Assembly: GCF_023913515.1 (NCBI RefSeq)
Contig: NZ_CP099391.1
Coordinates: forward strand, 3,410,001-3,474,000
Source: Natronococcus sp. CG52
Lineage (GTDB): Archaea; Halobacteriota; Halobacteria; Halobacteriales; Natrialbaceae
Direction of reading: 5' to 3'
Length of the DNA: 64,000 nt
The translations under genes and the position numbers were made by a program. The notes under the pieces are model-generated. The model saw only the letters and a list, made by a program, of their open reading frames with translations, ran no database searches and had not been told where the DNA came from. Shown here piece after piece: positions 1-64,000 of this stretch (positions within the stretch are counted from its first letter, which is position 1; every line of letters begins with the position of its first letter).

Positions 1-1054
1 GCGGGGCGTTGATCAAAAGGATCGGAAAGATCGCGTACACCGCGAAGCCGAGCGCGACGACGGGCTTCAGGCCGATTCGCTCGGCCACCTTCGCCGCGGG
101 GACCATGATCAGCAACGCGACGAGCATCTCGAGGCCGAGCAGGATGCCGAAGTACGACTGCGGGGTGAGCTCGAGCGCCCCGACGGCGGGCAGCGAGAGG
201 CTGAATCCGACCTCGAGAAAGCGAGTGACGACGATGACGAAGAAGACGTAGACCATGCCGTTGGCGAACCGGACGAGGGTGTCGCCGATCAGCAGCGGTC
301 GAAGCTCGTCGGGCATCGCCCGGAGATCCGCGAGGAGCTGCGAGAGGCCCTCGAACTCCTTGCCGAAGCTGTCCTCGTCGGTCTCGTAGAGGACGTGCTG
401 AACGATCGTTCCGAGGACCCCGAAGACGACGGCGACAACCAGGATCAGCTGGAAGGCGAAGACGACGTCGCTGTCGGCCGACCCGAACGGGAAGAACAGG
501 GCGGCGGCGAGCAGCGGCCCGACGAGGAAGGCCGTCCGGCGGAACGTCTCTGTGCTCGCGAAGCCGGCGGCCAGCTGTGAGGGCGGCACCGCCTGCTTGA
601 CGATGGCGAAGGAAGCCCCGAGCCCGAAGGACTTCCAGCCCTGCGCGAAGACGAGGCCGACGAAGATCGCGAGGATTCCGAGTGAGGTCGGCCCGACCGT
701 CACGTCCGCGAGTACGGGTGCGGCGAGCCAGATTCCGAAGCCGAGCGTCGAACACAGCCCGAAGGCGGTCAGCGCGTACCGCGATCCGATCCGGTCCGAG
801 ATCGCTCCGCCGGGATAGGGGTAGACGGCGCTAATGATGTTCCCGAAGGTCCCGAACAGCCCGATGACGAGCGCCGTCGCGCCCAGCGCCGACATGTACT
901 CGGCCATGTATCGGTTCGTCATCTGGAAACCGAGACTGAACGCGAACATTGCCGCAGAGAGCACGATCACGTCGCGCTCGAGCGCGAAGAACTGCCGGAA
1001 AGCGTCGAGCGGATCCGCTTCCTCCTCCGCCGGGGAGTCCCGTTGGAGACTCAT
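1..1054 (-). CDS. MFS transporter, C-terminus cut by window edge
   Basis: Major facilitator superfamily permease; the reading frame stays open from an ATG at 1054 to the left edge, so about 351 residues of a protein usually near 400-450 residues are visible. After an acidic N-terminus (MSLQRDSPAEEEADPLDAF) come successive hydrophobic segments. The loop sequence GGAISDRIGSRY near residue 80 matches MFS motif A, expected between helices 2 and 3. The protein should lie in the cytoplasmic membrane and couple solute movement to an ion gradient, but the substrate cannot be told from sequence alone. It is divergent from the deacylase gene at 1165, and the 110-base gap must hold both promoters. Confidence 0.8.
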   Translation of the reverse strand, partial: MSLQRDSPAEEEADPLDAFRQFFALERDVIVLSAAMFAFSLGFQMTNRYMAEYMSALGATALVIGLFGTFGNIISAVYPYPGGAISDRIGSRYALTAFGLCSTLGFGIWLAAPVLADVTVGPTSLGILAIFVGLVFAQGWKSFGLGASFAIVKQAVPPSQLAAGFASTETFRRTAFLVGPLLAAALFFPFGSADSDVVFAFQLILVVAVVFGVLGTIVQHVLYETDEDSFGKEFEGLSQLLADLRAMPDELRPLLIGDTLVRFANGMVYVFFVIVVTRFLEVGFSLSLPAVGALELTPQSYFGILLGLEMLVALLIMVPAAKVAERIGLKPVVALGFAVYAIFPILLINAP

Positions 1055-1164
1055 GAGGAGAAGTGTCGGCTCGAGTGGTTTGCCTTTTCCTCTCGGCCGA
1101 TCGTTCCGGGTCGGATCGGGGCCTAACCGAATCAATAAAGGCCAACGGGTTCAACCGCAGTGAC

Positions 1165-2127
1165 ATGGCAACGACGCTCGGAACGGCGAGCGCGGACCCC
1201 GGTGAGATCGACACGGGTCGTCTCGACGTCGGCGAGACTCGAGACGGCACTCCGTTCGGTCTCCCCGTCGCCGTGATCAACGGGGCAGGGACGGGGAAGA
1301 CTCTCTATCTGCAGGCGGCGAGCGACGGCGACGAACTCAACGGCGTCGGCGTCATTCAGCGCGTCGTCCCGAAACTGGATCCGACCGAACTCAGCGGGAC
1401 GATCCTGATCGCCGGCATCGTCAACTACCACGCGTTCCAGATCGCCGAACACCGCAACCCGATCGACGACACGAAGATGAATCGCGCCTACCCGGGTAAC
1501 GAGACCGGGACCTCGAGCGAGCGGATCGCCGCCGCCACCTTCGAGGCGGCCACGCGGGCGGACGTGATTCTCGACCTCCACCAGGGCTCGACCAGTCGGA
1601 TGATCGACGAAGTTCGCGTTCGGTGTGGCTCGCGCCACCGCCTCCACGACGAGTGCCTCGAACTCGCGAAGGTGTTCGGCTGCGGCTACGTGCTCGACCA
1701 GAAGGGACCCGACGGCCAACTCGCCCGCGCGGCGCCCGACGAGGGAATTCCCACGGTCGATCCCGAACTCGGCGGCTGCGTCGGCTGGGACGAGTCGAGC
1801 ATCCGGAAGGGCGTCGACGGGGTCTTCAACGTGCTCCGGTACTACGGCTTCCTCGACGACGAGGACGTCACTCCGGACACTCAGACCCGCGCGAAGGGGT
1901 TCGAACAGTTCGGGGCACCCGCCGGCGGCCTCGTCCGCTTCGAGGCCGACCTCGGTGACCGCGTCCGTCACGGCGAGACGCTGTTTACCGTGACGACGCC
2001 CTTCGGCGAGCCGAAAGAGGAAGTGACAGCCGACAGCGACGGCATCCTCTGGCGAACGCGCCGACTGCCCCAGGTCGCGACTGGCGAGTACGTCTGCTCG
2101 GTCGCAACCGAGATCGGCGAGTACTGA
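1165..2127 (+). CDS. Succinylglutamate desuccinylase/aspartoacylase-like deacylase
   Basis: Zinc-dependent deacylase of the AstE/AspA group (M14-like fold), 320 residues; family members remove acyl groups from amino acids, but the substrate here is unknown. The family landmarks are GDELNG at 55-60, MNRAYPG at 105-111 and DLHQG at 137-141, where His139 is a zinc ligand. The C-terminal part (from about 245) resembles the beta domain of these enzymes. Oddity: the usual first ligand motif HxxE reads D54-G-D-E57, so the first His is replaced by Asp. I chose the ATG at 1165 because the upstream in-frame extension is Arg/Ser-rich and atypical. The stop is followed after one base by the threonine synthase ATG, suggesting co-transcription of 1165-3818. 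Confidence 0.8.
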   Translation: MATTLGTASADPGEIDTGRLDVGETRDGTPFGLPVAVINGAGTGKTLYLQAASDGDELNGVGVIQRVVPKLDPTELSGTILIAGIVNYHAFQIAEHRNPIDDTKMNRAYPGNETGTSSERIAAATFEAATRADVILDLHQGSTSRMIDEVRVRCGSRHRLHDECLELAKVFGCGYVLDQKGPDGQLARAAPDEGIPTVDPELGGCVGWDESSIRKGVDGVFNVLRYYGFLDDEDVTPDTQTRAKGFEQFGAPAGGLVRFEADLGDRVRHGETLFTVTTPFGEPKEEVTADSDGILWRTRRLPQVATGEYVCSVATEIGEY

Positions 2128-2128
2128 G

Positions 2129-3280
2129 ATGGCATCCGATCTCATCTGCCCCGAGTGTGGAACCGTCTACGAGGCCGGACCCGACGAACCGTGGCGCTGT
2201 GCCTGCGGACACGCCCTCGAGTTTACGGACCGGCCGCATCCCGAGGGGAATCCGCTCCCGCTCTCGCAACTCGACACCAGTGAGGGGCTGTGGACCTTCT
2301 TCGAGTTTCTCCCGATCGAACAACACGTCACCTTCTACGAGGGCTTTACGCCGATAGTGGAGGCGCCCGAGTGGGACGCCGAGTTCAAACTCGAGTACGT
2401 CTTCCCGACGGGGTCGTTCAAGGATCGCGGCGCGACGACGACGCTCTCGCGGGCGGTCGAACTCGGCGTCGAAAAGGTCCTCGAGGACTCCTCCGGTAAC
2501 GCCGGCGCCGCGATCGCGACCTACGCGGCCCGCGCGGGGATCGACGCCGACATCTACGTCCCGGCGGACGTCAAACAGTCGAAGCTGATGACGATCCAGC
2601 GGGCCGACGCCCGTCCGGTGCGGATCGAGGGGAGCCGACAGGACGTCACCGACGCCTGCATCGAGGCCGTCGAGGGCGAGGGCGGAACTGCCTCGGGAGA
2701 CGACGGCGACGCGGCCCCCTACCAGACCGGCGAGGGCTGGTACGCCAGCCACGCCTGGAACCCGGCCTTCTACGCCGGAACGATGACCTTCGCGTTCGAG
2801 ATAGCCGCCCAGCGCGACTGGACGGTTCCCGACGCCGTCGTGCTCCCGGTCGGTCACGGCACGCTCTTCCTCGGCGCCTACCGCGGCTTCTCGCTGCTGA
2901 ACGAGGCCGGCATCGTCGACGAGATGCCGCGACTGCTCGGCGCGCAGGCCGCGGGGTACGCCCCGATCGCCGAGGCCGTCGGCGAGACGCCGGCCAAGGG
3001 AGCCGGGACCGAGACCATCGCGGACGGCATCCGGATCGCCGACCCCGCCCGCCGGGACGAGATCCTCGAGGCGGTCGAGACGACCGACGGCGACGTTATC
3101 GCGCTCGAGTCGGACTCGATCGAGACCGCACTCGACCGACTCCACCGCGGCGGCTTCTACGTCGAACCGACCAGTGCGGCCGCTCCGGCGGCGCTACTCC
3201 AGTACCGAGAGGCCGGCGTCGTCGATACCGACGACGACGTCGTCGTCCCACTGACCGGCAGCGGCCTGAAAACGCTCTGA
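2129..3280 (+). CDS. thrC: Threonine synthase (PLP-dependent)
   Basis: Converts O-phosphohomoserine to threonine in the cytoplasm. The protein has 383 residues. An N-terminal zinc-ribbon-like segment (CPEC at 7-10, CAC at 24-26) is followed by the PLP fold type II core: GSFKDRGA at 95-102, with Lys98 the likely Schiff-base residue, then EDSSGNAGAA near 127, the Asn-containing substrate/phosphate loop. A late GSGL motif near the C-terminus fits the cofactor ring-binding region. Fold type II enzymes are easily confused; threonine synthase is favoured by the zinc ribbon plus SFKDR combination usual in archaeal ThrC, with other threonine synthase-like proteins as the alternative. It sits one base after the deacylase stop and one base before the Nudix ATG. 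Confidence 0.82.
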   Translation: MASDLICPECGTVYEAGPDEPWRCACGHALEFTDRPHPEGNPLPLSQLDTSEGLWTFFEFLPIEQHVTFYEGFTPIVEAPEWDAEFKLEYVFPTGSFKDRGATTTLSRAVELGVEKVLEDSSGNAGAAIATYAARAGIDADIYVPADVKQSKLMTIQRADARPVRIEGSRQDVTDACIEAVEGEGGTASGDDGDAAPYQTGEGWYASHAWNPAFYAGTMTFAFEIAAQRDWTVPDAVVLPVGHGTLFLGAYRGFSLLNEAGIVDEMPRLLGAQAAGYAPIAEAVGETPAKGAGTETIADGIRIADPARRDEILEAVETTDGDVIALESDSIETALDRLHRGGFYVEPTSAAAPAALLQYREAGVVDTDDDVVVPLTGSGLKTL

Positions 3281-3281
3281 G

Positions 3282-3818
3282 ATGGTGAGCCGACCAGCCG
3301 AGTTCTGTCCACACTGTGGCACCGGTCTCGAGTCGATCCGCGTCGAAGATCGCGAGCGCGAGCACTGTTCGGACTGCGAGCGCGTGATCTGGCACAACCC
3401 GGTTCCCTGTGCGACCGTCGCCGTCGTCGATCGCAGCGGAGTCGAGTCCGCGGTGCTCTGCGTCGAGCGCGGCGTCCCGCCGGGCGTCGGCGAGTGGACC
3501 CTCCCCGGCGGCCACATGGAGACCGACGAGCAGCCCGAGACGGCCGCCGCTCGCGAACTCGAGGAGGAGACCGGCGTCGTCGTCGACCCCGACGCGCTCG
3601 CGGTGCTGGACGCGGCGTCCCTGCCGCCTCGCGACGGAAAGCAGGTGATGAACCTCTACTACGTCGTCGACCGCGCCGAAACCGACGGCGACCCGGTGGC
3701 GGGAAGCGACGCGACGGCGGCGCGATTCTGGTCCCCGGACGGGTTCGACGCGACCGACGAGACGTTCCGACCGGTTCACGAGGCGAGGTTTCGGATCGCT
3801 GCGGCGCCGTTCGATTGA
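3282..3818 (+). CDS. Nudix hydrolase with N-terminal zinc ribbon
   Basis: 178-residue hydrolase of nucleoside-diphosphate-linked substrates. An N-terminal zinc ribbon (C9-x2-C12 and C29-x2-C32) precedes the Nudix domain. The Nudix box is complete: G77, E83, then RELEEETG at 91-98, matching Gx5Ex7REUxEExGU, so metal binding and catalysis should be intact. The zinc ribbon plus Nudix arrangement resembles NudC-like NADH pyrophosphatases and several ADP-ribose/NUDT14-type enzymes; the exact substrate cannot be assigned. The ATG lies one base after the threonine synthase stop, so it is probably the last gene of a three-gene transcript. Confidence 0.85.
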   Translation: MVSRPAEFCPHCGTGLESIRVEDREREHCSDCERVIWHNPVPCATVAVVDRSGVESAVLCVERGVPPGVGEWTLPGGHMETDEQPETAAARELEEETGVVVDPDALAVLDAASLPPRDGKQVMNLYYVVDRAETDGDPVAGSDATAARFWSPDGFDATDETFRPVHEARFRIAAAPFD

Positions 3819-3956
3819 CGTCCGAAGGTACTGCGGTCGTTGCCGATCAGTTCACCTCAGCAGTCCGCGGTAAACGTCGGTTCATACGACTGAGTACCTG
3901 TCGCGTCGATCGGAGCGTTCTCGGCTCGTTTCTGGTGCGCGAAACCCGTACTTTGT

Positions 3957-4002
3957 CCAATATATCGGCCAGAAACAATCACTTTCGTTAATTTTTAACG
4001 AA
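3957..4002 (+). promoter_or_regulatory. Promoter and perfect palindrome upstream of GH32 gene
   Basis: A TATA-like run AATATAT at 3959-3965 is followed by a perfect inverted repeat, TTCGTTAA (3984-3991), spacer TTT (3992-3994), TTAACGAA (3995-4002). The palindrome covers the position where transcription would be expected to start, about 25 bases after the TATA box, and ends six bases before the GTG start at 4008. This placement is what a repressor operator would have; operator function is inferred. Confidence 0.5.
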
Positions 4003-4007
4003 CACCT

Positions 4008-5804
4008 GTGATCGGAACTGATGTGCCACGAGATAGCAATCCGCAGGACGACGGAGAATCGTCGAGAGAAGTATCGAAACTCAGTCGCCGGAATTTGATC
4101 CGCGTAGCGGGAACCGGTCTGCTTGCGACGACGGCACTCGAGCACACCAGTCCGAGTGTCGCGGCGACGGATACCGCGGAAAAGATCGAAGGGTCGGAAG
4201 CGGATCCGTGGAGACCGGCTTTCCACTTTGCACCGCCGAACGGCTGGATCAACGATCCGAACGGGTTGGTCTATCACGATGGCGTCTATCACCTGTTCTT
4301 CCAGTATCACCCCCACGATCCCTGGTGGGAGAAGATCCAGTGGGGACACGCGACCAGCGAGGACCTCTTCAGTTGGGCGTACCACGGTCTCAAACTGCCC
4401 TTCGACGACGAGAACAACATCGCGAAGTTCTCCGGCGGTGCGACGATCGACGAAGAAAACACGGCTGGATTCGGCGAAGATGCGCTGATTCTGTCGTATA
4501 CCGGCGCCCACTTCGACGATCCGATACAGGACCAACGCATCGCGTACAGCACGGATAACGGCAAAACGGTTACGCCGTACGACGGAAACCCGGTCGTCGA
4601 TACCGACGACCCGGAGTTCCGCGACCCGAACGTCTTCTGGTACGAACCGGATCAGCGGTGGATTATGGCCGTGTCCCGCGTTCACGACGGAGACGAAGAC
4701 GGGGAGGAGCGGCCCGCCGGTATCGAGATCTATCGCTCCGAAGACCATATCGACTGGACCTACGAAAGCACGTTCACGAACGACGAGTACAACGAACTCG
4801 TCGGCGACGAGAGCGAAAGCGTCTACGGCTATCATTCTCACTCGCCCGAGGCGAATCTGTGGGAGTGTCCCGATCTGTTCGAGTTGCCGGTCGAGGGTAG
4901 CGACGAAACCAAATGGGTCATGACGGTCTCCGTCGACCACCAGCGTGAGGATCATCTCGTCGGCGACTTCGACGGGTCGGAGTTCACGATGGAACGTCGC
5001 GAACTCGCGGACTACGGCTACGATTACTACGCTGCGATCTCGTGGGACAACGAACCCGACGACCGTCTGATCCAGCTCGGCTGGGCGTCTCACTGGCCCT
5101 ACGCCGAGCTCGTTCCCGAGACCGGATGGCGGGGGAGCATGTCGGTTCCGCGCGAACTCACCCTCGAGAAAGGTGACGACGGCGTCGAACTGCGACAGCG
5201 TCCCGTCGCGGAGCTAGCGACTCTTCGGCGGGAAACGCTCGCCGAGGTGCGCTCGGGGGAGATCACGCCGGGCAGAGATCCTCTAGAGGGAACGGACGCG
5301 GAGGGTCGTTCGCTCGAGATCCACGCGACTATCGATCCTCACAGCGCCGATACGTTCGGATTCCGGGTTCGAGAGGGTGAAAACGACGAGAGCCTCGTCA
5401 CGTATTACACGGACCCAGACGACGTCCCGGTTGTCGACGCGTCTCCGTCCGAAGGAGTCCCCCAACTGGTGTTCCAGCGGACGGATTCGTCCACCGACGG
5501 TCCGGCGGACGATTTCTTCGACGAGGGACAGGAAGACGCGACGAGCATGCCGCTCGAGCCGCGCGAGGACGGGACGATCGAACTCCACATCCTCGTCGAC
5601 CGATCGACGGTCGAAATCTTCGCCAACGACGGGGACCGGACGATGACGAACCTGGTGTTTCCCGACTGGGACAGCACAGGCGTTTCCCTCTTCGCGGAGA
5701 ACGGTGCTGCGAAGGTCGAAGACCTGGTCGTATACGACTTGGACCCGCAGCCGTTAGGCGTCACCCTTCACGAAGGATCTCACGAGGGCTCATATTCGGA
5801 GTGA
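4008..5804 (+). CDS. Secreted glycoside hydrolase family 32 (levanase/inulinase/invertase type)
   Basis: 598-residue beta-fructofuranosidase family enzyme, expected to hydrolyse fructans or sucrose outside the cell. A twin-arginine signal (SRRNLIR at 26-32, then a hydrophobic stretch to about 44) directs export of the folded protein. The five-bladed propeller carries the three GH32 acidic motifs: WINDPNG at 80-86 with nucleophile Asp83, FRDPNV at 204-209 with Asp206 as transition-state stabiliser, and WECPDL at 285-290 with acid/base Glu286. A C-terminal beta-sandwich follows from about 400 (HILVDRSTVEIF is typical). Start is GTG 4008, with GTG 4023 as alternative. No sugar transporter or second glycosidase is adjacent, so the gene stands alone; exact specificity is open. 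Confidence 0.92.
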   Translation: MIGTDVPRDSNPQDDGESSREVSKLSRRNLIRVAGTGLLATTALEHTSPSVAATDTAEKIEGSEADPWRPAFHFAPPNGWINDPNGLVYHDGVYHLFFQYHPHDPWWEKIQWGHATSEDLFSWAYHGLKLPFDDENNIAKFSGGATIDEENTAGFGEDALILSYTGAHFDDPIQDQRIAYSTDNGKTVTPYDGNPVVDTDDPEFRDPNVFWYEPDQRWIMAVSRVHDGDEDGEERPAGIEIYRSEDHIDWTYESTFTNDEYNELVGDESESVYGYHSHSPEANLWECPDLFELPVEGSDETKWVMTVSVDHQREDHLVGDFDGSEFTMERRELADYGYDYYAAISWDNEPDDRLIQLGWASHWPYAELVPETGWRGSMSVPRELTLEKGDDGVELRQRPVAELATLRRETLAEVRSGEITPGRDPLEGTDAEGRSLEIHATIDPHSADTFGFRVREGENDESLVTYYTDPDDVPVVDASPSEGVPQLVFQRTDSSTDGPADDFFDEGQEDATSMPLEPREDGTIELHILVDRSTVEIFANDGDRTMTNLVFPDWDSTGVSLFAENGAAKVEDLVVYDLDPQPLGVTLHEGSHEGSYSE

Positions 5805-6062
5805 ACGCCTCGGTGACGAACCCGCTTCGGCGTCGCTCGTTCCGTTCCGAGGGGACTTGAGCGCAACCCTGGCTGCGCTATCTAGTACGGACTCCATCGG
5901 CTACGATCGAGGCGAGGTGTCGTCACACACTCGGTGAACGCCTCGATCGTCTTTGACGCCGATGCCGTCGTTTCACGGGACGAATCGCGACCAGTGCCGG
6001 AGCGGAAATCGAGCGCGACGAAACCCGACATCCCTTTAGTTGCCCCCTGAATACGGGCGGGT

Positions 6063-7844
6063 ATGTTCCTCGCTCTACGCGCGGAGGTCGAGAGTGCCCT
6101 CGAGGAGGCCCTGTCGACCCTCGAGTTCCCGACGGACGACCTCGGGATCGAAGAACCGCCGGAAGACGTCGAAAGCGTACTCGCCTCGAGCGTCGCCTTC
6201 CGACTCGCCGGCGAAGCCGGTGCGCCGCCGCCGCAGGTCGCCGGCCGGCTCGCCGACGAAATCGATGCCGACGCCCTGACCTACGTCTCCGAGGTCCAGA
6301 CCCAGGGGCCCTACCTCAACTTCCTGCCGAGCGACGCCTACCTCGGGGAAACGCTCGAGACCGCGACCGACGACACGTACGGCGCACTCGAGGACCGCGA
6401 GCAGTCCGTCGTCGTCGAACACACGAGCGCGAACCCGACGGGACCGGTCCACGTCGGCCGCGCGCGGAACCCGATCATCGGCGACGCAGTGGCGAACCTG
6501 CTCGACTACGCCGGCTACGACGTCGACCGCCACTACTACGTCAACGACGCCGGCCGGCAGATGGCCGTCTTCACCTGGGCCTACGAGACCTTCGACGAGG
6601 AGGATCTCGAGACGGAGCCCGAACGCGACCGCCCCGAGTACGACCTCGTTCGCTACTACCGGAAGGGCAACGCCTTCCTCGAGAACGCCGACGAGGAGGC
6701 CGTCGAGGAGGCCGAAGCCGAGATCGAGGCCATCATGCAGGGACTCGAGGGGGGCGACGAGGGAGCCTACGAGCGCGTCAGCGAGGTCGTCGATCAGGTG
6801 CTCGGCGGCATGAAGGAGTGTCTCGCGCGCCTGCCGGCAGAGTTCGACGAGTTCGTCAAGGAGACGAAGTTCATGCGCAACGGCGATACCGACGACCTCG
6901 TGGGCCGACTGAAGGAGCTCGACAAGGCCGTCTACGAGGAAGACGCCTGGCAGCTCGAGCTCGACGAGTACGGCATCGAGAAGAACCTGGTCTTCCTGCG
7001 CGCCGACGACACCTCGCTGTACCCGACCCGCGACCTGGCCCACCACGAGTGGAAGTTCGACAACTACGATCGCGCGGTGACGGTGCTCGGCGAGGACCAC
7101 AAGCTCCAGGCCAAGCAGCTCCGCACGACCCTCGAGTTGCTCGGTAACGACACCGATCCGCTGCGGCAGGTGCTCTACTCCTACGTGAACCTCCCGGAGG
7201 GGAAGATGAGCACTCGCAGAGGTACCGGCGTCGACCTGGACGACCTGCTCGACGAGGCGATCGACCGCGCTCGCGAGGAGGTCGAAACCCGACTGAACGA
7301 CCGGATCCGCGACGACGACCTGGACGAGGAAGATATCGAGCGCATCGCCCACCAGGTCGGTATCGGCGCGGTTCGGTACGACATCGTCTCGAAGCAGCCC
7401 ACGAAGGCGATCACCTTCGAGTGGGACCAGGCGCTCGACTTCGAGGCCCAGTCCGCCCCCTACGTCCAGTACGTCCACGCGCGCTGTTGTGGCATCTTAG
7501 AGGAGGCCGACGTCGATCCCGAGGGCGACCTCGAGGCGCTGAACCTCGACGCCGCCGACGCCGACCCGCTCGAGACGCCCGAAGAACGGGACCTGCTCGA
7601 GACGATCGCCCGGTTCCCGTCGGTCGTCGACGAGGCAGCCGACGATCTGGAGCCCCACCAGATCGCGACCTACACCCGCGAGTTCGCCGACCGGTTCAAC
7701 GCCTTCTACCGGGAGTGTCCCGTCCTCGCGGACGACGTCGACCCCGACGTCCGCGAGGCGCGGCTGGCGCTCGTGGCCGCCTCGAAACACACGGTCGCGA
7801 ACGCGCTCTCGATTCTCGGCGTCGACGCGCCGCGGTCGATGTAG
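6063..7844 (+). CDS. argS: Arginyl-tRNA synthetase
   Basis: Class I aminoacyl-tRNA synthetase charging tRNA-Arg in the cytoplasm; 593 residues, the usual length for the family. An N-terminal Add-1-type domain (residues 1-110) precedes the Rossmann catalytic core with the HIGH-equivalent HVGR at 130-133 inside [15 protein letters not shown]. The KMSK-equivalent loop is KMSTRRGT near 380, where Lys-Met-Ser is kept but the fourth position varies, as is common in ArgS. The C-terminal all-helical anticodon-binding (DALR) domain ends in [13 protein letters not shown], typical of ArgS. It stands alone, with no close gene on either side. Confidence 0.96.
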
Positions 7845-8070
7845 CGGTCGCTGTCGCTTCTGGCGCGCACGACGCGACGCGACTCGTCGCTCGAAAGAAC
7901 ACCGGCGGCTCGAGTCACGGCGGACTCGAGTTGCGAGGAACAGACCCTCGTCTCGACGGTCGATCGCAGGCGTCCGCCTGCGAGAGATACTGGTAGCTGT
8001 ACGTCAGTGCGGTGGATTCGCTGCGATCGTCCGGCGAATCCCGCAGTCGGTTACAGCCGACAGCGCACCC

Positions 8071-8652
8071 CTACTGGGCCGTCGCCGCGATCTTGTCGAC
8101 GAGCTCCTGCAACGTGAGCTTGCCCTTCAGGTGCTTGATGATCCAGTCGACCTCGACGTAGAACGAGGCGACCAGGTTCTTCTCGTGTTCCACCGTCCAG
8201 TAGATGGTGTCGATCTCCGCGGCGAACTTCTCGGGATCGACGATCGCGTCCTTGTGCGTCTTCACGAGCGACTCGATTTCGGCGGCCAGTTTGTCCTCGT
8301 CGAGCGTCTTCGTGTCGACGACGACGTAGAGCTTCTTCCCGTCGCGCTTGATCTTCTTGATCGAGAGCAGGTCGCTCTCGAGCTTGACCTTCCCCTTCTT
8401 GAATCCGGGGATCTTGTGGTCGTCTTTGTCGTCTTTGTCGTTTTCGTGGTCTTTGTCGTCGTCCTTGCCGTCTTTCTCACCGTTCGTATCGCCTTTGTCG
8501 TCTTTGTCGTCTTTCTCGTCTTTGCCGTCATCGCCGAACGAATTGTCGTCCGAGTCGTCCGATTTCGGATCGTCCGTCTCGGAACTCGAGCAGCCAGCGA
8601 GTACGGTTGCGAGCACTGTTCCACTACCGAGGAGGATCTTTCGTCGCTCCAT
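8071..8652 (-). CDS. Predicted lipoprotein with Lys/Asp-rich linker
   Basis: 193 residues. The N-terminus MERRKILLGSG... with lipobox LAGC (Cys near 21) points to lipid anchoring after export. Residues about 25-80 form a low-complexity linker of Asp, Lys and Gly with repeated DDKDDK-like units. A compact C-terminal domain (about 85-193) mixes beta and alpha segments and has no motif I can name; similar haloarchaeal lipoproteins are listed as domains of unknown function. The linker is unusual for a halophile in its high Lys content, and its DNA is built from near-repeats of GTCGTCTTT that could slip during replication. It has no close neighbour on its strand. Confidence 0.7.
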   Translation of the reverse strand: MERRKILLGSGTVLATVLAGCSSSETDDPKSDDSDDNSFGDDGKDEKDDKDDKGDTNGEKDGKDDDKDHENDKDDKDDHKIPGFKKGKVKLESDLLSIKKIKRDGKKLYVVVDTKTLDEDKLAAEIESLVKTHKDAIVDPEKFAAEIDTIYWTVEHEKNLVASFYVEVDWIIKHLKGKLTLQELVDKIAATAQ

Positions 8653-8975
8653 ATGAGGGCCGTCGAGAGACTCCCCGATTAGTAATCACCTCGTTCCAAT
8701 CGGAAAGACGAGACGGGAGGACTGTCTCGCGACGATTACAGTTCTCAAAGAGCTAAGGCCCCGATAAAATCCAGATACAGGCCGTGTAACTTCCGATTCG
8801 GATTTCGAAACCGCGATTCCACAACGATCGGTTTCGGCGAGAGTCGTCGTCTCGCGGTAGTCCCCCATTTCGGTACATCTCGGCCGTAGACGAGGCGTAT
8901 TGTCCCTGCCAGAGACCCCCTACCCTCGCGGTAGTGGCCGACAACCGATTTCGTCACGGTGACGGGCGTCCGGCG
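8653..8975. other. Gene-free stretch between lipoprotein and minD-like gene
   Basis: 323 bases. It must contain the promoter of the lipoprotein gene (minus strand, start at 8652) and the end of the MinD-like gene. No coding frame with haloarchaeal composition, RNA gene or repeat was seen. Confidence 0.4.
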
Positions 8976-9851
8976 TTAGCGCTCGGATTCGGCCTCCGTG
9001 ATCGCACTCGAGACGTCGTCCTGTTCCGCCTCGGAGTCGCGGTTCGCGTCCGGGTCCGCGTCTGCATTCTGCGCGCCGGCGGGCGGCGCATCCGATCGAT
9101 CGTCCGATTCGGACCCATCGTCGGGGCGGTCGTTCGGAACGTCGATTCCGGCTAGATCGGCTGCGATCCGACGGTACGCGGCCGACGCGGGGCTGTCGGG
9201 TGCGTGAACGACCAGCGGGGTTCCGGCGTAGACGCTCTCGCGGGCCGCGGGATCCTCCGGGATCGTCCCGAGCAGCGGGAGGTCGAGTCGGTCGGCGATC
9301 TCCTCGTAGGAGACGTCCGTCTCGGGGCGCGTCCGGGTCAAGACGAGGCCGGCGGCCTCGCCGCCGGCGCGCTCGGTCAACTCGAGCGTCTTCGTCGAGT
9401 CGTGGACGGCCGCGGGTTCGGGCGTCGAGACGACGACGACGGCGTCGGCGAGACCCAGCGGGAGCACGGTCTCGTGGGTGATTCCGGCGCCGACGTCGAG
9501 GAGGACGGCGTCGTACTGCGACCGGAGCTCGTCGACGACGTCGCGGAGTTGCTCCGGTGCGGTCTCTGCGTAGTCGTCGAGGTCGGTCCCGCTCGGAACG
9601 GCGACGATGTTCTCCGCCAGTCGGTAGGTCGCGTCGTCGACCGACGCGCGTTCGGACAGGACGTCGGACAGCGTCGTCGAGTCGGGGTTCAGGCCGACGA
9701 ACCCCGCCAGATTCGCCATCCCCAGGTCCGCGTCGACTACGGCGACGCGCTCGCCCGCCCGGGCCAGTGCGGTTCCCAGGTTCACCGTCGTCGTCGTTTT
9801 CCCGACGCCGCCCTTCCCGCTCGCGATGGCATATACAGTTTCGGAAGACAT
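8976..9851 (-). CDS. minD: MinD/ParA-family ATPase
   Basis: 291-residue P-loop ATPase of the MinD/ParA (SIMIBI) class. The deviant Walker A motif GKGGVGKTT lies at about 13-21, the DADLGMANL switch region at 41-49, and LLDVGAGI (Walker B-like) near 116. The last 50 residues are an Asp/Glu/Ser-rich tail replacing the amphipathic membrane-targeting helix of bacterial MinD. Haloarchaea carry several MinD paralogues; known ones act in positioning chemotaxis arrays and pili or have no known role in division, so a specific role is not assigned. The gene is divergent from prf1 with about 160 bases between them. Confidence 0.87.
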   Translation of the reverse strand: MSSETVYAIASGKGGVGKTTTTVNLGTALARAGERVAVVDADLGMANLAGFVGLNPDSTTLSDVLSERASVDDATYRLAENIVAVPSGTDLDDYAETAPEQLRDVVDELRSQYDAVLLDVGAGITHETVLPLGLADAVVVVSTPEPAAVHDSTKTLELTERAGGEAAGLVLTRTRPETDVSYEEIADRLDLPLLGTIPEDPAARESVYAGTPLVVHAPDSPASAAYRRIAADLAGIDVPNDRPDDGSESDDRSDAPPAGAQNADADPDANRDSEAEQDDVSSAITEAESER

Positions 9852-10013
9852 ACTCGAATACTGTCCTGACTGTGGGACGGGAACCCCTTAAATCGTCACC
9901 TCGAGAATCTTCCCGATGACGACGGCGTTTCGACGACGGCGGTCGCGACGAGACCGCACGCTAACTGGCGCGTGTCAAAGAATACTTAGCCACAGCACCG
10001 TTTTGTACGGCCA

Positions 10014-11273
10014 ATGAGCCAGGAGGGCGAGCAGGAGCAATCCGACCGGAAGAAGTACGAGTTCCGGAAGGTCATCGAGGACCTCAAGGACTTCGAGGGG
10101 TCCGGGACACAACTCGTATCGATCTACATCCCCGACGACCGGCAGGTCAGTGACGTCGTGCAACACGTCACTCAGGAACACAGCGAGGCGGCCAACATCA
10201 AGTCCAAGCAGACCCGGACGGCCGTCCAGGACGCGCTGACGAGTATCAAGGACCGGCTGCGGTACTACGACACCTACCCGCCCGAGAAGGGGATGGTCGT
10301 GTTCTCCGGCGCCGTCGACTCCGGCGGCGGCCAGACCGAGATGGTCACGCGGGTGCTCGAGAGTCCGCCCCAGCCCGTCGAGTCGTTCCGCTATCACTGC
10401 GACTCGGACTTCCTCATCGAACCGCTCGAGGAGATGATGGCGGACCAGGGCCTCTACGGCCTGATCGTCCTCGACAGGCGCGAGGCTAACGTCGGCTGGC
10501 TGAAGGGCAAACGCGTCGAACCGGTCAAGTCCGCCTCCTCCCTCGTTCCCGGCAAACAGCGCAAGGGTGGCCAGTCCGCCCAGCGATTCGCCCGCCTGCG
10601 GCTCGAGGCGATCGACAACTTCTACCAGGAGGTCGCGGGGATGGCGAACGACCTGTTCGTCACCAAGCGACACGAACTCGACGGAATCCTCGTCGGCGGT
10701 CCCTCGCCCACCAAGGACGAGTTCCTGGACGGAGACTACCTCCACCACGAGATCCAGGACAACGTGATCGGGAAGTTCGACGTCGCCTACACCGACGAAT
10801 CCGGCCTGAAGGACCTCGTCGACAACGCCGAGGAGGCGCTGGCCGACGCCGAGGTGATGAAGGACAAAAAGCAGATGGAGGAGTTCTTCGAGGAACTCAA
10901 CGCGGGCGACCTCGCCACCTACGGCTTCGAGCAGACCCGACGGAACCTCATGATGGGCGCGGTCGATCGCCTGCTGATCAGCGAGGACCTCCGAAAGGAC
11001 GTCATCAGCTACGACTGTGAGGAGTGCGGCAACACGGATCGAGAGGTTCTCGACCGACGCAAATCGACTCCCTCACACACCTGCACCGAGTGCGGATCCG
11101 ACGTCGAGGCGACCGAGGAGGACCGCGAGGACGCCATCGACCACCTCATCGAGATCGCCGAACAGCGCGGCACCGAGACGAAGTTCATCTCGACCGACTT
11201 CGAGAAGGGCGAACAGCTCTACAACGCCTTCGGCGGCTTCGCCGGCATCCTGCGGTACAGCACCGGCGTCTAA
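10014..11273 (+). CDS. prf1: Peptide chain release factor aRF1
   Basis: 419-residue archaeal/eukaryotic class-1 release factor that reads all three stop codons and triggers peptide release at the ribosome. The N domain contains the stop-codon motif NIKS at 61-64 (residues NIKSKQTR). The M domain carries the universal GGQ motif at 185-187 in GKQRKGGQSAQRF. The C domain contains a zinc-binding mini-domain with CEEC near 337 and CTEC near 358. Length and domain order match aRF1. It is single and apparently monocistronic; the start is 13 bases after a possible TATA-like TACTTAG. Confidence 0.97.
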   Translation: MSQEGEQEQSDRKKYEFRKVIEDLKDFEGSGTQLVSIYIPDDRQVSDVVQHVTQEHSEAANIKSKQTRTAVQDALTSIKDRLRYYDTYPPEKGMVVFSGAVDSGGGQTEMVTRVLESPPQPVESFRYHCDSDFLIEPLEEMMADQGLYGLIVLDRREANVGWLKGKRVEPVKSASSLVPGKQRKGGQSAQRFARLRLEAIDNFYQEVAGMANDLFVTKRHELDGILVGGPSPTKDEFLDGDYLHHEIQDNVIGKFDVAYTDESGLKDLVDNAEEALADAEVMKDKKQMEEFFEELNAGDLATYGFEQTRRNLMMGAVDRLLISEDLRKDVISYDCEECGNTDREVLDRRKSTPSHTCTECGSDVEATEEDREDAIDHLIEIAEQRGTETKFISTDFEKGEQLYNAFGGFAGILRYSTGV

Positions 11274-11465
11274 GCGCTCGAGTAGCGATCGGTCGCTTCG
11301 CTCGTCCTTCGGTACGGTCGGATTTTTCAGGGACCGACTACCCGGTTGCGCGTGTCACAACGGTCGATCCGGTCCGTTCGCACCGCCTACTGTGCGTGAA
11401 TCGGTCCTTTCGGACGGAACGGTCTCCGGTAATTATCGCCCACGAGCGGCGAACTTCCGACGACC

Positions 11466-12794
11466 ATGCGGGGGAAGAGACCGATCCGACGTCGCGTCCT
11501 TCGGGGGGTTACGGCCGGGACGATGGCCGTGCTCGTCCCGGGCGCTTCCAGGAGGGCCGAGAGCGCGGACGAAACCATCGTTCGCATCCGCGAAACGAAC
11601 GCGCCCGTCGAAACGACCGAGTGGCTCGAGGTGACGGCCGACCTCGAGAACCGCGGCTCCGAAACGGCGGTCGTCGACGTCCGACTCGTCGTCGGCCACG
11701 ATCCCGAAACCGTGGCCGACGCGACGGTCGCCGTCGACCCCGGATCGAGCGAGACGGTTACGCTGGGCTACGAGACGGCGCGCGTCGAACACACCCAGCA
11801 GTTCCCGGTTCGGATCGAGACGGCCGATGGATCCGACGAGCGAACCGTCACGGTCGTCGGCAGTTCCGACGACGGCAACCTGACGGCGATTCGTCCGACC
11901 GGTGATGAGCTCGCGGTTCAGCCGGGGACGTCGGTCCTCTTCGAGGTCGCAATACCCGAACCGCTCGAACCGAACGACGTCGAGTGGGATGCCGACGACG
12001 ACATCGCCGGCGATCTCGCGCTGGCATACGATTACACGTACGCGACCGGAACCGGTGCGTACCTCGCCGAGCCCGGGACGACCGGCACGTACGACGTCCG
12101 GGCGACGGTTCCGACGGGATCCGAACCGTCGGCTCACGAGTGGACGTTAGACGTCACGTCCGACGGGCGGGATGGACCGACGGTCGAGGAGCTCACCACC
12201 GAGCCTGCGGCGGACGCGACCGTCGGCGTCGAGGAGACGATCGAGATCAGTCTCACGGCCCGCGACACCGCGGGGACGCTCGGTCGGGCGATCTGGATCG
12301 AGGGGCGAAACCTCACGGTGGTCGACGTCGACGATCTCTCGGGGACGCAGGACGGTGCGACGCTCGCGGTCGAGAACCCGCACTGGCTCGCCGGCGGCTA
12401 CGCGACGGGAGCACGGGTCGTCTGCGAGGACGGCCGAACGAGCGACTTCGCCTACGACGACGGCCCCGAAATCCGACCGCCGTTCGGGGTCGAAATCCTC
12501 GAGACGAACGCGCCCGTTACCGGCGGCGAACGCCTCGATGTAACCGCCGCCGTCGAAAACGAGGGTGGCATAATGATGATCGGCGACACGACCCAGGAGA
12601 TCGAACTGATCGTCGGCCGGGAGCCGGAACGTGTCGATTCCGAGACCGTCACGGTGATCGCCGGAACGACGGAAACGGTCGTCCTGGGGTACGAGACGTA
12701 CCCCGTCGAGCGGGACGGCGAGTTCCCGGTTCGGGTCGAAACCGCCGACGATTCGGACGAACGCACCGTCACGGTGCGCGGAACCGGCGGCTGA
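11466..12794 (+). CDS. Exported CARDB-like beta-sandwich protein with internal duplication
   Basis: 442 residues, likely exported: an Arg-rich N-terminus (RRRVLR at 8-13) is followed by a hydrophobic segment and small residues near 28. Residues about 43-130 form a CARDB-type beta-sandwich (ETNAPVETTEWLEVTADLEN at its start). A closely related copy ends the protein (about 345-440), sharing ETNAPV, LGYET, FPVR and DERTVTV. The middle region is beta-rich, unrecognised and contains no catalytic motif. Such proteins are usually surface adhesion or scaffolding modules; the function here is unknown. The HTH regulator begins 57 bases downstream on the same strand. Confidence 0.65.
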   Translation: MRGKRPIRRRVLRGVTAGTMAVLVPGASRRAESADETIVRIRETNAPVETTEWLEVTADLENRGSETAVVDVRLVVGHDPETVADATVAVDPGSSETVTLGYETARVEHTQQFPVRIETADGSDERTVTVVGSSDDGNLTAIRPTGDELAVQPGTSVLFEVAIPEPLEPNDVEWDADDDIAGDLALAYDYTYATGTGAYLAEPGTTGTYDVRATVPTGSEPSAHEWTLDVTSDGRDGPTVEELTTEPAADATVGVEETIEISLTARDTAGTLGRAIWIEGRNLTVVDVDDLSGTQDGATLAVENPHWLAGGYATGARVVCEDGRTSDFAYDDGPEIRPPFGVEILETNAPVTGGERLDVTAAVENEGGIMMIGDTTQEIELIVGREPERVDSETVTVIAGTTETVVLGYETYPVERDGEFPVRVETADDSDERTVTVRGTGG

Positions 12795-12851
12795 CGACGG
12801 AACCGGACGATCAAGGTTTATTCCGGTCCGGCGGGTACTGTCGGGACGCCG

Positions 12852-13640
12852 ATGCGTCCGCCCAGTTCAACGCTCGACGTCCTCCAGACCGTCACCCGGC
12901 GCCGCCCCCTCCTCGAGGCGCTCGAGAGCGAGCCCCGCGACAAGCAAGCGCTCTGCGAGTCGCTCGAGTGCTCTCGGTCGACCATCGATCGCGGGATTCG
13001 AGAACTCGAGTGGCTCCACTTCCTCCGGCGCGACGAGGGCACCTATCGCCTGACCGTCGGCGGCAGACTCGCACTCGCGGAACAGCGCCACAGCGCCGAG
13101 ACACTTGAATCGATCGGCGCCGCCAGCGAACTGCTCGCGGACGTGCCGCGGGAGGCGCCGATGTCGGCCGCGTTACTGGCCGGCGCGCGGACGATCGAGC
13201 CGCCGTCTCACGCGCCCGCCAAGCCGCTCCAGGAGATCGTCGACCTCGTCGGTTCGGCCGAACGGGTACGCGGCGTCAGCGCCGCCGAACGAGTCCCGGA
13301 ACTTCGGGCGCGACTGTACGACGGCGTCGTCAACGGTTCTCTCGAAGGTGAAGCCGTGGTCACCGCGGAGTTCGCCCGGTTCATCCGGGAGGAGTACCCG
13401 GCGTGGCTCGAAGACGTCGTTGTCGACGGCGGGTTCGACCTGCACGTGATCGAGTCGGTCCCCTACGAACTCGCGCTCGTCGAAACGCCGTCGGAGTCGC
13501 GCGTATTCGTGTTCGTTCTCGACGAGTCGACCGCGATCCGCGGAATCGTCGAAAACGAGACGCCGGCAGCGTTCGAGTGGGGAGAGCGCGCCTACCGGCA
13601 GTTCAGGGACGCGTCGACCCCGCTGTCACCGTCGACGTGA
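12852..13640 (+). CDS. Winged-helix transcriptional regulator with DUF1724-like domain
   Basis: 262 residues. The N-terminal winged helix (about 8-75: RRPLLEALESEPRDKQALCE, then CSRSTIDRGIRELEWLHFL as recognition helix and wing start) is followed by a C-terminal sensory region of the type seen in archaeal FilR1/DUF1724 regulators. Small-molecule or protein input is likely but the ligand is unknown. This architecture is abundant in haloarchaea. The gene lies between an exported CARDB-like protein and a UspA protein, all on the plus strand with gaps of about 55 bases, so it may regulate its neighbours (inference). Confidence 0.78.
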   Translation: MRPPSSTLDVLQTVTRRRPLLEALESEPRDKQALCESLECSRSTIDRGIRELEWLHFLRRDEGTYRLTVGGRLALAEQRHSAETLESIGAASELLADVPREAPMSAALLAGARTIEPPSHAPAKPLQEIVDLVGSAERVRGVSAAERVPELRARLYDGVVNGSLEGEAVVTAEFARFIREEYPAWLEDVVVDGGFDLHVIESVPYELALVETPSESRVFVFVLDESTAIRGIVENETPAAFEWGERAYRQFRDASTPLSPST

Positions 13641-13694
13641 CGAGCGGACGCTGACTCGGGTGAACCTTTTGCTCGTTGCGAACGAAGGACGCGT

Positions 13695-14576
13695 ATGGCA
13701 AGCGAGCGGTACACGGTCGTCGTCGCGCTCGCAAACCCCGCGACCGTCGAGCAGTTGCTGCGGACCGCCTCGGACCTGGCGAACCGACACGACGGGCGCG
13801 TTCACGCGGTCGCGGTCGAGCACAAGCCGGTTACGTCCCCGTTCTTGCTGTTCTCCGACGAGCACGTTGCCGCCGAGTACGCCGACGAGAGCACCCAGAT
13901 CCTCGAACGGGCGACGGAGGTTTCGAACGCTGCGATCACCACCGAACTGCGGATCGACAGCGACGTTCCGGGCGCCATTCGAGCGGTCGTCGACGAGGTC
14001 GACGCCGATACGCTACTCGTGGGCTGGCACGAGCGGTCGGCCGCGGCGGACGTGGTCCTCGGTACCTCGGTCGATCCGATCCTTCGGCGGCCCCCGTGTG
14101 ACACCTTCGTCGAGCGCGTGGGGACGGTCGCTAACGGCGTCGACCGAATTCTGATGCCGACCGTCGGCGGCCCCCACGTCGAACTCGCAGCCGACGTCGT
14201 TGGCGCGGTCGCCCTCGCGAACGAGGCGCGCGTGACCGTCCTCTCGATCGTCACGCCCGAAGGACGGATGGCTGACGAGGAGGCCGCTCGCCGAGAGGTT
14301 CGAGCGGCCGCCGCGCACCTGCCGAGCGTTCCGGTCGACCTGCGCGTCGAGGATGCGCCCTCGTCGACGACGGGAATTCTCGAGGTTGCCACGGAACACG
14401 ACTTCGTCGTCCTGGGCGCGACCGGAACGGGGCGGATCCGGCCGCCGGTGATCGGTTCGGTCGCGAAAACCGTCGGTAGAGTTGCGACCTGTCCAGTTCT
14501 CATCGCAAAAAGCCGGTCGGATTCGTGGGTCGGACGTGCGCTCGAGCGGGTTCGGTCGGCGTCGTTCGCTCGGTAG
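13695..14576 (+). CDS. Universal stress protein with two UspA domains
   Basis: 293 residues made of two tandem UspA folds (about 1-140 and 145-285). The second copy keeps the ATP-binding signature G-x2-G-x9-G-S near residue 245 (GATGTGRIRPPVIGSVAK), whereas the first has a weaker version around LVGWHERSAAAD. Such proteins bind ATP or AMP and change stress survival by unclear means. The start ATG at 13695 is preceded by a TTGCTCGTTG stretch rather than a clear ribosome site. A PRC-barrel protein is convergent downstream. Confidence 0.85.
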   Translation: MASERYTVVVALANPATVEQLLRTASDLANRHDGRVHAVAVEHKPVTSPFLLFSDEHVAAEYADESTQILERATEVSNAAITTELRIDSDVPGAIRAVVDEVDADTLLVGWHERSAAADVVLGTSVDPILRRPPCDTFVERVGTVANGVDRILMPTVGGPHVELAADVVGAVALANEARVTVLSIVTPEGRMADEEAARREVRAAAAHLPSVPVDLRVEDAPSSTTGILEVATEHDFVVLGATGTGRIRPPVIGSVAKTVGRVATCPVLIAKSRSDSWVGRALERVRSASFAR

Positions 14577-14592
14577 CGGCGAGAGAACGGTA

Positions 14593-14838
14593 TCAGAGGG
14601 TGCCGCGGAGGTAGACGGCGTCGTCGGTGATCTTCTCGATGCTTCCCTCGTCGAGCGGATGCGCGTCCGCACTGACGTCGCCCCAGCCGAGTTTGGCCTT
14701 GATCGTGTCCGCGATGCTCGGATTCGGATCGACGTAGCCGCGGCCGTCACTCACGTCCACGATCCGGCCGACCTCCGTGCCGTCGGTGTTCAGGACCCGT
14801 TTTCCTTCGTCCGCTTTCGTGATCGTCTCTCGTGTCAT
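14593..14838 (-). CDS. PRC-barrel domain protein
   Basis: Small protein of 81 residues from the ATG at 14838. Upstream in-frame codons exist, but the sequence from MTRETITKADEGKRVLNTDG onward has the usual start of this family. The sequence VLNTDGTEVGRIVDVSDGRG is a PRC-barrel beta-meander, as in PRC domains of photosynthetic reaction centre H subunits and RimM. Haloarchaea have many stand-alone copies, often near stress genes; no molecular role is established. It converges with the UspA gene, their stops being 16 bases apart. Confidence 0.75.
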   Translation of the reverse strand: MTRETITKADEGKRVLNTDGTEVGRIVDVSDGRGYVDPNPSIADTIKAKLGWGDVSADAHPLDEGSIEKITDDAVYLRGTL

Positions 14839-15068
14839 GATTGTGTCCGACCGAGCCGGAGTCGTCTCCCACGTTCGGGTTTGCGGACGACGGTTCATCG
14901 GGCAATAAATCAGCAAAATCGTTTTGATAAGCACCGCGCCGTTACGGCGTTTCGATCGTCTAATATGGGCTTGGAACTACCGCCGTCGGCCCCGTGCTCG
15001 TATCAACCAACTGTTGCGCAGCCACAACAGAAGGGTTATGCCGGTAGTCGCGTATTACCACTCGATCA

Positions 15069-15806
15069 ATGGAGCGGTCCCCGACCTTCGCTGCATCGTT
15101 CGACGATCCACGAATCACCGAACAGTTCTGCCGGCGGATCGCCGGAGCGCAGAGCGATCTGATCCTCCTCGGCGTCGTTCACGATCATCCGGCCAGCGTG
15201 GCTCGCGTCGAGCGCGTCCTCGAGGCGGTCCAGCCCGACGTCCTCGCCCTCGAGTTGCCACCCGCGGCGATACCACTGTACCGAGCGTACGCCCGCGACG
15301 GCGCGTCGCCGCCGCGGTTCGGCGGCGAGATGAGCGCCGCGATCAGCGCCACCGCCGACGCGACGGTCACCGGGATCGACGCGCCGAACTGGACGTTCCT
15401 GCGGCGTCTCGTCAGTCGACTGATCGCCGACCGCACCTCGCCGTCGACCGTCCGTCGGCTCTTCTCCAGTCTCGGCGGGGCGACGCGGGAGGCGCTTCGG
15501 TGTCGCCTCGCCGCGACGCTGACTCGCGCGACGTCGATGACGGTCGCTCGTGACGATCCCGTCGAGTACGACTGCGATCACGACGCCCCGCCGGAGCGCC
15601 AGGCCGCCCACGAGCGCTCCCACGTTGCCAGCGTGCAGGCCCTCCTCGGGAGCGTCGAGGCGGCCGACGACGCGCTCGTCTACCGGGACGAGACGCGCGA
15701 GGAGTGCATGGTCGATCAACTCGAGGAGATCCGCTCGCGCGGCGACGTCGTCGCAGTCGTCGGCGTCGATCACCTCGAACCGCTCGCGACGGCGCTGTCG
15801 GCGTAA
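15069..15806 (+). CDS. TraB/GumN (TIKI-like) family protein
   Basis: 245 residues. The opening LLGVVHDHPASV (about 32-43), followed by VLALELPP, resembles the TraB/PrgY/TIKI superfamily, in which a GxxH-like motif and two Glu/Asp residues form the presumed metal site of a peptidase-like fold. A second conserved stretch near the C-terminus, VVAVVGVDHLEPL, fits the closing His motif of the superfamily. There is no signal peptide or membrane segment, so a cytoplasmic protein is expected. Function is not established for archaeal members. The assignment rests on motifs only. Transcription is away from the PRC-barrel gene. Confidence 0.55.
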   Translation: MERSPTFAASFDDPRITEQFCRRIAGAQSDLILLGVVHDHPASVARVERVLEAVQPDVLALELPPAAIPLYRAYARDGASPPRFGGEMSAAISATADATVTGIDAPNWTFLRRLVSRLIADRTSPSTVRRLFSSLGGATREALRCRLAATLTRATSMTVARDDPVEYDCDHDAPPERQAAHERSHVASVQALLGSVEAADDALVYRDETREECMVDQLEEIRSRGDVVAVVGVDHLEPLATALSA

Positions 15807-15946
15807 CCGACCGTCTCGGAGTCGCCGTCGACGAACGCGTAATCAGTGCTTACGCGTCGAGTCCGGCGAGTAGAACGGCGCTGTCGTCACGTTCGCACAG
15901 CTATTCGTCGATTGCAGTCTCGTTCCCACCCCTCGAGACGGAGCGG

Positions 15947-16270
15947 TTACCGTCGAAGCGCCGAAATGCAGTTCCAGCAGTAGGTAAACGTCTGGTCGGC
16001 CTCGTTGCGGGCGCCGCAGTGAGGACACCGGATGGTCTCGCCGTCGAACTCGATCCCCTCCTCGAGTTCTTCGGGATCGCTGACGCCGTCGGGGGCGTGT
16101 CGGTAGCGGTCGGGGCCGGGAGAAGAGGGCGACTGGGTACGCCCGGGATCGGTAAACGACGGAGACTGAACGCTCTCCCCGTCCTCACGTCGAACGTAGA
16201 CGTAGTACAGTAACAGGTGCAGAAGGGCAAATAGCATCACGTATCCGATGAGCCAGCCCCAGAGCTCCAT
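15947..16270 (-). CDS. Membrane-anchored zinc-ribbon protein
   Basis: 107 residues from ATG 16270 (MELWGWLIGYV...). One N-terminal transmembrane helix (about 5-25) is followed by a polar Pro/Ser/Asp linker and a C-terminal zinc ribbon, CPHC near 82 and CWNC near 99. A short in-frame extension to 16291 is possible but begins with a less typical MRTYIIP. This single helix plus treble-clef layout is common among small haloarchaeal proteins of unknown function. It lies downstream of the acetyltransferase gene on the same strand (gap 74 bases), so the two may be co-transcribed. Confidence 0.7.
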   Translation of the reverse strand: MELWGWLIGYVMLFALLHLLLYYVYVRREDGESVQSPSFTDPGRTQSPSSPGPDRYRHAPDGVSDPEELEEGIEFDGETIRCPHCGARNEADQTFTYCWNCISALRR

Positions 16271-16344
16271 CGGTATGATATACGTTCTCAACCCACTTGG
16301 GTATTCCCTGCCTCATCGCGTCCTGACAGTCGACTCCGACAGAA

Positions 16345-17244
16345 TTACTGGGGCGGCTGGAGGTCGCGCTGGAACTCGTCGAAGACCTCGAAATCGTCGG
16401 GCAGGTCGTACTCGAGGTGACGTTCCTCCTGGCGGTTGACGCCCGCTTCCTCGATCGGCGTCGCGGTCTCCTCCCAGCCGGGCTTGATCTTGGCGCTCTT
16501 GGCGGGCATTCCGACGGCAATGTGATGGGCGGGAATGTCGTGTTGAACGACGCCGCGCGCGCCGACGATGGCGTTCTCCCCGACCTTGTTCCCGGCACGA
16601 ACCATCGAATCGTAGGTGAGTCGGACGTCGTCCTCGACGATCGTGTGGTAGTTTCGAACCTCGGTCTGGTCGACGACGTCGTGATCGTGGCTGTAGACGT
16701 GGACCCCGTCGGAGACCGAGACGCGGTCGCCGATCGTCAGTTTGCCCCGGTCGTCGAGGTGGACGTCGTCGTGAACGACGGCGTTGTCGCCGATCGTGAT
16801 GTTGTGGCCGTAGGTGAACGAGATTCCCTTGAAGAACCGGCAGCCGTCGCCGCACTCCTCGAAGAGGTGATTCGCGAGCATCCGCCGGAATCGCAGGGCG
16901 AACTCGACGTTGTCCGCGAGCGGGAGGCTGTCGAACTGTCGCCAGAGCCACTGGAGATGTTTCGAACGGCGGAACTTCTCCTCGTCCTTCTCGGCGTAGT
17001 ACTCGCTCTCGAGGGTCGTGTTACACGGATCGTAACTCTGGAGCCGAACGCGCTCGGCCGGCGAAACCGACTCGCCGTTCTGCCACTGCTCGTAGGCCTC
17101 GCGGTCGCCCGAAAGATCGATCAGCACGTCCTCGACGACCGTGCAGGTATCTTCGGCGCCCGACAGCCGTTGATCGACCTCGTCGATGAACTCGCGCATA
17201 CCCGCCTCCGCCTCGTCGGGGAGCGAGACGTACCGCTTTGTCAT
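16345..17244 (-). CDS. Left-handed beta-helix (hexapeptide repeat) acyltransferase
   Basis: 299 residues from ATG 17244 (MTKRYVSLPDEAE); an ATG 33 bases earlier is possible. The N-terminal 130 residues are helical and unrecognised. From about 140 the hexapeptide turns repeat (ITIGDNAVVHDDVHLDDRG, then LTIGDRVSVSDGV), followed by HDHD near 175 and the typical PAHHIAVGMPAK terminal turn seen in maltose/galactoside O-acetyltransferase relatives. It is likely a trimeric acetyl-CoA-dependent O-acetyltransferase acting on a sugar or surface glycan; the substrate is unknown. The long helical N-terminus is larger than in bacterial Maa/LacA enzymes. Confidence 0.82.
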   Translation of the reverse strand: MTKRYVSLPDEAEAGMREFIDEVDQRLSGAEDTCTVVEDVLIDLSGDREAYEQWQNGESVSPAERVRLQSYDPCNTTLESEYYAEKDEEKFRRSKHLQWLWRQFDSLPLADNVEFALRFRRMLANHLFEECGDGCRFFKGISFTYGHNITIGDNAVVHDDVHLDDRGKLTIGDRVSVSDGVHVYSHDHDVVDQTEVRNYHTIVEDDVRLTYDSMVRAGNKVGENAIVGARGVVQHDIPAHHIAVGMPAKSAKIKPGWEETATPIEEAGVNRQEERHLEYDLPDDFEVFDEFQRDLQPPQ

Positions 17245-17544
17245 ACGCCGATATACTGGTCCGGAGTTGATAGGCATTCGGTTGTCCCTTTCGACTTGCC
17301 ACGCCAGGTAACGTGAATGTAACCAGTCTCTGGCGGTGAGGCAATCGGTCGTTAGCGGTCGTCGACGAACCGTTCGAGCGGTACTTCTGCGCCGTAAACG
17401 AACGGTATTCGATTATCTTCTCGTAAGCGCAGCGCACGGAACCGAACTCCCGTCGGCGCCGCGGTCCGGCAGAATCGCTGTGGTCGATCCGACGAACCGG
17501 GAACTTCCGTACCCGCTAAGTGTCTCCGCTTCCAACTCGCAGAC
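17245..17544. other. Divergent intergenic region, acyltransferase and aldo/keto reductase
   Basis: 300 bases between two divergent genes. It must carry both promoters. No convincing coding frame or RNA gene was seen. Confidence 0.4.
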
Positions 17545-18600
17545 ATGCACTACCGGGAACTGGGCGACTCCGGGCTCGAGGTCAGCGAGATCGGCTTCGG
17601 CGCGTGGGTCGTCGGCACCGACTGGTGGGGCGACCGCTCGGAAGACGACGCCATCGAGATGGTCCAGTACGCCGTCGATCAGGACATCACGTACTTCGAT
17701 ACGGGTGACGTCTACGGCCACGGCCGGAGCGAGGAGTTGATCGGGCAGGCGCTCGCCGAGGTCCGCGACGAGGTCACCGTCGCGACCAAGGTCGGCTACG
17801 ACTTCTACAACAACCCGCAGGCCGGCCACGGCGAACTGCCCAAGGAGACGGATCCGGAGTACCTCCGGGACGCCGTCGAGCGGAGCCTCGAACGCCTCGG
17901 GATGGACTCGATCGACGTCCTGCAGCTGCACAACGCCAACGTCGACGAGATCACGCCCGACGTGCTCGAACTGCTCGACGAACTCGAGGAGGAAGGGACC
18001 ATCGGGGCGACGGGACTCGCGCTCGGCCCGTCGATCGGCTGGCTCGCGGAGGGCGACCTGGCGATCGAGGAGGAGTTCGACGCCGTCCAGCTCGTCTGGA
18101 ACGTGCTCGAACAGGAGGTCGGCAACCACTTCCTCGAGACGATCGAGGAGACCGGCTCGCGGACGAGCCTGATCCCCCGCGTTCCCCACTCCTCGGGCGT
18201 GCTGAACGAACAGGTCACGCCCGAGACCGAACTCGGCGAGGGCGACCACCGCGGCTTCCGCCCCGACGAGTGGTACGAGACCGGCTGGGAGAAACTCGAG
18301 GAGCTGCGGTTCCTCGAACGGGGGGACGAGCGAACGATGGGCCAGGCCACGCTCGCGTGGCTGCTCTCCCACGACTCGGTCGCGACCGTGACGCCGACGT
18401 TCCGCACCGCGGACGATATCGACGAGTGGGCCGCCGCGAGCGACGTGCCAAAACTCTCCGAAGGGGAGTTCGACCGCGTCGCCGAACTGTACGCGAACGA
18501 CTTCGACATCGATCGCGACGACGGGATGGACTCGCTGCGCTCGTCGGTCGACGGCGAGGACATCGAGTCCGCCGGGCTGGACAAACTCGCGGCCGACTGA
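17545..18600 (+). CDS. Aldo/keto reductase
   Basis: 351-residue NAD(P)H-dependent oxidoreductase with a TIM-barrel fold. The start MHYRELGDSGLEVSEIGFGAW is the family signature. The catalytic tetrad is visible: Asp in FDTGDVYGHGRSE near 52, Tyr in the same stretch near 57, Lys in VATKVGY near 84, and His in LQLHNAN near 130. A C-terminal Ser/Arg cofactor-binding region is less clear. The physiological substrate is unknown; relatives reduce sugars, steroids or aldehydes. It is divergent from the acyltransferase gene with a 300-base gap containing no other gene. Confidence 0.9.
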   Translation: MHYRELGDSGLEVSEIGFGAWVVGTDWWGDRSEDDAIEMVQYAVDQDITYFDTGDVYGHGRSEELIGQALAEVRDEVTVATKVGYDFYNNPQAGHGELPKETDPEYLRDAVERSLERLGMDSIDVLQLHNANVDEITPDVLELLDELEEEGTIGATGLALGPSIGWLAEGDLAIEEEFDAVQLVWNVLEQEVGNHFLETIEETGSRTSLIPRVPHSSGVLNEQVTPETELGEGDHRGFRPDEWYETGWEKLEELRFLERGDERTMGQATLAWLLSHDSVATVTPTFRTADDIDEWAAASDVPKLSEGEFDRVAELYANDFDIDRDDGMDSLRSSVDGEDIESAGLDKLAAD

Positions 18601-18963
18601 GGGCGGCGAGCGCGACATCGAACGATTCTCGTTCTACTCGTGTCTCGAACATCCGCTCATGGCGGAAGACACAGCAGCAGTACGACGGAGTACCGATCAC
18701 CCAGTCATATATACCGGGCCTGATTAGCCACGGATGCACCGAAAGGTGTCGTGAGGGGTGTTGTCTTTGGATGCCACCTCCCCTCATGCGACCGCTTCCG
18801 GAACGGAAGCGAGTACCTGTTTCCGACCGAGATATAAAGCGATACTGCCACCAGCGGCAAGGAGGGACGTTTCGCTGCGTGCTACGGGCGGCGTCGTCAC
18901 GAGGAACTGCTCACTCGCAGAAACGTGTCCGCGAGGACAACCGTCGACTCCGCGCTGCGCTCG
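18601..18963. other. Gene-free region with a perfect hairpin
   Basis: 363 bases between the convergent ends of the aldo/keto reductase and FAU-1 genes. It contains TATATA-like AT runs (about 18707-18713 and 18832-18838) and the perfect stem-loop at 18793-18811. No reading frame has haloarchaeal composition. A small RNA is possible but not demonstrated. Confidence 0.4.
18793..18811. repeat. Perfect 8-bp inverted repeat, 3-base loop
   Basis: CGCTTCCG (18793-18800), loop GAA, CGGAAGCG (18804-18811). It lies between two convergent genes and is not followed by a T run on either strand. A role as part of a terminator or a small RNA is only a guess. Confidence 0.6.
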
Positions 18964-20394
18964 TCACTTCGAGAGCGCGCGTTCGACGGCCTCGGCGACC
19001 ACCGTGGCCTTCTCGGCCAGCGGCGGCGAGACGAGTCCGTCGGCCACAGCCGCCTCGAGTTCCTCCCGATCGACGATTTCGACCGTCCCGTCGGGCGTCC
19101 GGATCACGTCGACGTAGAGGTCGACGTACCGGATTTCGTCGGGGAACAGCTCGAGCGGCGTACAGACGTTGACGTACGTCCCCTTCGCCGACCCGTCGGC
19201 GTCCTTGTACGTCGTCGGGTACCACCAGCGACCCTCGCGGAACTTCGTGACCGCAACGTCGCCCGATTCCTTCGGGACGCCGAGTGCGTCGTAGGTACCG
19301 CCGCCGCGCATCGAGCGCTCGAGCGTGATCGTTCCCTCGGGATCCCACTCGATCACGTCGCCGTAGCCGAGCGAGACGAGGCGGCCGTCTGGTTTGCCGT
19401 GGCCGATCTCGAGGCGGTCGCCCTCGAGCGGGCCGAACTGCCGGGAAACGGCATCGAACGGGAACTCCCCGCCGAAGCCGTTGCCGGCCGATCCGCAGAC
19501 CGCCTCCGCGAAGTCGACCGCGGCGCTCGCGGCCCGGTCGGCGGCCTTGGTCCGGTGGTGGCCCGGCATCGTCCACTCGACCTCCCGGCGGCGGTCGTCC
19601 AGCGCGGACCGCGACTCGCGGCCGAACCAGAGCCAGACGGTTCGTTCGGGCGCCGCCAGTCGCCCCGGCTGGTCCGGTTCGTCGGGCGCGTCGCCGAGCG
19701 CGTCCTCGAGTTCGCGGACCCGGTCGACGGCGTCCTCGAGTGCGGTTCTCATCGCCTCGAGGCCCGCGTCGGCCGCCGACCGGTGCCAGCGCAGCCCCCA
19801 GCCGTCGGGAATCTCGACCGAGAGGAGATCGGTCATGCCGACGAGTTCGTCCCCCCGCTCGTCGCGAACGTCCGCCGAGACGCCGTTGCGATCCCGCGAG
19901 AGCGTACAGAGCCCGCCCGCGGCCTCGAGCGTCGGCGCGACGCGCGGATCGTCGTCGTCCCACGGCGGCGTCGGCTCGCGAACCTGGACGCGGTAGCGAT
20001 TGCCGCTGTCGACGTAGTCGTCGACGTCGTCGGAGTCGAGGTAGCCGCGGCGATCCTCGCCGAGGTCGACGACGGCGCCACCGCCGCCGTCGGCATCGAG
20101 CACTTCGGCGTCGAACACCGCGCCGCGCGAGACGGCGGCCTCCCAGCGGAAGGCGTCGATGGCGAGCGACTCGAGTTCCGAGGCGACGTCGTCGACCGCC
20201 TCGGGATCGCCCGAAACCTCGACTCCCTGCCGGTCGCGGGTCGTCTCTATCGAAACGTCCGCCGGCGCGGTCGCGAACGACGCGTCGAACCGCTCGCGGA
20301 TCGGGGCCGAGGCCTGAACGATCTCGAGGCCGTCGTCGTTCAGCAACTGCGTCACCGCCGTCGTGTAGATACCGCGCACTCGAGCGGTCGTCAT
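18964..20394 (-). CDS. fau1: FAU-1-type ribonuclease/RNA-binding protein with DUF402 domain
   Basis: 476 residues. The layout matches the archaeal FAU-1 family: an N-terminal region (MTTARVRGIYTTAVTQLLND) related to the S1-like part of RNase E/G, a middle all-alpha/beta region, and a C-terminal DUF402 domain from about 330 (EFPFDAVSRQFGPL through YKDADGSAKGTYVNVCTPLE and YVDLYVDVIRTPDGT). FAU-1 from Pyrococcus binds AU-rich RNA and has been described as an rRNA-processing ribonuclease; activity of this copy is inferred. The protein is strongly acidic. The small protein gene at 20447 ends 52 bases upstream on the same strand. Confidence 0.85.
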   Translation of the reverse strand: MTTARVRGIYTTAVTQLLNDDGLEIVQASAPIRERFDASFATAPADVSIETTRDRQGVEVSGDPEAVDDVASELESLAIDAFRWEAAVSRGAVFDAEVLDADGGGGAVVDLGEDRRGYLDSDDVDDYVDSGNRYRVQVREPTPPWDDDDPRVAPTLEAAGGLCTLSRDRNGVSADVRDERGDELVGMTDLLSVEIPDGWGLRWHRSAADAGLEAMRTALEDAVDRVRELEDALGDAPDEPDQPGRLAAPERTVWLWFGRESRSALDDRRREVEWTMPGHHRTKAADRAASAAVDFAEAVCGSAGNGFGGEFPFDAVSRQFGPLEGDRLEIGHGKPDGRLVSLGYGDVIEWDPEGTITLERSMRGGGTYDALGVPKESGDVAVTKFREGRWWYPTTYKDADGSAKGTYVNVCTPLELFPDEIRYVDLYVDVIRTPDGTVEIVDREELEAAVADGLVSPPLAEKATVVAEAVERALSK

Positions 20395-20446
20395 CGCCGC
20401 ACCTCCGCCTGGCTGTGACTGCTGAATCTGGATCCGAACACGGCGA

Positions 20447-20824
20447 TCACCGGAGGGTCTCGCGGTCGGGAGCGAACCGCACCCGGTCGTTGATCGTCGG
20501 GCCGAGCGTCAGTTCGACCGATCCGTCCGGAAGAACGCGCCCGTCCTCGACGTAAACGCCCCAGGTGTCGAACCGGAGCCAGCCGCGCATCTCGTCGGCG
20601 TGGGTCGTCACGTCGAGGTAGTCGACGGCGTGTTCGGGATACTCGGCGCTCGAGTGGGCCATCTCCATGTCCGAGTAGACCGTCTCGTGGTCGTCGAAAA
20701 ACTGCTCGAGCGTCGCCGCGTCTTCCTCGACGGCCTCGACGACCGCCTCCGAGGCGGCGCGAAGGCCGTCGGTCTCGAGGCCGACTTCGCGAAGCGCCTG
20801 CTGCGTACGCTGGTCGAAGTGCAT
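20447..20824 (-). CDS. Conserved hypothetical protein, 125 residues
   Basis: The start is placed at ATG 20824 (MHFDQRTQQALREVGLETDG); the open frame extends further upstream but that part is Arg-rich and unlike a haloarchaeal protein. The N-terminal half is helical and acidic. The C-terminal half is beta-rich (MRGWLRFDTWGVYVEDGRVL, then VELTLGPTINDRVRFAP). I recognise no named family or catalytic motif; it looks like one of the small soluble proteins conserved across haloarchaea. It lies 52 bases upstream of FAU-1 on the same strand and may be co-transcribed with it. Confidence 0.65.
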   Translation of the reverse strand: MHFDQRTQQALREVGLETDGLRAASEAVVEAVEEDAATLEQFFDDHETVYSDMEMAHSSAEYPEHAVDYLDVTTHADEMRGWLRFDTWGVYVEDGRVLPDGSVELTLGPTINDRVRFAPDRETLR

Positions 20825-20883
20825 ACGCACGCGTTCGCACGGAACCCCTTTGTGGATTCCGAGTCCCGTTCGCCGACTCCTCG

Positions 20884-21057
20884 TCAGTCGTCGGCGGCGA
20901 GACGTGCCTCGGTCGCCGATGCCGCCGCCGACCGCTCCTCGACGGATCGGTCGGGTGCGCTCGTGGACTCCGATTCCGCCTCGTTCGTCCGCTCCTCCGT
21001 CTCGTCCGACGGACTCGGCGGGGCTGTGTAGTGGATGCCGCGGCTTGCGCTGTACAT
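20884..21057 (-). CDS. Possible small acidic protein, 57 residues
   Basis: An ATG at 21057 opens a 57-codon frame ending in TGA at 20884-20886. The product begins MYSASRGIHYTAPPSPSDE and continues as a Glu/Ser/Ala-rich tail ending ARLAADD. Codon third positions are mostly G or C and the composition is strongly acidic, as in real genes of this organism, while the two other frames on this strand are Arg-rich. A TTATG-like AT element lies about 30 bases upstream. I cannot name a family. It could be a chance frame. Confidence 0.4.
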   Translation of the reverse strand: MYSASRGIHYTAPPSPSDETEERTNEAESESTSAPDRSVEERSAAASATEARLAADD

Positions 21058-21180
21058 AGTGACCTGTTCTCACGAGTCAGTGGGCATAAGCACACTCCTA
21101 ATACGGGTCATGATACTCGATATCATACTAGGATGAGGCGGTACCGAACTATTACCGGACGGGATCCCGTAGAGACCGCC

Positions 21181-22194
21181 ATGAAGCGAAGGCGCGACCC
21201 GGTCGAGCGGGCGAACGACGAGTCGACCGATCTCTACGACGTTTCGACGTGGGAGCCGCGCACGGCGGTCGATCGCCTCTCGGTCGCGACGTACAACGGG
21301 ATTACCTACGGGCTGCGGGCGATCGTCGTCGTCGTCGCGCTGGCGATCACGCTCACGCTGCTCGTCCAGCCCGGGTTGCTGGTACTCGAGGATCCGTGGT
21401 TCGGCGTCTTCTTCGGCCTGTCGGTCGTGCCGGCGGCCCTGCTCGCGGGGTTCATCTGGTACTCCGACGTCACGACGAACGAGCCGCTACGGTTGCTGGT
21501 GGCGACGTTCGTGCTCGCGATCCTCTTCGCGACGTTCGCGGCCGTCGTCAACTCGGTCGCGAGACCGCGGTTTCAGCTGCTCGGTGCGATCGGGACGATC
21601 CTCTACTTCTACCTGATCGTCGGCCCCGTCGAGGAGACGGTGAAACTCCTCGCGGTTCGCGTCTTCGCCTACCGGAGCGACACCTTCGACGCCGTCATCG
21701 ACGGGGCCGTCTACGGCGCCATCGCCGGACTCGGCTTCGCCGCGATCGAGAACACCATCTACATCACCGGCGTAGTCGCGGAAGCGCAGGTCGGAACGCT
21801 CACTGCCGCGACGGACATCGCGACTCAGCGAGCGCTCGTCGGTCCCGGCCACGTCATCTATTCGGCGATCGCGGGCTACTACCTGGGTCTGGCGAAGTTC
21901 AACCGACAGCACGCCGGCCCGCTCGTCGTCAAGGGGCTGCTGATCGCCGCGTTCGTCCACGGCACGTACAACGTCACCGTCGGAATCGTTCCCGGCATCG
22001 TCGCGTCGATGTATCCCGTCGGACCCGGCGTCGCGTTCGTGGGTTACGTAATCGTCTTCGACCTCGTCGTCGGCTACTACCTCTACCGGAAGATCGCCCG
22101 CTACCGACGAACGTACCGAGACGTTCGAGACGACACCGGCGAGTCACCGACGTCGGAACTGACCGAGTTCGATCCGCCGCAACGCTCGCGTTAA
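21181..22194 (+). CDS. PrsW-family intramembrane metalloprotease
   Basis: 337 residues from ATG 21181; an in-frame ATG at 21133 is an alternative. After a charged N-terminus come about eight hydrophobic segments. The family motifs are present: VEETVKLLAVR (EExxK, about 140-150), FAAIENTIYI (ENxxY, near 182), GPGHVIYSAIAGYYLG with His near 222, and FVHGTYN with His near 260. PrsW proteases act within the membrane; in Bacillus PrsW starts degradation of an anti-sigma factor, but archaea lack such sigma factors, so the target here is unknown. It converges with ribE, with stops seven bases apart. Confidence 0.85.
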   Translation: MKRRRDPVERANDESTDLYDVSTWEPRTAVDRLSVATYNGITYGLRAIVVVVALAITLTLLVQPGLLVLEDPWFGVFFGLSVVPAALLAGFIWYSDVTTNEPLRLLVATFVLAILFATFAAVVNSVARPRFQLLGAIGTILYFYLIVGPVEETVKLLAVRVFAYRSDTFDAVIDGAVYGAIAGLGFAAIENTIYITGVVAEAQVGTLTAATDIATQRALVGPGHVIYSAIAGYYLGLAKFNRQHAGPLVVKGLLIAAFVHGTYNVTVGIVPGIVASMYPVGPGVAFVGYVIVFDLVVGYYLYRKIARYRRTYRDVRDDTGESPTSELTEFDPPQRSR

Positions 22195-22201
22195 CTCGAC
22201 C

Positions 22202-22933
22202 CTACTCGAAGCGCTCCTCGAGCAGCCGTTCGACGTACTTCGCGAGGACGTCGACCTCGAGGTGGACCGGATCCCCGGGCTCCTTTTCCGAGAGACTCGT
22301 CAGATTGTACGTCGTCGGGATGATCGCGACGGTGACTCGGCCACCTTCGGCGGTTTCACCGTCTTCTCGCGGGCTGGGAGACGGCGTCGACGTCGTCTCA
22401 CGGGCTTCGCCCGTTCGACTGCTCGCGGAGCTGCGCTCCGCGCTACCTCCGTTCCGTTGCGTCTTCGACGCAACGCCCTCGAGGTCGGCGACGGTGAGGC
22501 TGATCCCGTCGAGTGTGATCGATCCTTTCTCGACGACGTAGCGTTCGTAGCCGGGAGGGAGTTCGAACTCGAAGAACCAGTCCTCTTCGACCGATTCGAT
22601 GTTCGAAACGGTCGCCACCGCGTCGACGTGTCCCTGCACGACGTGGCCGTCGAACCGGCCGTCGGCGGGCATCGCCCGCTCCAAGTTGACCGTCTCGCCC
22701 CCCTCGAGTTCGCCGAGGTAGCTCCGGTCGACCGTCTCCGTCGCGAGGAAGACCTCGAACCACTCCCCTTCCTCGTAGCGCTCGACCGTGAGACAGACGC
22801 CGCTGACGCTGATACTCTGGCCGTGCTCGAGTCCCGTCGCGACCTCGTCGGCGCCGATCCGGAGGCGAAGTCCGTCCTCGGTCCGCGCTCGAGACTCGAT
22901 CACACCCGTCTCCTCGACGATTCCCGTGAACAT
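22202..22933 (-). CDS. ribE: Riboflavin synthase alpha subunit with an in-frame insert
   Basis: Catalyses dismutation of 6,7-dimethyl-8-ribityllumazine to riboflavin; trimer of two-barrel subunits. 243 residues against about 200 usual. Barrel 1 starts MFTGIVEETGVIES with GVCLTV near 45-50; barrel 2 has FDGHVVQGHVD at 94-104 and KGSITLDGISLTVADLEG at 136-153. Instead of the short turn expected next, residues about 154-198 (ASKTQRNGGSAERSSASSRT... to ETAEGG) are an Arg/Ser/Thr-rich insert, after which the fold resumes at RVTVAIIPTTYNLT. The insert DNA contains three perfect hairpins (separate entry). The reading frame is intact, so the enzyme is probably functional with a surface loop. Confidence 0.92.
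   Translation of the reverse strand: MFTGIVEETGVIESRARTEDGLRLRIGADEVATGLEHGQSISVSGVCLTVERYEEGEWFEVFLATETVDRSYLGELEGGETVNLERAMPADGRFDGHVVQGHVDAVATVSNIESVEEDWFFEFELPPGYERYVVEKGSITLDGISLTVADLEGVASKTQRNGGSAERSSASSRTGEARETTSTPSPSPREDGETAEGGRVTVAIIPTTYNLTSLSEKEPGDPVHLEVDVLAKYVERLLEERFE
22399..22475. repeat. Three consecutive three-base-loop hairpins inside ribE
   Basis: Hairpin 1: ACGGGC (22400-22405), loop TTC, GCCCGT (22409-22414). Hairpin 2: CGCGGAGC (22424-22431), loop TGC, GCTCCGCG (22435-22442). Hairpin 3: CGTTGCGTC (22455-22463), loop TTC, GACGCAACG (22467-22475). All stems are perfect. The block lies in the extra segment of riboflavin synthase (insert about 22340-22480) and stays in frame. 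I recall similar hairpin strings in coding and intergenic DNA of related haloarchaea, but could not check this. Confidence 0.8.
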
Positions 22934-23054
22934 ACGTTGAGGTGCGAGCCGACGAATAAAACCGTTCCGGAAGCCTGAAGCGTTCCAGTTCTGTGATGGT
23001 GTGCGGTGGCGTCAGTCGCCGCGCTTTTGGCGGCGCTCACCGTATCCGACTGCG

Positions 23055-23306
23055 ATGGCCGGGATCATCGATACGATAAAGCTAGCGGGCATCCTCGTGC
23101 TCGCGCTCCCCGCCGCGCTCGCCGGAGTCGAGTTCCTGCTGGTTCGCGGCGAGACAGTGATCGGCGGAACCCTCATCCTGCTGGCGATCGGGCTCGTCGT
23201 CATCCAGCGGCGGCTCACTCTCCCGTCGGACATCCCTACCGTGCTCGCGAAACGGGTCGCCGGGACGGTGACGAAAGACGGAGACGGCGACTCCGAGGAG
23301 CAGTAA
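23055..23306 (+). CDS. Small two-helix membrane protein
   Basis: 83 residues from ATG 23055 (MAGIIDTIKLAGILVLALPA). Two transmembrane helices (about 8-28 and 35-52) are followed by a cytoplasmic-looking tail, RRLTLPSDIPTVLAKRVAGT, ending acidic. The pattern is that of a small haloarchaeal membrane protein family of unknown function that I have seen near signalling and replication genes. It is the last gene before the replication origin; the next gene starts about 450 bases further on. Confidence 0.65.
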   Translation: MAGIIDTIKLAGILVLALPAALAGVEFLLVRGETVIGGTLILLAIGLVVIQRRLTLPSDIPTVLAKRVAGTVTKDGDGDSEEQ

Positions 23307-23389
23307 CTGCGCTCGAGACCGCGATCGACGAACTGTGACGCTGCTATCGTCCGAGCAACGAACCGTTCTGTAGCGGATTCGAGAACGGG

Positions 23390-23413
23390 CACACCCCTCG
23401 TTTTCAGTGAAAG
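23390..23413 (-). repeat. Origin recognition box, minus orientation
   Basis: Reads CACACCCCTCGTTTTCAGTG on the plus strand (continuing AAAG); the reverse complement contains TTCACTGAAAACGAGGGGT, the box consensus of this origin with the G-run at its end. It faces the plus-oriented box at 23617. Confidence 0.85.
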
Positions 23414-23520
23414 GGCTCGAGCGTGCGGTGCCGAAATCGCCAAACGAGAGGTACCTATATAAAGGATCTCTCCGAGAAAACTATCCGTTGAGAGCGTCCA
23501 GTACAGCACTCGCATCCTCT

Positions 23521-23565
23521 CTTCCACACTACTATATTACCTATACCATAAATAATATAATAACG
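23521..23565. other. AT-rich duplex-unwinding element
   Basis: Roughly 45 bases in which A and T strongly dominate, including ACTACTATATTACC and AATAATATAATAA, in a genome otherwise near two-thirds G+C. It lies between the inverted boxes. Confidence 0.7.
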
Positions 23566-23616
23566 CGTTCAGGAGGATTCGATCCGGAGTCGAAACGGAG
23601 GTCGCACTTTCGACGC

Positions 23617-23640
23617 CTTTCACTGAAAACGAGGGGTGGG
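23617..23640 (+). repeat. Origin recognition box, plus orientation
   Basis: Contains TTCACTGAAAACGAGGGGT followed by further G residues, inverted with respect to the box at 23390-23413. Confidence 0.85.
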
Positions 23641-23701
23641 TGTGCCGAGTCCTTTCAGCACACAAACTCGAAATTGGCCACTCTATCCCCGAATATCTCC
23701 T

Positions 23702-23719
23702 CTTTCACTGAAAATCAGG
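23702..23719 (+). repeat. Degenerate origin recognition box
   Basis: CTTTCACTGAAAATCAGG keeps the left half of the box but loses the G-run. It lies about 40 bases before the orc1 start codon, next to the TATA-like TTTATT at 23728-23733, so it may allow Orc1 to control its own gene (inference). Confidence 0.6.
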
Positions 23720-23759
23720 TTCGGTGGTTTTATTGGTACTCTCTGGAAACTCGTTGTCG

Positions 23760-25043
23760 ATGGGTAATGATCCGATTCCGACACCCTCTCTCGAGGATCT
23801 GCAGGACGATCCGATGGCGGACGGGACAACGTCGATCTTCCGTCGGCGCGAGCTTCTTCGCCCGCAGCACGTTCCTCAGAAGGACCGGATCGTCGGCCGC
23901 GACCGCGAGATAGAGACCGTCGAGGCGCTCCTCAAGCCGGCGGCCTTCGGTGACCCGCCGGAGAGCGGTTTCCTGTTCGGGAAGACCGGCACAGGAAAAT
24001 CGCTCGTCGCCAAACACGTCACGGGCCGCGCTCGAGGAATCGCACAGATGCACGGAACCGATCTGACGGCCGCGTACGTCGACTGCGATCAGTACAACAC
24101 GGAGACGCGAGCGGCACGAAAGCTAGCCTTCGAAGTCCGCGATGCGATCGATCCCGATCGCTACATTCCGAAAGACGGCGTCGGTGCGAGTCGGTACTAC
24201 GACGCGCTCTGGGACGGCGACGGTCTTCTGCACGAATCGGATTCCCTGACCGTCATTCTTGATGAAATCGACAAACTCGGTGACGACACTGCGGAGATCC
24301 TCTCGAAGCTCTCACGGTCCGAAGAGGCGGGGAAGACCGGCTGTTACATCTCGGTCGTCGCGATCAGCAACAAGACGGACTACACTGACGCGCCGGACGA
24401 GCGGGTCGCCTCGAGTTTCCAGGATGATCCGATCATCTTCCCGCCGTACGACGCGAACCAGTTACAGGCGATTCTCGAGCGCCGGAAAGACGCGTACAAG
24501 GACGGCGTCCTCGAGGAGGGCGTGATCGAACTGGCGTCCGCACTCGCCGCCCGCGACCACGGCGACGCGCGCCGAGCGCTCGACATCCTTCGATCCGCGG
24601 GCAAACTCGCAGAGAAGGACGGCAGCGATCGAGTGTCCGAGGATCACGTTCGAGACGCCGACGAGTACAGCGACCTCAACCGCTCCATCCAGGTCATCAA
24701 GAACGGCACTCCCCACTCGCGGTACGCGCTGTACGCGCTGGCATACCTGACGAAATCGATGCTCAAGGATTCGTTCTCAACCGGCGAACTCTACGACACG
24801 TACTCTATCGTCGCCGAAGTTGCTGCCGGCGAATCGCTGACACACCAGCGAGTGCTCGATCTGATGAAGAAGTGGACGCTTCCCGAGATCACCGAGAGTC
24901 GACACACGGGCGGCGGCAAGGGTCAGGGAAGCTACCGAACCCATCGATTACTGCACGACCCGGACGTCGTGATGAGCGCCTGCCTCGAGTCCGCCAGCGA
25001 ACAACGCACCGTACTGGACGCGCTCTCCGACTCGTCGGTCTGA
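23760..25043 (+). CDS. orc1: Orc1/Cdc6 replication initiator
   Basis: 427-residue AAA+ ATPase that binds the neighbouring boxes and starts replication. The start is ATG 23760; a longer frame to 23724 runs into the promoter. Walker A is GKTGTGKS at 74-81, Walker B VILDEIDKLGD near 168-178, then sensor 1 (ISVVAISNKTDYTD near 205) and sensor 2 around GDARRALDILR near 275. The C-terminal winged helix (about 315-427, with SFSTGELYDTYS and GKGQGSYRTHRL) contacts the boxes. Haloarchaea carry several Orc paralogues, and only some are tied to an origin; this one clearly is, since boxes flank it on both sides. Confidence 0.95.
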   Translation: MGNDPIPTPSLEDLQDDPMADGTTSIFRRRELLRPQHVPQKDRIVGRDREIETVEALLKPAAFGDPPESGFLFGKTGTGKSLVAKHVTGRARGIAQMHGTDLTAAYVDCDQYNTETRAARKLAFEVRDAIDPDRYIPKDGVGASRYYDALWDGDGLLHESDSLTVILDEIDKLGDDTAEILSKLSRSEEAGKTGCYISVVAISNKTDYTDAPDERVASSFQDDPIIFPPYDANQLQAILERRKDAYKDGVLEEGVIELASALAARDHGDARRALDILRSAGKLAEKDGSDRVSEDHVRDADEYSDLNRSIQVIKNGTPHSRYALYALAYLTKSMLKDSFSTGELYDTYSIVAEVAAGESLTHQRVLDLMKKWTLPEITESRHTGGGKGQGSYRTHRLLHDPDVVMSACLESASEQRTVLDALSDSSV

Positions 25044-25049
25044 CGCTGC

Positions 25050-25138
25050 TTTTCATTGAAAACGAGGGGTGGATTGGTCCCGCTTCACTGAAAACGAGGG
25101 GTGCCTCGAGAGAACGCTTTCACTGAAAACGAGGGGTG
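25050..25138 (+). repeat. Three tandem origin recognition boxes downstream of orc1
   Basis: Copies at 25050-25072 (one mismatch, TTCATTGAAAACGAGGGGT), 25083-25103 and 25117-25138, all in plus orientation with cores spaced 32 and 35 bases apart. They begin seven bases after the orc1 stop. With the upstream boxes this gives six, one degenerate. Confidence 0.85.
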
Positions 25139-25252
25139 TCAACCAGTAGCGGACCACACGAAACTGACGTTCGAAGGTCGTGTGAGCCGCGTCCACAGTT
25201 CACTATTGCAGATCGAAACTGGACGTCGAACCAACTATCGTGACTCGAGCGA

Positions 25253-25708
25253 CTACACCGCCGGAACGGGCGGTAACTTCGCGGCCTTGACCCAGAACTC
25301 CTCGACTGACCGAGCGAGCGAGACGAACTCGTCCTGGCTGTCGGGCTTGGTGAGATAGGCGTTCGCGCACAGGTCGTAGCTCTCGCTGATATCCGTCTCG
25401 TCGTCCGAACTCGTGAGTACGATCACCGGAAGCATTGTCAGCGCCGGATCGTCCCGAATCTCCTCGAGCACCTCGAATCCGTTCGTTCGGGGGACGTTCA
25501 GATCGAGCAACAGCAGATCTGGGAAGGGAGTAGCGTCGGCATCTTTTTTATCTGATAAAAACTCCAGCGCCTCGGTGCCGTCGGCGACGGAATGGAGCCG
25601 AATTTCGTCGGACACCACCTCGAACGCCTCCTCAACGAGTCGGACGTCCCCGGGGTTATCCTCGACGAGAAGAACGTCGATTGGTTTGGACGGGGTCGTA
25701 GTTCTCAT
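25253..25708 (-). CDS. Receiver-only response regulator (Rcp1-like)
   Basis: 151 residues from ATG 25708 (MRTTTPSKPIDVLLVEDNPG). A single receiver domain: acidic pair in LLVEDN, phospho-acceptor Asp in LLLLDLNVPRTNGFEVLEEI near 66, Thr/Ser in VIVLTSSDDE near 95, and Lys in AYLTKPDSQDEF near 115. The DNPGDVRLVEEAF start and absence of an output domain are typical of Rcp1-like regulators partnered with phytochrome-like or other haloarchaeal histidine kinases. No kinase gene lies nearby. It is convergent towards the origin boxes at 25138, leaving 114 bases between. Confidence 0.88.
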   Translation of the reverse strand: MRTTTPSKPIDVLLVEDNPGDVRLVEEAFEVVSDEIRLHSVADGTEALEFLSDKKDADATPFPDLLLLDLNVPRTNGFEVLEEIRDDPALTMLPVIVLTSSDDETDISESYDLCANAYLTKPDSQDEFVSLARSVEEFWVKAAKLPPVPAV

Positions 25709-25855
25709 ACGTATGCTTACCCGGACGTTGCAATAAGAACGGTTACTATACACGTTGGATATGGCTGTATCTGCGACCCTGCGATATACACGGAGTTCGA
25801 ATACGTTCCCGGAAGAACGTACGGTCTGACCGAAAGAGGTCGCCGAACGAGTTTC

Positions 25856-26908
25856 TCACTCGAGCGTGTTCGACGGATCGAGCGACCGGGACGGCGCCTC
25901 CGGCCAATTGACCCCGTCGGGACCGATTTCGAGGAGATCCGCCACGTGAACGCGGCCGTCGTCGAGTCGAACGCCGGCGTCGAGACGCACTACGGTCCCG
26001 GAAGTAACCTCGTGGCTCCCTCGAGACGGTCGTTCGTGAGGTTCGAGACCGACGCCGGCGACGCGCGTCTCGATGCCGTCGTCGTCGTCGAACCCGAACG
26101 CCCTGACTTCGGCCTCGAGGTCGGCTTCGACGGCGGTGACCGACTGCGGGTCGGCCGTAAGCAGGGCCGCCGCGGAGCGAAGCGCGCGGGTAACGCCGAT
26201 GTGGGCGCGTCGCTCCCGCCCCCCGTCGCCGTCGACGACGAAGGTGCGAACGAGTCCGCCGTGGTACCCTCCCGGTTCTCGAGGTGCGACCTCGAGGACG
26301 ATCGAGTCGTCGGGTCGGATCGCGTCCGCTGTGGCGGTCGAAACGGCAGTGTTGCCGGCCGGAAGCGCGCCGGCCGAGACGACGGCTTCGTCGACCGCCG
26401 TCCGCAGGCGAGAGTCCGTCAGCCTCTCGCCGTCGACCGTCAGCCGCCCGTCGACGACCGTCGCATTCGTGAGCATCGACGCCGCCCGCCGAACTCCCGC
26501 ACTCGCAGCCGCCTGCGCGGTCTCGATCCGCTCGCGCTCGGAATCCGTCTTCGTCGCTCGAGTCCGGGCGACGACGTCCGACGAAGCGAGGGAAAACTCG
26601 GCTTTCTCGAGGTAGAGTGCGGCGTCGTGGGGAATTCGCGCCGGCGTCAGCAGCGTCCCCGCGAGGCCGCCGTCGGTCAGCCGCTCGGCCAGCGCGTCGG
26701 CCGGATGCGTCGAGACCGCGTCCGCCGAGCAGACGTGCCACTCGCGGCCGTCGAACGCGATCGCGAGATAATCCGAGTCGAGCGCCGGCCGGCAGTAGTG
26801 GATCGTCGGGTCGCGAACCGCGCCGGCGTGGACGAACGCCGTCGCACTGCGACGCTCGAGGACGCCAGCCAGCGCGTCCTCGAGGTGATGCGTACCGCCG
26901 CCAGTCAC
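25856..26908 (-). CDS. M24-fold protein lacking metal ligands (pseudo-aminopeptidase)
   Basis: 350 residues. The fold of Xaa-Pro peptidases is recognisable from GDSI-type strands and the stretch VLEVAPREPGGYHGGLVRTF, where active enzymes have VxxDxG...SDxTRT. The five metal-binding positions read Glu (for Asp), Gly (for Asp), Ala in VAGVGLE (for His in HGxG), Asp in VVRLDAG (for Glu) and Ala in HVADLLE (for Glu). Three of five are therefore lost and the rest changed, so peptidase activity is unlikely. Its ATG overlaps the stop of the helicase gene by four bases, implying translational coupling. Possible role: a binding partner or regulator of the helicase (inference). Confidence 0.75.
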   Translation of the reverse strand: MTGGGTHHLEDALAGVLERRSATAFVHAGAVRDPTIHYCRPALDSDYLAIAFDGREWHVCSADAVSTHPADALAERLTDGGLAGTLLTPARIPHDAALYLEKAEFSLASSDVVARTRATKTDSERERIETAQAAASAGVRRAASMLTNATVVDGRLTVDGERLTDSRLRTAVDEAVVSAGALPAGNTAVSTATADAIRPDDSIVLEVAPREPGGYHGGLVRTFVVDGDGGRERRAHIGVTRALRSAAALLTADPQSVTAVEADLEAEVRAFGFDDDDGIETRVAGVGLEPHERPSRGSHEVTSGTVVRLDAGVRLDDGRVHVADLLEIGPDGVNWPEAPSRSLDPSNTLE

Positions 26909-28770
26909 GGCGCTTCGGCTTCGATCTCGTCGGCTTCGGGTTCGGGAGCCTGGGCCTGCTCGAGCAGTTCCTCGAGGGTCATATCGGTCAGGCGGTTGTT
27001 GAGCAGGACGTCGATCGGCAGCGTCGGCGCGCCGTCGACGAGGTTCTCGAGGACGAAGAGCTGTTCGCGGGCCCGGGACATGCCGACGTAGAAGACGCGG
27101 CGTTCGTTGTCCGTGAGCACGGGAACGGGCGAGGTCGTCTTGGTGAACTCCTCACAGCCGGGGACGTCCTCGGGGTCGTCGACGGTCGCGACCATCTGTT
27201 CGACGACCTTCTCGGTGAGGTCGGTCCCGATGAAGACGTGGTCGGCCTCGCGACCCTTCGCGGAGTGGATAGTGCCGACGCGGACCCGATCGGTGGCCAT
27301 CCCCTGGTACTCGCCGATGCCGAAGTACGAACGGATGCTCTTCTTCTGGAAGTTGGTGACCTTCCGGACCATGTCGGCCGCCGAGGCGGGATCGGGCATG
27401 AAGGGGGCGTGGTCCTCGATGACGTCGCCGGGGATCATGAGCTCCTCGAGGTCCTCGATACCGGTCTCCTCCTGTCGCTCGTCGATGGTATCGAAGAGGT
27501 CGTCGCGCTCGTTGGTGCCGAACGCCGACTCCTGGAGCATGTCCGCGAGTCGACGGGCCTGGAGCCCGTCGACGTCGTCGCCGCGGTCGATCGCCTCGAC
27601 GGCGCGGACGTACTGGGTGAGCCGGTCGGTCCACATCCGCTGGTCGGTCAGCGACCGGAACGGCACGCCCTCGGTGATGAACTCGTCGATGAACTGGAAC
27701 ATCTGGTAGCGCGCGCGGAACAGCACCATGATCGTTCCGTCGCCCTCGACGAGCGCGCGCCGGACCATCCGAACGACGTCGAGCATCGACGCGTTCGCAC
27801 GGGCGTCGACCGAGCCGCCCTCTTTGCGGGGCTTCAAGTCCTTGTCCTGGCGCTGGTCGATGTGGCGGATCTCACGGTTGACCGCGTTGAGAACGTTCGA
27901 GGGGAGTCGGTAGGAGTTGGGGAGGATGACGTCCTCGTCGACCTCCTCCTCGAGCAGGAGCGCGGGGTCGGCGCCCTGCCAGGAGTAGACGACCTGGTCG
28001 TCGTCGCCGGCGATCAGGACCTGCTCCATGTGCGGTTTCCACTCCTCGTAGACGTCGTACTGTAGCGTGGTGATGTCCTGGAACTCGTCGATCACCAGGT
28101 AGTCGACGCTCGGCAGCAGGGAGCGCTGTTTGACGCGCTCGAGCATGTCGGCGAAGCCGATCTTTCCCTGCTCGCCCTTGTAGCTGCGCCAGGCGCGGAT
28201 CGCCTCGGGAACGTCGATCCGGTCGTCGTCGGAGGGCCAGGTCGGCGTGTACTTGTTGCCCTCCTGTGCGTTCGGATCGATTTCGGGTGGGAGTCGTACC
28301 TCCTCCTGGTCCCACTGGAAGGGAACGTCGTACCAGTCCGTGACCTCGCGTCGGGTTCGCTGGAGCCACTGGCTCGTGGCGATGACCTTGTTCCCGATCG
28401 TCGTCGAGCGAGCGGTCCGCCGACCGGCACCGCTGTACTCGTCTTCGTACTCGATGCCGTACTCGTCGCAGAACTCTTCCTTGTCGGACTCGCCGATAAC
28501 GTCGCTTCGAGAGAGATCGAGCAACTCGTAGGCCTTGGCGTGCATCGTACAGACGTTGCCCTGCAGCGCACGCGGACTCTCGTCGAGTCGCTCGGCCAGT
28601 CGTTCGCGAACTTCCTGTGCAGCCGCCCGTGTGTACGAGACGACGAGAATGTCCCGGAACGTGACCCCCTCTTGCTCGAGGATCTCTTCGACGTGATCGA
28701 GGAGGGCGGTCGTCTTCCCGCTCCCCGGACCACCGAACAGCCGGGTGACCTTCGTCTCCGTAGTAGCCAT
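26905..28770 (-). CDS. UvrD/Rep-family superfamily I DNA helicase
   Basis: 621 residues. The SF1A motifs occur in order: GGPGSGKTT (motif I, 13-21), VVSYTRAAAQEVRERL (Ia, near 45), LVIDEFQDITTLQ (II, near 245), IAGDDDQVVYSWQGADP (III, near 272), RLPSNVLNAV (IV), VRVGTIHSAKGREADHVFIG (V, near 495) and VFYVGMSRAREQL (VI, near 572). The DEFQD motif and glutamines are as in UvrD/Rep/PcrA, suggesting a 3'-5' translocase in repair or replication-restart. The C-terminus is short and acidic and overlaps the M24-fold gene by four bases. Position close to the origin may favour a replication link (inference). Confidence 0.9.
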   Translation of the reverse strand: MATTETKVTRLFGGPGSGKTTALLDHVEEILEQEGVTFRDILVVSYTRAAAQEVRERLAERLDESPRALQGNVCTMHAKAYELLDLSRSDVIGESDKEEFCDEYGIEYEDEYSGAGRRTARSTTIGNKVIATSQWLQRTRREVTDWYDVPFQWDQEEVRLPPEIDPNAQEGNKYTPTWPSDDDRIDVPEAIRAWRSYKGEQGKIGFADMLERVKQRSLLPSVDYLVIDEFQDITTLQYDVYEEWKPHMEQVLIAGDDDQVVYSWQGADPALLLEEEVDEDVILPNSYRLPSNVLNAVNREIRHIDQRQDKDLKPRKEGGSVDARANASMLDVVRMVRRALVEGDGTIMVLFRARYQMFQFIDEFITEGVPFRSLTDQRMWTDRLTQYVRAVEAIDRGDDVDGLQARRLADMLQESAFGTNERDDLFDTIDERQEETGIEDLEELMIPGDVIEDHAPFMPDPASAADMVRKVTNFQKKSIRSYFGIGEYQGMATDRVRVGTIHSAKGREADHVFIGTDLTEKVVEQMVATVDDPEDVPGCEEFTKTTSPVPVLTDNERRVFYVGMSRAREQLFVLENLVDGAPTLPIDVLLNNRLTDMTLEELLEQAQAPEPEADEIEAEAP

Positions 28771-28910
28771 TGTAGCTGTTCAAGAGCGCAATACCCATAA
28801 GTGACGTGGGTTACGGTCAAAAAATCGCGTTCCGGATCGGTGACCAACGTGAACCGATCGGGACTCTCTCGAGTCCGACTCGTTCCGGACGTCCGTGGCA
28901 GTTCGGACGG

Positions 28911-29096
28911 TTACGGCGACGGTTCCCATCCACAGACGGTACAGGAGCTGGCGGACTGCTCGTGAAGTCCGCCGCAGTCCGGACACTGCTTCTTGTTATA
29001 CTCCTCTTCCCACCCGATTCGTTCTACCGTGTGACCGCGGTCTGCGAGGAATTCGTCGAAGACATCGTCACCGGCACCATTGGGTGAGGTTGCCAT
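28911..29096 (-). CDS. Small zinc-finger protein of the HVO_0416 type
   Basis: 61 residues from ATG 29096 (MATSPNGAGDDVFDEFLADR). The centre GHTVERIGWEEEYNKKQCPD contains no catalytic signature, and a zinc ribbon follows, CPDCGG near 38 and CTVCGW near 52. The sequence strongly resembles a haloarchaeal family I know as HVO_0416-like zinc finger proteins; function unknown, probably nucleic-acid or protein binding. The start choice rests on family resemblance; an ATG at 29117 is seven codons earlier. Confidence 0.75.
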   Translation of the reverse strand: MATSPNGAGDDVFDEFLADRGHTVERIGWEEEYNKKQCPDCGGLHEQSASSCTVCGWEPSP

Positions 29097-29257
29097 AGCT
29101 ATGTCAATGCACACCACGCTATTAAAACACCCGATTCACACAGAGATCTGCCGGATCTTTGCGGAGACCGGCAGCCTGTATCGGGTTCCAGCGGGTAATC
29201 CGGTACGCGAGTCGATCGACCCGCGAACTTTTCTCGCTCTCGCCCCAACGGTCGACC

Positions 29258-30115
29258 ATGAGCGAGCTGCGCCTCGACGCGACTCAACTGGATCGCTACT
29301 CGAGACACGTAATCATGGACGAGATCGGGCCGGACGGACAGCAGCGCCTGCTCGACGGAAGCGTCCTCGTCGTCGGCGCGGGCGGACTGGGCTCGCCGGC
29401 GATCCAGTACCTCGCGGCCGCGGGCATCGGACGGCTGGGGATCGTCGACGACGACGTCGTCGAGCGCTCGAACCTGCAGCGCCAGATCGTCCACGGCGAC
29501 GACGACGTCGGCCGCCCGAAGGTCGACAGCGCGGCCGACTACGTCCGTGCGCTGAACCCCGACGTCGAGGTCGAGCCCCACGAGACTCGCATCACCGCGG
29601 ACAACGTCGGCGAACTGGTGAGCGACTACGGCGTCGTTCTCGACGCCAGCGACAACTTCGGAACCCGGTACCTGCTCAACGACCACTGCGTTCTCACCGG
29701 GACGCCGCTGTCCCACGGCGCGATCTACCGCTTCGAGGGGCAGGTCACGACGTTCACGAACGAGCGCGGCGAGGCCGAGACCGGGTCGGAGGACGGCGAC
29801 TCGCCGCCGTGTTACCGCTGCATCTTCCCCGAGGCGCCCGAGCCCGGCACCGTTCCCGACTGCGCCACGACCGGCGTGCTGGGCGTCCTCCCCGGAGCCG
29901 TCGGCTGCATCCAGGCCACCGAGGTCGTCAAGTACCTGCTCGAGAAGGGCGACCTGCTCGAGGGACGCCTCCTGATGTACGACGCGATGGGCATGACCTT
30001 CGAGACGGTCGACGTGCTCGCGAACCCCGAGTGTCCGGTCTGCGGGGACGATCCCGAGATCGAGTCGGTCGAGGACGTCGCCTACGAGGGGAACTGCGGA
30101 ATTTCGGCGGACTGA
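29258..30115 (+). CDS. ubaA: E1-like ubiquitin/SAMP-activating and MoeB/ThiF-type adenylyltransferase
   Basis: 285 residues from ATG 29258 (MSELRLDATQLDRYSRHVIM). In haloarchaea this single E1 adenylates the C-terminus of ubiquitin-like SAMP proteins for protein conjugation and for sulfur transfer to tRNA and molybdopterin. The ATP loop is GAGGLGSP at 40-47; adenylation residues lie around RSNLQRQ at 70-76 and DNFGTRYLLND at 132-142. Zinc cysteines are CYRC at 185-188 and CPVC near 264. The likely catalytic Cys202 lies in PDCATTGVLG. It appears monocistronic. Confidence 0.88.
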   Translation: MSELRLDATQLDRYSRHVIMDEIGPDGQQRLLDGSVLVVGAGGLGSPAIQYLAAAGIGRLGIVDDDVVERSNLQRQIVHGDDDVGRPKVDSAADYVRALNPDVEVEPHETRITADNVGELVSDYGVVLDASDNFGTRYLLNDHCVLTGTPLSHGAIYRFEGQVTTFTNERGEAETGSEDGDSPPCYRCIFPEAPEPGTVPDCATTGVLGVLPGAVGCIQATEVVKYLLEKGDLLEGRLLMYDAMGMTFETVDVLANPECPVCGDDPEIESVEDVAYEGNCGISAD

Positions 30116-30424
30116 ACGGCTCGGTCGGTTGGCATCGGACAGCTTCGATCGCTAAACGATCGGACGCGATCAGCGGTGTTTCGACGTTCCGTTTCGGAGG
30201 GTCGTGGCGCGCCCGTGATGGGCGTTATGCGGAGAGTGCGAGTCGTACGAGCGGACTTCTGTCAGCTATCCACGGTACGGGTAGAGCCGTGCTGAATAGA
30301 AGGCGCATATCTCGCACGAAGCGGTGACGACGAGGATCAACCGGCTCGATTGGACAGCAGCTGATCCGAAGAGACCAAATTGAACACGACGGCGTACACC
30401 GGAATCGAACCGACGGGCCGAATT
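30116..30424. other. Gene-free stretch with an isolated T-arm-like sequence
   Basis: 309 bases after ubaA. No coding frame stands out. On the minus strand, GGTTCGATTCC (30401-30411) matches the tRNA T-arm consensus and is followed by CGGTGTACGCCG, but no 5' half or matching acceptor strand was found, so this is not a complete tRNA. The stretch leads into the AT-richer GNAT gene. Confidence 0.35.
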
Positions 30425-30964
30425 TTACCGACGCTGTTGTTGCCACTCGGAGGAGAGTAATCCATACAAGATACAGTCGTGGTACTCTCCTTTGACGAAA
30501 TCTTGCTCTCGTCGCCTCCCCTCCTTGACGAAGCCAATCTTCTCCACGAGATGTTGGGCTGGCTCGTTGAACTCGATCACCTCTGCCACGAACTTGTGAA
30601 GCCGACAGTGGTCAAACCCATACTCGACGAGTAGCTCGACCGCCTCGGTTCCGTAGCCTTCGCGGGAGTAGTCTGGATGTATCCAACAACTTAGTTCCGC
30701 AACGCCTGCGGTCTCATTCACTTCCGAAAATCCGACTAAGCCAACAGGCTCCGTCTCGGTGGCGACGAGGAAGCGAACGGCGGACGATGATTTCGAATCC
30801 GAAGAGAAGACGGAGCGAATTTCGTTCAGGGGATATGGTCTGGACGGCTGCATCGTCTTCCATATCTCGGGAGAATTGACGGTCTCATGGATGAACTCCG
30901 TGTCTTCCTCTTCAACCGTACAGAGCGACACTGAATTACCGATAAGAAAGGCTGGCCCAGACAT
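30425..30964 (-). CDS. GNAT family N-acetyltransferase (RimJ/RimL type)
   Basis: 179 residues. The N-terminal strand-helix SVSLCTVEEEDTEFIHETVN, central VGLVGFSEVNETAGVAELSC, acetyl-CoA loop region YSREGYGTEAVELLVEYGF (R/Q-x-x-G-x-G/A type, near 117-123) and the later NEPAQHLVEKIGFVKEGRRR are the usual RimL-type blocks. Likely acetylates a protein N-terminus or small amine; substrate unknown. G+C is visibly lower than elsewhere (about half in the lines I counted) and protein composition is less acidic, which suggests acquisition from another source. It is flanked by gene-poor DNA on both sides. Confidence 0.85.
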   Translation of the reverse strand: MSGPAFLIGNSVSLCTVEEEDTEFIHETVNSPEIWKTMQPSRPYPLNEIRSVFSSDSKSSSAVRFLVATETEPVGLVGFSEVNETAGVAELSCWIHPDYSREGYGTEAVELLVEYGFDHCRLHKFVAEVIEFNEPAQHLVEKIGFVKEGRRREQDFVKGEYHDCILYGLLSSEWQQQRR

Positions 30965-31377
30965 GAACTACATCGACTGTAGCTTCACTTAGCGATTGTG
31001 AATTGGTGGTTGACGTCGGTCAGAACGGGGCGTGTCGCTGCGAGATGCACCTTCTGTATTCAGCACGCAGCCTCTGGCACATACCTGCTCGTCCCGAACG
31101 GAATGCACTTACGGTGACGACAGGGATTTCCACACCCTCCCCGACCGATTCGTTCGGTCGCTCCGCTCCCTCACTCATCCACCGGAAGACGCTTTGCGTC
31201 TTTTAGGCCTTCGTTCGTTTCACTCACGAAGACCTCGCACAGTGTCGCCGATCGACAGCGCGCCACCTCATAGGGTCGGTTGTAACTGTTTACCGGTCAT
31301 TCGCCGGAGCGGGTGTCGAATGACCGGAAATGACTTACGACCGATCCTATCAGTGCGGATCGTCGGCTCCCTGTGAT
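30965..31377. other. Gene-poor region with stacked hairpins, possible element remnant
   Basis: 413 bases between the GNAT gene and the SDR gene. No credible coding frame; the longest one has frequent Cys, Arg and Ser codons unlike local genes. Perfect hairpins: CGACCGA (31142-31148)/TCGGTCG (31154-31160), AAGACGC (31186-31192)/GCGTCTT (31196-31202) followed by TT, and CTTCGT/ACGAAG near 31210-31230. This may be the edge of a decayed mobile element, but no transposase sequence is recognisable. Confidence 0.4.
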
Positions 31378-32163
31378 CTAACTCCGCAGCAGGCCGCCGT
31401 CGATCGGCACCTCGACGCCGTTGACGAAGCTCGCACGCGGACTCGAGAGGAAAGTAACGACCTCGCCGAGTTCCCGCGGGTCGCCGATTCTATTCATCGG
31501 GATCTCGGTCGCGAGGTCGGCCAGCCCCTCCTCGTAGTCGCCGTAGTTGCCGCGGTCGATTCGGGCCTCGACGAGTTCCTCGATACGCGGCGTCTCGATC
31601 GTCCCCGGCAGCACCGCGTTGGCCCGGATCTCGGGGGCGAACTCTCGGGAGACCGTCTTGACCAGTCCGATGACGCCGCGCCGGACGGCGTTCGACAGCA
31701 GGAGGCCGTCGGCGACCTCCCTGACCGTCCGGGAGGTGATACAGGTGATCGTCCCGTGGTCCGAATCGAGTAAGTGCGGATGGGCCTCCTCGATCGTCCA
31801 GACGACGCTCATCACCAGCAGATCGTACGCCTGGTACCAGTCCTGCTCGCTGGTCTCGAGGAAGGTCGTACTCGGCGGCCCGCCGGCGGAGGTGACGAGG
31901 TGATCGAGTCCGCCGAACTCGTCGACCGTCTCGCTCACGAGCCGAGAGACGTCGTCGGGATCCGTGATGTCGGTCTCGACGGCGAGCACCTCGCCCGCCG
32001 CCGTCTCGGCGATCTCCTCGCGTGCCGCCGCGAGCCGCTCTTCGTCGCGGCCGCAGATCGTTACGTTTGCGCCCTCCTCGGCGAGCGCCCGGGCGCTCGC
32101 GAAGCCTAGCCCGCTCGAAGAGGCGGTCACCAGTGCGACGTTGCCGTCGAGATCGAGGTCCAT
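31378..32163 (-). CDS. Short-chain dehydrogenase/reductase-like protein without YxxxK
   Basis: 261 residues from ATG 32163 (MDLDLDGNVALVTASSSGLG). The Rossmann cofactor loop TASSSGLG (TGxxxGxG type, 13-20) and CGRDEERL, DITDPDD, LVTSAGGPP (NAGG-like) are present. The usual catalytic Tyr-x-x-x-Lys is absent: the region reads GLLLSNAVRRGVIGLVK, with Leu where Tyr should be and Arg rather than Lys. The Ser in ITCITS is kept. A subset of SDR proteins shares this SNxxR pattern, so this is a family trait rather than a fresh mutation. Cofactor binding is likely; catalytic chemistry is unclear. Confidence 0.82.
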   Translation of the reverse strand: MDLDLDGNVALVTASSSGLGFASARALAEEGANVTICGRDEERLAAAREEIAETAAGEVLAVETDITDPDDVSRLVSETVDEFGGLDHLVTSAGGPPSTTFLETSEQDWYQAYDLLVMSVVWTIEEAHPHLLDSDHGTITCITSRTVREVADGLLLSNAVRRGVIGLVKTVSREFAPEIRANAVLPGTIETPRIEELVEARIDRGNYGDYEEGLADLATEIPMNRIGDPRELGEVVTFLSSPRASFVNGVEVPIDGGLLRS

Positions 32164-32325
32164 ACGGCGACAGACGGCTGCCGGATACAAATACTGTCGG
32201 AGAGAACTGTTCGAAGAGCGGTCGCAACTGGTCGGACACCGTCTCACCGACTTCTGTCCGACAGTAACGCCCACCGTGCTCTGGCAAGCGCCCGCGGCCG
32301 ATGACAGCTCGAGGTTGTTGGGGCG

Positions 32326-32784
32326 CTACTCCTGGTGACGAACCTGGACGACTCCCTCCGAGGTGACGCTCACGGTCAGCGACGCCGCGACCTGTCGTCC
32401 GGAGATGGCGTTGCCAGCGGCGTCGCTGACGACCTTCATCAGGTCCGGGGCACTGTGGTCGACCTTGACGCCGGCTTCGTCACAGGCGTCGTAGACGAGC
32501 TGTGGAACGTCGTAGAGGTCCGTCCCCTCCGGGACGCGAACGCGAACCGGGGCTCGCAGCGCTTCCGCGAACGCGACCGTCTCGCGCGCCTTCGCGACGT
32601 TTTCCCGGGCGCTCGCCTCGATCGACGAGACGTTCGCGCGGGAGGTCCCGAGCGCGTCGGCGATGTCGGCCTGGGAGACGTCGCGTTCGCGCAGCGCGAG
32701 CACCTGTGCCTGCCGGTGGGTCAACACGCTGGTTTCGGGCTCGAAGCCGATCTCCTCGAGCAGTTTCTCGACGTCATCGATCAC
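32326..32784 (-). CDS. Tfx-family DNA-binding protein
   Basis: 152 residues from GTG 32784 (read as Met, IDDVEKLLEEIGF); a second GTG at 32799 is possible. An N-terminal helix-turn-helix (LTHRQAQVLALRERDVSQAD, then IADALGTSRANVSSIEASAREN, about 22-63) is followed by the Tfx C-terminal domain (VRVPEGTDLYDVPQLVYDAC, VKVDHSAPDLMKVVS). In methanogens Tfx binds DNA near the molybdenum formylmethanofuran dehydrogenase operon; haloarchaea lack that pathway and have several Tfx copies with unknown targets. It lies upstream of the SDR gene on the same strand. Confidence 0.88.
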   Translation of the reverse strand: MIDDVEKLLEEIGFEPETSVLTHRQAQVLALRERDVSQADIADALGTSRANVSSIEASARENVAKARETVAFAEALRAPVRVRVPEGTDLYDVPQLVYDACDEAGVKVDHSAPDLMKVVSDAAGNAISGRQVAASLTVSVTSEGVVQVRHQE

Positions 32785-32965
32785 GGGAATCGCCTCCACC
32801 GGAACCCGGGGCTCGCGTCAACATATCAGTTGCTAGCCGTCGGTAGGATCAAAGCTTCCACGGTCGCGGCCGACGATCCCGGCTCGAGACGTCGTTGCAG
32901 AGAAGAAAAGCGACGCTGCGTTCCAGATCGGAGCTGTCCACTCCTGTCCGTTCGAGGGCGGTCGA

Positions 32966-33487
32966 TCAGGAACCCCAGAAGTTCTCGCGACTGCCGAGAC
33001 GTTCGCGGGAGTAGGGGCGACTGCTATCGCGTTCGTCCTCAGCCTCATCCGCATCCTCGTCCTCCGCTTCGGATTCGCTGTCGGCTTCGTCCCCGTCAGC
33101 GTCGTCCGTTTCGTCTTCGAGTTCGTCTTCTTCCTCGTCGGCGTCCTCCGGGTCCATCGGAAGCAACTCGAGTTTCTCCGCGCGTGCGTGATTGCTGTGG
33201 ACGCGCGTGATCTCGACGCGAGCGCGTGCCTCCGGGAGGATACCGTCGACCATCACGATGAAGCCGTCGTCGGTCCGGCCGACGCCGGCACCGCTCTCGT
33301 GCATGTCGACGACGTCGACGATGACCTCCTCACCGGACTTGACAGGCTGGGTTTTGAGGTCGTCGATCGGCTGATTGTAGTGGTTGCACCACTCCTTACC
33401 ACCCCGGTCACCGTAGTGCTGACAACCCATTCCCGAGATGCGTTCGGAGAAGCTCGGACAGTCGTCAGCGAGTGGACAGTCTGCCAT
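32966..33487 (-). CDS. TRAM-domain protein with N-terminal Cys cluster
   Basis: 173 residues from ATG 33487 (MADCPLADDCPSFSERISGM). Four cysteines (4, 10, 22, 34) form an N-terminal cluster that may bind metal. A TRAM domain follows (about 45-110: VKSGEEVIVDVVDMHESGAG, then VGRTDDGFIVMVDGILPEAR), a small beta-barrel that binds tRNA or other RNA. Residues 115-160 are a long Asp/Glu-rich tail. Stand-alone TRAM proteins act in methanogens as RNA chaperones at low temperature; a role here is inferred only. No close partner gene. Confidence 0.82.
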   Translation of the reverse strand: MADCPLADDCPSFSERISGMGCQHYGDRGGKEWCNHYNQPIDDLKTQPVKSGEEVIVDVVDMHESGAGVGRTDDGFIVMVDGILPEARARVEITRVHSNHARAEKLELLPMDPEDADEEEDELEDETDDADGDEADSESEAEDEDADEAEDERDSSRPYSRERLGSRENFWGS

Positions 33488-33685
33488 AAGACGTAGTACC
33501 GGTGGCGTCGTTAAACCGTTTCCGTCTTGAAAGCGCCGGTTAGCCCCGTACATCCGACGCGCTGACGACACGATCCGACACGAACGCGGCCCGAAGCCGG
33601 ATTTCCTCGCGGAGATGTCGAATCAACTGGGACTGCGTGACACGGTGTTTCGAAAACGTTTACGGGAGGGGCGTGTGAGCAATAG

Positions 33686-34480
33686 ATGATGAAGATCCTC
33701 GTTACGGTCAAAGAGGTCTCGACCGTCGAAGACGAGTTCGAGATCGAGGGTACCAGCATCGCCGAGCAGTATCTCGGCGCCGATCTCAACGAATGGGACG
33801 ATTACGCGATCGAAGAAGCCGTCCAGATTCAGGAAGCCGGGATCGCCGACGAAGTCGTCACGGTGACGATCGGACCCGAAGATTGCGAGCAGACGATCCG
33901 GCAGGCGCTCGCGAAAGGCGCCGACCGCGCCATCCGCGTCTGGGACGACTCTCTCGAGGGCGTCGACCTGCTCGACGTCGGCGCGAAGACGGAGATCCTC
34001 CGGGCGGTCGTCGAGGCCGAGGATCCCGACCTCGTGCTGACCGGCGTTCAGTCCGGCGACGACACCTGGGGTGCGACCGGCGTCTCGCTCGCCGAAGACC
34101 TCGGTTTCGAGTGGGCCGCCGTCGTCAACCACCTCGAACACGACTTCGAGGACGGCCGCGCCTCCGTCCGCCGTGAACTCGAGGGCGGGGTCGAGGAACT
34201 CACCGAAGTCGAGATTCCCGCCGCGCTCACGATCCAGACGGGGATCAACGAACCCCGCTACGCCAGCCTGCGCGGTATTCGTCAGGCCCAGCGCAAGGAA
34301 CTCGACGTCCAGTCACTGGCCGATCTCGGCGTCGACGAGAGCGCCGTCGAGGCCGAGGTCACGGTGACCGAGATGTACGAGCCCGAAAGCGAAACCGACG
34401 CGACGGTCTGGGAGGGAAGCGCGGAGGAGACCGCCGCCGAACTCGGAGAACTGCTCCGCGAGAAGGGGGTGGCACCATGA
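33686..34480 (+). CDS. etfB: Electron transfer flavoprotein, beta subunit
   Basis: 264 residues; start ATG 33686, with another ATG directly after. The sequence MMKILVTVKEVSTVEDEFEI opens the nucleotide-binding Rossmann-like fold. VVTVTIGPEDCEQTIRQALA and GVQSGDDTWGATGVSLAEDLG are the ETF-beta signatures, the latter at AMP-binding positions, and LRGIRQAQRKEL near 195 contacts the alpha subunit. The heterodimer carries FAD (plus AMP) and passes electrons from acyl-CoA or other dehydrogenases to a quinone oxidoreductase. Its stop overlaps the etfA start by four bases. Confidence 0.93.
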   Translation: MMKILVTVKEVSTVEDEFEIEGTSIAEQYLGADLNEWDDYAIEEAVQIQEAGIADEVVTVTIGPEDCEQTIRQALAKGADRAIRVWDDSLEGVDLLDVGAKTEILRAVVEAEDPDLVLTGVQSGDDTWGATGVSLAEDLGFEWAAVVNHLEHDFEDGRASVRRELEGGVEELTEVEIPAALTIQTGINEPRYASLRGIRQAQRKELDVQSLADLGVDESAVEAEVTVTEMYEPESETDATVWEGSAEETAAELGELLREKGVAP

Positions 34481-35430
34481 CGGACGTCCTCGCAGTCGCG
34501 GACCACCGCCGCGGCGAACTGCGCGACGTCAGCTACGAGGTCATTACCGCTGGCCGCCAGCTGGCGGACGACACCGGCGGCGAACTCCACGTCGCGGTCA
34601 TCAGCGGCACCGTCGACGAGTTCGGCGACAAACTCAACCGGGAGGGTGTCGACGCCGTCCACACCGTCGACTACGGCGAGGAGTTCAATCACGACGTCTA
34701 CACGCAGGTCCTCACGCAGCTCTACGACGAACTCGCGCCGCAGTACGTCCTCGCACCCAACAGCGTCAACGGCCTCGACTACGCCCCCGCGGTCGCGAAC
34801 GCGCTCGAGCTCCCGATCGTCACCGACACGGTCGGCCTCGAAGCGGACGGCGACACCCTGGTCGCGAATCGAGAGATGTACGGCGGCAAAGTCGAGGTAA
34901 CGACCGAGCTCGAAGGAACGGCCGTCGCGACGATCCGCGGCGCCGAGTGGTCGGGCGCGGAGGGAACCGGCGACGCCTCGATCGAAGCCTTCGACGCGGA
35001 GATCGACGAGGACGCCGTCGGTTCCACGGTGACGGGATTCGAGGAGGTCGGCGGCGGCGACGTCGACATCAGCGAGGCGGAAGTGCTCGTCTCCGTGGGC
35101 CGGGGCATCGAAGAGGAGGAGAACCTCGAGATCATCCGCGACCTCGCGGACGCGCTCGACGCGACGGTCTCGTCCTCGCGACCGATCGTCGACAACGGCT
35201 GGCTGCCGAAGAACCGGCAGGTCGGCCAGTCCGGGAAGGTCGTCACTCCGGACGTTTACGTCGCGATCGGCATCTCGGGCGCCGTCCAGCACGTCGCCGG
35301 GATGAAGGGGTCGGACACGATCGTCGCGATCAACACGGACCCCAACGCGCCGATCATGGACATCGCCGACTACGCGATCCACGACGACCTGTTCGACGTC
35401 GTTCCGGCGCTCACGGAAGAGTTCCAGTAA
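34477..35430 (+). CDS. etfA: Electron transfer flavoprotein, alpha subunit
   Basis: 317 residues. N-terminal domain begins MTDVLAVADHRRGELRDVSY. The C-terminal FAD domain contains SSRPIVDNGWLPKNRQVGQS (the Arg and Gln that contact flavin), VTPDVYVAIGISGAVQHVAG and IVAINTDPNAPIMDIADYAI, matching FAD-binding motifs. With EtfB it forms the electron carrier feeding the quinone pool. The start ATG lies inside the last codons of etfB (overlap ATGA), giving coupled translation. No dehydrogenase or ETF:quinone oxidoreductase gene is adjacent. Confidence 0.94.
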   Translation: MTDVLAVADHRRGELRDVSYEVITAGRQLADDTGGELHVAVISGTVDEFGDKLNREGVDAVHTVDYGEEFNHDVYTQVLTQLYDELAPQYVLAPNSVNGLDYAPAVANALELPIVTDTVGLEADGDTLVANREMYGGKVEVTTELEGTAVATIRGAEWSGAEGTGDASIEAFDAEIDEDAVGSTVTGFEEVGGGDVDISEAEVLVSVGRGIEEEENLEIIRDLADALDATVSSSRPIVDNGWLPKNRQVGQSGKVVTPDVYVAIGISGAVQHVAGMKGSDTIVAINTDPNAPIMDIADYAIHDDLFDVVPALTEEFQ

Positions 35431-35604
35431 GTCACACCGCGTACAGTCGCCATCCGGGGGTCACTCCGAGTGGTACCTCGTCGGTTATCTACCAGAGATT
35501 TCTCCATCCACACCGCGCATTTGTCGTGTAGCTCGCCAATAAGGGCGAGAACCGCGCCGTAGATGTAGAATATCCAATATATGTTTTGGCGATTGTCCAG
35601 TAAA

Positions 35605-35614
35605 ACTATATATT
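35605..35614 (+). promoter_or_regulatory. TATA box of the binding-protein/transducer pair
   Basis: ACTATATATT, about 22 bases before ATG 35635, in an AT-rich stretch following GTCCAGTAAA. Spacing fits a leaderless or nearly leaderless transcript. Confidence 0.6.
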
Positions 35615-35634
35615 AGTGATTAGATACGGATCCT

Positions 35635-36903
35635 ATGTCAGTCCGACCGAAGCGCCGGGAGCTCCTGTCGGCCGTCGGCGTCGCCGGGTTCAGCGGCCTC
35701 GCCGGCTGTCTCAGTAGCGTCTCCGGGCTCGACGTCCGTGACGGCGACGACGGAGACGGCGGCGGCACCGATCGAACACTCAAACTGGGGATAATGCAAC
35801 CGATCAGCGGCGATCTCGGCTCTGTGGGGGAACCGATTCGAGACGCCGCGTTGCTTCCGATCAGTCAGGTCGAAGCCGAGATCGACCTCGAGATCGAGTA
35901 CGAAGTCGTGGATACGGAGACGTCTCCCTCGGCGGGCGTTCAGGGCGCCGCTCGCCTCGTCAGGGACGGCTATCCGATGGTCAACGGACCGGCAGCCTCG
36001 GACGTGACGCTGCAGGCGACACAACAGGTACTCATTCCGCACCGGGTCGTCAGCTGTTCGCCGTCGGCGACGACGCCGACGATCACGGCGTTGAACGACG
36101 CCGGCCTCGTCTTCCGAACGGCGCTGTCGGACTCGTTACAGGCCGTCGTCCTCGCGGAGCAGGCGGTGACGGATCTCGGCCGCGAGACGGCGGCCACGAT
36201 GTACGTGAACAACGACTACGGCTGGCAGTTGAGTCAGGCGTTTACGCAAGCGTTCCAGGCGACTCACGACGGGACGGTCACGGCACAGGTTCCGGTGAAC
36301 GAGGAGAGCGACTCCTACGCCGCGGAACTCGACGAAGCTAGAGCGGACGATCCGAGCCTATTGGTCGTGATCGGCTACCCCGAGACGGGCGCGCAGTTGT
36401 TTACCGACTTGGGTGACGACAAAGACGAGATCGACGTGCTCGTCACCGACGGACTACGAGACGGGGAGCTTCACGAAGAAGTCGACCGCTCGATCGACGG
36501 AATCCGTGGAACGGCACCGCTGGTCGGCGGTCCCGGCGAGGGGTTCTTCACCGAACTGTACGAGGACGCGTACGACGACGAACCGGGTATCTTCACGGCT
36601 CACGCCTACGATTCGACGGCCGTCCTCTTGCTCGCCAACGCCTACGCCGGGCAGAACGACGGAACGGCGATCAGAAACGCCATGCAGACGGTCACTAACG
36701 GACCCGGCGAGGTGATCGACCCGGAGAGACTCGCCGAGGGCATCGAGCTCGCGGCGCAGGGGGAGAACGTCGAGTATCAGGGCGCCTCGAGTTCGCTGTC
36801 GTTCGACCAGAACGGTGACGCGACGGATGCGACCTTCGAGTACTGGGAATTCGACCGGAACGCGGACGGCGGAATCGCCGAGATTGACAGGGTGAATACG
36901 TGA
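35635..36903 (+). CDS. Branched-chain-amino-acid-type binding lipoprotein (BasB-like)
   Basis: 422 residues. An Arg-containing N-terminus and lipobox LAGC (Cys25) indicate export and lipid anchoring. The body is a periplasmic-binding-protein type I fold of the Leu/Ile/Val family: LKLGIMQPISGDLGSVGEPI near 48, GPAASDVTLQATQQVLIPHR near 118, VVIGYPETGAQLFTDL near 243 and FTAHAYDSTAVLLLANAY near 320. The gene is followed directly by a transducer gene overlapping it, as in the BasB-BasT pair of Halobacterium where BasB delivers branched-chain amino acids to the transducer. No transporter permease is adjacent, supporting a sensory role. Ligand unknown. Confidence 0.83.
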   Translation: MSVRPKRRELLSAVGVAGFSGLAGCLSSVSGLDVRDGDDGDGGGTDRTLKLGIMQPISGDLGSVGEPIRDAALLPISQVEAEIDLEIEYEVVDTETSPSAGVQGAARLVRDGYPMVNGPAASDVTLQATQQVLIPHRVVSCSPSATTPTITALNDAGLVFRTALSDSLQAVVLAEQAVTDLGRETAATMYVNNDYGWQLSQAFTQAFQATHDGTVTAQVPVNEESDSYAAELDEARADDPSLLVVIGYPETGAQLFTDLGDDKDEIDVLVTDGLRDGELHEEVDRSIDGIRGTAPLVGGPGEGFFTELYEDAYDDEPGIFTAHAYDSTAVLLLANAYAGQNDGTAIRNAMQTVTNGPGEVIDPERLAEGIELAAQGENVEYQGASSSLSFDQNGDATDATFEYWEFDRNADGGIAEIDRVNT

Positions 36904-39377
36904 TGTCGATACTCGCAAAACTGGTACCGTCGTTCGTCAGACGGCGATACCTCGCGAAGTTCGTGATATCGATTCTGGCGGTCGTCCTGGTTATCGGCTC
37001 GGTCGGCGCCGTCAGTTACGTCGCGATCGACGAGACGGTGAGAGCCGATTCGAACGAGCAGATCGAGTCGACCGCCGAGTTGCAGGCGGGCGGGATCGGC
37101 GACTGGACCGAGTCGATGCGCGTCCAGACGCGGACCGCGTCGGCCTCACCGGTGTTACAGGCGGGAGATCCGCAGGAAGTTCAGGGTGAGATCGTCGAGG
37201 CGCAAGCGGGGATGTCCGTCGACGTGCGGGCGATTCACTACGTCGACACCGAGAGCGGCGAGGTCGTCACGAGCACGGACGCGAAACTTCGCGGCGAATC
37301 GCTCGACGGCGTCGAAGATCCGTGGGCGACGACCGACTTCGAGAGCGAACTCGCGTTCGACGGCGCGGTCTGGAACTCCGACGCGGCCTACGAGTCGCCG
37401 TCGCTCGACGACCAGGTAATGGCCTTCGCCAGTCCGGTGTCCGAACGCGACGATCGCGTCGTCGTCGTCATCGGCACGCTCGAGTACCGCGTCCAGCAGC
37501 TCCAGCAGGAAGGGGCGTCGTCGTCGACGGCCATCGTCGACGCCGATGGAACGCCGGTCCTGCAGGCCGCGGACGCGTCGATCGACGAAACGTCGGTCGA
37601 CGAGGAGGCGCTCGAGGCCGCTCTCGGCGGCCGGCCGACGCGCGTCGAGGACGGAGAATTCGTTCGAGCGTACACGCCGGTCGGCGACACGCAGTGGGTC
37701 GCCGTCACGAGCGTTCCGATCGAGCAGGCTTACGGCGTCGCGACCGACGTCGGCACCAACGTCATCGCGATGGTACTCGTGAGTCTGGTCGCGCTCGGAC
37801 TCGTCGGAATCGTTCTCGGTCGACAGACCGTCGTCCCGCTAGCCGAGTTGCACGATCGGACGAAAGAGATGGAGGAAGGGAACCTCGACGTCGATCTCGA
37901 GACCTCCCGTGCCGACGAGATCGGCCGGTTGTACGACGGCTTCGACAGCATGCGCACCTCGCTGCAGAATCAGATTCAGGAGGCCGAAGCGGCGCGCCAG
38001 GACGCCGAGCACGCTCGCACCGAGACCGAGACGATAAACCGCCACCTCGAGGCGAAAGCCGACGAGTACCGCGACGTGATGGAGCAGTGCGCCGCCGGCG
38101 ATCTGACCCGGCGGCTCGATCCCGAGAGCGAGAGCGAAGCGATGGCCGACATCGCCCACTCGTTCAACTCGATGGTCGACGAACTCGAGGAGACGACCGC
38201 ACACGTCAAGACGTTCGCCACCGAGGTCGCGACGGCGAGCGAAGAGGTGACGACGAGCGCCGAGGAGGTGAGATCGGCGTCCGAGCAGGTGACGGAGTCC
38301 GTTCAGGAGATCTCCGACGGTGCGGATCGGCAGAATCAACACTTGCAGGCGGTCTCGACCGAAATGGGAGGGCTCTCGACGACGACCGAACAGATCGCGG
38401 CGTCGTCGAACGAAGTCGCCGATATCGCCGAGCGGACGGCCGAAACGGGCCGACTCGGCCGCGAAGCGGCGCAGGAGGCGATCGACGGAATGCACGAGAT
38501 CGAGGCGGAATCGACCGAGGCCGTCGAGGCGATCGAGGCGCTCGAGGCGGAGATGGAACAGATCGACGACCTGGTCGAGTTCATCTCCGACATCGCTCGC
38601 GAAACGAACATGCTCGCGCTGAACGCCAACATCGAGGCATCACGCGGTAGCGCCGGTGGCGAGGATGGTAGCGGGTTCGCCGTCGTCGCATCCCAGGTCA
38701 AAGAGCTCGCGGAAGATACGAGAGAGACCGCCGAAGACATCGAGAAGCGACTGGAGCGAATCAACGAGCGGACCGACCGCACGGCGACGGAAGTCCAGAA
38801 AACAGCCGATCGCATCGCGACGCACGTCGACTCCGTCGAGAACGCGGCGGCAGCGCTCGACGAGATCGCGGACTACGCGAGTCAGACCAACGACGGCGTG
38901 CAGGAGATCTCCGCGGCGTCCGAAGAGCAGGCCGCGTCGACCCAGGAAGTCGTCGCGATGGCGTCGGCGGCGACCGACATCTCCGAGACGACGGCACAGG
39001 AGGCCCAACACGTGGCGGCCGCCGCGGAGGAGCAGACGTCTGCCCTCACCGAAGTGTCGGAGAACGCGAACTCCCTGGCCGGACAGTCCGCACACCTGAG
39101 CGAGGCGCTCGACCGCTTCGAAACCGATCGAGGGGCGCAGTCCTGGGCATCGGGCGCCAACGTCGAACTGGCCTACGAAGAGGAGGCGTCGACGTCCGAC
39201 GCAACCCTCGAGGGACTCGAGACGGAGGACCGAACGGTTGACGACGAGTCCGACGGCGAAAACGCCGACTCGGGTGGCGCAGACGACGCGGATCCCGGCG
39301 CGGAGACGGAAGTTGATACGTCGGCGTCCGCGCGAACCGAGCAGTCGTTCTCGTTCGATCGGGTCGACGAGACGTAG
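36900..39377 (+). CDS. Transmembrane methyl-accepting chemotaxis transducer (BasT-like)
   Basis: 825 residues from GTG 36900; ATG 36903 is equally possible. Transmembrane helix 1 at about 21-43, an extracellular double-Cache-like sensor to about 285, helix 2 at 290-312, HAMP at about 312-366 and another HAMP near 385-440. The long coiled-coil signalling domain (about 440-740) includes the hairpin tip around ARETNMLALNANIEASRG. The C-terminal 80 residues are a disordered acidic tail. It should relay binding-protein occupancy to CheA/CheW. It overlaps the binding protein stop by up to four bases, so the two are made together. Confidence 0.9.
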   Translation: MMSILAKLVPSFVRRRYLAKFVISILAVVLVIGSVGAVSYVAIDETVRADSNEQIESTAELQAGGIGDWTESMRVQTRTASASPVLQAGDPQEVQGEIVEAQAGMSVDVRAIHYVDTESGEVVTSTDAKLRGESLDGVEDPWATTDFESELAFDGAVWNSDAAYESPSLDDQVMAFASPVSERDDRVVVVIGTLEYRVQQLQQEGASSSTAIVDADGTPVLQAADASIDETSVDEEALEAALGGRPTRVEDGEFVRAYTPVGDTQWVAVTSVPIEQAYGVATDVGTNVIAMVLVSLVALGLVGIVLGRQTVVPLAELHDRTKEMEEGNLDVDLETSRADEIGRLYDGFDSMRTSLQNQIQEAEAARQDAEHARTETETINRHLEAKADEYRDVMEQCAAGDLTRRLDPESESEAMADIAHSFNSMVDELEETTAHVKTFATEVATASEEVTTSAEEVRSASEQVTESVQEISDGADRQNQHLQAVSTEMGGLSTTTEQIAASSNEVADIAERTAETGRLGREAAQEAIDGMHEIEAESTEAVEAIEALEAEMEQIDDLVEFISDIARETNMLALNANIEASRGSAGGEDGSGFAVVASQVKELAEDTRETAEDIEKRLERINERTDRTATEVQKTADRIATHVDSVENAAAALDEIADYASQTNDGVQEISAASEEQAASTQEVVAMASAATDISETTAQEAQHVAAAAEEQTSALTEVSENANSLAGQSAHLSEALDRFETDRGAQSWASGANVELAYEEEASTSDATLEGLETEDRTVDDESDGENADSGGADDADPGAETEVDTSASARTEQSFSFDRVDET

Positions 39378-39426
39378 GTTCGGCGGAACCGTCACCTACT
39401 TTGTAACCCTGTCCTAAGCGCTGGCA

Positions 39427-40269
39427 ATGGAACGGCTGGAGCGTCGTCGGGCGCTGATCGAGGAGCGTCTCGTCGAAGTAATCGACGGCGTCGAACCGGA
39501 CGCACTCAGAGACGAAGTCCGACACACGGCGCTCTCGGGCGGCAAACGCGTCCGCCCGATGGTCACCCTGCTCGCCTGTGAAACCGTCGGCGGACGGCCG
39601 GAAGATGCTGTCGGCTTCGGCGTCGGCATCGAACTCGTTCACAACGCCTCGCTGGTCGTCGACGACATCATCGACCGTTCGGACCTGCGTCGCGGGACGA
39701 CGAGTGCGTGGGCCAAGTTCGGTTACGGGCCGGCGATCATCACGAGCGACGGCTTGCTCGGCGAGGCGTTCGCCCTGTTTTCGGCGGATCCGAACGCCAC
39801 CCAGGTCGTCGCCGAGGCGATGGTCGAACTCGGGATCGGCGAGGCGACCGAACTCTCCGCCCAGCCGACCAACGAAGAGGAGTACATGACGCTCGCCAGA
39901 CGAAAGACCGGCGCGCTGTTCCGGGCCGCCGCCGAACTCGGCGCGATCGCCGCGGACTCGGACCCGTTCACCGTGGAGGCACTCGGCGAGTACGCCGAAC
40001 GCGTCGGCGTCGCCTTCCAGATCAGGGACGACGTCCTCGACGCGGTCGCGGCACCCGAAGACCTCGGCAAGCCGACCGGACACGACGCCGCCTTAGAGCG
40101 GCCCTCGGTCGTCCAGGTGACCGATCTCGGACCCGAGGAGGCGAACGCTCGCGCCAGAGCGGAGGCCGACCGGGCGATCGACGCCCTCGAGCGCGTCGAC
40201 GTCGTGGATAACGGGGCGCGAGACTACCTGCTCGAACTCGCGGAGTTCGTCGTCGAACGCGAGCAGTAA
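39427..40269 (+). CDS. Trans-isoprenyl diphosphate synthase (GGPP-synthase type)
   Basis: 280 residues; condenses isopentenyl units into allylic diphosphates for archaeal lipids or quinone side chains. The first aspartate motif is VVDDIIDRSDLRRG (DDIID at 79-83) and the second is QIRDDVLDAVA (DDVLD at 201-205). The substrate-binding GGKRVRP at 38-44 is intact. The protein is shorter than most haloarchaeal GGPP synthases I know (about 340-350), so it may be a paralogue making a different chain length; this is inference. The start ATG at 39427 lies 49 bases after the transducer stop. Confidence 0.88.
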   Translation: MERLERRRALIEERLVEVIDGVEPDALRDEVRHTALSGGKRVRPMVTLLACETVGGRPEDAVGFGVGIELVHNASLVVDDIIDRSDLRRGTTSAWAKFGYGPAIITSDGLLGEAFALFSADPNATQVVAEAMVELGIGEATELSAQPTNEEEYMTLARRKTGALFRAAAELGAIAADSDPFTVEALGEYAERVGVAFQIRDDVLDAVAAPEDLGKPTGHDAALERPSVVQVTDLGPEEANARARAEADRAIDALERVDVVDNGARDYLLELAEFVVEREQ

Positions 40270-40283
40270 TCGCCGGATTCGGG

Positions 40284-41387
40284 TCAGGCGCTGTCGGTCC
40301 GGCGCGTCTCTTCTTCCGAGAAGTGTGATTCCGCGACCGCGAAGGCGAGCGTGCTCACGATTCCGAGCAGCGTCCCTGCCGTAAGGGCCGTCGCGAGGAC
40401 GGTGATACCGACCACGTCGAGGAAGAACGCGCTCACCGCGTAGAGGACGAGCGCGATCGAGACGACGTAAAACGGCGCGTTGAGGTAGCGCCACTCGAGT
40501 CTCCCCGCGATGTACTCGTCGGTGATCTGTCCCAGACTCGTGGTAACACCGGCGGCGGCGAACCACTGGATCGAGCCGTACAGCAGCGCGGAGAGCATGA
40601 CGGGGACGCCGACCTCGCCGGCCGCCTCGGCCTGGACGCGCTCAAGTTCGTTCACACCGCTGACCCCGCCGAGCACGAGCAACGCGGCGGCGACCACGTA
40701 GGCGAGCAGCGTCGTACGGCCGGCGTACAGCGATCGGCGGGCGCGCTCGACGCTGTCGTCGAGTCGCTCGCCGAGGCCGAGTCCTCTCGAGATGAGATAG
40801 AGACCGAGCAGCGTCGAGGTCATACCGAGGACGACGGCGGGCATCTCGAGCACCGTTCCGGCCAGCGCGAGCGGGTAGATGAGCAGGAGGATTCCGAGCG
40901 GGATGAGCACCGTCCCGCGGGTCTCGGGATCGTTCAGCACCTGTTTGAACGTGTAGTACATCGACTCCAGATTCTGGGCCTGCCTGACGACCACCCGACG
41001 GACGCCGTCGATGGGGACCCGCGACCGGATCACCGGAATGACGGACTCGTCCTGCGCACCGTCGGTGACCACGAGTGCGGTGACGTCCTCGGCCGTCGAG
41101 AGACTCGCCAGGACGGTGTCGACCTCCTCGCCGACCTCGCGGTTGGCGTTGACGTCGCCGTCCTCGTTGCCGGTGACGACGGCGACCTCGACGCTCTCGC
41201 CGCGGTCCGCCAGGTCGTCGTAGATGTGCACCCCCTGGAACGCGACGTTGACGTCGGAGTCTTCGGGGTCCGCTGTCGCGAGCGCGACGGCTGCCTCCTC
41301 GACGGCGTCACGGCCGATAACCGGGGTCGTGAAGTCGGTCTTCCGACCGAGGTCGTCGTCGAGGTCGACACACAGGACCAGCAGCAT
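40284..41387 (-). CDS. DUF373-family membrane protein
   Basis: 367 residues from ATG 41387 (MLLVLCVDLDDDLGRKTDFT). The soluble N-terminal half contains VVTDGAQDESVIPVIRSRVP near 115-134 and VVRQAQNLESMYYTFKQVLN, both features of the archaeal DUF373 family. The C-terminal half has about six transmembrane helices. Upstream in-frame codons are Arg-rich and lack family resemblance. The function of the family is unknown; the DLDDDLGRK start suggests a phosphate- or metal-binding site (inference). It converges with the isoprenyl synthase gene, with ends 14 bases apart. Confidence 0.85.
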   Translation of the reverse strand: MLLVLCVDLDDDLGRKTDFTTPVIGRDAVEEAAVALATADPEDSDVNVAFQGVHIYDDLADRGESVEVAVVTGNEDGDVNANREVGEEVDTVLASLSTAEDVTALVVTDGAQDESVIPVIRSRVPIDGVRRVVVRQAQNLESMYYTFKQVLNDPETRGTVLIPLGILLLIYPLALAGTVLEMPAVVLGMTSTLLGLYLISRGLGLGERLDDSVERARRSLYAGRTTLLAYVVAAALLVLGGVSGVNELERVQAEAAGEVGVPVMLSALLYGSIQWFAAAGVTTSLGQITDEYIAGRLEWRYLNAPFYVVSIALVLYAVSAFFLDVVGITVLATALTAGTLLGIVSTLAFAVAESHFSEEETRRTDSA

Positions 41388-41566
41388 CGTTTCGTGGTTG
41401 CACGCCGCGGTATTTCCATCTTCTGGGACCCGCCGGCGGCGACTTCGGCGGAATCGCAAGCGAACCTGTCTGATCCGCAACCGACGCCAATCGTGTGAAC
41501 ACCACACAGCATTCAGCGGCGGCGTTTCGCACAGTTTTTGAGGCTCGGCCGGCTACGTCCCATCGA

Positions 41567-42562
41567 ATGATCTCGAAGGGCTGTGAGCAGTGCGCGAAAG
41601 GCGGCAAGATGGTGCTGTTCGTCTACGGTTACTGCGACCAGCGCGACTGCTTCTACTGCCCGCTCGGCGAGAACCGCAAGAACGTCACCGACGTCTACGC
41701 CAACGAACGGCAGGTCGAATCCGACGAGGACGTCCTCACCGAAGCCCACCGGATGGACGCGCTCGGCACCTCGATCACGGGCGGCGAGCCCCAGGAGGCC
41801 CTCGAGCGGACCTGTCACTACCTCGAACTGCTGAAAGACGAGTTCGGCGAGGACCACCACACCCACCTCTACACGGGTATCACCGGCGGCCGCGAGAACA
41901 TGCGCCGCCTCTCCGAGGCCGGCCTCGACGAGATTCGCTTCCACCCGCCGCTCGAACTGTGGGGCGAGATGCACGGTACCGAGTGGGAAGAGATCCTCCA
42001 CATCGCCCGCGAGGAAGGGCTCACGCCCGCGTTCGAGATTCCCGGCATCCGCGCCGAAGAGGAGTTCCTCGAGTTCTTAGACGAGGGCGCGGCCGACTTC
42101 TGTAACATCAACGAGTTCGAGATGTCCGACGGGAACTACCGCCGGATGCAGGAGAAGGGATTCGAACTCAAGGAAGGGCACATGAGCGCCGTCGACAACG
42201 ACCGCGACGATATTCTCGACGTCATGGGCGACCACGAGAAGGTCTACTTCTGTACGTCCGTGTTCAAGGACGCCGCCCAGCACCGTCGTCGCCTGAAACG
42301 GGCCGCCCGGAACGTCCGTCGGGAGTTCGACGACGTCACCGACGACGGGACGCTCGTCTACGGGAAGACCCGCGCCGACCCCGAGCGGTTCGCCGACCTC
42401 GGCGTCCCCGAGGAGTTCTACACCGTCAAGTCGAACCACGTCGAGGTCGCCTGGTGGCTCTTAGAGGAGATGATCGACGAAGGCGATCTCGAGGAGGGCG
42501 AAATCGTCGAGCAGTATCCGACCTACGACGGACAGGTGGTAGAGCGGACACCGCTGGCGTAG
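41567..42562 (+). CDS. Radical SAM protein with CX4CX2C cluster motif
   Basis: 331 residues from ATG 41567 (MISKGCEQCAKGGKMVLFVY); earlier in-frame codons are atypical. The cluster motif is C23-DQRD-C28-FY-C31, one residue longer than the standard CX3CX2C. The SAM-binding GGEP-like motif follows in SITGGEPQEALE, and later strands (HLYTGITGGRENMRRLSEAG, DEIRFHPPLE) complete the partial TIM barrel. Two further Cys (C6, C9) lie in an N-terminal CxxC. Reaction and substrate are unknown; pyruvate-formate-lyase-activase-like archaeal proteins share the start. It is divergent from the DUF373 gene (gap 179 bases). Confidence 0.85.
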   Translation: MISKGCEQCAKGGKMVLFVYGYCDQRDCFYCPLGENRKNVTDVYANERQVESDEDVLTEAHRMDALGTSITGGEPQEALERTCHYLELLKDEFGEDHHTHLYTGITGGRENMRRLSEAGLDEIRFHPPLELWGEMHGTEWEEILHIAREEGLTPAFEIPGIRAEEEFLEFLDEGAADFCNINEFEMSDGNYRRMQEKGFELKEGHMSAVDNDRDDILDVMGDHEKVYFCTSVFKDAAQHRRRLKRAARNVRREFDDVTDDGTLVYGKTRADPERFADLGVPEEFYTVKSNHVEVAWWLLEEMIDEGDLEEGEIVEQYPTYDGQVVERTPLA

Positions 42563-42867
42563 TAACCGTACCGCGAACGAGCAGCGCGAGTGAGCGGCTT
42601 TTAACGTAAATTTTTAGAGGGGCGGTGTGCGGTGGGAGGGGCGAACGGCAACCGAAGGGAGCCGTGAGCAGCACGAACGAACTCGACGAGTAAAGCGGTC
42701 GCGACGCAGCGTTCGGGTCAATTGTGTACCGCTTAAATTCGTTTCACTGCGCTGAAATCCGATAGAACGGGCGTCTCGAGGCCGTGTTGGCTGGATTCTC
42801 GTCGAACCCGGTATCGGCGCTTATCGAAGCTGTAATAATGAGAGTCGTCCCGGTACGACCGGCCACG
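42563..42867. other. Gene-free region, possible terminator and promoter
   Basis: 305 bases. It holds a T-rich stretch (CTTTTAACGTAAATTTTTAG near 42598) shortly after the radical SAM stop, which could end transcription, and AT-rich DNA with CTTATCGAAG near 42820 before the lipoprotein start. No RNA gene or coding frame was seen. Confidence 0.4.
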
Positions 42868-43599
42868 ATGCAATTTCGAAAACTCGCCGTGGTGGCGGTT
42901 GCACTGCTCGTGGCCCTGTCTGGGTGTGCTGCCCTCGACGGGGCGATGACCGACGATCAGTCGAACGAGACGGACGACGAGACGGAACTCGAGGACGTGG
43001 ACGACGACGAGACGAACGAGAGTAGCGATGACGACGACGGACTGGAAGAGGCTGACGACATCGACGAAGGAACGGCGGAACCTGACGACGAAGACGGAAC
43101 GGCGGAGGCGGAGTGGGAACCGCCGAAGGAACCGAATCGACCGATGGAGGACGAGCGCGAAGATCGGATCGAATCCGTCGAGTTCGTCGACAAGGAGCCC
43201 GCCGAGGACGGCGAAGGCTACTCGAACTTCAACCTCGAGGTCGTCGCCAACACCAGCATGGAGAACGTCGACCCGCCGGAGCACGGTGACGTGGTCGGCG
43301 AACCCTACTTCTTCGTCAAGATCAACGAGGGTGCCAACGACCAGAAGATCGTCGAACGGACGGGGCACGTCGACATGGACGAAAACGGGACGTTCCACAT
43401 CGACGTGCGGCCGGCCGGCATCGAAGAGTTCGGCGAAGGTTCGCTGACCGTCGAAGTCTTCCTGATGGACGAGGACAAGGACTGGGACGACATCTACGAC
43501 GCCGTCGAGACGCAGATCCACTTCAACCCGGAACCCGAGGCGGACGGTAGCGATACCGACGACAACGCTGACGACGATTCGGAGTCGAACGAGAACTGA
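42868..43599 (+). CDS. Predicted acidic lipoprotein
   Basis: 243 residues from ATG 42868 (MQFRKLAVVAVALLVALSGC). Hydrophobic signal with lipobox LSGC (Cys near 20) predicts lipid anchoring. Residues about 25-90 are an extremely acidic linker of Asp, Glu, Thr and Gly. The C-terminal domain (about 105-225) contains RIESVEFVDKEPAEDGEGYS and YFFVKINEGANDQKIVERTG, a beta-rich fold I cannot name. The tail is again acidic. It converges with the membrane-HTH gene. Function unknown. Confidence 0.7.
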   Translation: MQFRKLAVVAVALLVALSGCAALDGAMTDDQSNETDDETELEDVDDDETNESSDDDDGLEEADDIDEGTAEPDDEDGTAEAEWEPPKEPNRPMEDEREDRIESVEFVDKEPAEDGEGYSNFNLEVVANTSMENVDPPEHGDVVGEPYFFVKINEGANDQKIVERTGHVDMDENGTFHIDVRPAGIEEFGEGSLTVEVFLMDEDKDWDDIYDAVETQIHFNPEPEADGSDTDDNADDDSESNEN

Positions 43600-43631
43600 T
43601 CGCGCCGGAACGGTCGGATCCGACGACGAGG

Positions 43632-44945
43632 TCAATCGATTTCGGTCGGGTCGATCTCGGGCAGCGTGATGAGGTTCTCGCGGCCGATTCGGAGCTTCTT
43701 GATGTCCTCGTCGTCGTCCATCTTCGAGAGGAGCTGTGACACCTTGGCGTTCGACCAGCCCGTCTCCGAGACGATCGAGGCCTGCTTCATTCGGCCACCG
43801 TTCTTCCTGAGCAGTCGAAGGACGCGCTCTTCGTCGCTCAACAGTTCGGGATCGACCTCATCGTCCTCCTCGGCATACGCGAACTCCTGGCTCGTATCGT
43901 CGGGCTGGTCCACGGCTTCGGGGGCGGGCTCCGGCGACGAGCGTGTCGCCGATTCGACACCGGTTTCGTCCGGCGGATCGCTTCTGCTCGAGGTCTCGGG
44001 GGTATCCTCCGTGTCCGACCACGGCGTCCGCTCGAGCGGGGGGATCGCCGGCCATTCGTGGTCGGACGACCGGCGTGCGAGGGCGTAACTCGTGGTGCCG
44101 ACGGCCACGACGAGTAGAAAAACCCCGCCAACGAGCCAGCCCGTACTGGGAAGCAGGACGCCGCTGCCGGGACCGGAACCGCCATTGCCGCCGGCACCAC
44201 GGAGGAAGACGACCTCGAGTTCGTCCTCGCTGAACTGGTACGGTCCGTCGATGATCAGTGCGCCGTTTTGCGGACTGACCGGGAGGTTGTAGTCGTGGAA
44301 GCCGTAGTTCGGCGGCGACTGAACGACGAGACGCTGTTCGTCGGCGAGTTTCGAGAGCCAGAGGCCGTCGTCGGTCTGGAACGCATCGCCGAAGTAGATC
44401 CGATTCTCGTCCATCGTCGCGAAGTTAGTCCAGGTGAACGAGTAGGCGAGAACGCCCACCCGCGTATCGTCTTCGAACTCGTCGCCCTCGGGGGACTCGA
44501 GGCGCGGCTCCTCCCAGCCGTCGTCCTCGATCGACATCTCGCGGTCGGTCGCCTCCTCGGCAGTTTGGACGTGGGGCTCGAACAGCTCGCGGTCGTAGGC
44601 CGCGTCACGGTCGCCGGATTCGATCGCGTCGGCGTACTCGAGGAACGCCTCGACGTCCTCGTCGTCGGTCAGGAGGAATCGACTTTCGATCGTCCACTCG
44701 GCGTCGCCGCTCGTGGTCACGTTGATCCGGATTATCTGCGCCGGATCGGCGGCGGGTGGGGATTGCTCGTTGACTGTAGCCTGGCTTCCAGCCGCGGCCG
44801 CGGCCGTCGATTCCAGCTGTGATTCCGCCGGAGCGTGAGTCGTCGCTGCTGGTGCGGACGCCAACGATTCGGCGGCCACTGCCCCCGTGAGGGAACCGAC
44901 GAGAAGGGCCACCAGCGCGAATGTTACCGCGGCGGATAACCGCAT
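43632..44945 (-). CDS. Membrane-anchored helix-turn-helix protein
   Basis: 437 residues from ATG 44945 (MRLSAAVTFALVALLVGSLT). A signal peptide leads to an extracytoplasmic beta-rich domain (about 65-225, DUF7345-like), one transmembrane helix (about 240-262, VLLPSTGWLVGGVFLLVVAV), an acidic Pro/Ser linker and a cytoplasmic C-terminal winged helix (about 370-437: SDEERVLRLLRKNGGRMKQA, then SIVSETGWSNAKVSQLLSKM). This layout lets an outside signal act directly on DNA binding, as in ToxR-like one-component regulators. It is divergent from the secreted-protein/pilin operon, the obvious candidate target (inference). Confidence 0.83.
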   Translation of the reverse strand: MRLSAAVTFALVALLVGSLTGAVAAESLASAPAATTHAPAESQLESTAAAAAGSQATVNEQSPPAADPAQIIRINVTTSGDAEWTIESRFLLTDDEDVEAFLEYADAIESGDRDAAYDRELFEPHVQTAEEATDREMSIEDDGWEEPRLESPEGDEFEDDTRVGVLAYSFTWTNFATMDENRIYFGDAFQTDDGLWLSKLADEQRLVVQSPPNYGFHDYNLPVSPQNGALIIDGPYQFSEDELEVVFLRGAGGNGGSGPGSGVLLPSTGWLVGGVFLLVVAVGTTSYALARRSSDHEWPAIPPLERTPWSDTEDTPETSSRSDPPDETGVESATRSSPEPAPEAVDQPDDTSQEFAYAEEDDEVDPELLSDEERVLRLLRKNGGRMKQASIVSETGWSNAKVSQLLSKMDDDEDIKKLRIGRENLITLPEIDPTEID

Positions 44946-45070
44946 GTGTATGACCCGGTGGTCTCTCAGAGGAAAAAACACTTTCCATACGAAAATAAAA
45001 CGTTACAGATAAGACTGAACGATTTCCGCCACTCTCTAACGTTCACGCGCCCCCGGAATTGGCCGACCAT

Positions 45071-45080
45071 ATTTTATATC
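45071..45080 (+). promoter_or_regulatory. TATA box of the secreted-protein/pilin operon
   Basis: ATTTTATATC, 22 bases before ATG 45102, compatible with a leaderless transcript. It lies in the 156-base gap shared with the divergent membrane-HTH gene. Confidence 0.6.
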
Positions 45081-45101
45081 AGGAGTGTTTACAGTGGAGC
45101 G

Positions 45102-46385
45102 ATGAACAGCGCGACAGCCGTCCTCCTCGCGTTGCTACTCGTCGTCTCGCTTCCTGCGATGGCCGTTACTGCGGCCGATTCTGGAGCGGGAAGCGAGGGG
45201 GACGATCTGGCCGGTGTCGGCGAATCTCCGCAACAGGAGAATTCCCAGCGCGTTACCTCGGTCCAATCCAATAACACGACGAACTACGCCGCTCCCGTCG
45301 AAGCCAACAATACGACGAACCGCCTCCAGCTCGACGGCGAAATCAGAAGCGAACACACCGATCACAGCAACGACCTGGGTACTGCACTCGCCAGCAGCGA
45401 TGACGAGCTCCGGGTCGATCACGAACAGTACCGCCTGCTCGACAGCGAGTTCGACGACGCCTCGAACGAAGAACGGGCAGAGATGATTCAGGCGGCCTAC
45501 GATCAGCTCAGAGAGCGAGCCGACGGACTCGAGTCTCGTGAGCGCCAGGCCGTTCGGGAACACGCCGACGGCGACCGCTCGACCGCCGAGCTGATACAGA
45601 CACTGATCCGAAATCACAACGAGGCAGCGCTGCTTTCGAGCGTTCTCAGCGATCTACGGGAACGAAGCAGCCGAGTGCCCGGCTATTCGATCTCGACGCA
45701 GCAGGCGCGTGCGGTCGACAAGGTGTTCGACTTCCACCAGACGTCGATCCGCAGCGACCTCGAGTCGACGATGCGAACGAATCAGCGGACGGAGCTGCTG
45801 ATCCGGACGTCGGAGAACGGATACAGCGTCTCGACCGTCGACAGCAGAAACTACCTCGTCGAGACGACTCGGTTCGATCACCGAGACACCGACGAACCGG
45901 ACCAGTTCGCAAACATCGAAACGTCCGAGGCGCTCGACCGAACGATGGAGTTCTATCCGTGGGCAGATACGCACGGCTCACCGCACTTCCAGGACCACAG
46001 CTCCGAGAACCTCTACTGGCTCGACGTCGGACACACCCAGGGAGCGCTCGAGGTGTACGTCGACGGCGGAACCGCGAGCGTCCACCGCGAGGTTCAGCAG
46101 TTGCGCGTCGCGGCTTTGCCCGTCACTGACGAGACGAACTGGATCGAGAACGACCTCGAGATATCGGTCGCCGAGACGCCCGCAGGCGGACCGGCGAAGG
46201 TGACGGTAACCGGCGCAGACGACGACGACCCGCAAAACGCGACGGTTACGATCGACGGAACCGAAGTCGGGGAGACCGGCGCCGACGGCACGCTGTGGAT
46301 CTTGCCGCCCGCGAGCGAGTACGACGTCGAAGTGGAGTCGGCGGGCGAAACCGTCGAAGTGACGGTTTCGGGCGACGAGGACTGA
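45102..46385 (+). CDS. Secreted helical protein with C-terminal PEGA-like domain
   Basis: 427 residues from ATG 45102 (MNSATAVLLALLLVVSLPAM). Sec-type signal cleaved near AVTAA. Residues about 100-230 are helical and Arg/Glu-rich (EYRLLDSEFDDASNEERAEM-like, AYDQLRERADGLESRERQAV), with coiled-coil potential, and resemble the haloarchaeal DUF7096 family. The central part is beta-rich and Asn-glycosylation sites (NNTT, NATV) are frequent. The last 70 residues (GGPAKVTVTGADDDDPQNAT, IDGTEVGETGADGT) form a PEGA-like beta sandwich often used in cell-surface proteins. It is followed after 49 bases by a pilin-like gene. Function unknown. Confidence 0.7.
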   Translation: MNSATAVLLALLLVVSLPAMAVTAADSGAGSEGDDLAGVGESPQQENSQRVTSVQSNNTTNYAAPVEANNTTNRLQLDGEIRSEHTDHSNDLGTALASSDDELRVDHEQYRLLDSEFDDASNEERAEMIQAAYDQLRERADGLESRERQAVREHADGDRSTAELIQTLIRNHNEAALLSSVLSDLRERSSRVPGYSISTQQARAVDKVFDFHQTSIRSDLESTMRTNQRTELLIRTSENGYSVSTVDSRNYLVETTRFDHRDTDEPDQFANIETSEALDRTMEFYPWADTHGSPHFQDHSSENLYWLDVGHTQGALEVYVDGGTASVHREVQQLRVAALPVTDETNWIENDLEISVAETPAGGPAKVTVTGADDDDPQNATVTIDGTEVGETGADGTLWILPPASEYDVEVESAGETVEVTVSGDED

Positions 46386-46434
46386 ACAGGACGAGTTCGG
46401 ACAGCGTACGAACTGCGGAATCGGCCGGGAATTT

Positions 46435-46968
46435 ATGTACGAAGGCGCGGCCAGACGAGCCGTGTCTCCGACGTCGGTCGACCGATCCGAACGGGCAAGC
46501 AGAATCAGCGGGCGTGGAATCGCCCCTCTGATCGGTATCCTTCTGCTCGTCGGCATTACCGTCGCGCTGGCGACCGTCGTCGTGATCGGCGCCAGTACGT
46601 GGACCATCGAGCCGGTACGCGTGACCGCGGCGTTCGAACTCGCGGTCGACGGCGATTCGGGGACGGTCACGATCGAATACGTCGCCGGGGACCCGATCGA
46701 CGTCGGCGAACTCTCGGTCACCGTCGTCGTGAACGGAGAGTCGCTATCGGAACAGCCGCCCGTTCCCTTCGTCGGGGCGGACGGGTTCGCCGGAACCCCG
46801 CGCGGGCCGTTCAACGCGGCGAGCGATCAGACGTGGACGACGAGAGAACGAGCGGCGTTCACCGTCGCCGGAACGAACGAGCCACAGATCGAGTCGGGTG
46901 ATTCGATCACGGTCACGGTCACCCTCGACGGTCAGCGCGTCGGCTCCTCCGAAACGACGGCGACCTAA
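46435..46968 (+). CDS. Type IV pilin-like protein with class III signal
   Basis: 177 residues. The prepilin peptidase site lies at ISGRGIAPLIGILLLVGITV (residues 24-43): a charged leader ending in Gly, followed by the hydrophobic helix that packs the filament core, as in archaeal PilA/DUF1628 proteins. The C-terminal body is beta-rich, VTAAFELAVDGDSGTVTIEY and later SGDSITVTVTLDG, a typical pilin head. It probably depends on PibD and a PilB/PilC machinery encoded elsewhere. It is probably co-transcribed with the secreted protein upstream. Confidence 0.75.
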   Translation: MYEGAARRAVSPTSVDRSERASRISGRGIAPLIGILLLVGITVALATVVVIGASTWTIEPVRVTAAFELAVDGDSGTVTIEYVAGDPIDVGELSVTVVVNGESLSEQPPVPFVGADGFAGTPRGPFNAASDQTWTTRERAAFTVAGTNEPQIESGDSITVTVTLDGQRVGSSETTAT

Positions 46969-46995
46969 CGGTCGACTCGCAACGCGGGCCTTCGA

Positions 46996-47619
46996 CTACT
47001 CCGGAGCGCGTCCGATCGTCGTGATCGCGACCTCCGGCTCGTACTCCGGCCCCATGAACGCGTGTTTAACTTCCTCGAAGCCGGCGGTCTTGAACATTCG
47101 GTCGGCCTCGTACTCGTCGTAAAAGAGCATTATCGCGTCCGCCAGTTTCTGCGTCACGGGGTTGTCGGGATAGTTCGGCCCGACGACCAGTACCTGTCCG
47201 CCGGGTTTCAGCACGCGTCGGAACTCGCGCAGGGCGAGAATCGGATTCGGCCAGTACTCGATCGAGCCCGACGACCAGACGACGTCGAACGTGTCCGTCG
47301 CGAACGGCAGCCGTTCGGCGTCGCCGCGGTGGAACTGTACCGGCGGCGCCCGCTTCCCGAACTTGGCGTACGCCTGCTCGAGCTGGTGTTCGCTCTGGTC
47401 GATGGCGTACACCTCGTCGACGTGCTCGAGCAGCCCCTCGGTCGCGAAACCGGTGCCACAGCCGACGTCGAGGACCGTCATTTCGGGGTCGATGTCGAGT
47501 AGTTCGAGAGCGTCGTTTCGCATCTCCTCGGTCCAGACGAAGGGGTTCACCCGGTCGTAGACCTTCGAGAGGTACTTGTAGAACAGCCGGGCACGGGCCT
47601 TGTTCTCGAGAACTCCCAT
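46996..47619 (-). CDS. Class I SAM-dependent methyltransferase
   Basis: 207 residues from ATG 47619 (MGVLENKARARLFYKYLSKV). Motif I is VLDVGCGTGFATEGL near 46-60, followed by the acidic end of strand 2 (YAIDQSEHQLEQA near 70), motif post-I around DAERLPFATDTFDVVWSSG near 100 and the VLKPGGQVLVVGPNYPDNP stretch near 138. The N-terminus and the NPFVWTEEMRN region recall methyltransferases of quinone biosynthesis (MPBQ/MSBQ or UbiE-like), but target specificity cannot be fixed. It converges with the pilin gene. Confidence 0.85.
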   Translation of the reverse strand: MGVLENKARARLFYKYLSKVYDRVNPFVWTEEMRNDALELLDIDPEMTVLDVGCGTGFATEGLLEHVDEVYAIDQSEHQLEQAYAKFGKRAPPVQFHRGDAERLPFATDTFDVVWSSGSIEYWPNPILALREFRRVLKPGGQVLVVGPNYPDNPVTQKLADAIMLFYDEYEADRMFKTAGFEEVKHAFMGPEYEPEVAITTIGRAPE

Positions 47620-47858
47620 CGGGAGTGGCTTTCGATCCGACTGGCATATGTCTGCTGTTCCCGGACGAACAGCGGCGTTCGGAGAGACTATCGCCTGTGA
47701 GCCGGCGCGTTGGATTCGCCGGCCGCTCTCGCCGAATTCCACGAACAGTTACAGCGGACGGGATAATCACCGACTACTGGCGACTGAGGCCGCGATCGGC
47801 TGGGATACTTTCGCAACTACCATATACGCGTTGCCGCAAACGTTCCCTTGCTTAGAGT

Positions 47859-48191
47859 ATGCCGAGGCCAGAGGTTCTCGAACGAATTAAGTCGGCGGAG
47901 GAAGAGGCCGACGAGATCGTCGCATTGGCAGAGAACGACCGCGACGAGCGGATAGCCGAGGCCCGGGAACGTGCCGAGGAGATTCGCACGGAAGCGGAAC
48001 AAGAAGCGCGGGATCTCACGGAGCGCCGCCTCGAGGCGGCGCGCGCGGAGATCGACGAAGAGTGTGAGCAGGTCCTTCGCGAGGGCGAACAGGAGCGCGA
48101 GGCGCTCGCCGAGCGTGCCCGAGACCGGGTCGACGAAGTGACCGAATACGTCGTCGAACTGTTCCAGGAGGACGTCCATGCTCAGACCTGA
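47859..48191 (+). CDS. atpH: A-type ATP synthase subunit H
   Basis: 110-residue stalk protein and first gene of the A-ATPase cluster. The sequence is one continuous acidic coiled coil (RIKSAEEEADEIVALAENDR, EARERAEEIRTEAEQEARDL), as in AhaH, which forms the peripheral stalk with subunit E. Its stop lies inside atpI, overlapping by 14 bases. A TATA-like CATATAC at 47821 lies 38 bases before the ATG at 47859, a possible start of the operon. Confidence 0.87.
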   Translation: MPRPEVLERIKSAEEEADEIVALAENDRDERIAEARERAEEIRTEAEQEARDLTERRLEAARAEIDEECEQVLREGEQEREALAERARDRVDEVTEYVVELFQEDVHAQT

Positions 48192-50424
48192 GCGGATGAG
48201 CAAGGTTTCGGTGACCGGCTCCAAGGGCGTGATGCCCGCGGTCATCGAACGAATCCACGAACTGAACCTGGTTCATCTCTCGGACTACGACGGCTCCTGG
48301 CAGGGGTTCGACAACGGAAACCCGATCGAAGGGGCGGAGAACGCCTCCGAGAAGCTGGTGACCGTCCGAGCGCTCGAGAGCGCCCTGGAACTGTCCGAGG
48401 AGGACACCGCTCCGGGGACGATCGACGACGACTGGGAGCAGCGGCTCGAGCGGATCCGCACGAAGATCAACGGGCTCGACGACCGGCGCAGCGAGGTCCG
48501 CGACGACCTCCGTCAGGTCAACGAGCGCATCGACCGGGTCGCCCCGTTCGCGGAACTGGGGATCGACCTCGACCTCCTGTCGGGGTACGAGTCGGTCGAC
48601 GTCCTGGTCGGCGAAGGGCCGGTAGCGGACGTCGAGGACGCGCTCGAAGCGTCGGACGAGATCCGATCCTTCGAGACGTTCACCGGCGGTGACGTCGTTG
48701 CCGTTGTCGCCGCACCGACCGAGGACGCGACGGAGGAAAACGTCGTCGACGACGCGCTCGTCGGCGTCGAGTTCACCCGCTACGCGGTGCCCGAAACCGA
48801 GCAGGGCCCCGACGCGTACGTCGCCGACCTCGAGGAGCAAAAGCGCGACCTCGAGTCGGAACTCGAGGAGATCGACGCCGAACTCGAGGCCATCAAGGCC
48901 AACGAGGGGTCGTTCCTCCTGCGCGTCGAGGAGGAGTTAACGATCGAAGTCCAGCGCGCGGAAGCGCCGCTGCAGTTCGCGACCAGCGACCGGGCGTTCA
49001 TCGCCGAGGGCTGGATTCCCGCGGACAAGTACGACGCGTTCGTCTCCGCGCTGCGAGACACCGTCGGCGAGAGCGTCGAGATCGAAGAGCTCGAGACCGC
49101 CGACTACGAGGAGCACGAACACGGTGCGGAAGCCCACACCGGCAGCGGCGGAGACGGTGACGGCAACGGCGGCGAGCCGAGTGCCGAGACCGAGAGCGCC
49201 GACCAGCCGGCACAGCGGAAGGCCGCGACCGACGGCGGGACGCGACAGTCCGACGGACACGGCGGCGCCGTGACGATGGACGACGAACCGCCGGTCATCC
49301 TCAACAACATCACGCCGGCGAGGCCGTTCGAACTGCTGGTCAAGATGGTGAGCCAGCCCAGGTACAGCGAACTCGATCCCACGGTGCTGGTGTTCCTGAC
49401 CTACCCGTTCGCGTTCGGGTACATGATCGGGGACATCGGCTACGGGCTCATCTACATGCTGATGGGCTGGGGCTGCTGGAAGGTCTTCGACTCCGACGCC
49501 GGCAAGGCGCTCGGTACCATCGGGATCTGGGCCGGTGGGTTCACGGTGCTGTTCGGCTGGCTGTACGACGACATCTTCGGTATCCACATGCACGACTTCG
49601 TGCCCGAGGATATCCACCACGTCATGTCGGAGTACCTCTTCGCGGCGAGCCTCGACAAGGGCCTGCAGGCGGTAGACTGGGCGATCTTCTGGATCATGTT
49701 CAGCGTCGTCTTCGGCCTCATCCACCTGAACATGGGGCTCATCCTGGGCTTCATCAACGAGCTTAGCCACGGGCTCAAGGCCGCGGTCTACGAGCGCCTG
49801 TCGTGGATCCTCGCGATGAACGGGCTGTTCGTCTGGATCTTCAGCCTCCACCAGGTCGACGCGAAGCCCGACTTCCTCGTCGGCACCGGCGAGGAGGCCG
49901 TGCTCTACGAGTTCTTCGGCTTCGCCGGTTTGCCGGAGATCGTCGGCCTCGTCGGCCTCGGTGCGTTCCTTGTCGGTGCCGTGATGGTCGGCGTCGGAGA
50001 GGGAATCGCCGGCGTCTTCGAGGTGCCGGCGTGGGCGTTCGGTCACGTCCTCTCGTACCTGCGGATGGTCGCCGTCCTGCTCGCGAAGGGCGGGATGGCG
50101 TTCGCGGTGAACCTGCTGGTGTTCGGCGGCTACACGGACCACGGCTACACCGCGTTCAACCTCCCGACGTACGACGTGACCGGCTACGAGCAGGACTTCG
50201 TCGGACTCCTCTGGATGGACCCGGCCTGGATCGGCGTGCCGCTCGCGATCCTCGTGTTCGTCTTCGGGCACATCGTCGTGCTCCTGCTGGGGATCACCGC
50301 CGCTGGTATCCAGATGCTCCGCCTCGAGTACGTGGAGTTCTTCCAGAAGTTCTACGAGGGCGGCGGCGAGGAGTACGAGCCGTTCGGGCACGAGGAGCAG
50401 TCGGCACAGCCGCAGGCTGACTGA
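48178..50424 (+). CDS. atpI: A-type ATP synthase subunit I (membrane stator, subunit a equivalent)
   Basis: 748 residues. The N-terminal cytoplasmic half has two coiled coils (near 75-125 and 215-240) and alpha/beta lobes that receive the peripheral stalks. Residues about 315-360 are a Gly/Asp/Glu low-complexity insert. The C-terminal half holds seven or eight membrane helices from about 400 (DPTVLVFLTYPFAFGYMIGD). The ion-path arginine sits near 628 in HVLSYLRMVAVLLAKG. The start ATG 48178 overlaps atpH. A 264-base gap separates it from atpK. Confidence 0.94.
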   Translation: MLRPERMSKVSVTGSKGVMPAVIERIHELNLVHLSDYDGSWQGFDNGNPIEGAENASEKLVTVRALESALELSEEDTAPGTIDDDWEQRLERIRTKINGLDDRRSEVRDDLRQVNERIDRVAPFAELGIDLDLLSGYESVDVLVGEGPVADVEDALEASDEIRSFETFTGGDVVAVVAAPTEDATEENVVDDALVGVEFTRYAVPETEQGPDAYVADLEEQKRDLESELEEIDAELEAIKANEGSFLLRVEEELTIEVQRAEAPLQFATSDRAFIAEGWIPADKYDAFVSALRDTVGESVEIEELETADYEEHEHGAEAHTGSGGDGDGNGGEPSAETESADQPAQRKAATDGGTRQSDGHGGAVTMDDEPPVILNNITPARPFELLVKMVSQPRYSELDPTVLVFLTYPFAFGYMIGDIGYGLIYMLMGWGCWKVFDSDAGKALGTIGIWAGGFTVLFGWLYDDIFGIHMHDFVPEDIHHVMSEYLFAASLDKGLQAVDWAIFWIMFSVVFGLIHLNMGLILGFINELSHGLKAAVYERLSWILAMNGLFVWIFSLHQVDAKPDFLVGTGEEAVLYEFFGFAGLPEIVGLVGLGAFLVGAVMVGVGEGIAGVFEVPAWAFGHVLSYLRMVAVLLAKGGMAFAVNLLVFGGYTDHGYTAFNLPTYDVTGYEQDFVGLLWMDPAWIGVPLAILVFVFGHIVVLLLGITAAGIQMLRLEYVEFFQKFYEGGGEEYEPFGHEEQSAQPQAD

Positions 50425-50606
50425 GGACCGATCGCCCGCCGACCCGTATTCTCTTTTCGACCGGTCGCGGCTGACCGGTCGCTCACTCGCTTCGCGTTCC
50501 GAGCGCGTGCCACAGCGACGAGGGGGTCGCGAGACCGAGCGAAGAGCAGCGAGTCCTGTCACAACGTACCAAACTCCACGAAAACCGGTGATCCAGTTTA
50601 GCTATG

Positions 50607-50632
50607 TCGAATTTTTTCGAGAGTTTTATGAG
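50607..50632 (+). promoter_or_regulatory. Possible internal promoter upstream of atpK
   Basis: A short inverted repeat TCGAA (50607-50611)/TTCGA (50616-50620) and a TATA-like TTTTATG (50624-50630) lie in the 264-base atpI-atpK gap, 57-80 bases before the subunit K start. Extra transcription would fit the need for many copies of subunit K (inference). Confidence 0.4.
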
Positions 50633-50688
50633 GAGGGCAGAGCCAGATACGGCTGTTCGGAGCAATCGAACTCACAGTGAGTATTACC

Positions 50689-50943
50689 ATGATCGAAGGA
50701 CTCGAACTCGCCACTACCCTTGCACAGCAAGCTGAAGAAGCCCCAATGCTCGAGCCGACCGCCGCTGCCGCGCTCGCAGTCGGTCTCTCCGCGCTCGCCG
50801 CGGGATACGCCGAGCGGGGTATCGGTGCTGCTGCTGTCGGTGCAATCGCCGAAGACGACGATATGTTCGTTCCCGGTATCGTCATGACCGTTCTGCCGGA
50901 AACGCTCGTCATTTTCGCGATCGTCGCCATTTTCCTGGTCTAG
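50689..50943 (+). CDS. atpK: A-type ATP synthase subunit K (membrane rotor ring)
   Basis: 84 residues from ATG 50689; GTG 50677, four codons earlier, is an alternative start. Two transmembrane helices form a hairpin: TAAAALAVGLSALAAGYAER (about 24-43) and VPGIVMTVLPETLVIFAIVA (about 61-80), joined by a polar loop with AEDDD. Glu71 in LPETLVIF is the ion-binding carboxylate. The compact two-helix form, without the duplication seen in eukaryotic V-ATPase subunits, is expected. The N-terminal 20 residues are polar and mildly acidic, perhaps processed. Subunit E starts 21 bases on. Confidence 0.94.
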   Translation: MIEGLELATTLAQQAEEAPMLEPTAAAALAVGLSALAAGYAERGIGAAAVGAIAEDDDMFVPGIVMTVLPETLVIFAIVAIFLV

Positions 50944-50963
50944 CGACCACCCTCCCTCTTACA

Positions 50964-51545
50964 ATGAGTTTGGACACAGTCGTAGAAGACATTCGGGAAG
51001 AAGCCCGCGCGCGTGCGGAGAAAATCCGTAACGAGGGCGAGGCTCGCGCCGAGGAGATCGAATCGGCCGCCGAAGCCGACGCCGACGAGATTCTCGAGAA
51101 CGCGGAGCAGGAGGCCGAGCGCGAGACCGAGCAGCTACGTGAACAGCGACTCTCCAGTGCGAAGCTGGAGGCGAAACAGAAGCGACTGGAGGCCCGCCGC
51201 GACGTCCTCGGCGACGTCCGAGAACAGGTCGAAGACGAACTCATCGCTCTCGAGGGGGAGACCCGCGAGGAGCTCACCCGCGAACTCCTCGATGCTGCGA
51301 GCGCGGAGTTCGACGAGGACGACGACGTCAGCGTCTACGGTCGTGCGGACGACCGGGAGCTGATCGAGTCGATCCTCGACGACTACGACGGCTACGAGTA
51401 CGCCGGCGAGCGCGACTGTCTCGGCGGCGTCGTCGTCGAGAGCGACCAGTCTCGAGTTCGAGTCAACAACGCGTTTGACTCGGTGCTCGAGGACGTGTGG
51501 GAAGACAACCTCCGGGAGATCAGCAACCGACTCTTCGAGCAATGA
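50964..51545 (+). CDS. atpE: A-type ATP synthase subunit E (peripheral stalk)
   Basis: 193 residues. An N-terminal coiled coil (about 5-75: DTVVEDIREEARARAEKIRN, EQEAERETEQLREQRLSSAK) pairs with subunit H, and the C-terminal globular domain (about 110-193, ending [16 protein letters not shown]) caps the catalytic head. LGGVVVESDQSRVRVNNAFD near 155 is the usual family block. Its stop overlaps the atpC start by four bases. Confidence 0.92.
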   Translation: MSLDTVVEDIREEARARAEKIRNEGEARAEEIESAAEADADEILENAEQEAERETEQLREQRLSSAKLEAKQKRLEARRDVLGDVREQVEDELIALEGETREELTRELLDAASAEFDEDDDVSVYGRADDRELIESILDDYDGYEYAGERDCLGGVVVESDQSRVRVNNAFDSVLEDVWEDNLREISNRLFEQ

Positions 51546-52609
51546 GTGCAGGTGCCTCAAATCCGGAATACGTGAACGCTCGCGTTCGGTCGCGCCGAGC
51601 CTCGTTGTTCGCGGACGAAGATTACCGCAAGCTGATCCGGATGGGGCCGAGCGAGATCGCACGGTTCATGGAGGAGACGGAGTACGAACGCGAGATCAAC
51701 GCGCTCGGAGCACGCTTTTCGGGAGTCGACCTGATCGAGTACGCGCTGAACCGCAACCTCGCGAAGCACTTCGACGACCTGCTGGACTGGTCGGAGGGAC
51801 GACTCTACGACCTCATCGCCCGGTACCTCCGGAAGTTCGACGTCTGGAACCTCAAAACGATCATCCGCGGTATCTACACCGATTCGACCGCCGAGGAGAT
51901 CCAGACGGACCTCATCCGCGCCGGCGACCTCGACGACCGGACGATCGATCGGCTGCTCGAGGTCGACGAAATCGAGGACGCGATCGACGTGCTGTACGGC
52001 ACGATCTACTACGAACCCCTCAGCGTGGCGTACGAGGAGTTCGAGGAGACGGGCGCGCTCGTTTCGCTCGAGAACGCGCTGGACCGGGAGTTCTTCGAGC
52101 ACCTGCTCGAGGGAGTTAGCCCGCGGAACGTCAGTGAACCCCAGGAGGGGCCGGAAGCCCTCTACGTCGAGTTCCTGCAGGCCGAGATCGACTTTCGGAA
52201 CGCACGGAACGCGTTGCGGCTGGCCCGCAGCGGCGCCGACCTCGATCCCGCGGCCTACTACATCGAGGGTGGCGTCCTGTTCGACCGGTCAGAGCTGAAT
52301 CGACTCGTCGCGAACTACGACGAACTCGTCGACCACATCGCCGAGAACAAACGCTACGGCGACCGTCTGTCGGGTGCACTGGATCGCCTTCGCGATGCTG
52401 ACAGCCTTATCCAGTTCGAGCACGCACTAGACGCTGCGTTGCTCGAGTACGCGGATACGCTCTCGAGCATCTACCCGACCTCGGTCTCGGCGGTGCTGTC
52501 GTACATCCTCGCGAAGGAGCGCGAGGTCGAGAACATCCGTGCAATCGCACGCGGCCGAGAGGTCGGTCTCACCGAAAGTGAGATCGAAGAGGAACTGGTG
52601 ATCCTATGA
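51542..52609 (+). CDS. atpC: A-type ATP synthase subunit C (rotor socket)
   Basis: 355 residues from ATG 51542; the longer frame upstream belongs to overlapping atpE DNA. A largely helical protein of the V/A-ATPase C/d family, which links the membrane rotor ring to the central shaft D/F. Family blocks include [20 protein letters not shown] near 9-28, [20 protein letters not shown] near 70-90 and [20 protein letters not shown] near 318-337, the last being a strong signature of the C-terminal repeat. The ATG overlaps atpE by four bases and the stop overlaps atpF by four. Confidence 0.94.
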
Positions 52610-52941
52610 GTCAGGAGATCGCAGTCGTCGGCAGTCCGGAGTTTACGACCGGGTTCCGACTCGCGGGCGTTCGACGCTTCGAGAACGTCCCGGAGGAGGA
52701 GAAAGACGCGTCGCTCGACGACGCCGCGACGGCCGCCCTCGAAGACGAGGGGATCGGCATCGTCGTCATGCACGACGACGACCTCGAGTATCTCTCCCGG
52801 TCCGTTCGCCAGGACGTCGAAACGAGCGTCGAACCGGTCGTCGTCACCATCGGGAGCGGTACCGGTGGCGGCGGACTGCGCGATCAGATCAAGCGCGCGA
52901 TCGGGATCGACCTAATGGAAGAGGACGAAGACAGCGAGTAA
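52606..52941 (+). CDS. atpF: A-type ATP synthase subunit F (central shaft)
   Basis: 111 residues with a Rossmann-like alpha/beta fold: [20 protein letters not shown] opens, [12 protein letters not shown] follows, then [20 protein letters not shown] and a C-terminal helix. F binds subunit D and regulates rotation. It starts inside the atpC stop (ATGA overlap) and ends three bases before the atpA ATG, so translation of C, F and A should be linked. Confidence 0.92.
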
Positions 52942-52943
52942 CT

Positions 52944-54707
52944 ATGAGCCAGGCAGAAGACATCGAATCCGTCGACGAAGACGGTGTAATCGAAAGCGTG
53001 AGCGGTCCGGTCGTGACCGCCACGGACCTCGACGCCCGGATGAACGACGTCGTCTACGTCGGCGACGAAGGACTGATGGGCGAGGTCATCGAGATCGAAG
53101 GGAACCTGACCACGATTCAGGTGTACGAGGAAACCTCCGGCGTCGGCCCGGGCGAACCCGTCGAGAACACGGGCGAGCCCCTGAGCGTCGACCTCGGTCC
53201 GGGCGTGCTGAACGCCATCTACGACGGCGTCCAGCGTCCGCTGGACGAACTCGAGGAGAAGATGGGATCGGCGTTCCTCGACCGCGGAGTCGACGCACCC
53301 GGCATCGACTTCGAGACGGAGTGGGAGTTTACGCCCACCGTCGCGGAAGGCGAGATCGTCGAAGCCGGCGACGTCGTCGGCGAAGTTCCCGAGACCGCGA
53401 GCATCACCCACAAGGTGATGGTTCCGCCGGATTACGAGGGCGGTGAGGTCACCTCGATCGAGGCGGGCGAGTTCACGGTCGACGAAGTCGTCGCCGAACT
53501 GGACTCCGACGAGGAGATCACGATGCACCAGGAGTGGCCGGTTCGAGAGGCTCGGCCCTCCGCGGAGAAGGAGACGCCGACGATTCCGCTCGTCTCGGGA
53601 CAGCGAATCCTCGACGGACTCTTCCCGATCGCCAAGGGCGGGACCGCGGCGATTCCCGGTCCGTTCGGTTCGGGGAAGACGGTCACCCAGCACCAGCTCG
53701 CCAAGTGGGCCGACGCGGACATCGTCGTCTACGTCGGCTGCGGCGAGCGCGGCAACGAGATGACCGAGGTCATCGAGGACTTCCCGGAGCTCGAGGACCC
53801 GAAGACGGGCAAGCCGCTCATGTCCCGGACGTGCCTCATCGCGAACACGTCCAACATGCCCGTCGCGGCCCGCGAATCCTGTATCTACACGGGGATCACC
53901 ATCGCGGAGTACTTCCGCGACACGGGGTACGACGTCGCGCTGATGGCCGACTCCACCTCCCGGTGGGCCGAGGCCATGCGCGAAATCTCGAGCCGGCTCG
54001 AGGAGATGCCCGGCGAAGAGGGGTATCCCGCATATCTGGCGGCGGCGCTCTCCGAGTTCTACGAGCGCGCCGGCCTGTTCCAGAACATCAACGGGACGCA
54101 GGGATCGGTGTCGGTCATCGGCGCCGTCTCGCCGCCCGGCGGAGACTTCTCCGAGCCGGTTACCCAGAACACGCTGCGTATCGTCAAGACGTTCTGGGCG
54201 CTGGACGCCGACCTCGCCGAGCGACGACACTTCCCGTCGATCAACTGGAACGAGTCGTACTCGCTGTACCGCCAGCAGCTCGACCCGTGGTTCCGAGAGA
54301 ACGTCGCGGAAGACTGGCCGGAGGTGCGCCAGTGGGCGGTCGACGTGCTCGACGAGGAGGACGAACTGCAGGAGATCGTCCAGCTCGTCGGCAAGGACGC
54401 CCTGCCGGAAGACCAGCAGCTCACACTCGAGATCGCTCGATACCTGCGTGAGGCCTGGCTCCAGCAGAACGCGTTCCACGACGTCGACACCTACTGCGAT
54501 CCGAAGAAAACCTACCGGATGCTTCAGGCGATCAGGACGTTCAACGACGAGGCCTTCGAGGCGCTCGAGGCCGGCATCCCGGTCGAAGAGATCACCGACG
54601 TCGACGCCGCGCCCCGTCTCAACCGGATGAGCACCGCGGAGGAGTGGAACGAGTTCATCGACGAACTCGAATCGGATCTGGAAGAGCAGATCAGAGCACT
54701 GTACTAA
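52944..54707 (+). CDS. atpA: A-type ATP synthase catalytic subunit A
   Basis: 587 residues. N-terminal barrel (about 10-75), the A-specific non-homologous insert (about 115-190), then the nucleotide-binding domain with P-loop GPFGSGKT at 239-246, [10 protein letters not shown] near 269 containing the catalytic Glu, and [16 protein letters not shown] near 335. [20 protein letters not shown] near 355-374 is the family signature. The C-terminal helical bundle ends in [13 protein letters not shown]. No intein interrupts the P-loop, a known site for inteins in some archaeal A subunits. It is followed by atpB after two bases. Confidence 0.97.
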
Positions 54708-54709
54708 CG

Positions 54710-56122
54710 ATGAAAGAGTACCAGACAATCACGGAAATCAGCGGTCCGCTGGTGTTCGCCGAGGTCGACGAACCCGTCGGCTACAACGAGATCGTCGAGA
54801 TCGAGACGCCGGACGGCAGAACCCTGCGCGGGCAGGTGCTGGAATCGAGCGAGGGTCTCGTCTCGATCCAGGTCTTCGAGGGGACGGGCGGTATCGACCG
54901 CAACGCGTCCGTTCGATTCCTGGGCGAGACGATGAAGATGCCCGTCACCGAGGACCTCCTCGGACGGGTGCTCGACGGCTCCGGGAACCCGATCGACGAC
55001 GGTCCCGAGATCGTCCCGGACGACCGCATCGACATCGTCGGTGAAGCGATCAACCCCTACTCGCGGGAGTACCCCGAGGAGTTCATTCAGACGGGTGTCT
55101 CCGCCATCGACGGCATGAACACCCTCGTTCGCGGTCAGAAGCTGCCGATCTTCTCCGGATCCGGCCTGCCACACAACGAACTCGCGCTCCAGATCGCCCG
55201 CCAGGCGACGGTGCCGGAGGAAGAGGAAGGCGACGACGAGGAGGGCTCCGAGTTCGCAGTCATCTTCGGCGCGATGGGGATCACCCAGGAGGAGGCGAAC
55301 GAGTTCATGCAGGACTTCGAGCGCACGGGCGCACTCGAGCGCTCGGTCGTCTTCATGAACCTCGCGGACGACCCCGCAGTCGAGCGGACGGTCACGCCGC
55401 GACTCGCCCTGACGACGGCGGAGTACCTCGCCTTCGAGAAGGGGTACCACGTGCTGGTCATCCTGACGGACATTACCAACTACTGCGAGGCGCTGCGCGA
55501 GATCGGTGCTGCACGCGAGGAGGTTCCGGGTCGCCGCGGCTACCCCGGATACATGTACACGGACCTGGCGCAGCTCTACGAGCGCGCCGGCCGTATCGAG
55601 GGCCGCGAGGGCTCGGTGACGCAGATTCCGATCCTCACGATGCCCGGCGACGACGACACGCACCCGATCCCGGACCTGACCGGCTACATCACCGAGGGGC
55701 AGATCGTGATGGATCGGGACCTGAACAGCCAGGGTATCGAGCCGCCGATCAACGTCCTGCCGAGCCTGTCCCGACTGATGGACGACGGGATCGGCGAGGG
55801 GCTCACCCGCGGGGACCACGCCGACGTCTCCGACCAGATGTACGCCGCCTACGCCGAGGGTGAGGACCTTCGCGACCTCGTGAACATCGTCGGCCGCGAG
55901 GCGCTGTCCGAGCGCGACAACAAGTTCCTCGACTTCGCCGATCGGTTCGAGTCCGAGTTCGTCCAGCAGGGGTACGAGACCGACCGCTCGATCGACGACA
56001 CGCTCGAGCTCGGTTGGGACCTGCTCTCGATGCTTCCGAAGGAGGCCCTCAACCGGATCGACGAGGATCTCATCGAGGTGCACTACCGCGAGGAAGAAGC
56101 CGAAGCCGTTCAGGCCGACTGA
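54710..56122 (+). CDS. atpB: A-type ATP synthase regulatory subunit B
   Basis: 470 residues from ATG 54710 ([20 protein letters not shown]). It is homologous to subunit A but lacks a functional P-loop: the corresponding stretch reads [20 protein letters not shown]. Other signatures are [20 protein letters not shown] near 265-284 and [15 protein letters not shown] near 345. Three B subunits alternate with three A subunits in the head and bind nucleotide without efficient hydrolysis. The operon breaks here: the next gene on this strand in a usual haloarchaeal cluster would be atpD, but three other genes intervene. Confidence 0.96.
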
Positions 56123-56209
56123 TCGCCACTCGCTTCACGCCGCTTTCCCGTTCTTTCGCTTTTTCGACGCCGTAGTGCGGACCCAGGCACCGCTCCGGTA
56201 GTTCGACGG

Positions 56210-56482
56210 CTACCGGTCGTCCCATCCGAACTCCGGATCGTCCTCGTCCGACGGCGATGGTCTCTCCTCCCAACCCGTCGTCGCCCGATCGGATCCCTCG
56301 TCGCGCTCCGGTCCGTTATCGCCGCGTCGCCGAAGCCCGCCGCGTTCTTTCGCCTCCCGTTCGGCCGTCCGTCGGTCGACGACGGTCGGATTCGACGTTT
56401 CGCTCTCGATGAGCAGGTAGAGCCCGATCGCGAACGCGATTCCGAACAACAAGAACAGAACGACGAGTGCACCTTCGGCCAC
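56210..56482 (-). CDS. Small single-helix membrane protein
   Basis: 90 residues. MAEGALVVLFLLFGIAFAIG begins a single transmembrane helix (about 5-27); the rest is a soluble Arg/Glu/Asp-rich tail (VVDRRTAEREAKERGG to DDPEFGWDDR) with no motif. I recognise no named family beyond small haloarchaeal membrane proteins. It is oppositely oriented to the ATP synthase genes and sits in the segment separating atpB from atpD, divergent from the zinc-ribbon gene with 70 bases between. Confidence 0.6.
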   Translation of the reverse strand: MAEGALVVLFLLFGIAFAIGLYLLIESETSNPTVVDRRTAEREAKERGGLRRRGDNGPERDEGSDRATTGWEERPSPSDEDDPEFGWDDR

Positions 56483-56552
56483 GAGTATCCCTTCTATTTC
56501 CGGTAGACCGGTCGATCACAAAACACTTACTCACCGGACGTGATCGTTCCGC

Positions 56553-56774
56553 ATGAACGATCACAGCCGCGTGGATGCGGAAGAGACGGGGTGTCCGAAG
56601 TGCGGACATACCGAGACGGAAGTCGACGATATCTCGACGACGGGAACCGGACTCTCGAAATTTTTCGACGTTCAGAACCGTCGGTTCCGGGTCGTTTCCT
56701 GTACCAACTGTGGCTACGCGGAGCTCTACAAGGGTGGCCGGACGAGCGATATGGTCGACCTGTTTCTCGGCTGA
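56553..56774 (+). CDS. Zinc-ribbon nucleic-acid-binding-type protein
   Basis: 73 residues from ATG 56553 (MNDHSRVDAEETGCPKCGHT). Paired Cys motifs CPKC at 14-17 and CTNC at 50-53 form a zinc ribbon; FFDVQNRRFRVVSCTNCGYA and ELYKGGRTSDMVDLFLG complete the fold. Proteins of this pattern are widespread in archaea as predicted nucleic-acid-binding Zn ribbons; function is untested. It is one of the three genes between atpB and atpD. Confidence 0.78.
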   Translation: MNDHSRVDAEETGCPKCGHTETEVDDISTTGTGLSKFFDVQNRRFRVVSCTNCGYAELYKGGRTSDMVDLFLG

Positions 56775-56881
56775 GCGGGAGCCGCGACCCGGCGTGCAAC
56801 CGCTGACTCCGTGACAGGAGTTTCTCTCAGTGACTGAATCGAATCCGCAATCGTTATTCGACGGATCGTCAGTTACGGAGT

Positions 56882-57658
56882 ATGTCATCACGTACCGTTC
56901 GGGCGTGCACGTTCAACCTCCGGTACGACGAGCCGGCGGACGAGCACCCGTGGGACGAACGCGAGTCCCGGGTCCTCGAGGAACTCGAGCGGATCGATCC
57001 GGACCTGATCGGCTGTCAGGAAGCGCTCCCCCACCAGTACGACGACCTGCGAGCGGGTCTCGAAACGTACGATTGGCACGGCGTCGGCCGCCGGGACGGC
57101 GAGCGCGAGGGCGAGTTCGTCCCCGTCGGCTGGCGATCGGATCGGTTCGATCGCCTCGAGTCGGGCGCGTTCTGGCTCTCGGAGACGCCGACCGAACCGA
57201 GCGTCGGCTGGGACGCGGCCCTGCCGCGGGTCGCCACGTGGGTTCGCCTCCGGGATCGGCGGTCGGCGGGCACGCTCTGGTTTTGCAACACGCACTTCGA
57301 CCACCGCGGGGAGCGGGCGCGACTCGAGTCCGCCGGGCTCCTGCGCCGACGTGCGAACGAGCGCCTCGAGAACGGTGACGTCGCGGTGCTAACGGGAGAC
57401 GCGAACTGTACGGGCGGCTCTCCGCCGTATCGGACGCTGACCGCGGGACCGCTCGAGGATGCCCGCCGCGCTGCGAACGAGGTTACGGGTCCCGCCGGAA
57501 CGTTTCACGGGTTCGACGGGGGCGTCGGTGATCGGATCGACTACGTGTTCGTTCCGTCCGCGGTCGCGGTGACTAGCTACCGGGCGGTAGAACCGGACGA
57601 GGACGCGCCTCGATCGGATCATCTCCCGGTGTACACCGTGTTCGAGGTCGGTGACTGA
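56882..57658 (+). CDS. Endonuclease/exonuclease/phosphatase-family protein
   Basis: 258 residues. The fold of DNase I/exonuclease III/inositol phosphatase is seen through TFNLRYDEPADEHPWDERES (metal/active Asn near 12), DLIGCQEALPHQ (metal Glu near 47), NTHFDHRGERARLES (catalytic His/Asp near 136-139), LTGDANCTGGSPPYR (Asp near 170, Asn near 172) and SDHLPVYTVFE (terminal Asp-His near 247-248). All key residues are present, so it should be an active metal-dependent phosphodiesterase; DNA, RNA or a sugar phosphate may be the substrate. It lies between the zinc-ribbon gene and atpD. Confidence 0.85.
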   Translation: MSSRTVRACTFNLRYDEPADEHPWDERESRVLEELERIDPDLIGCQEALPHQYDDLRAGLETYDWHGVGRRDGEREGEFVPVGWRSDRFDRLESGAFWLSETPTEPSVGWDAALPRVATWVRLRDRRSAGTLWFCNTHFDHRGERARLESAGLLRRRANERLENGDVAVLTGDANCTGGSPPYRTLTAGPLEDARRAANEVTGPAGTFHGFDGGVGDRIDYVFVPSAVAVTSYRAVEPDEDAPRSDHLPVYTVFEVGD

Positions 57659-57773
57659 GACGGGAGCCGGCATCGGAGACCGTCCCGAGCCGAGTGTGAG
57701 AGCGAGAAGGCGGTTATCGGCCCGAACAAAACTGTAAACAGTTATCCGACTGGGAGCGCAACCACCCCACAAG

Positions 57774-58529
57774 ATGGCCAAGGACGTCAAACCGACCCGC
57801 AAGAACCTGATGGAGATCGAGGATCGGATCGAACTCTCCGAACGCGGGCACGGGACGCTCGAGAAGAAACGGGACGGGCTGATCATGGAGTTCATGGACA
57901 TTCTGGACAAGGCACAGGACGTCCGCGGGGAGCTCTCCGACGACTACGAGGACGCCCAGAAGAAGATCAACATGGCGCGAGCGATGGAGGGTGACGTCGC
58001 CGTTCGCGGGGCCGCCGCCGCGCTGCAGGAACACCCCGAGATCACGACCGAGTCCAAGAACATCATGGGCGTCGTCGTCCCGCAGATCGAGTCCTCGCGC
58101 GTCTCGAAGAGCCTCGATCAGCGCGGCTACGGGATCATGGGCACCTCCGCGCGCATCGACGAGGCCGCAGAGGCCTACGAGGACCTCCTCGAGAGCATCA
58201 TCCTCGCCGCCGAGGTCGAGACGGCGATGAAGAAGATGCTCCGCGAGATCGAGACCACCAAGCGCCGCGTCAACGCTCTCGAGTTCAAACTGCTGCCCGA
58301 TCTCTACGACAGCCAGGAGTACATCGAGCAGAAACTCGAGGAACAGGAGCGCGAGGAGACGTTCCGCCTCAAGAAGATTAAGGACAAGAAGGAAGAAGAG
58401 GAGAAGGCCGAGCGCGAGGCCCAGGACGACGTAGAGGAAACCGAAGAAGCCGCGACCGGCGACACCGCGGGGACCGACTCCGACGAGATGGAACAGTCGA
58501 CCGCTGGCGGACTCCCCGGCGGCGACTGA
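57774..58529 (+). CDS. atpD: A-type ATP synthase subunit D (central shaft)
   Basis: 251 residues. N- and C-terminal helices form the rotating coiled coil: [20 protein letters not shown] and [20 protein letters not shown] flank a middle domain. [20 protein letters not shown] marks the end of the conserved part near 190. The last 50 residues are an extended Asp/Glu/Thr tail, longer than in non-halophilic homologues. It is separated from atpB by 1.65 kb holding three genes. An AT-containing stretch ACAGTTATCC near 57737 may include its own promoter (inference). Confidence 0.93.
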
Positions 58530-58536
58530 ACGTCCG

Positions 58537-58956
58537 ATGGCCTGTTCGGCGTGTGGTTCCGACTCGGCGATCGTTTGCTCCCTCTCTGACGAGTATCGCG
58601 ACTACGCGCCGGCGGACGCCGCGGCAATCAGCGTTTGTACGCACTGTCTCACCGTCGATCCCGTCGAAAACGACGCTGCGGCCGTGGGTACCGAACGCGA
58701 CGAGGAACCCGACTTCTCCCGTCTCAGCGACGCCTTCCCGACCCGTCCGTCGCGAGCGATCCCGCTCGTGCTCGCGATCGGCCTCTGTTCCTCGCTCGCG
58801 ACCAACCGGTCCGCGATCGAATCACTCCTCGAGGAGGTCGAGCGTGCCGGTACGGATCCGCTGCTGGCGATCGATCGACTGTGCGCGGATCCGGGCGTCG
58901 AGCCGGCGGTCGACCTCGAGCGGCGACGCCACCAGCTCGAGCAGTTACTGTACTGA
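58537..58956 (+). CDS. Conserved haloarchaeal protein with Cys motifs (DUF6276-like)
   Basis: 139 residues. It begins MACSACGSDSAIVCSLSDEY with a CxxC motif and carries a second pair (VCTHC near 33-37), suggesting a zinc site. RAIPLVLAIGLCSSLATNRS near 72-91 is a conserved hydrophobic block and the C-terminus is helical. I associate the pattern with the haloarchaeal DUF6276 family, often placed directly after atpD, as here (gap seven bases). Function unknown. Confidence 0.7.
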   Translation: MACSACGSDSAIVCSLSDEYRDYAPADAAAISVCTHCLTVDPVENDAAAVGTERDEEPDFSRLSDAFPTRPSRAIPLVLAIGLCSSLATNRSAIESLLEEVERAGTDPLLAIDRLCADPGVEPAVDLERRRHQLEQLLY

Positions 58957-59003
58957 CCGGCCAGCGGAACGAGCCGGCGCGGAGAGGAAAGGGTGGACGA
59001 GCG

Positions 59004-59396
59004 CTACTTCGCGGTCGGCGTAACGTTGTTGCTGACCGCCTGTTTCACCTGAAGTGCCGCGCTCGCGGCTAGTCCGCGCGCGACCTCGTCGCACTCGTCG
59101 GCCGTGATGAGTTCCTCGGCCGCGTCCTCGAGGTCGGGAGTGAAGCCGGCGCTGACGGTGTGGCCGACCGGCGGCTGGACGGCGACGGTCACCTGGGGAC
59201 CGGTGTGCCCGCTCGAGATATCGGCGTCGACGATGTACTCGTTCGGAAGAAACTCGCGGGTGCGGGCAGCGATCCGCGAGACGTCGCGGTTGAGCCGCCG
59301 TTTCTGGGTGCTCGAGAGATCCGGGAGATCCGCCGCTGCACGCTGACCAGCGCCCGTCTCGCCCGGCAACCCTGCGTACGGCGTATTTCCGTTCAT
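59004..59396 (-). CDS. Conserved haloarchaeal protein (DUF5811-like)
   Basis: 130 residues. MNGNTPYAGLPGETGAGQRA leads to a helical/alpha-beta domain with TQKRRLNRDVSRIAARTREF near 31-50 and VTVAVQPPVGHTVSAGFTPD near 70-89, features I associate with the haloarchaeal DUF5811 family. No catalytic motif or signal is visible. It lies downstream of the arginine decarboxylase gene on the same strand (gap 58 bases), so the two may be co-transcribed. Confidence 0.7.
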   Translation of the reverse strand: MNGNTPYAGLPGETGAGQRAAADLPDLSSTQKRRLNRDVSRIAARTREFLPNEYIVDADISSGHTGPQVTVAVQPPVGHTVSAGFTPDLEDAAEELITADECDEVARGLAASAALQVKQAVSNNVTPTAK

Positions 59397-59454
59397 GAGA
59401 AGTCGTATCGGTGGTATCGGCCCGACCGGTTAAAAGGGTTCGCCTTCAGGAATT

Positions 59455-59934
59455 CTACAGGATCGGTTCGCTCTCGCCGTACACCGCGAGAACGAGCGCC
59501 GTCGTGTACGTTCCCGACTCCGCCCGGCTGCTCTCGACGACGACGTTCGGGTCGTCGAACGTCCAGTCCCGAAGCTCCTGACCCGCCTCCAGCCCCTCGC
59601 GAACGCGTCGCTCGACGTCCTCGCGATCCATCTCGCCGGCCGTTTCGTAGAACAGTCCGGGTCCCTCGTCGACCGACTGCGACCACGCGAGCGCCGCACT
59701 CGCTCGAGCCGGGCCAGCGGTGGTGGCTCGAGCCTCGACGACCGTCAGGCGCTCCCCGATGGGTCCGAGATCGGGCGCGGTTCCGACGGCTTCGACGTCG
59801 ACGCCGGCGGGAACGACGGACGAAACGGATACCAGGTTGTAGTTCTCGACCCCGGCGGCGGCGAGCGCGGCGTCGTACGACGCCATCGCCGTCGGTGCGG
59901 AGCCGGTTCCCCAGACGACGCGGATCATGCTCAT
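59455..59934 (-). CDS. pdaD: Pyruvoyl-dependent arginine decarboxylase
   Basis: 159 residues from ATG 59934; ATG 59928, two codons on, is also possible. The proenzyme cleaves itself between two serines to form an N-terminal pyruvoyl group on the larger chain; the site here is VSVSSVVPAG with Ser38-Ser39. SMIRVVWGTGSAPTAMASYD opens the beta chain; later EGLEAGQELRDWTF and GTYTTALVLAVYG are family blocks. The product agmatine feeds polyamine synthesis and tRNA-Ile2 agmatidine modification in archaea. The DUF5811-like gene follows on the same strand. Confidence 0.9.
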   Translation of the reverse strand: MSMIRVVWGTGSAPTAMASYDAALAAAGVENYNLVSVSSVVPAGVDVEAVGTAPDLGPIGERLTVVEARATTAGPARASAALAWSQSVDEGPGLFYETAGEMDREDVERRVREGLEAGQELRDWTFDDPNVVVESSRAESGTYTTALVLAVYGESEPIL

Positions 59935-60240
59935 GGTCGGGTTTGGGGTCGCGCGGCGTAAGGCGTTGCGATCCGGAGTCGATCTACTCCGATCACTGAC
60001 CGAACGACAGTTCAGTGGCCGGGAGCGCGGCTCGAGCAAGTGCGAGAGTCGCGCGATCCGGGGGAAGGCAGGCGCCCGCGCTCACCGCGAGCGAAGCGAG
60101 CGGGCCGACGACCGATGTGGAGAGCGCGGAGCGCTCGGAACGGAGAGAGGAGTGCTTTTGATCAACCTTTTATCGAGTGACGGGGCGCTATACGGCAGCA
60201 ACGCTGCCGTTAGCGCAACAGAACGCAGAATAAAAGGTTG
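59935..60240. other. Intergenic region with clustered hairpins between pan and pdaD
   Basis: 306 bases. The pdaD promoter must lie in the left part. The right part carries hairpin GAGCGC (60122-60127), loop GGA, GCGCTC (60131-60136), the line GGAGTGCTTTTGATC typical of haloarchaeal gene ends, and the nested inverted repeats at 60163-60240. No coding frame is credible. Confidence 0.5.
60163..60240. repeat. Nested inverted repeats at the 3' end of pan
   Basis: Outer arms CAACCTTTTAT (60163-60173) and ATAAAAGGTTG (60230-60240) are perfectly complementary; the right arm touches the pan stop codon. Inside is a long hairpin: GCGCTA (60185-60190), bulged T, ACGGCAGC (60192-60199), loop AAC, GCTGCCGT (60203-60210), TAGCGC (60211-60216). 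Reading on the minus strand, this follows pan directly and ends in a T-poor arm, so it may be an RNA-processing or terminator structure or a miniature repeat element. Confidence 0.7.
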
Positions 60241-61470
<1,230 letters not shown>

Positions 61471-61611
61471 CTGCTGTACGCCGATTAGTTTTCCACGATA
61501 AATGTGCCTTTGGGTCGCGGGCGCATTTTGACGCCACCGCTGTTCCGGTCAAATATCGGCCTCACGTCGACAGTCGGCACTCGAGGGCGGCGTTCCTGAC
61601 CTCGAGGTCGG

Positions 61612-63405
61612 TTACGCGACGAGCGATTCCATTTCCTCGAGGCGCTCGCCGTAGGTCGCGAGTGCGCGGTCGATCGGTTCGGAGGAACTCATGTCGACGC
61701 CGGCGATCCGCAGCAACTCGAGGGGGTACTCCCGGGAGCCCCGCCGGAGGAACTCGAGGTAGTCCTCGGCGGCGGACTCGCCGTTCTCGGCGATGTTGTC
61801 GACGATCGCTAGCGCGGCGGAGATCCCCGTCGAGTACTGATAGACGTAGAACGCGCGGTAGAAGTGCGGAATGCGCATCCACTCGCGGGGGATCCGGTCG
61901 TCGATCGCGGCCGGTTCGTAGTAGGTCTCCTTGAGCCCGCCGTAGATCTCGTCGAGTCGGTCGGCGGTGAGCGGCTCGCCCTCCTCCTCGAGTCGGTGCG
62001 CCTCGTGTTCGAACTCCGCGAACAGCGTCTGGCGGTAGAGCGTCGAGCGGACGCGTTCGAGGAACTCGTTGAGAACGTGCTTTCGGAACTCGGGGTCCTC
62101 GACCGTCCCGAGCAAGTGGTTCGTCAGCAGCGCCTCGTTGACGGTGCTGGCGACCTCGGCCACGAAGATCTCGTAGTCCGAGTAGACGTAGGGCTGTTCC
62201 TCCTTCGTGAGTTCGGAGTGCATCGAGTGGCCGAGTTCGTGGGCCAGGGTGTACATCGAGGCGATGTCGTCCTGGTAGTTCATCAGGATGAACGGCTGCG
62301 TGTCGTAGGTGCCACCCGAATACGCACCCGACTGTTTGCCCTCGTTCTCGTAGACGTCGACCCACCGGGACTCGAGGCCCTCGGCGACGCTCGACTGGTA
62401 CTCCTCGCCGAGCGGCTCGAGCGCGTCGACGATGTACTCGGTCGCCCGGTCGTACTCGACGTCCGGCCCCTCGTCGGCCGTCAGGGGCATGTAGAGGTCC
62501 CACATCTGCAGCTCGTCGACCTCGAGCGCCTCGCGTTTGAGTTCGGCGTGGCGGTGTAGTTTGTCGAGATTGTCGTTGACGCTGTCGACGAGATTGTCGT
62601 AGACGTCGACGGGAACGTTCGGCCCGTCGAGGGCGGCCTCGCGTGCGGTGTCGTAGTTGCGAGCCTGGGCCATCTTGACGTCGGCCTTGACGCTGTTCTT
62701 GTAGGAGGCGGCGACCGTGTTGCGGACGTCGCTCCACTCGTCGAAGTAGCCCTCGTAGACCTCCCGGCGGAACTCGCGGTCGGATCGCTTGAGCAGGTTC
62801 GTAACGTTGCTCTGGGTGATCTCGACGGGCTCACCGTCGGGATCCTCGACCGTCGGGAACGACATGTCCGCGTTCGAGAGCATGTTGTACACCTCGCCCG
62901 TTGCCCCCGTTACTTCGCTCAGATCGGCGAGCAGCGCCTCGACCTCCGCGGAACGCGTGTGGAGTTTCATCCGCAACACGTCGTCGACGTAGTGTTCGTA
63001 GGTCTCGAGTTCGGGTTCCTCGTCGACCATCGCCTCGAACTCCTCGCGGGTCAACTCCTGGAGTTCGGGCTCGATAAAGGAAGCTGCCGACTGGGCGTCC
63101 GCCGCGAGCGACTGTGCGCGGGCGGACATGGCCTGGTACTCCTGGTCGGTCGTGTCCTCGTCGCTTCGCATCCGGGCGTAGGAGAAGACGGTCGACACCT
63201 CGCGCATGATCTCGTCGCGAAGTTCGAGGACGGTCTGCAGCGTCTCGGCGTCGTGGGTCGCCTGCCCCTCGTACGCTTCGAGTTCGGCGACGCGCTCGGC
63301 GACCGCCTCGTAGGCTGCCTCCCAGTCGTCGTCGGTCGCGTAGATGCTCTCGAGATCCCAGGTGTATTCCTCGTCGATCTCGGAGCGCTCTGGAACGGAA
63401 CTCAT
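61612..63405 (-). CDS. pepF: Oligoendopeptidase F (M3 metallopeptidase)
   Basis: 597 residues from ATG 63405 (MSSVPERSEIDEEYTWDLES); a longer frame to 63450 is less typical. Zinc motif HELGH at 389-393 in TLAHELGHSMHSEL, with the third ligand Glu about 25 residues later (YEIFVAEVASTVNEALL). The helical channel-forming N-terminal domain covers residues 1-200. PepF cuts 7-17-residue peptides in the cytoplasm, plausibly those released by the proteasome. It is upstream of pan on the same strand with a 141-base gap that must contain the pan promoter. Confidence 0.93.
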   Translation of the reverse strand: MSSVPERSEIDEEYTWDLESIYATDDDWEAAYEAVAERVAELEAYEGQATHDAETLQTVLELRDEIMREVSTVFSYARMRSDEDTTDQEYQAMSARAQSLAADAQSAASFIEPELQELTREEFEAMVDEEPELETYEHYVDDVLRMKLHTRSAEVEALLADLSEVTGATGEVYNMLSNADMSFPTVEDPDGEPVEITQSNVTNLLKRSDREFRREVYEGYFDEWSDVRNTVAASYKNSVKADVKMAQARNYDTAREAALDGPNVPVDVYDNLVDSVNDNLDKLHRHAELKREALEVDELQMWDLYMPLTADEGPDVEYDRATEYIVDALEPLGEEYQSSVAEGLESRWVDVYENEGKQSGAYSGGTYDTQPFILMNYQDDIASMYTLAHELGHSMHSELTKEEQPYVYSDYEIFVAEVASTVNEALLTNHLLGTVEDPEFRKHVLNEFLERVRSTLYRQTLFAEFEHEAHRLEEEGEPLTADRLDEIYGGLKETYYEPAAIDDRIPREWMRIPHFYRAFYVYQYSTGISAALAIVDNIAENGESAAEDYLEFLRRGSREYPLELLRIAGVDMSSSEPIDRALATYGERLEEMESLVA

Positions 63406-63500
63406 AGCCAGGAGTTGCGAACGAAGGTGGTAAAGGGTATCGAAGCACACGTCGACGGCCGGCCCGACGGCTTTTGCCAGTCGAGACGAAACGAAGAATC

Positions 63501-64000
63501 ATGAACGAGAACGGGGCGGCGGAGCGCAGTTCGACGCTCGAGTCCGCGCTCGGTCGGGCGTGGTCGGACGATCGCTCGTGGAACTTGCTGACGCGACTGA
63601 CCGAACTTCCCGACCGGATGGGCGGCTCGGCGGGCGAACGGGAAGGCGCCGAAATCGTCCGCGATAGCCTTTCGGCGGCGGGAGTCGCGGACGTTCGGAT
63701 CGACGAGTTCCCTATGCAGCACTGGCAACGAGGGCAGACCGAGTTCGCCGTCGTCGGGAGCGAGACGGCGGCCGACGACGACATCGACGAGGCGAGCGGA
63801 GTCGACCGCTCGTTCGACGCGATCGCGCTCCCCTACTCGCCGGCGGGCAACGTCGAAGGCCCGCTGGTCGACGTCGGCTACGGGACCCCCGAAGAGATCG
63901 ACGAGGCCGACCTGCGAGGTGGAATCGCGGTCGCGAGTACGACGACGCCTCCGGGACAGCGATTCGTCCACCGAATGGAGAAGTTCGGTCACGCGGTCGC
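63501..64000 (+). CDS. M28-type aminopeptidase, C-terminal part cut by window edge
   Basis: Only the first 166 residues are inside the window. MNENGAAERSSTLESALGRA begins a helical N-terminus; LTELPDRMGGSAGEREGAEI near 30-50 is the typical opening of M28 peptidases, and VDVGYGTPEEIDEADLRGGI near 125-145 is the usual PA-domain insert. The zinc ligands lie downstream and cannot be seen, so the assignment rests on this N-terminal pattern. It is divergent from pepF with a 95-base gap. Confidence 0.7.
   Translation, partial: MNENGAAERSSTLESALGRAWSDDRSWNLLTRLTELPDRMGGSAGEREGAEIVRDSLSAAGVADVRIDEFPMQHWQRGQTEFAVVGSETAADDDIDEASGVDRSFDAIALPYSPAGNVEGPLVDVGYGTPEEIDEADLRGGIAVASTTTPPGQRFVHRMEKFGHAV

Follow-up and report, generated by a model that had tools for sequence, protein, structure and literature searches.

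A probable accessory replication origin inserted, with its own orc1/cdc6 gene, in a Natronococcus chromosome

Accessory haloarchaeal origins next to an orc/cdc6 gene are a known type, and in Wu et al. 2012 (PMC3528665) they combine inverted, G-string-bearing ORBs with an AT-rich element and the adjacent gene, have ORBs whose sequence goes with the Orc family and spread horizontally. Gain, transfer, disruption and loss of such origins are already published (PMC3528665, PMC4441112); in Haloarcula, for example, oriC3-cdc6D and other variable origins are accessory ones that have been acquired, disrupted or lost, at sites that vary (PMC4441112). In Haloarcula hispanica every origin depends on its own cdc6, the G-strings of oriC1 are essential, and oriC2 is kept in check by the ORBs that follow cdc6E, likely via titration (PMC3936714). 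The gene neighbourhood of oriC1 is syntenic in haloarchaea (PMC3528665). Here we analyse a 64,000-nt stretch of the Natronococcus sp. CG52 chromosome (the window) and read one locus in it as an accessory, non-oriC1, horizontally acquired Orc1/Cdc6-dependent origin, present as a self-contained cassette in a Natrialbaceae chromosome (probability roughly 0.85). Judged from its sequence, the locus very probably provides an additional starting point for replication, together with a dedicated initiator gene. The type of origin is known; the instructive new detail suggested by our data is an evolutionary scar in a congener, seen in a single instance. Within one genus, a single locus is seen unoccupied, occupied and scarred, the pattern that an accessory archaeal origin would leave by arriving without passengers and later losing its initiator. 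This bears on why haloarchaea have many orc genes and origins, and the congeners with, without and with a gene-less cassette are suited to asking whether one extra origin alters chromosome replication.

The cassette runs in the order ORB(-), AT-rich element, ORB(+), half-ORB with promoter, orc1/cdc6 and three ORB(+), with the following features (window coordinates):

23318..25257, no strand: inserted block with the whole origin cassette; limits approximate, taken from the homology edges of congeners G003 and G004
23392..23412, minus: ORB1, with G-string, facing ORB2; outward extension GGGGTGTGCC to 23388 (sequence and alignment)
23522..23570, no strand: AT-rich element, presumed duplex unwinding element, core AATATAATAA (composition and alignment)
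23618..23638, plus: ORB2, facing ORB1; G-string extends to 23646 (GGGGTGGGTGTGCC) (sequence)
23702..23719, plus: half-ORB without G-string (CTTTCACTGAAAATCAGG), 41-58 bp upstream of the orc start (sequence)
23728..23735, plus: TATA-like element of orc (TTTTATTG), just downstream of the half-ORB (sequence; TTTAT conserved in relatives)
23760..25043, plus: orc1/cdc6 initiator gene, 427 aa, intact (Pfam AAA, Cdc6_lid, Cdc6_C)
25051..25071, plus: ORB3, one mismatch, 8 bp past the orc stop codon
25083..25103, plus: ORB4, 40 bp past the stop codon
25118..25138, plus: ORB5, 75 bp past the stop codon

The original prediction placed inverted boxes at 23390-23413 (minus) and 23617-23640 (plus), and a mutually inverted pair of perfect 21-nt boxes (TTTCACTGAAAACGAGGGGTG) lies there, 205 bp apart, each ending in the G-string CGAGGGGTG. 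The shorter form TTCACTGAAAACGAGGGGT occurs without mismatch at 23393-23411 (minus) and 23619-23637 (plus). At up to 3 mismatches the window holds five matches against 0.01 expected, and none of 100 shuffles gave five. Across the whole 4.74-Mb genome, searched and sampled stretch by stretch, all five near-perfect boxes fall within 23392-25138 (1.75 kb); no further full box with 2 or fewer mismatches was found outside the cassette, the next best having 3. The two facing boxes of the prediction were therefore right, while the three direct boxes 3' of orc and the half-ORB at 23702-23719 had been overlooked. The AT-rich stretch said to lie between the boxes contains the top A+T 40-mers of the window (up to 77.5%), and its core is found in every intact cassette aligned. 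ORB1 is identical in the Natronolimnohabitans, Haloterrigena, Natrinema and Natronorubrum cassettes, and the half-ORB, presumably an autoregulatory site of orc, keeps its position in relatives, followed by TTTAT. Just inside the ORBs, the locus shows no G-rich inverted repeat of the H. hispanica oriC1 type.

The gene directly downstream, predicted to be orc1, encodes a complete Orc1/Cdc6: the AAA, lid and winged-helix domains are all present, and the protein is related along its length to Sulfolobus solfataricus Cdc6-1 (PDB 2qby chain A). The gene is under strong purifying selection, with a dN/dS of 0.03-0.05 across relatives in pairs with unsaturated dS. With an intergenic position next to an orc/cdc6 gene of more than 300 aa (here 427) carrying AAA and winged-helix domains, at least two inverted G-string ORBs and an AT-rich element amid them, the locus fits the layout of haloarchaeal origins as well as the archaeal one that had been claimed for it.

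Set against the general layout in Wu et al. 2012 (PMC3528665), the Natrialbaceae cassette family has in addition a half-box at the promoter and a constant complement of 2-4 ORBs downstream. ORBs on both sides of the initiator gene are shared with H. hispanica oriC2-cdc6E/oriC2D (PMC3936714), and several lie directly 3' of the gene in both; oriC2D has 11 boxes against three downstream in the window, a likeness of layout, Orc orthology aside. The downstream cluster lacks a facing pair and an AT core, which makes it a candidate titrating site. With haloarchaeal oriC1 the locus shares facing ORBs around an AT-rich element, but its Orc family, box sequence and neighbours differ. Disruptions in Haloarcula (PMC4441112) involve transposases, whereas the junction in our congener G001 lies inside an ORB, and, unlike the Haloarcula variable origins, the cassette came in alone, with no further genes. 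In the open-licence literature we found no description of the fixed anatomy, of a bare insertion with its empty site or of an ORB-internal deletion scar. By analogy with H. hispanica, the cognate Orc1/Cdc6 would bind the facing ORB1 and ORB2, after which the AT-rich element would open and MCM be loaded. The half-ORB at the promoter probably lets Orc control its own gene, and ORB3-5 are probably titration sites that damp firing, in the manner of oriC2D. Recombination between the same-strand boxes on either side of orc could cut this gene out, so that an origin without orc remains.

Of the nine genomes of the genus, one has the window initiator, as do 10 of the 392 genomes of the order; the genes flanking the cassette are present in every one of the nine. 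In G003 and G004, homology runs up to 23317 and resumes from 25258 with 47-48 bp between, an empty site. The left neighbours are DUF7533 and riboflavin synthase, and the receiver, M24 and UvrD genes named in the original prediction do lie on the right side. Cassettes of ~1.8 kb also occur at unrelated chromosomal and plasmid sites in other genomes. The plan is repeated in six relatives (Natronolimnohabitans sp. A-GB9, N. innermongolicus, Haloterrigena salina, Natrinema mahii, a Natronorubrum bangense plasmid and a Halovenus MAG), with ORB(-) at -351 to -391, ORB(+) always at -142/-141 and 2-4 ORBs downstream. None of these relatives has a flanking gene in common with the window; the shared block is the cassette only. 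Plasmid-borne copies are found in N. bangense, Natrinema versiforme, Natrinema sp. SYSU A 869 and Natronosalvus amylolyticus. Two of the six relatives (L028 and L030) have flanks common to both, so there the cassette has also been inherited in place. Sporadic occurrence, empty sites and cassette-only homology together indicate that a bare cassette of origin and initiator entered an intergenic site. By its sequence the insert is a bare one of ~1.9 kb, between DUF7533 and the response-regulator gene and without integrase, transposase or passenger genes. No credible target-site duplication was seen at the insertion, the best flank repeat being 8 bp (GTAGCGGA) and matched in 12% of shuffles. As to a viral source, the sole match in a phage collection was an Orc of 27% identity from a single Natrinema virus, which has two accessions there.

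At the same site, congener G008 carries 2.8 kb of unrelated DNA (L045 2890-5727), with ORFs that we take to include cold-shock-like and DUF488-like ones; given this second occupant, the intergenic spot may be an insertion hotspot. In family f17, five loci from large genomes of one genus (L093, L094, L095, L098 and L099), one of them a Haladaptatus plasmid by its coordinates, combine a near-identical ORB with an Orc of only 55-57% identity; conservation of the box thus reaches well past that of the protein.

Congener G001 shares the insertion and has kept ORB1 and ORB2 perfectly, and it has no orc at the locus and no relative of it at E <= 1e-150 in the entire genome. The left flank of its second box is that of window ORB2 and the right flank that of window ORB5 (TCAACCAGTAGCGG), the switch falling within a 22-nt identical repeat inside a box. 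This junction is what ORB2 x ORB5 recombination would be expected to produce, and so suggests such an event. Loss in G001 is the simpler direction because outgroup cassettes carry the gene and the downstream boxes. Alignment shows that the G001 AT core has also lost 12 bp; lacking these as well as orc, the locus would have two defects that keep it from working as the original type of origin. It is internal to a 340-kb contig, and an assembly error caused by the 22-bp repeat is unlikely. The ORB-internal scar is known to us from this one case. Other copies have decayed differently: orc is frameshifted in N. amylolyticus, and in Natrinema sp. SYSU A 869 it is broken and ORB2 is missing. A genome of another family (G118) has an ORB set at 5091(-), 5161(-), 5310(+) and 5487(+) of a 10-kb stretch (L121, G118:C3:129000-139000) with no orc homologue within that stretch, apparently a second gene-less origin. 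Unlikely but worth stating is a broader idea, that ORBs double as recombination sites from which the initiator can be excised, repeatedly giving 'solo' origins (compare solo LTRs), and that the 1.8-kb cassette is a minimal mobile replicator without its own transposase.

A structurally intact origin need not be a used one. Predicted haloarchaeal origins outnumber active ones (PMC4441112), so the window origin may be dormant, firing rarely or never in the wild type while oriC1 and others dominate. Dormant origins are known (PMC4441112, PMC4595724) and the congeners manage without the cassette; yet its boxes and AT core are intact, its orc has been kept under purifying selection across relatives, and unused copies elsewhere are visibly broken. 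We consider dormancy possible, if doubtful. Far less probable is that the boxes are only transcriptional operators of orc and mark no origin. The half-ORB directly upstream of the TATA-like element would suit such a role, but a facing G-string pair 205 bp apart around a conserved AT core is unlike an operator, further boxes lie past the 3' end of orc, and the layout matches experimentally proven origins (PMC3936714).

The remaining alternative, that the locus is oriC1 itself, the ancestral origin of haloarchaea, with its surroundings rearranged, can be dismissed with near certainty. Inverted ORBs adjoining an orc gene would fit it, but the genome, with ~13 orc-like genes and fragments across three contigs, has a separate oriC1-type locus at C1:16.4-19.2 kb. 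Its 576-aa Orc1 (gene at C1:16.4-18.1 kb) scores 359 bits against S. solfataricus Cdc6-1, compared with 165 for the window Orc. This Orc1 adjoins the PolD small subunit (PF04042), with an Era-like GTPase and OapB ('origin-associated protein B') beyond the origin, and canonical boxes TTGAAACGAAGGGGTGGGGG have an inverse partner ~300 bp off. PolD small subunit and OapB are marker genes of the oriC1 neighbourhood, and here they lie at C1:13-21 kb, ~0.52 Mb from the window locus at C1:3.4335 Mb. Whereas the oriC1 Orc is one found in all haloarchaea, eight of the nine genomes of the genus lack the window orc. The suggestion that this is an additional origin thus held, its initiator being a different, patchy paralogue. 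Another orc, at C1:988961, was considered as the oriC1 gene and rejected: it is accessory, occurring in this genus and a near relative, and none of the other families sampled has it at E <= 1e-150.

The start of contig C1 seems to be repeated at its end by tens of kb (16553-17995 and 3952845-3954287 carry the same match). The circle would therefore be ~3.936 Mb, which gives the distance to oriC1 stated above, and copy counts near oriC1 come out too high. GC skew was sampled across roughly one-third of the chromosome, most densely around the window; it has no shift at the window locus and none at oriC1 either, 20-kb skews scattering within ~+/-0.03 throughout, and so speaks neither for nor against activity of the origin. 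Right of ~36 kb in the window (36001-64000) the skew stays positive, at +0.01 to +0.08 per 4 kb, a feature not tied to the origin. A further orc-like gene, at 1389416, lies in C1:1378000-1394000 (L087), a region of 48% GC in a genome of ~64% and probably an integrated element.
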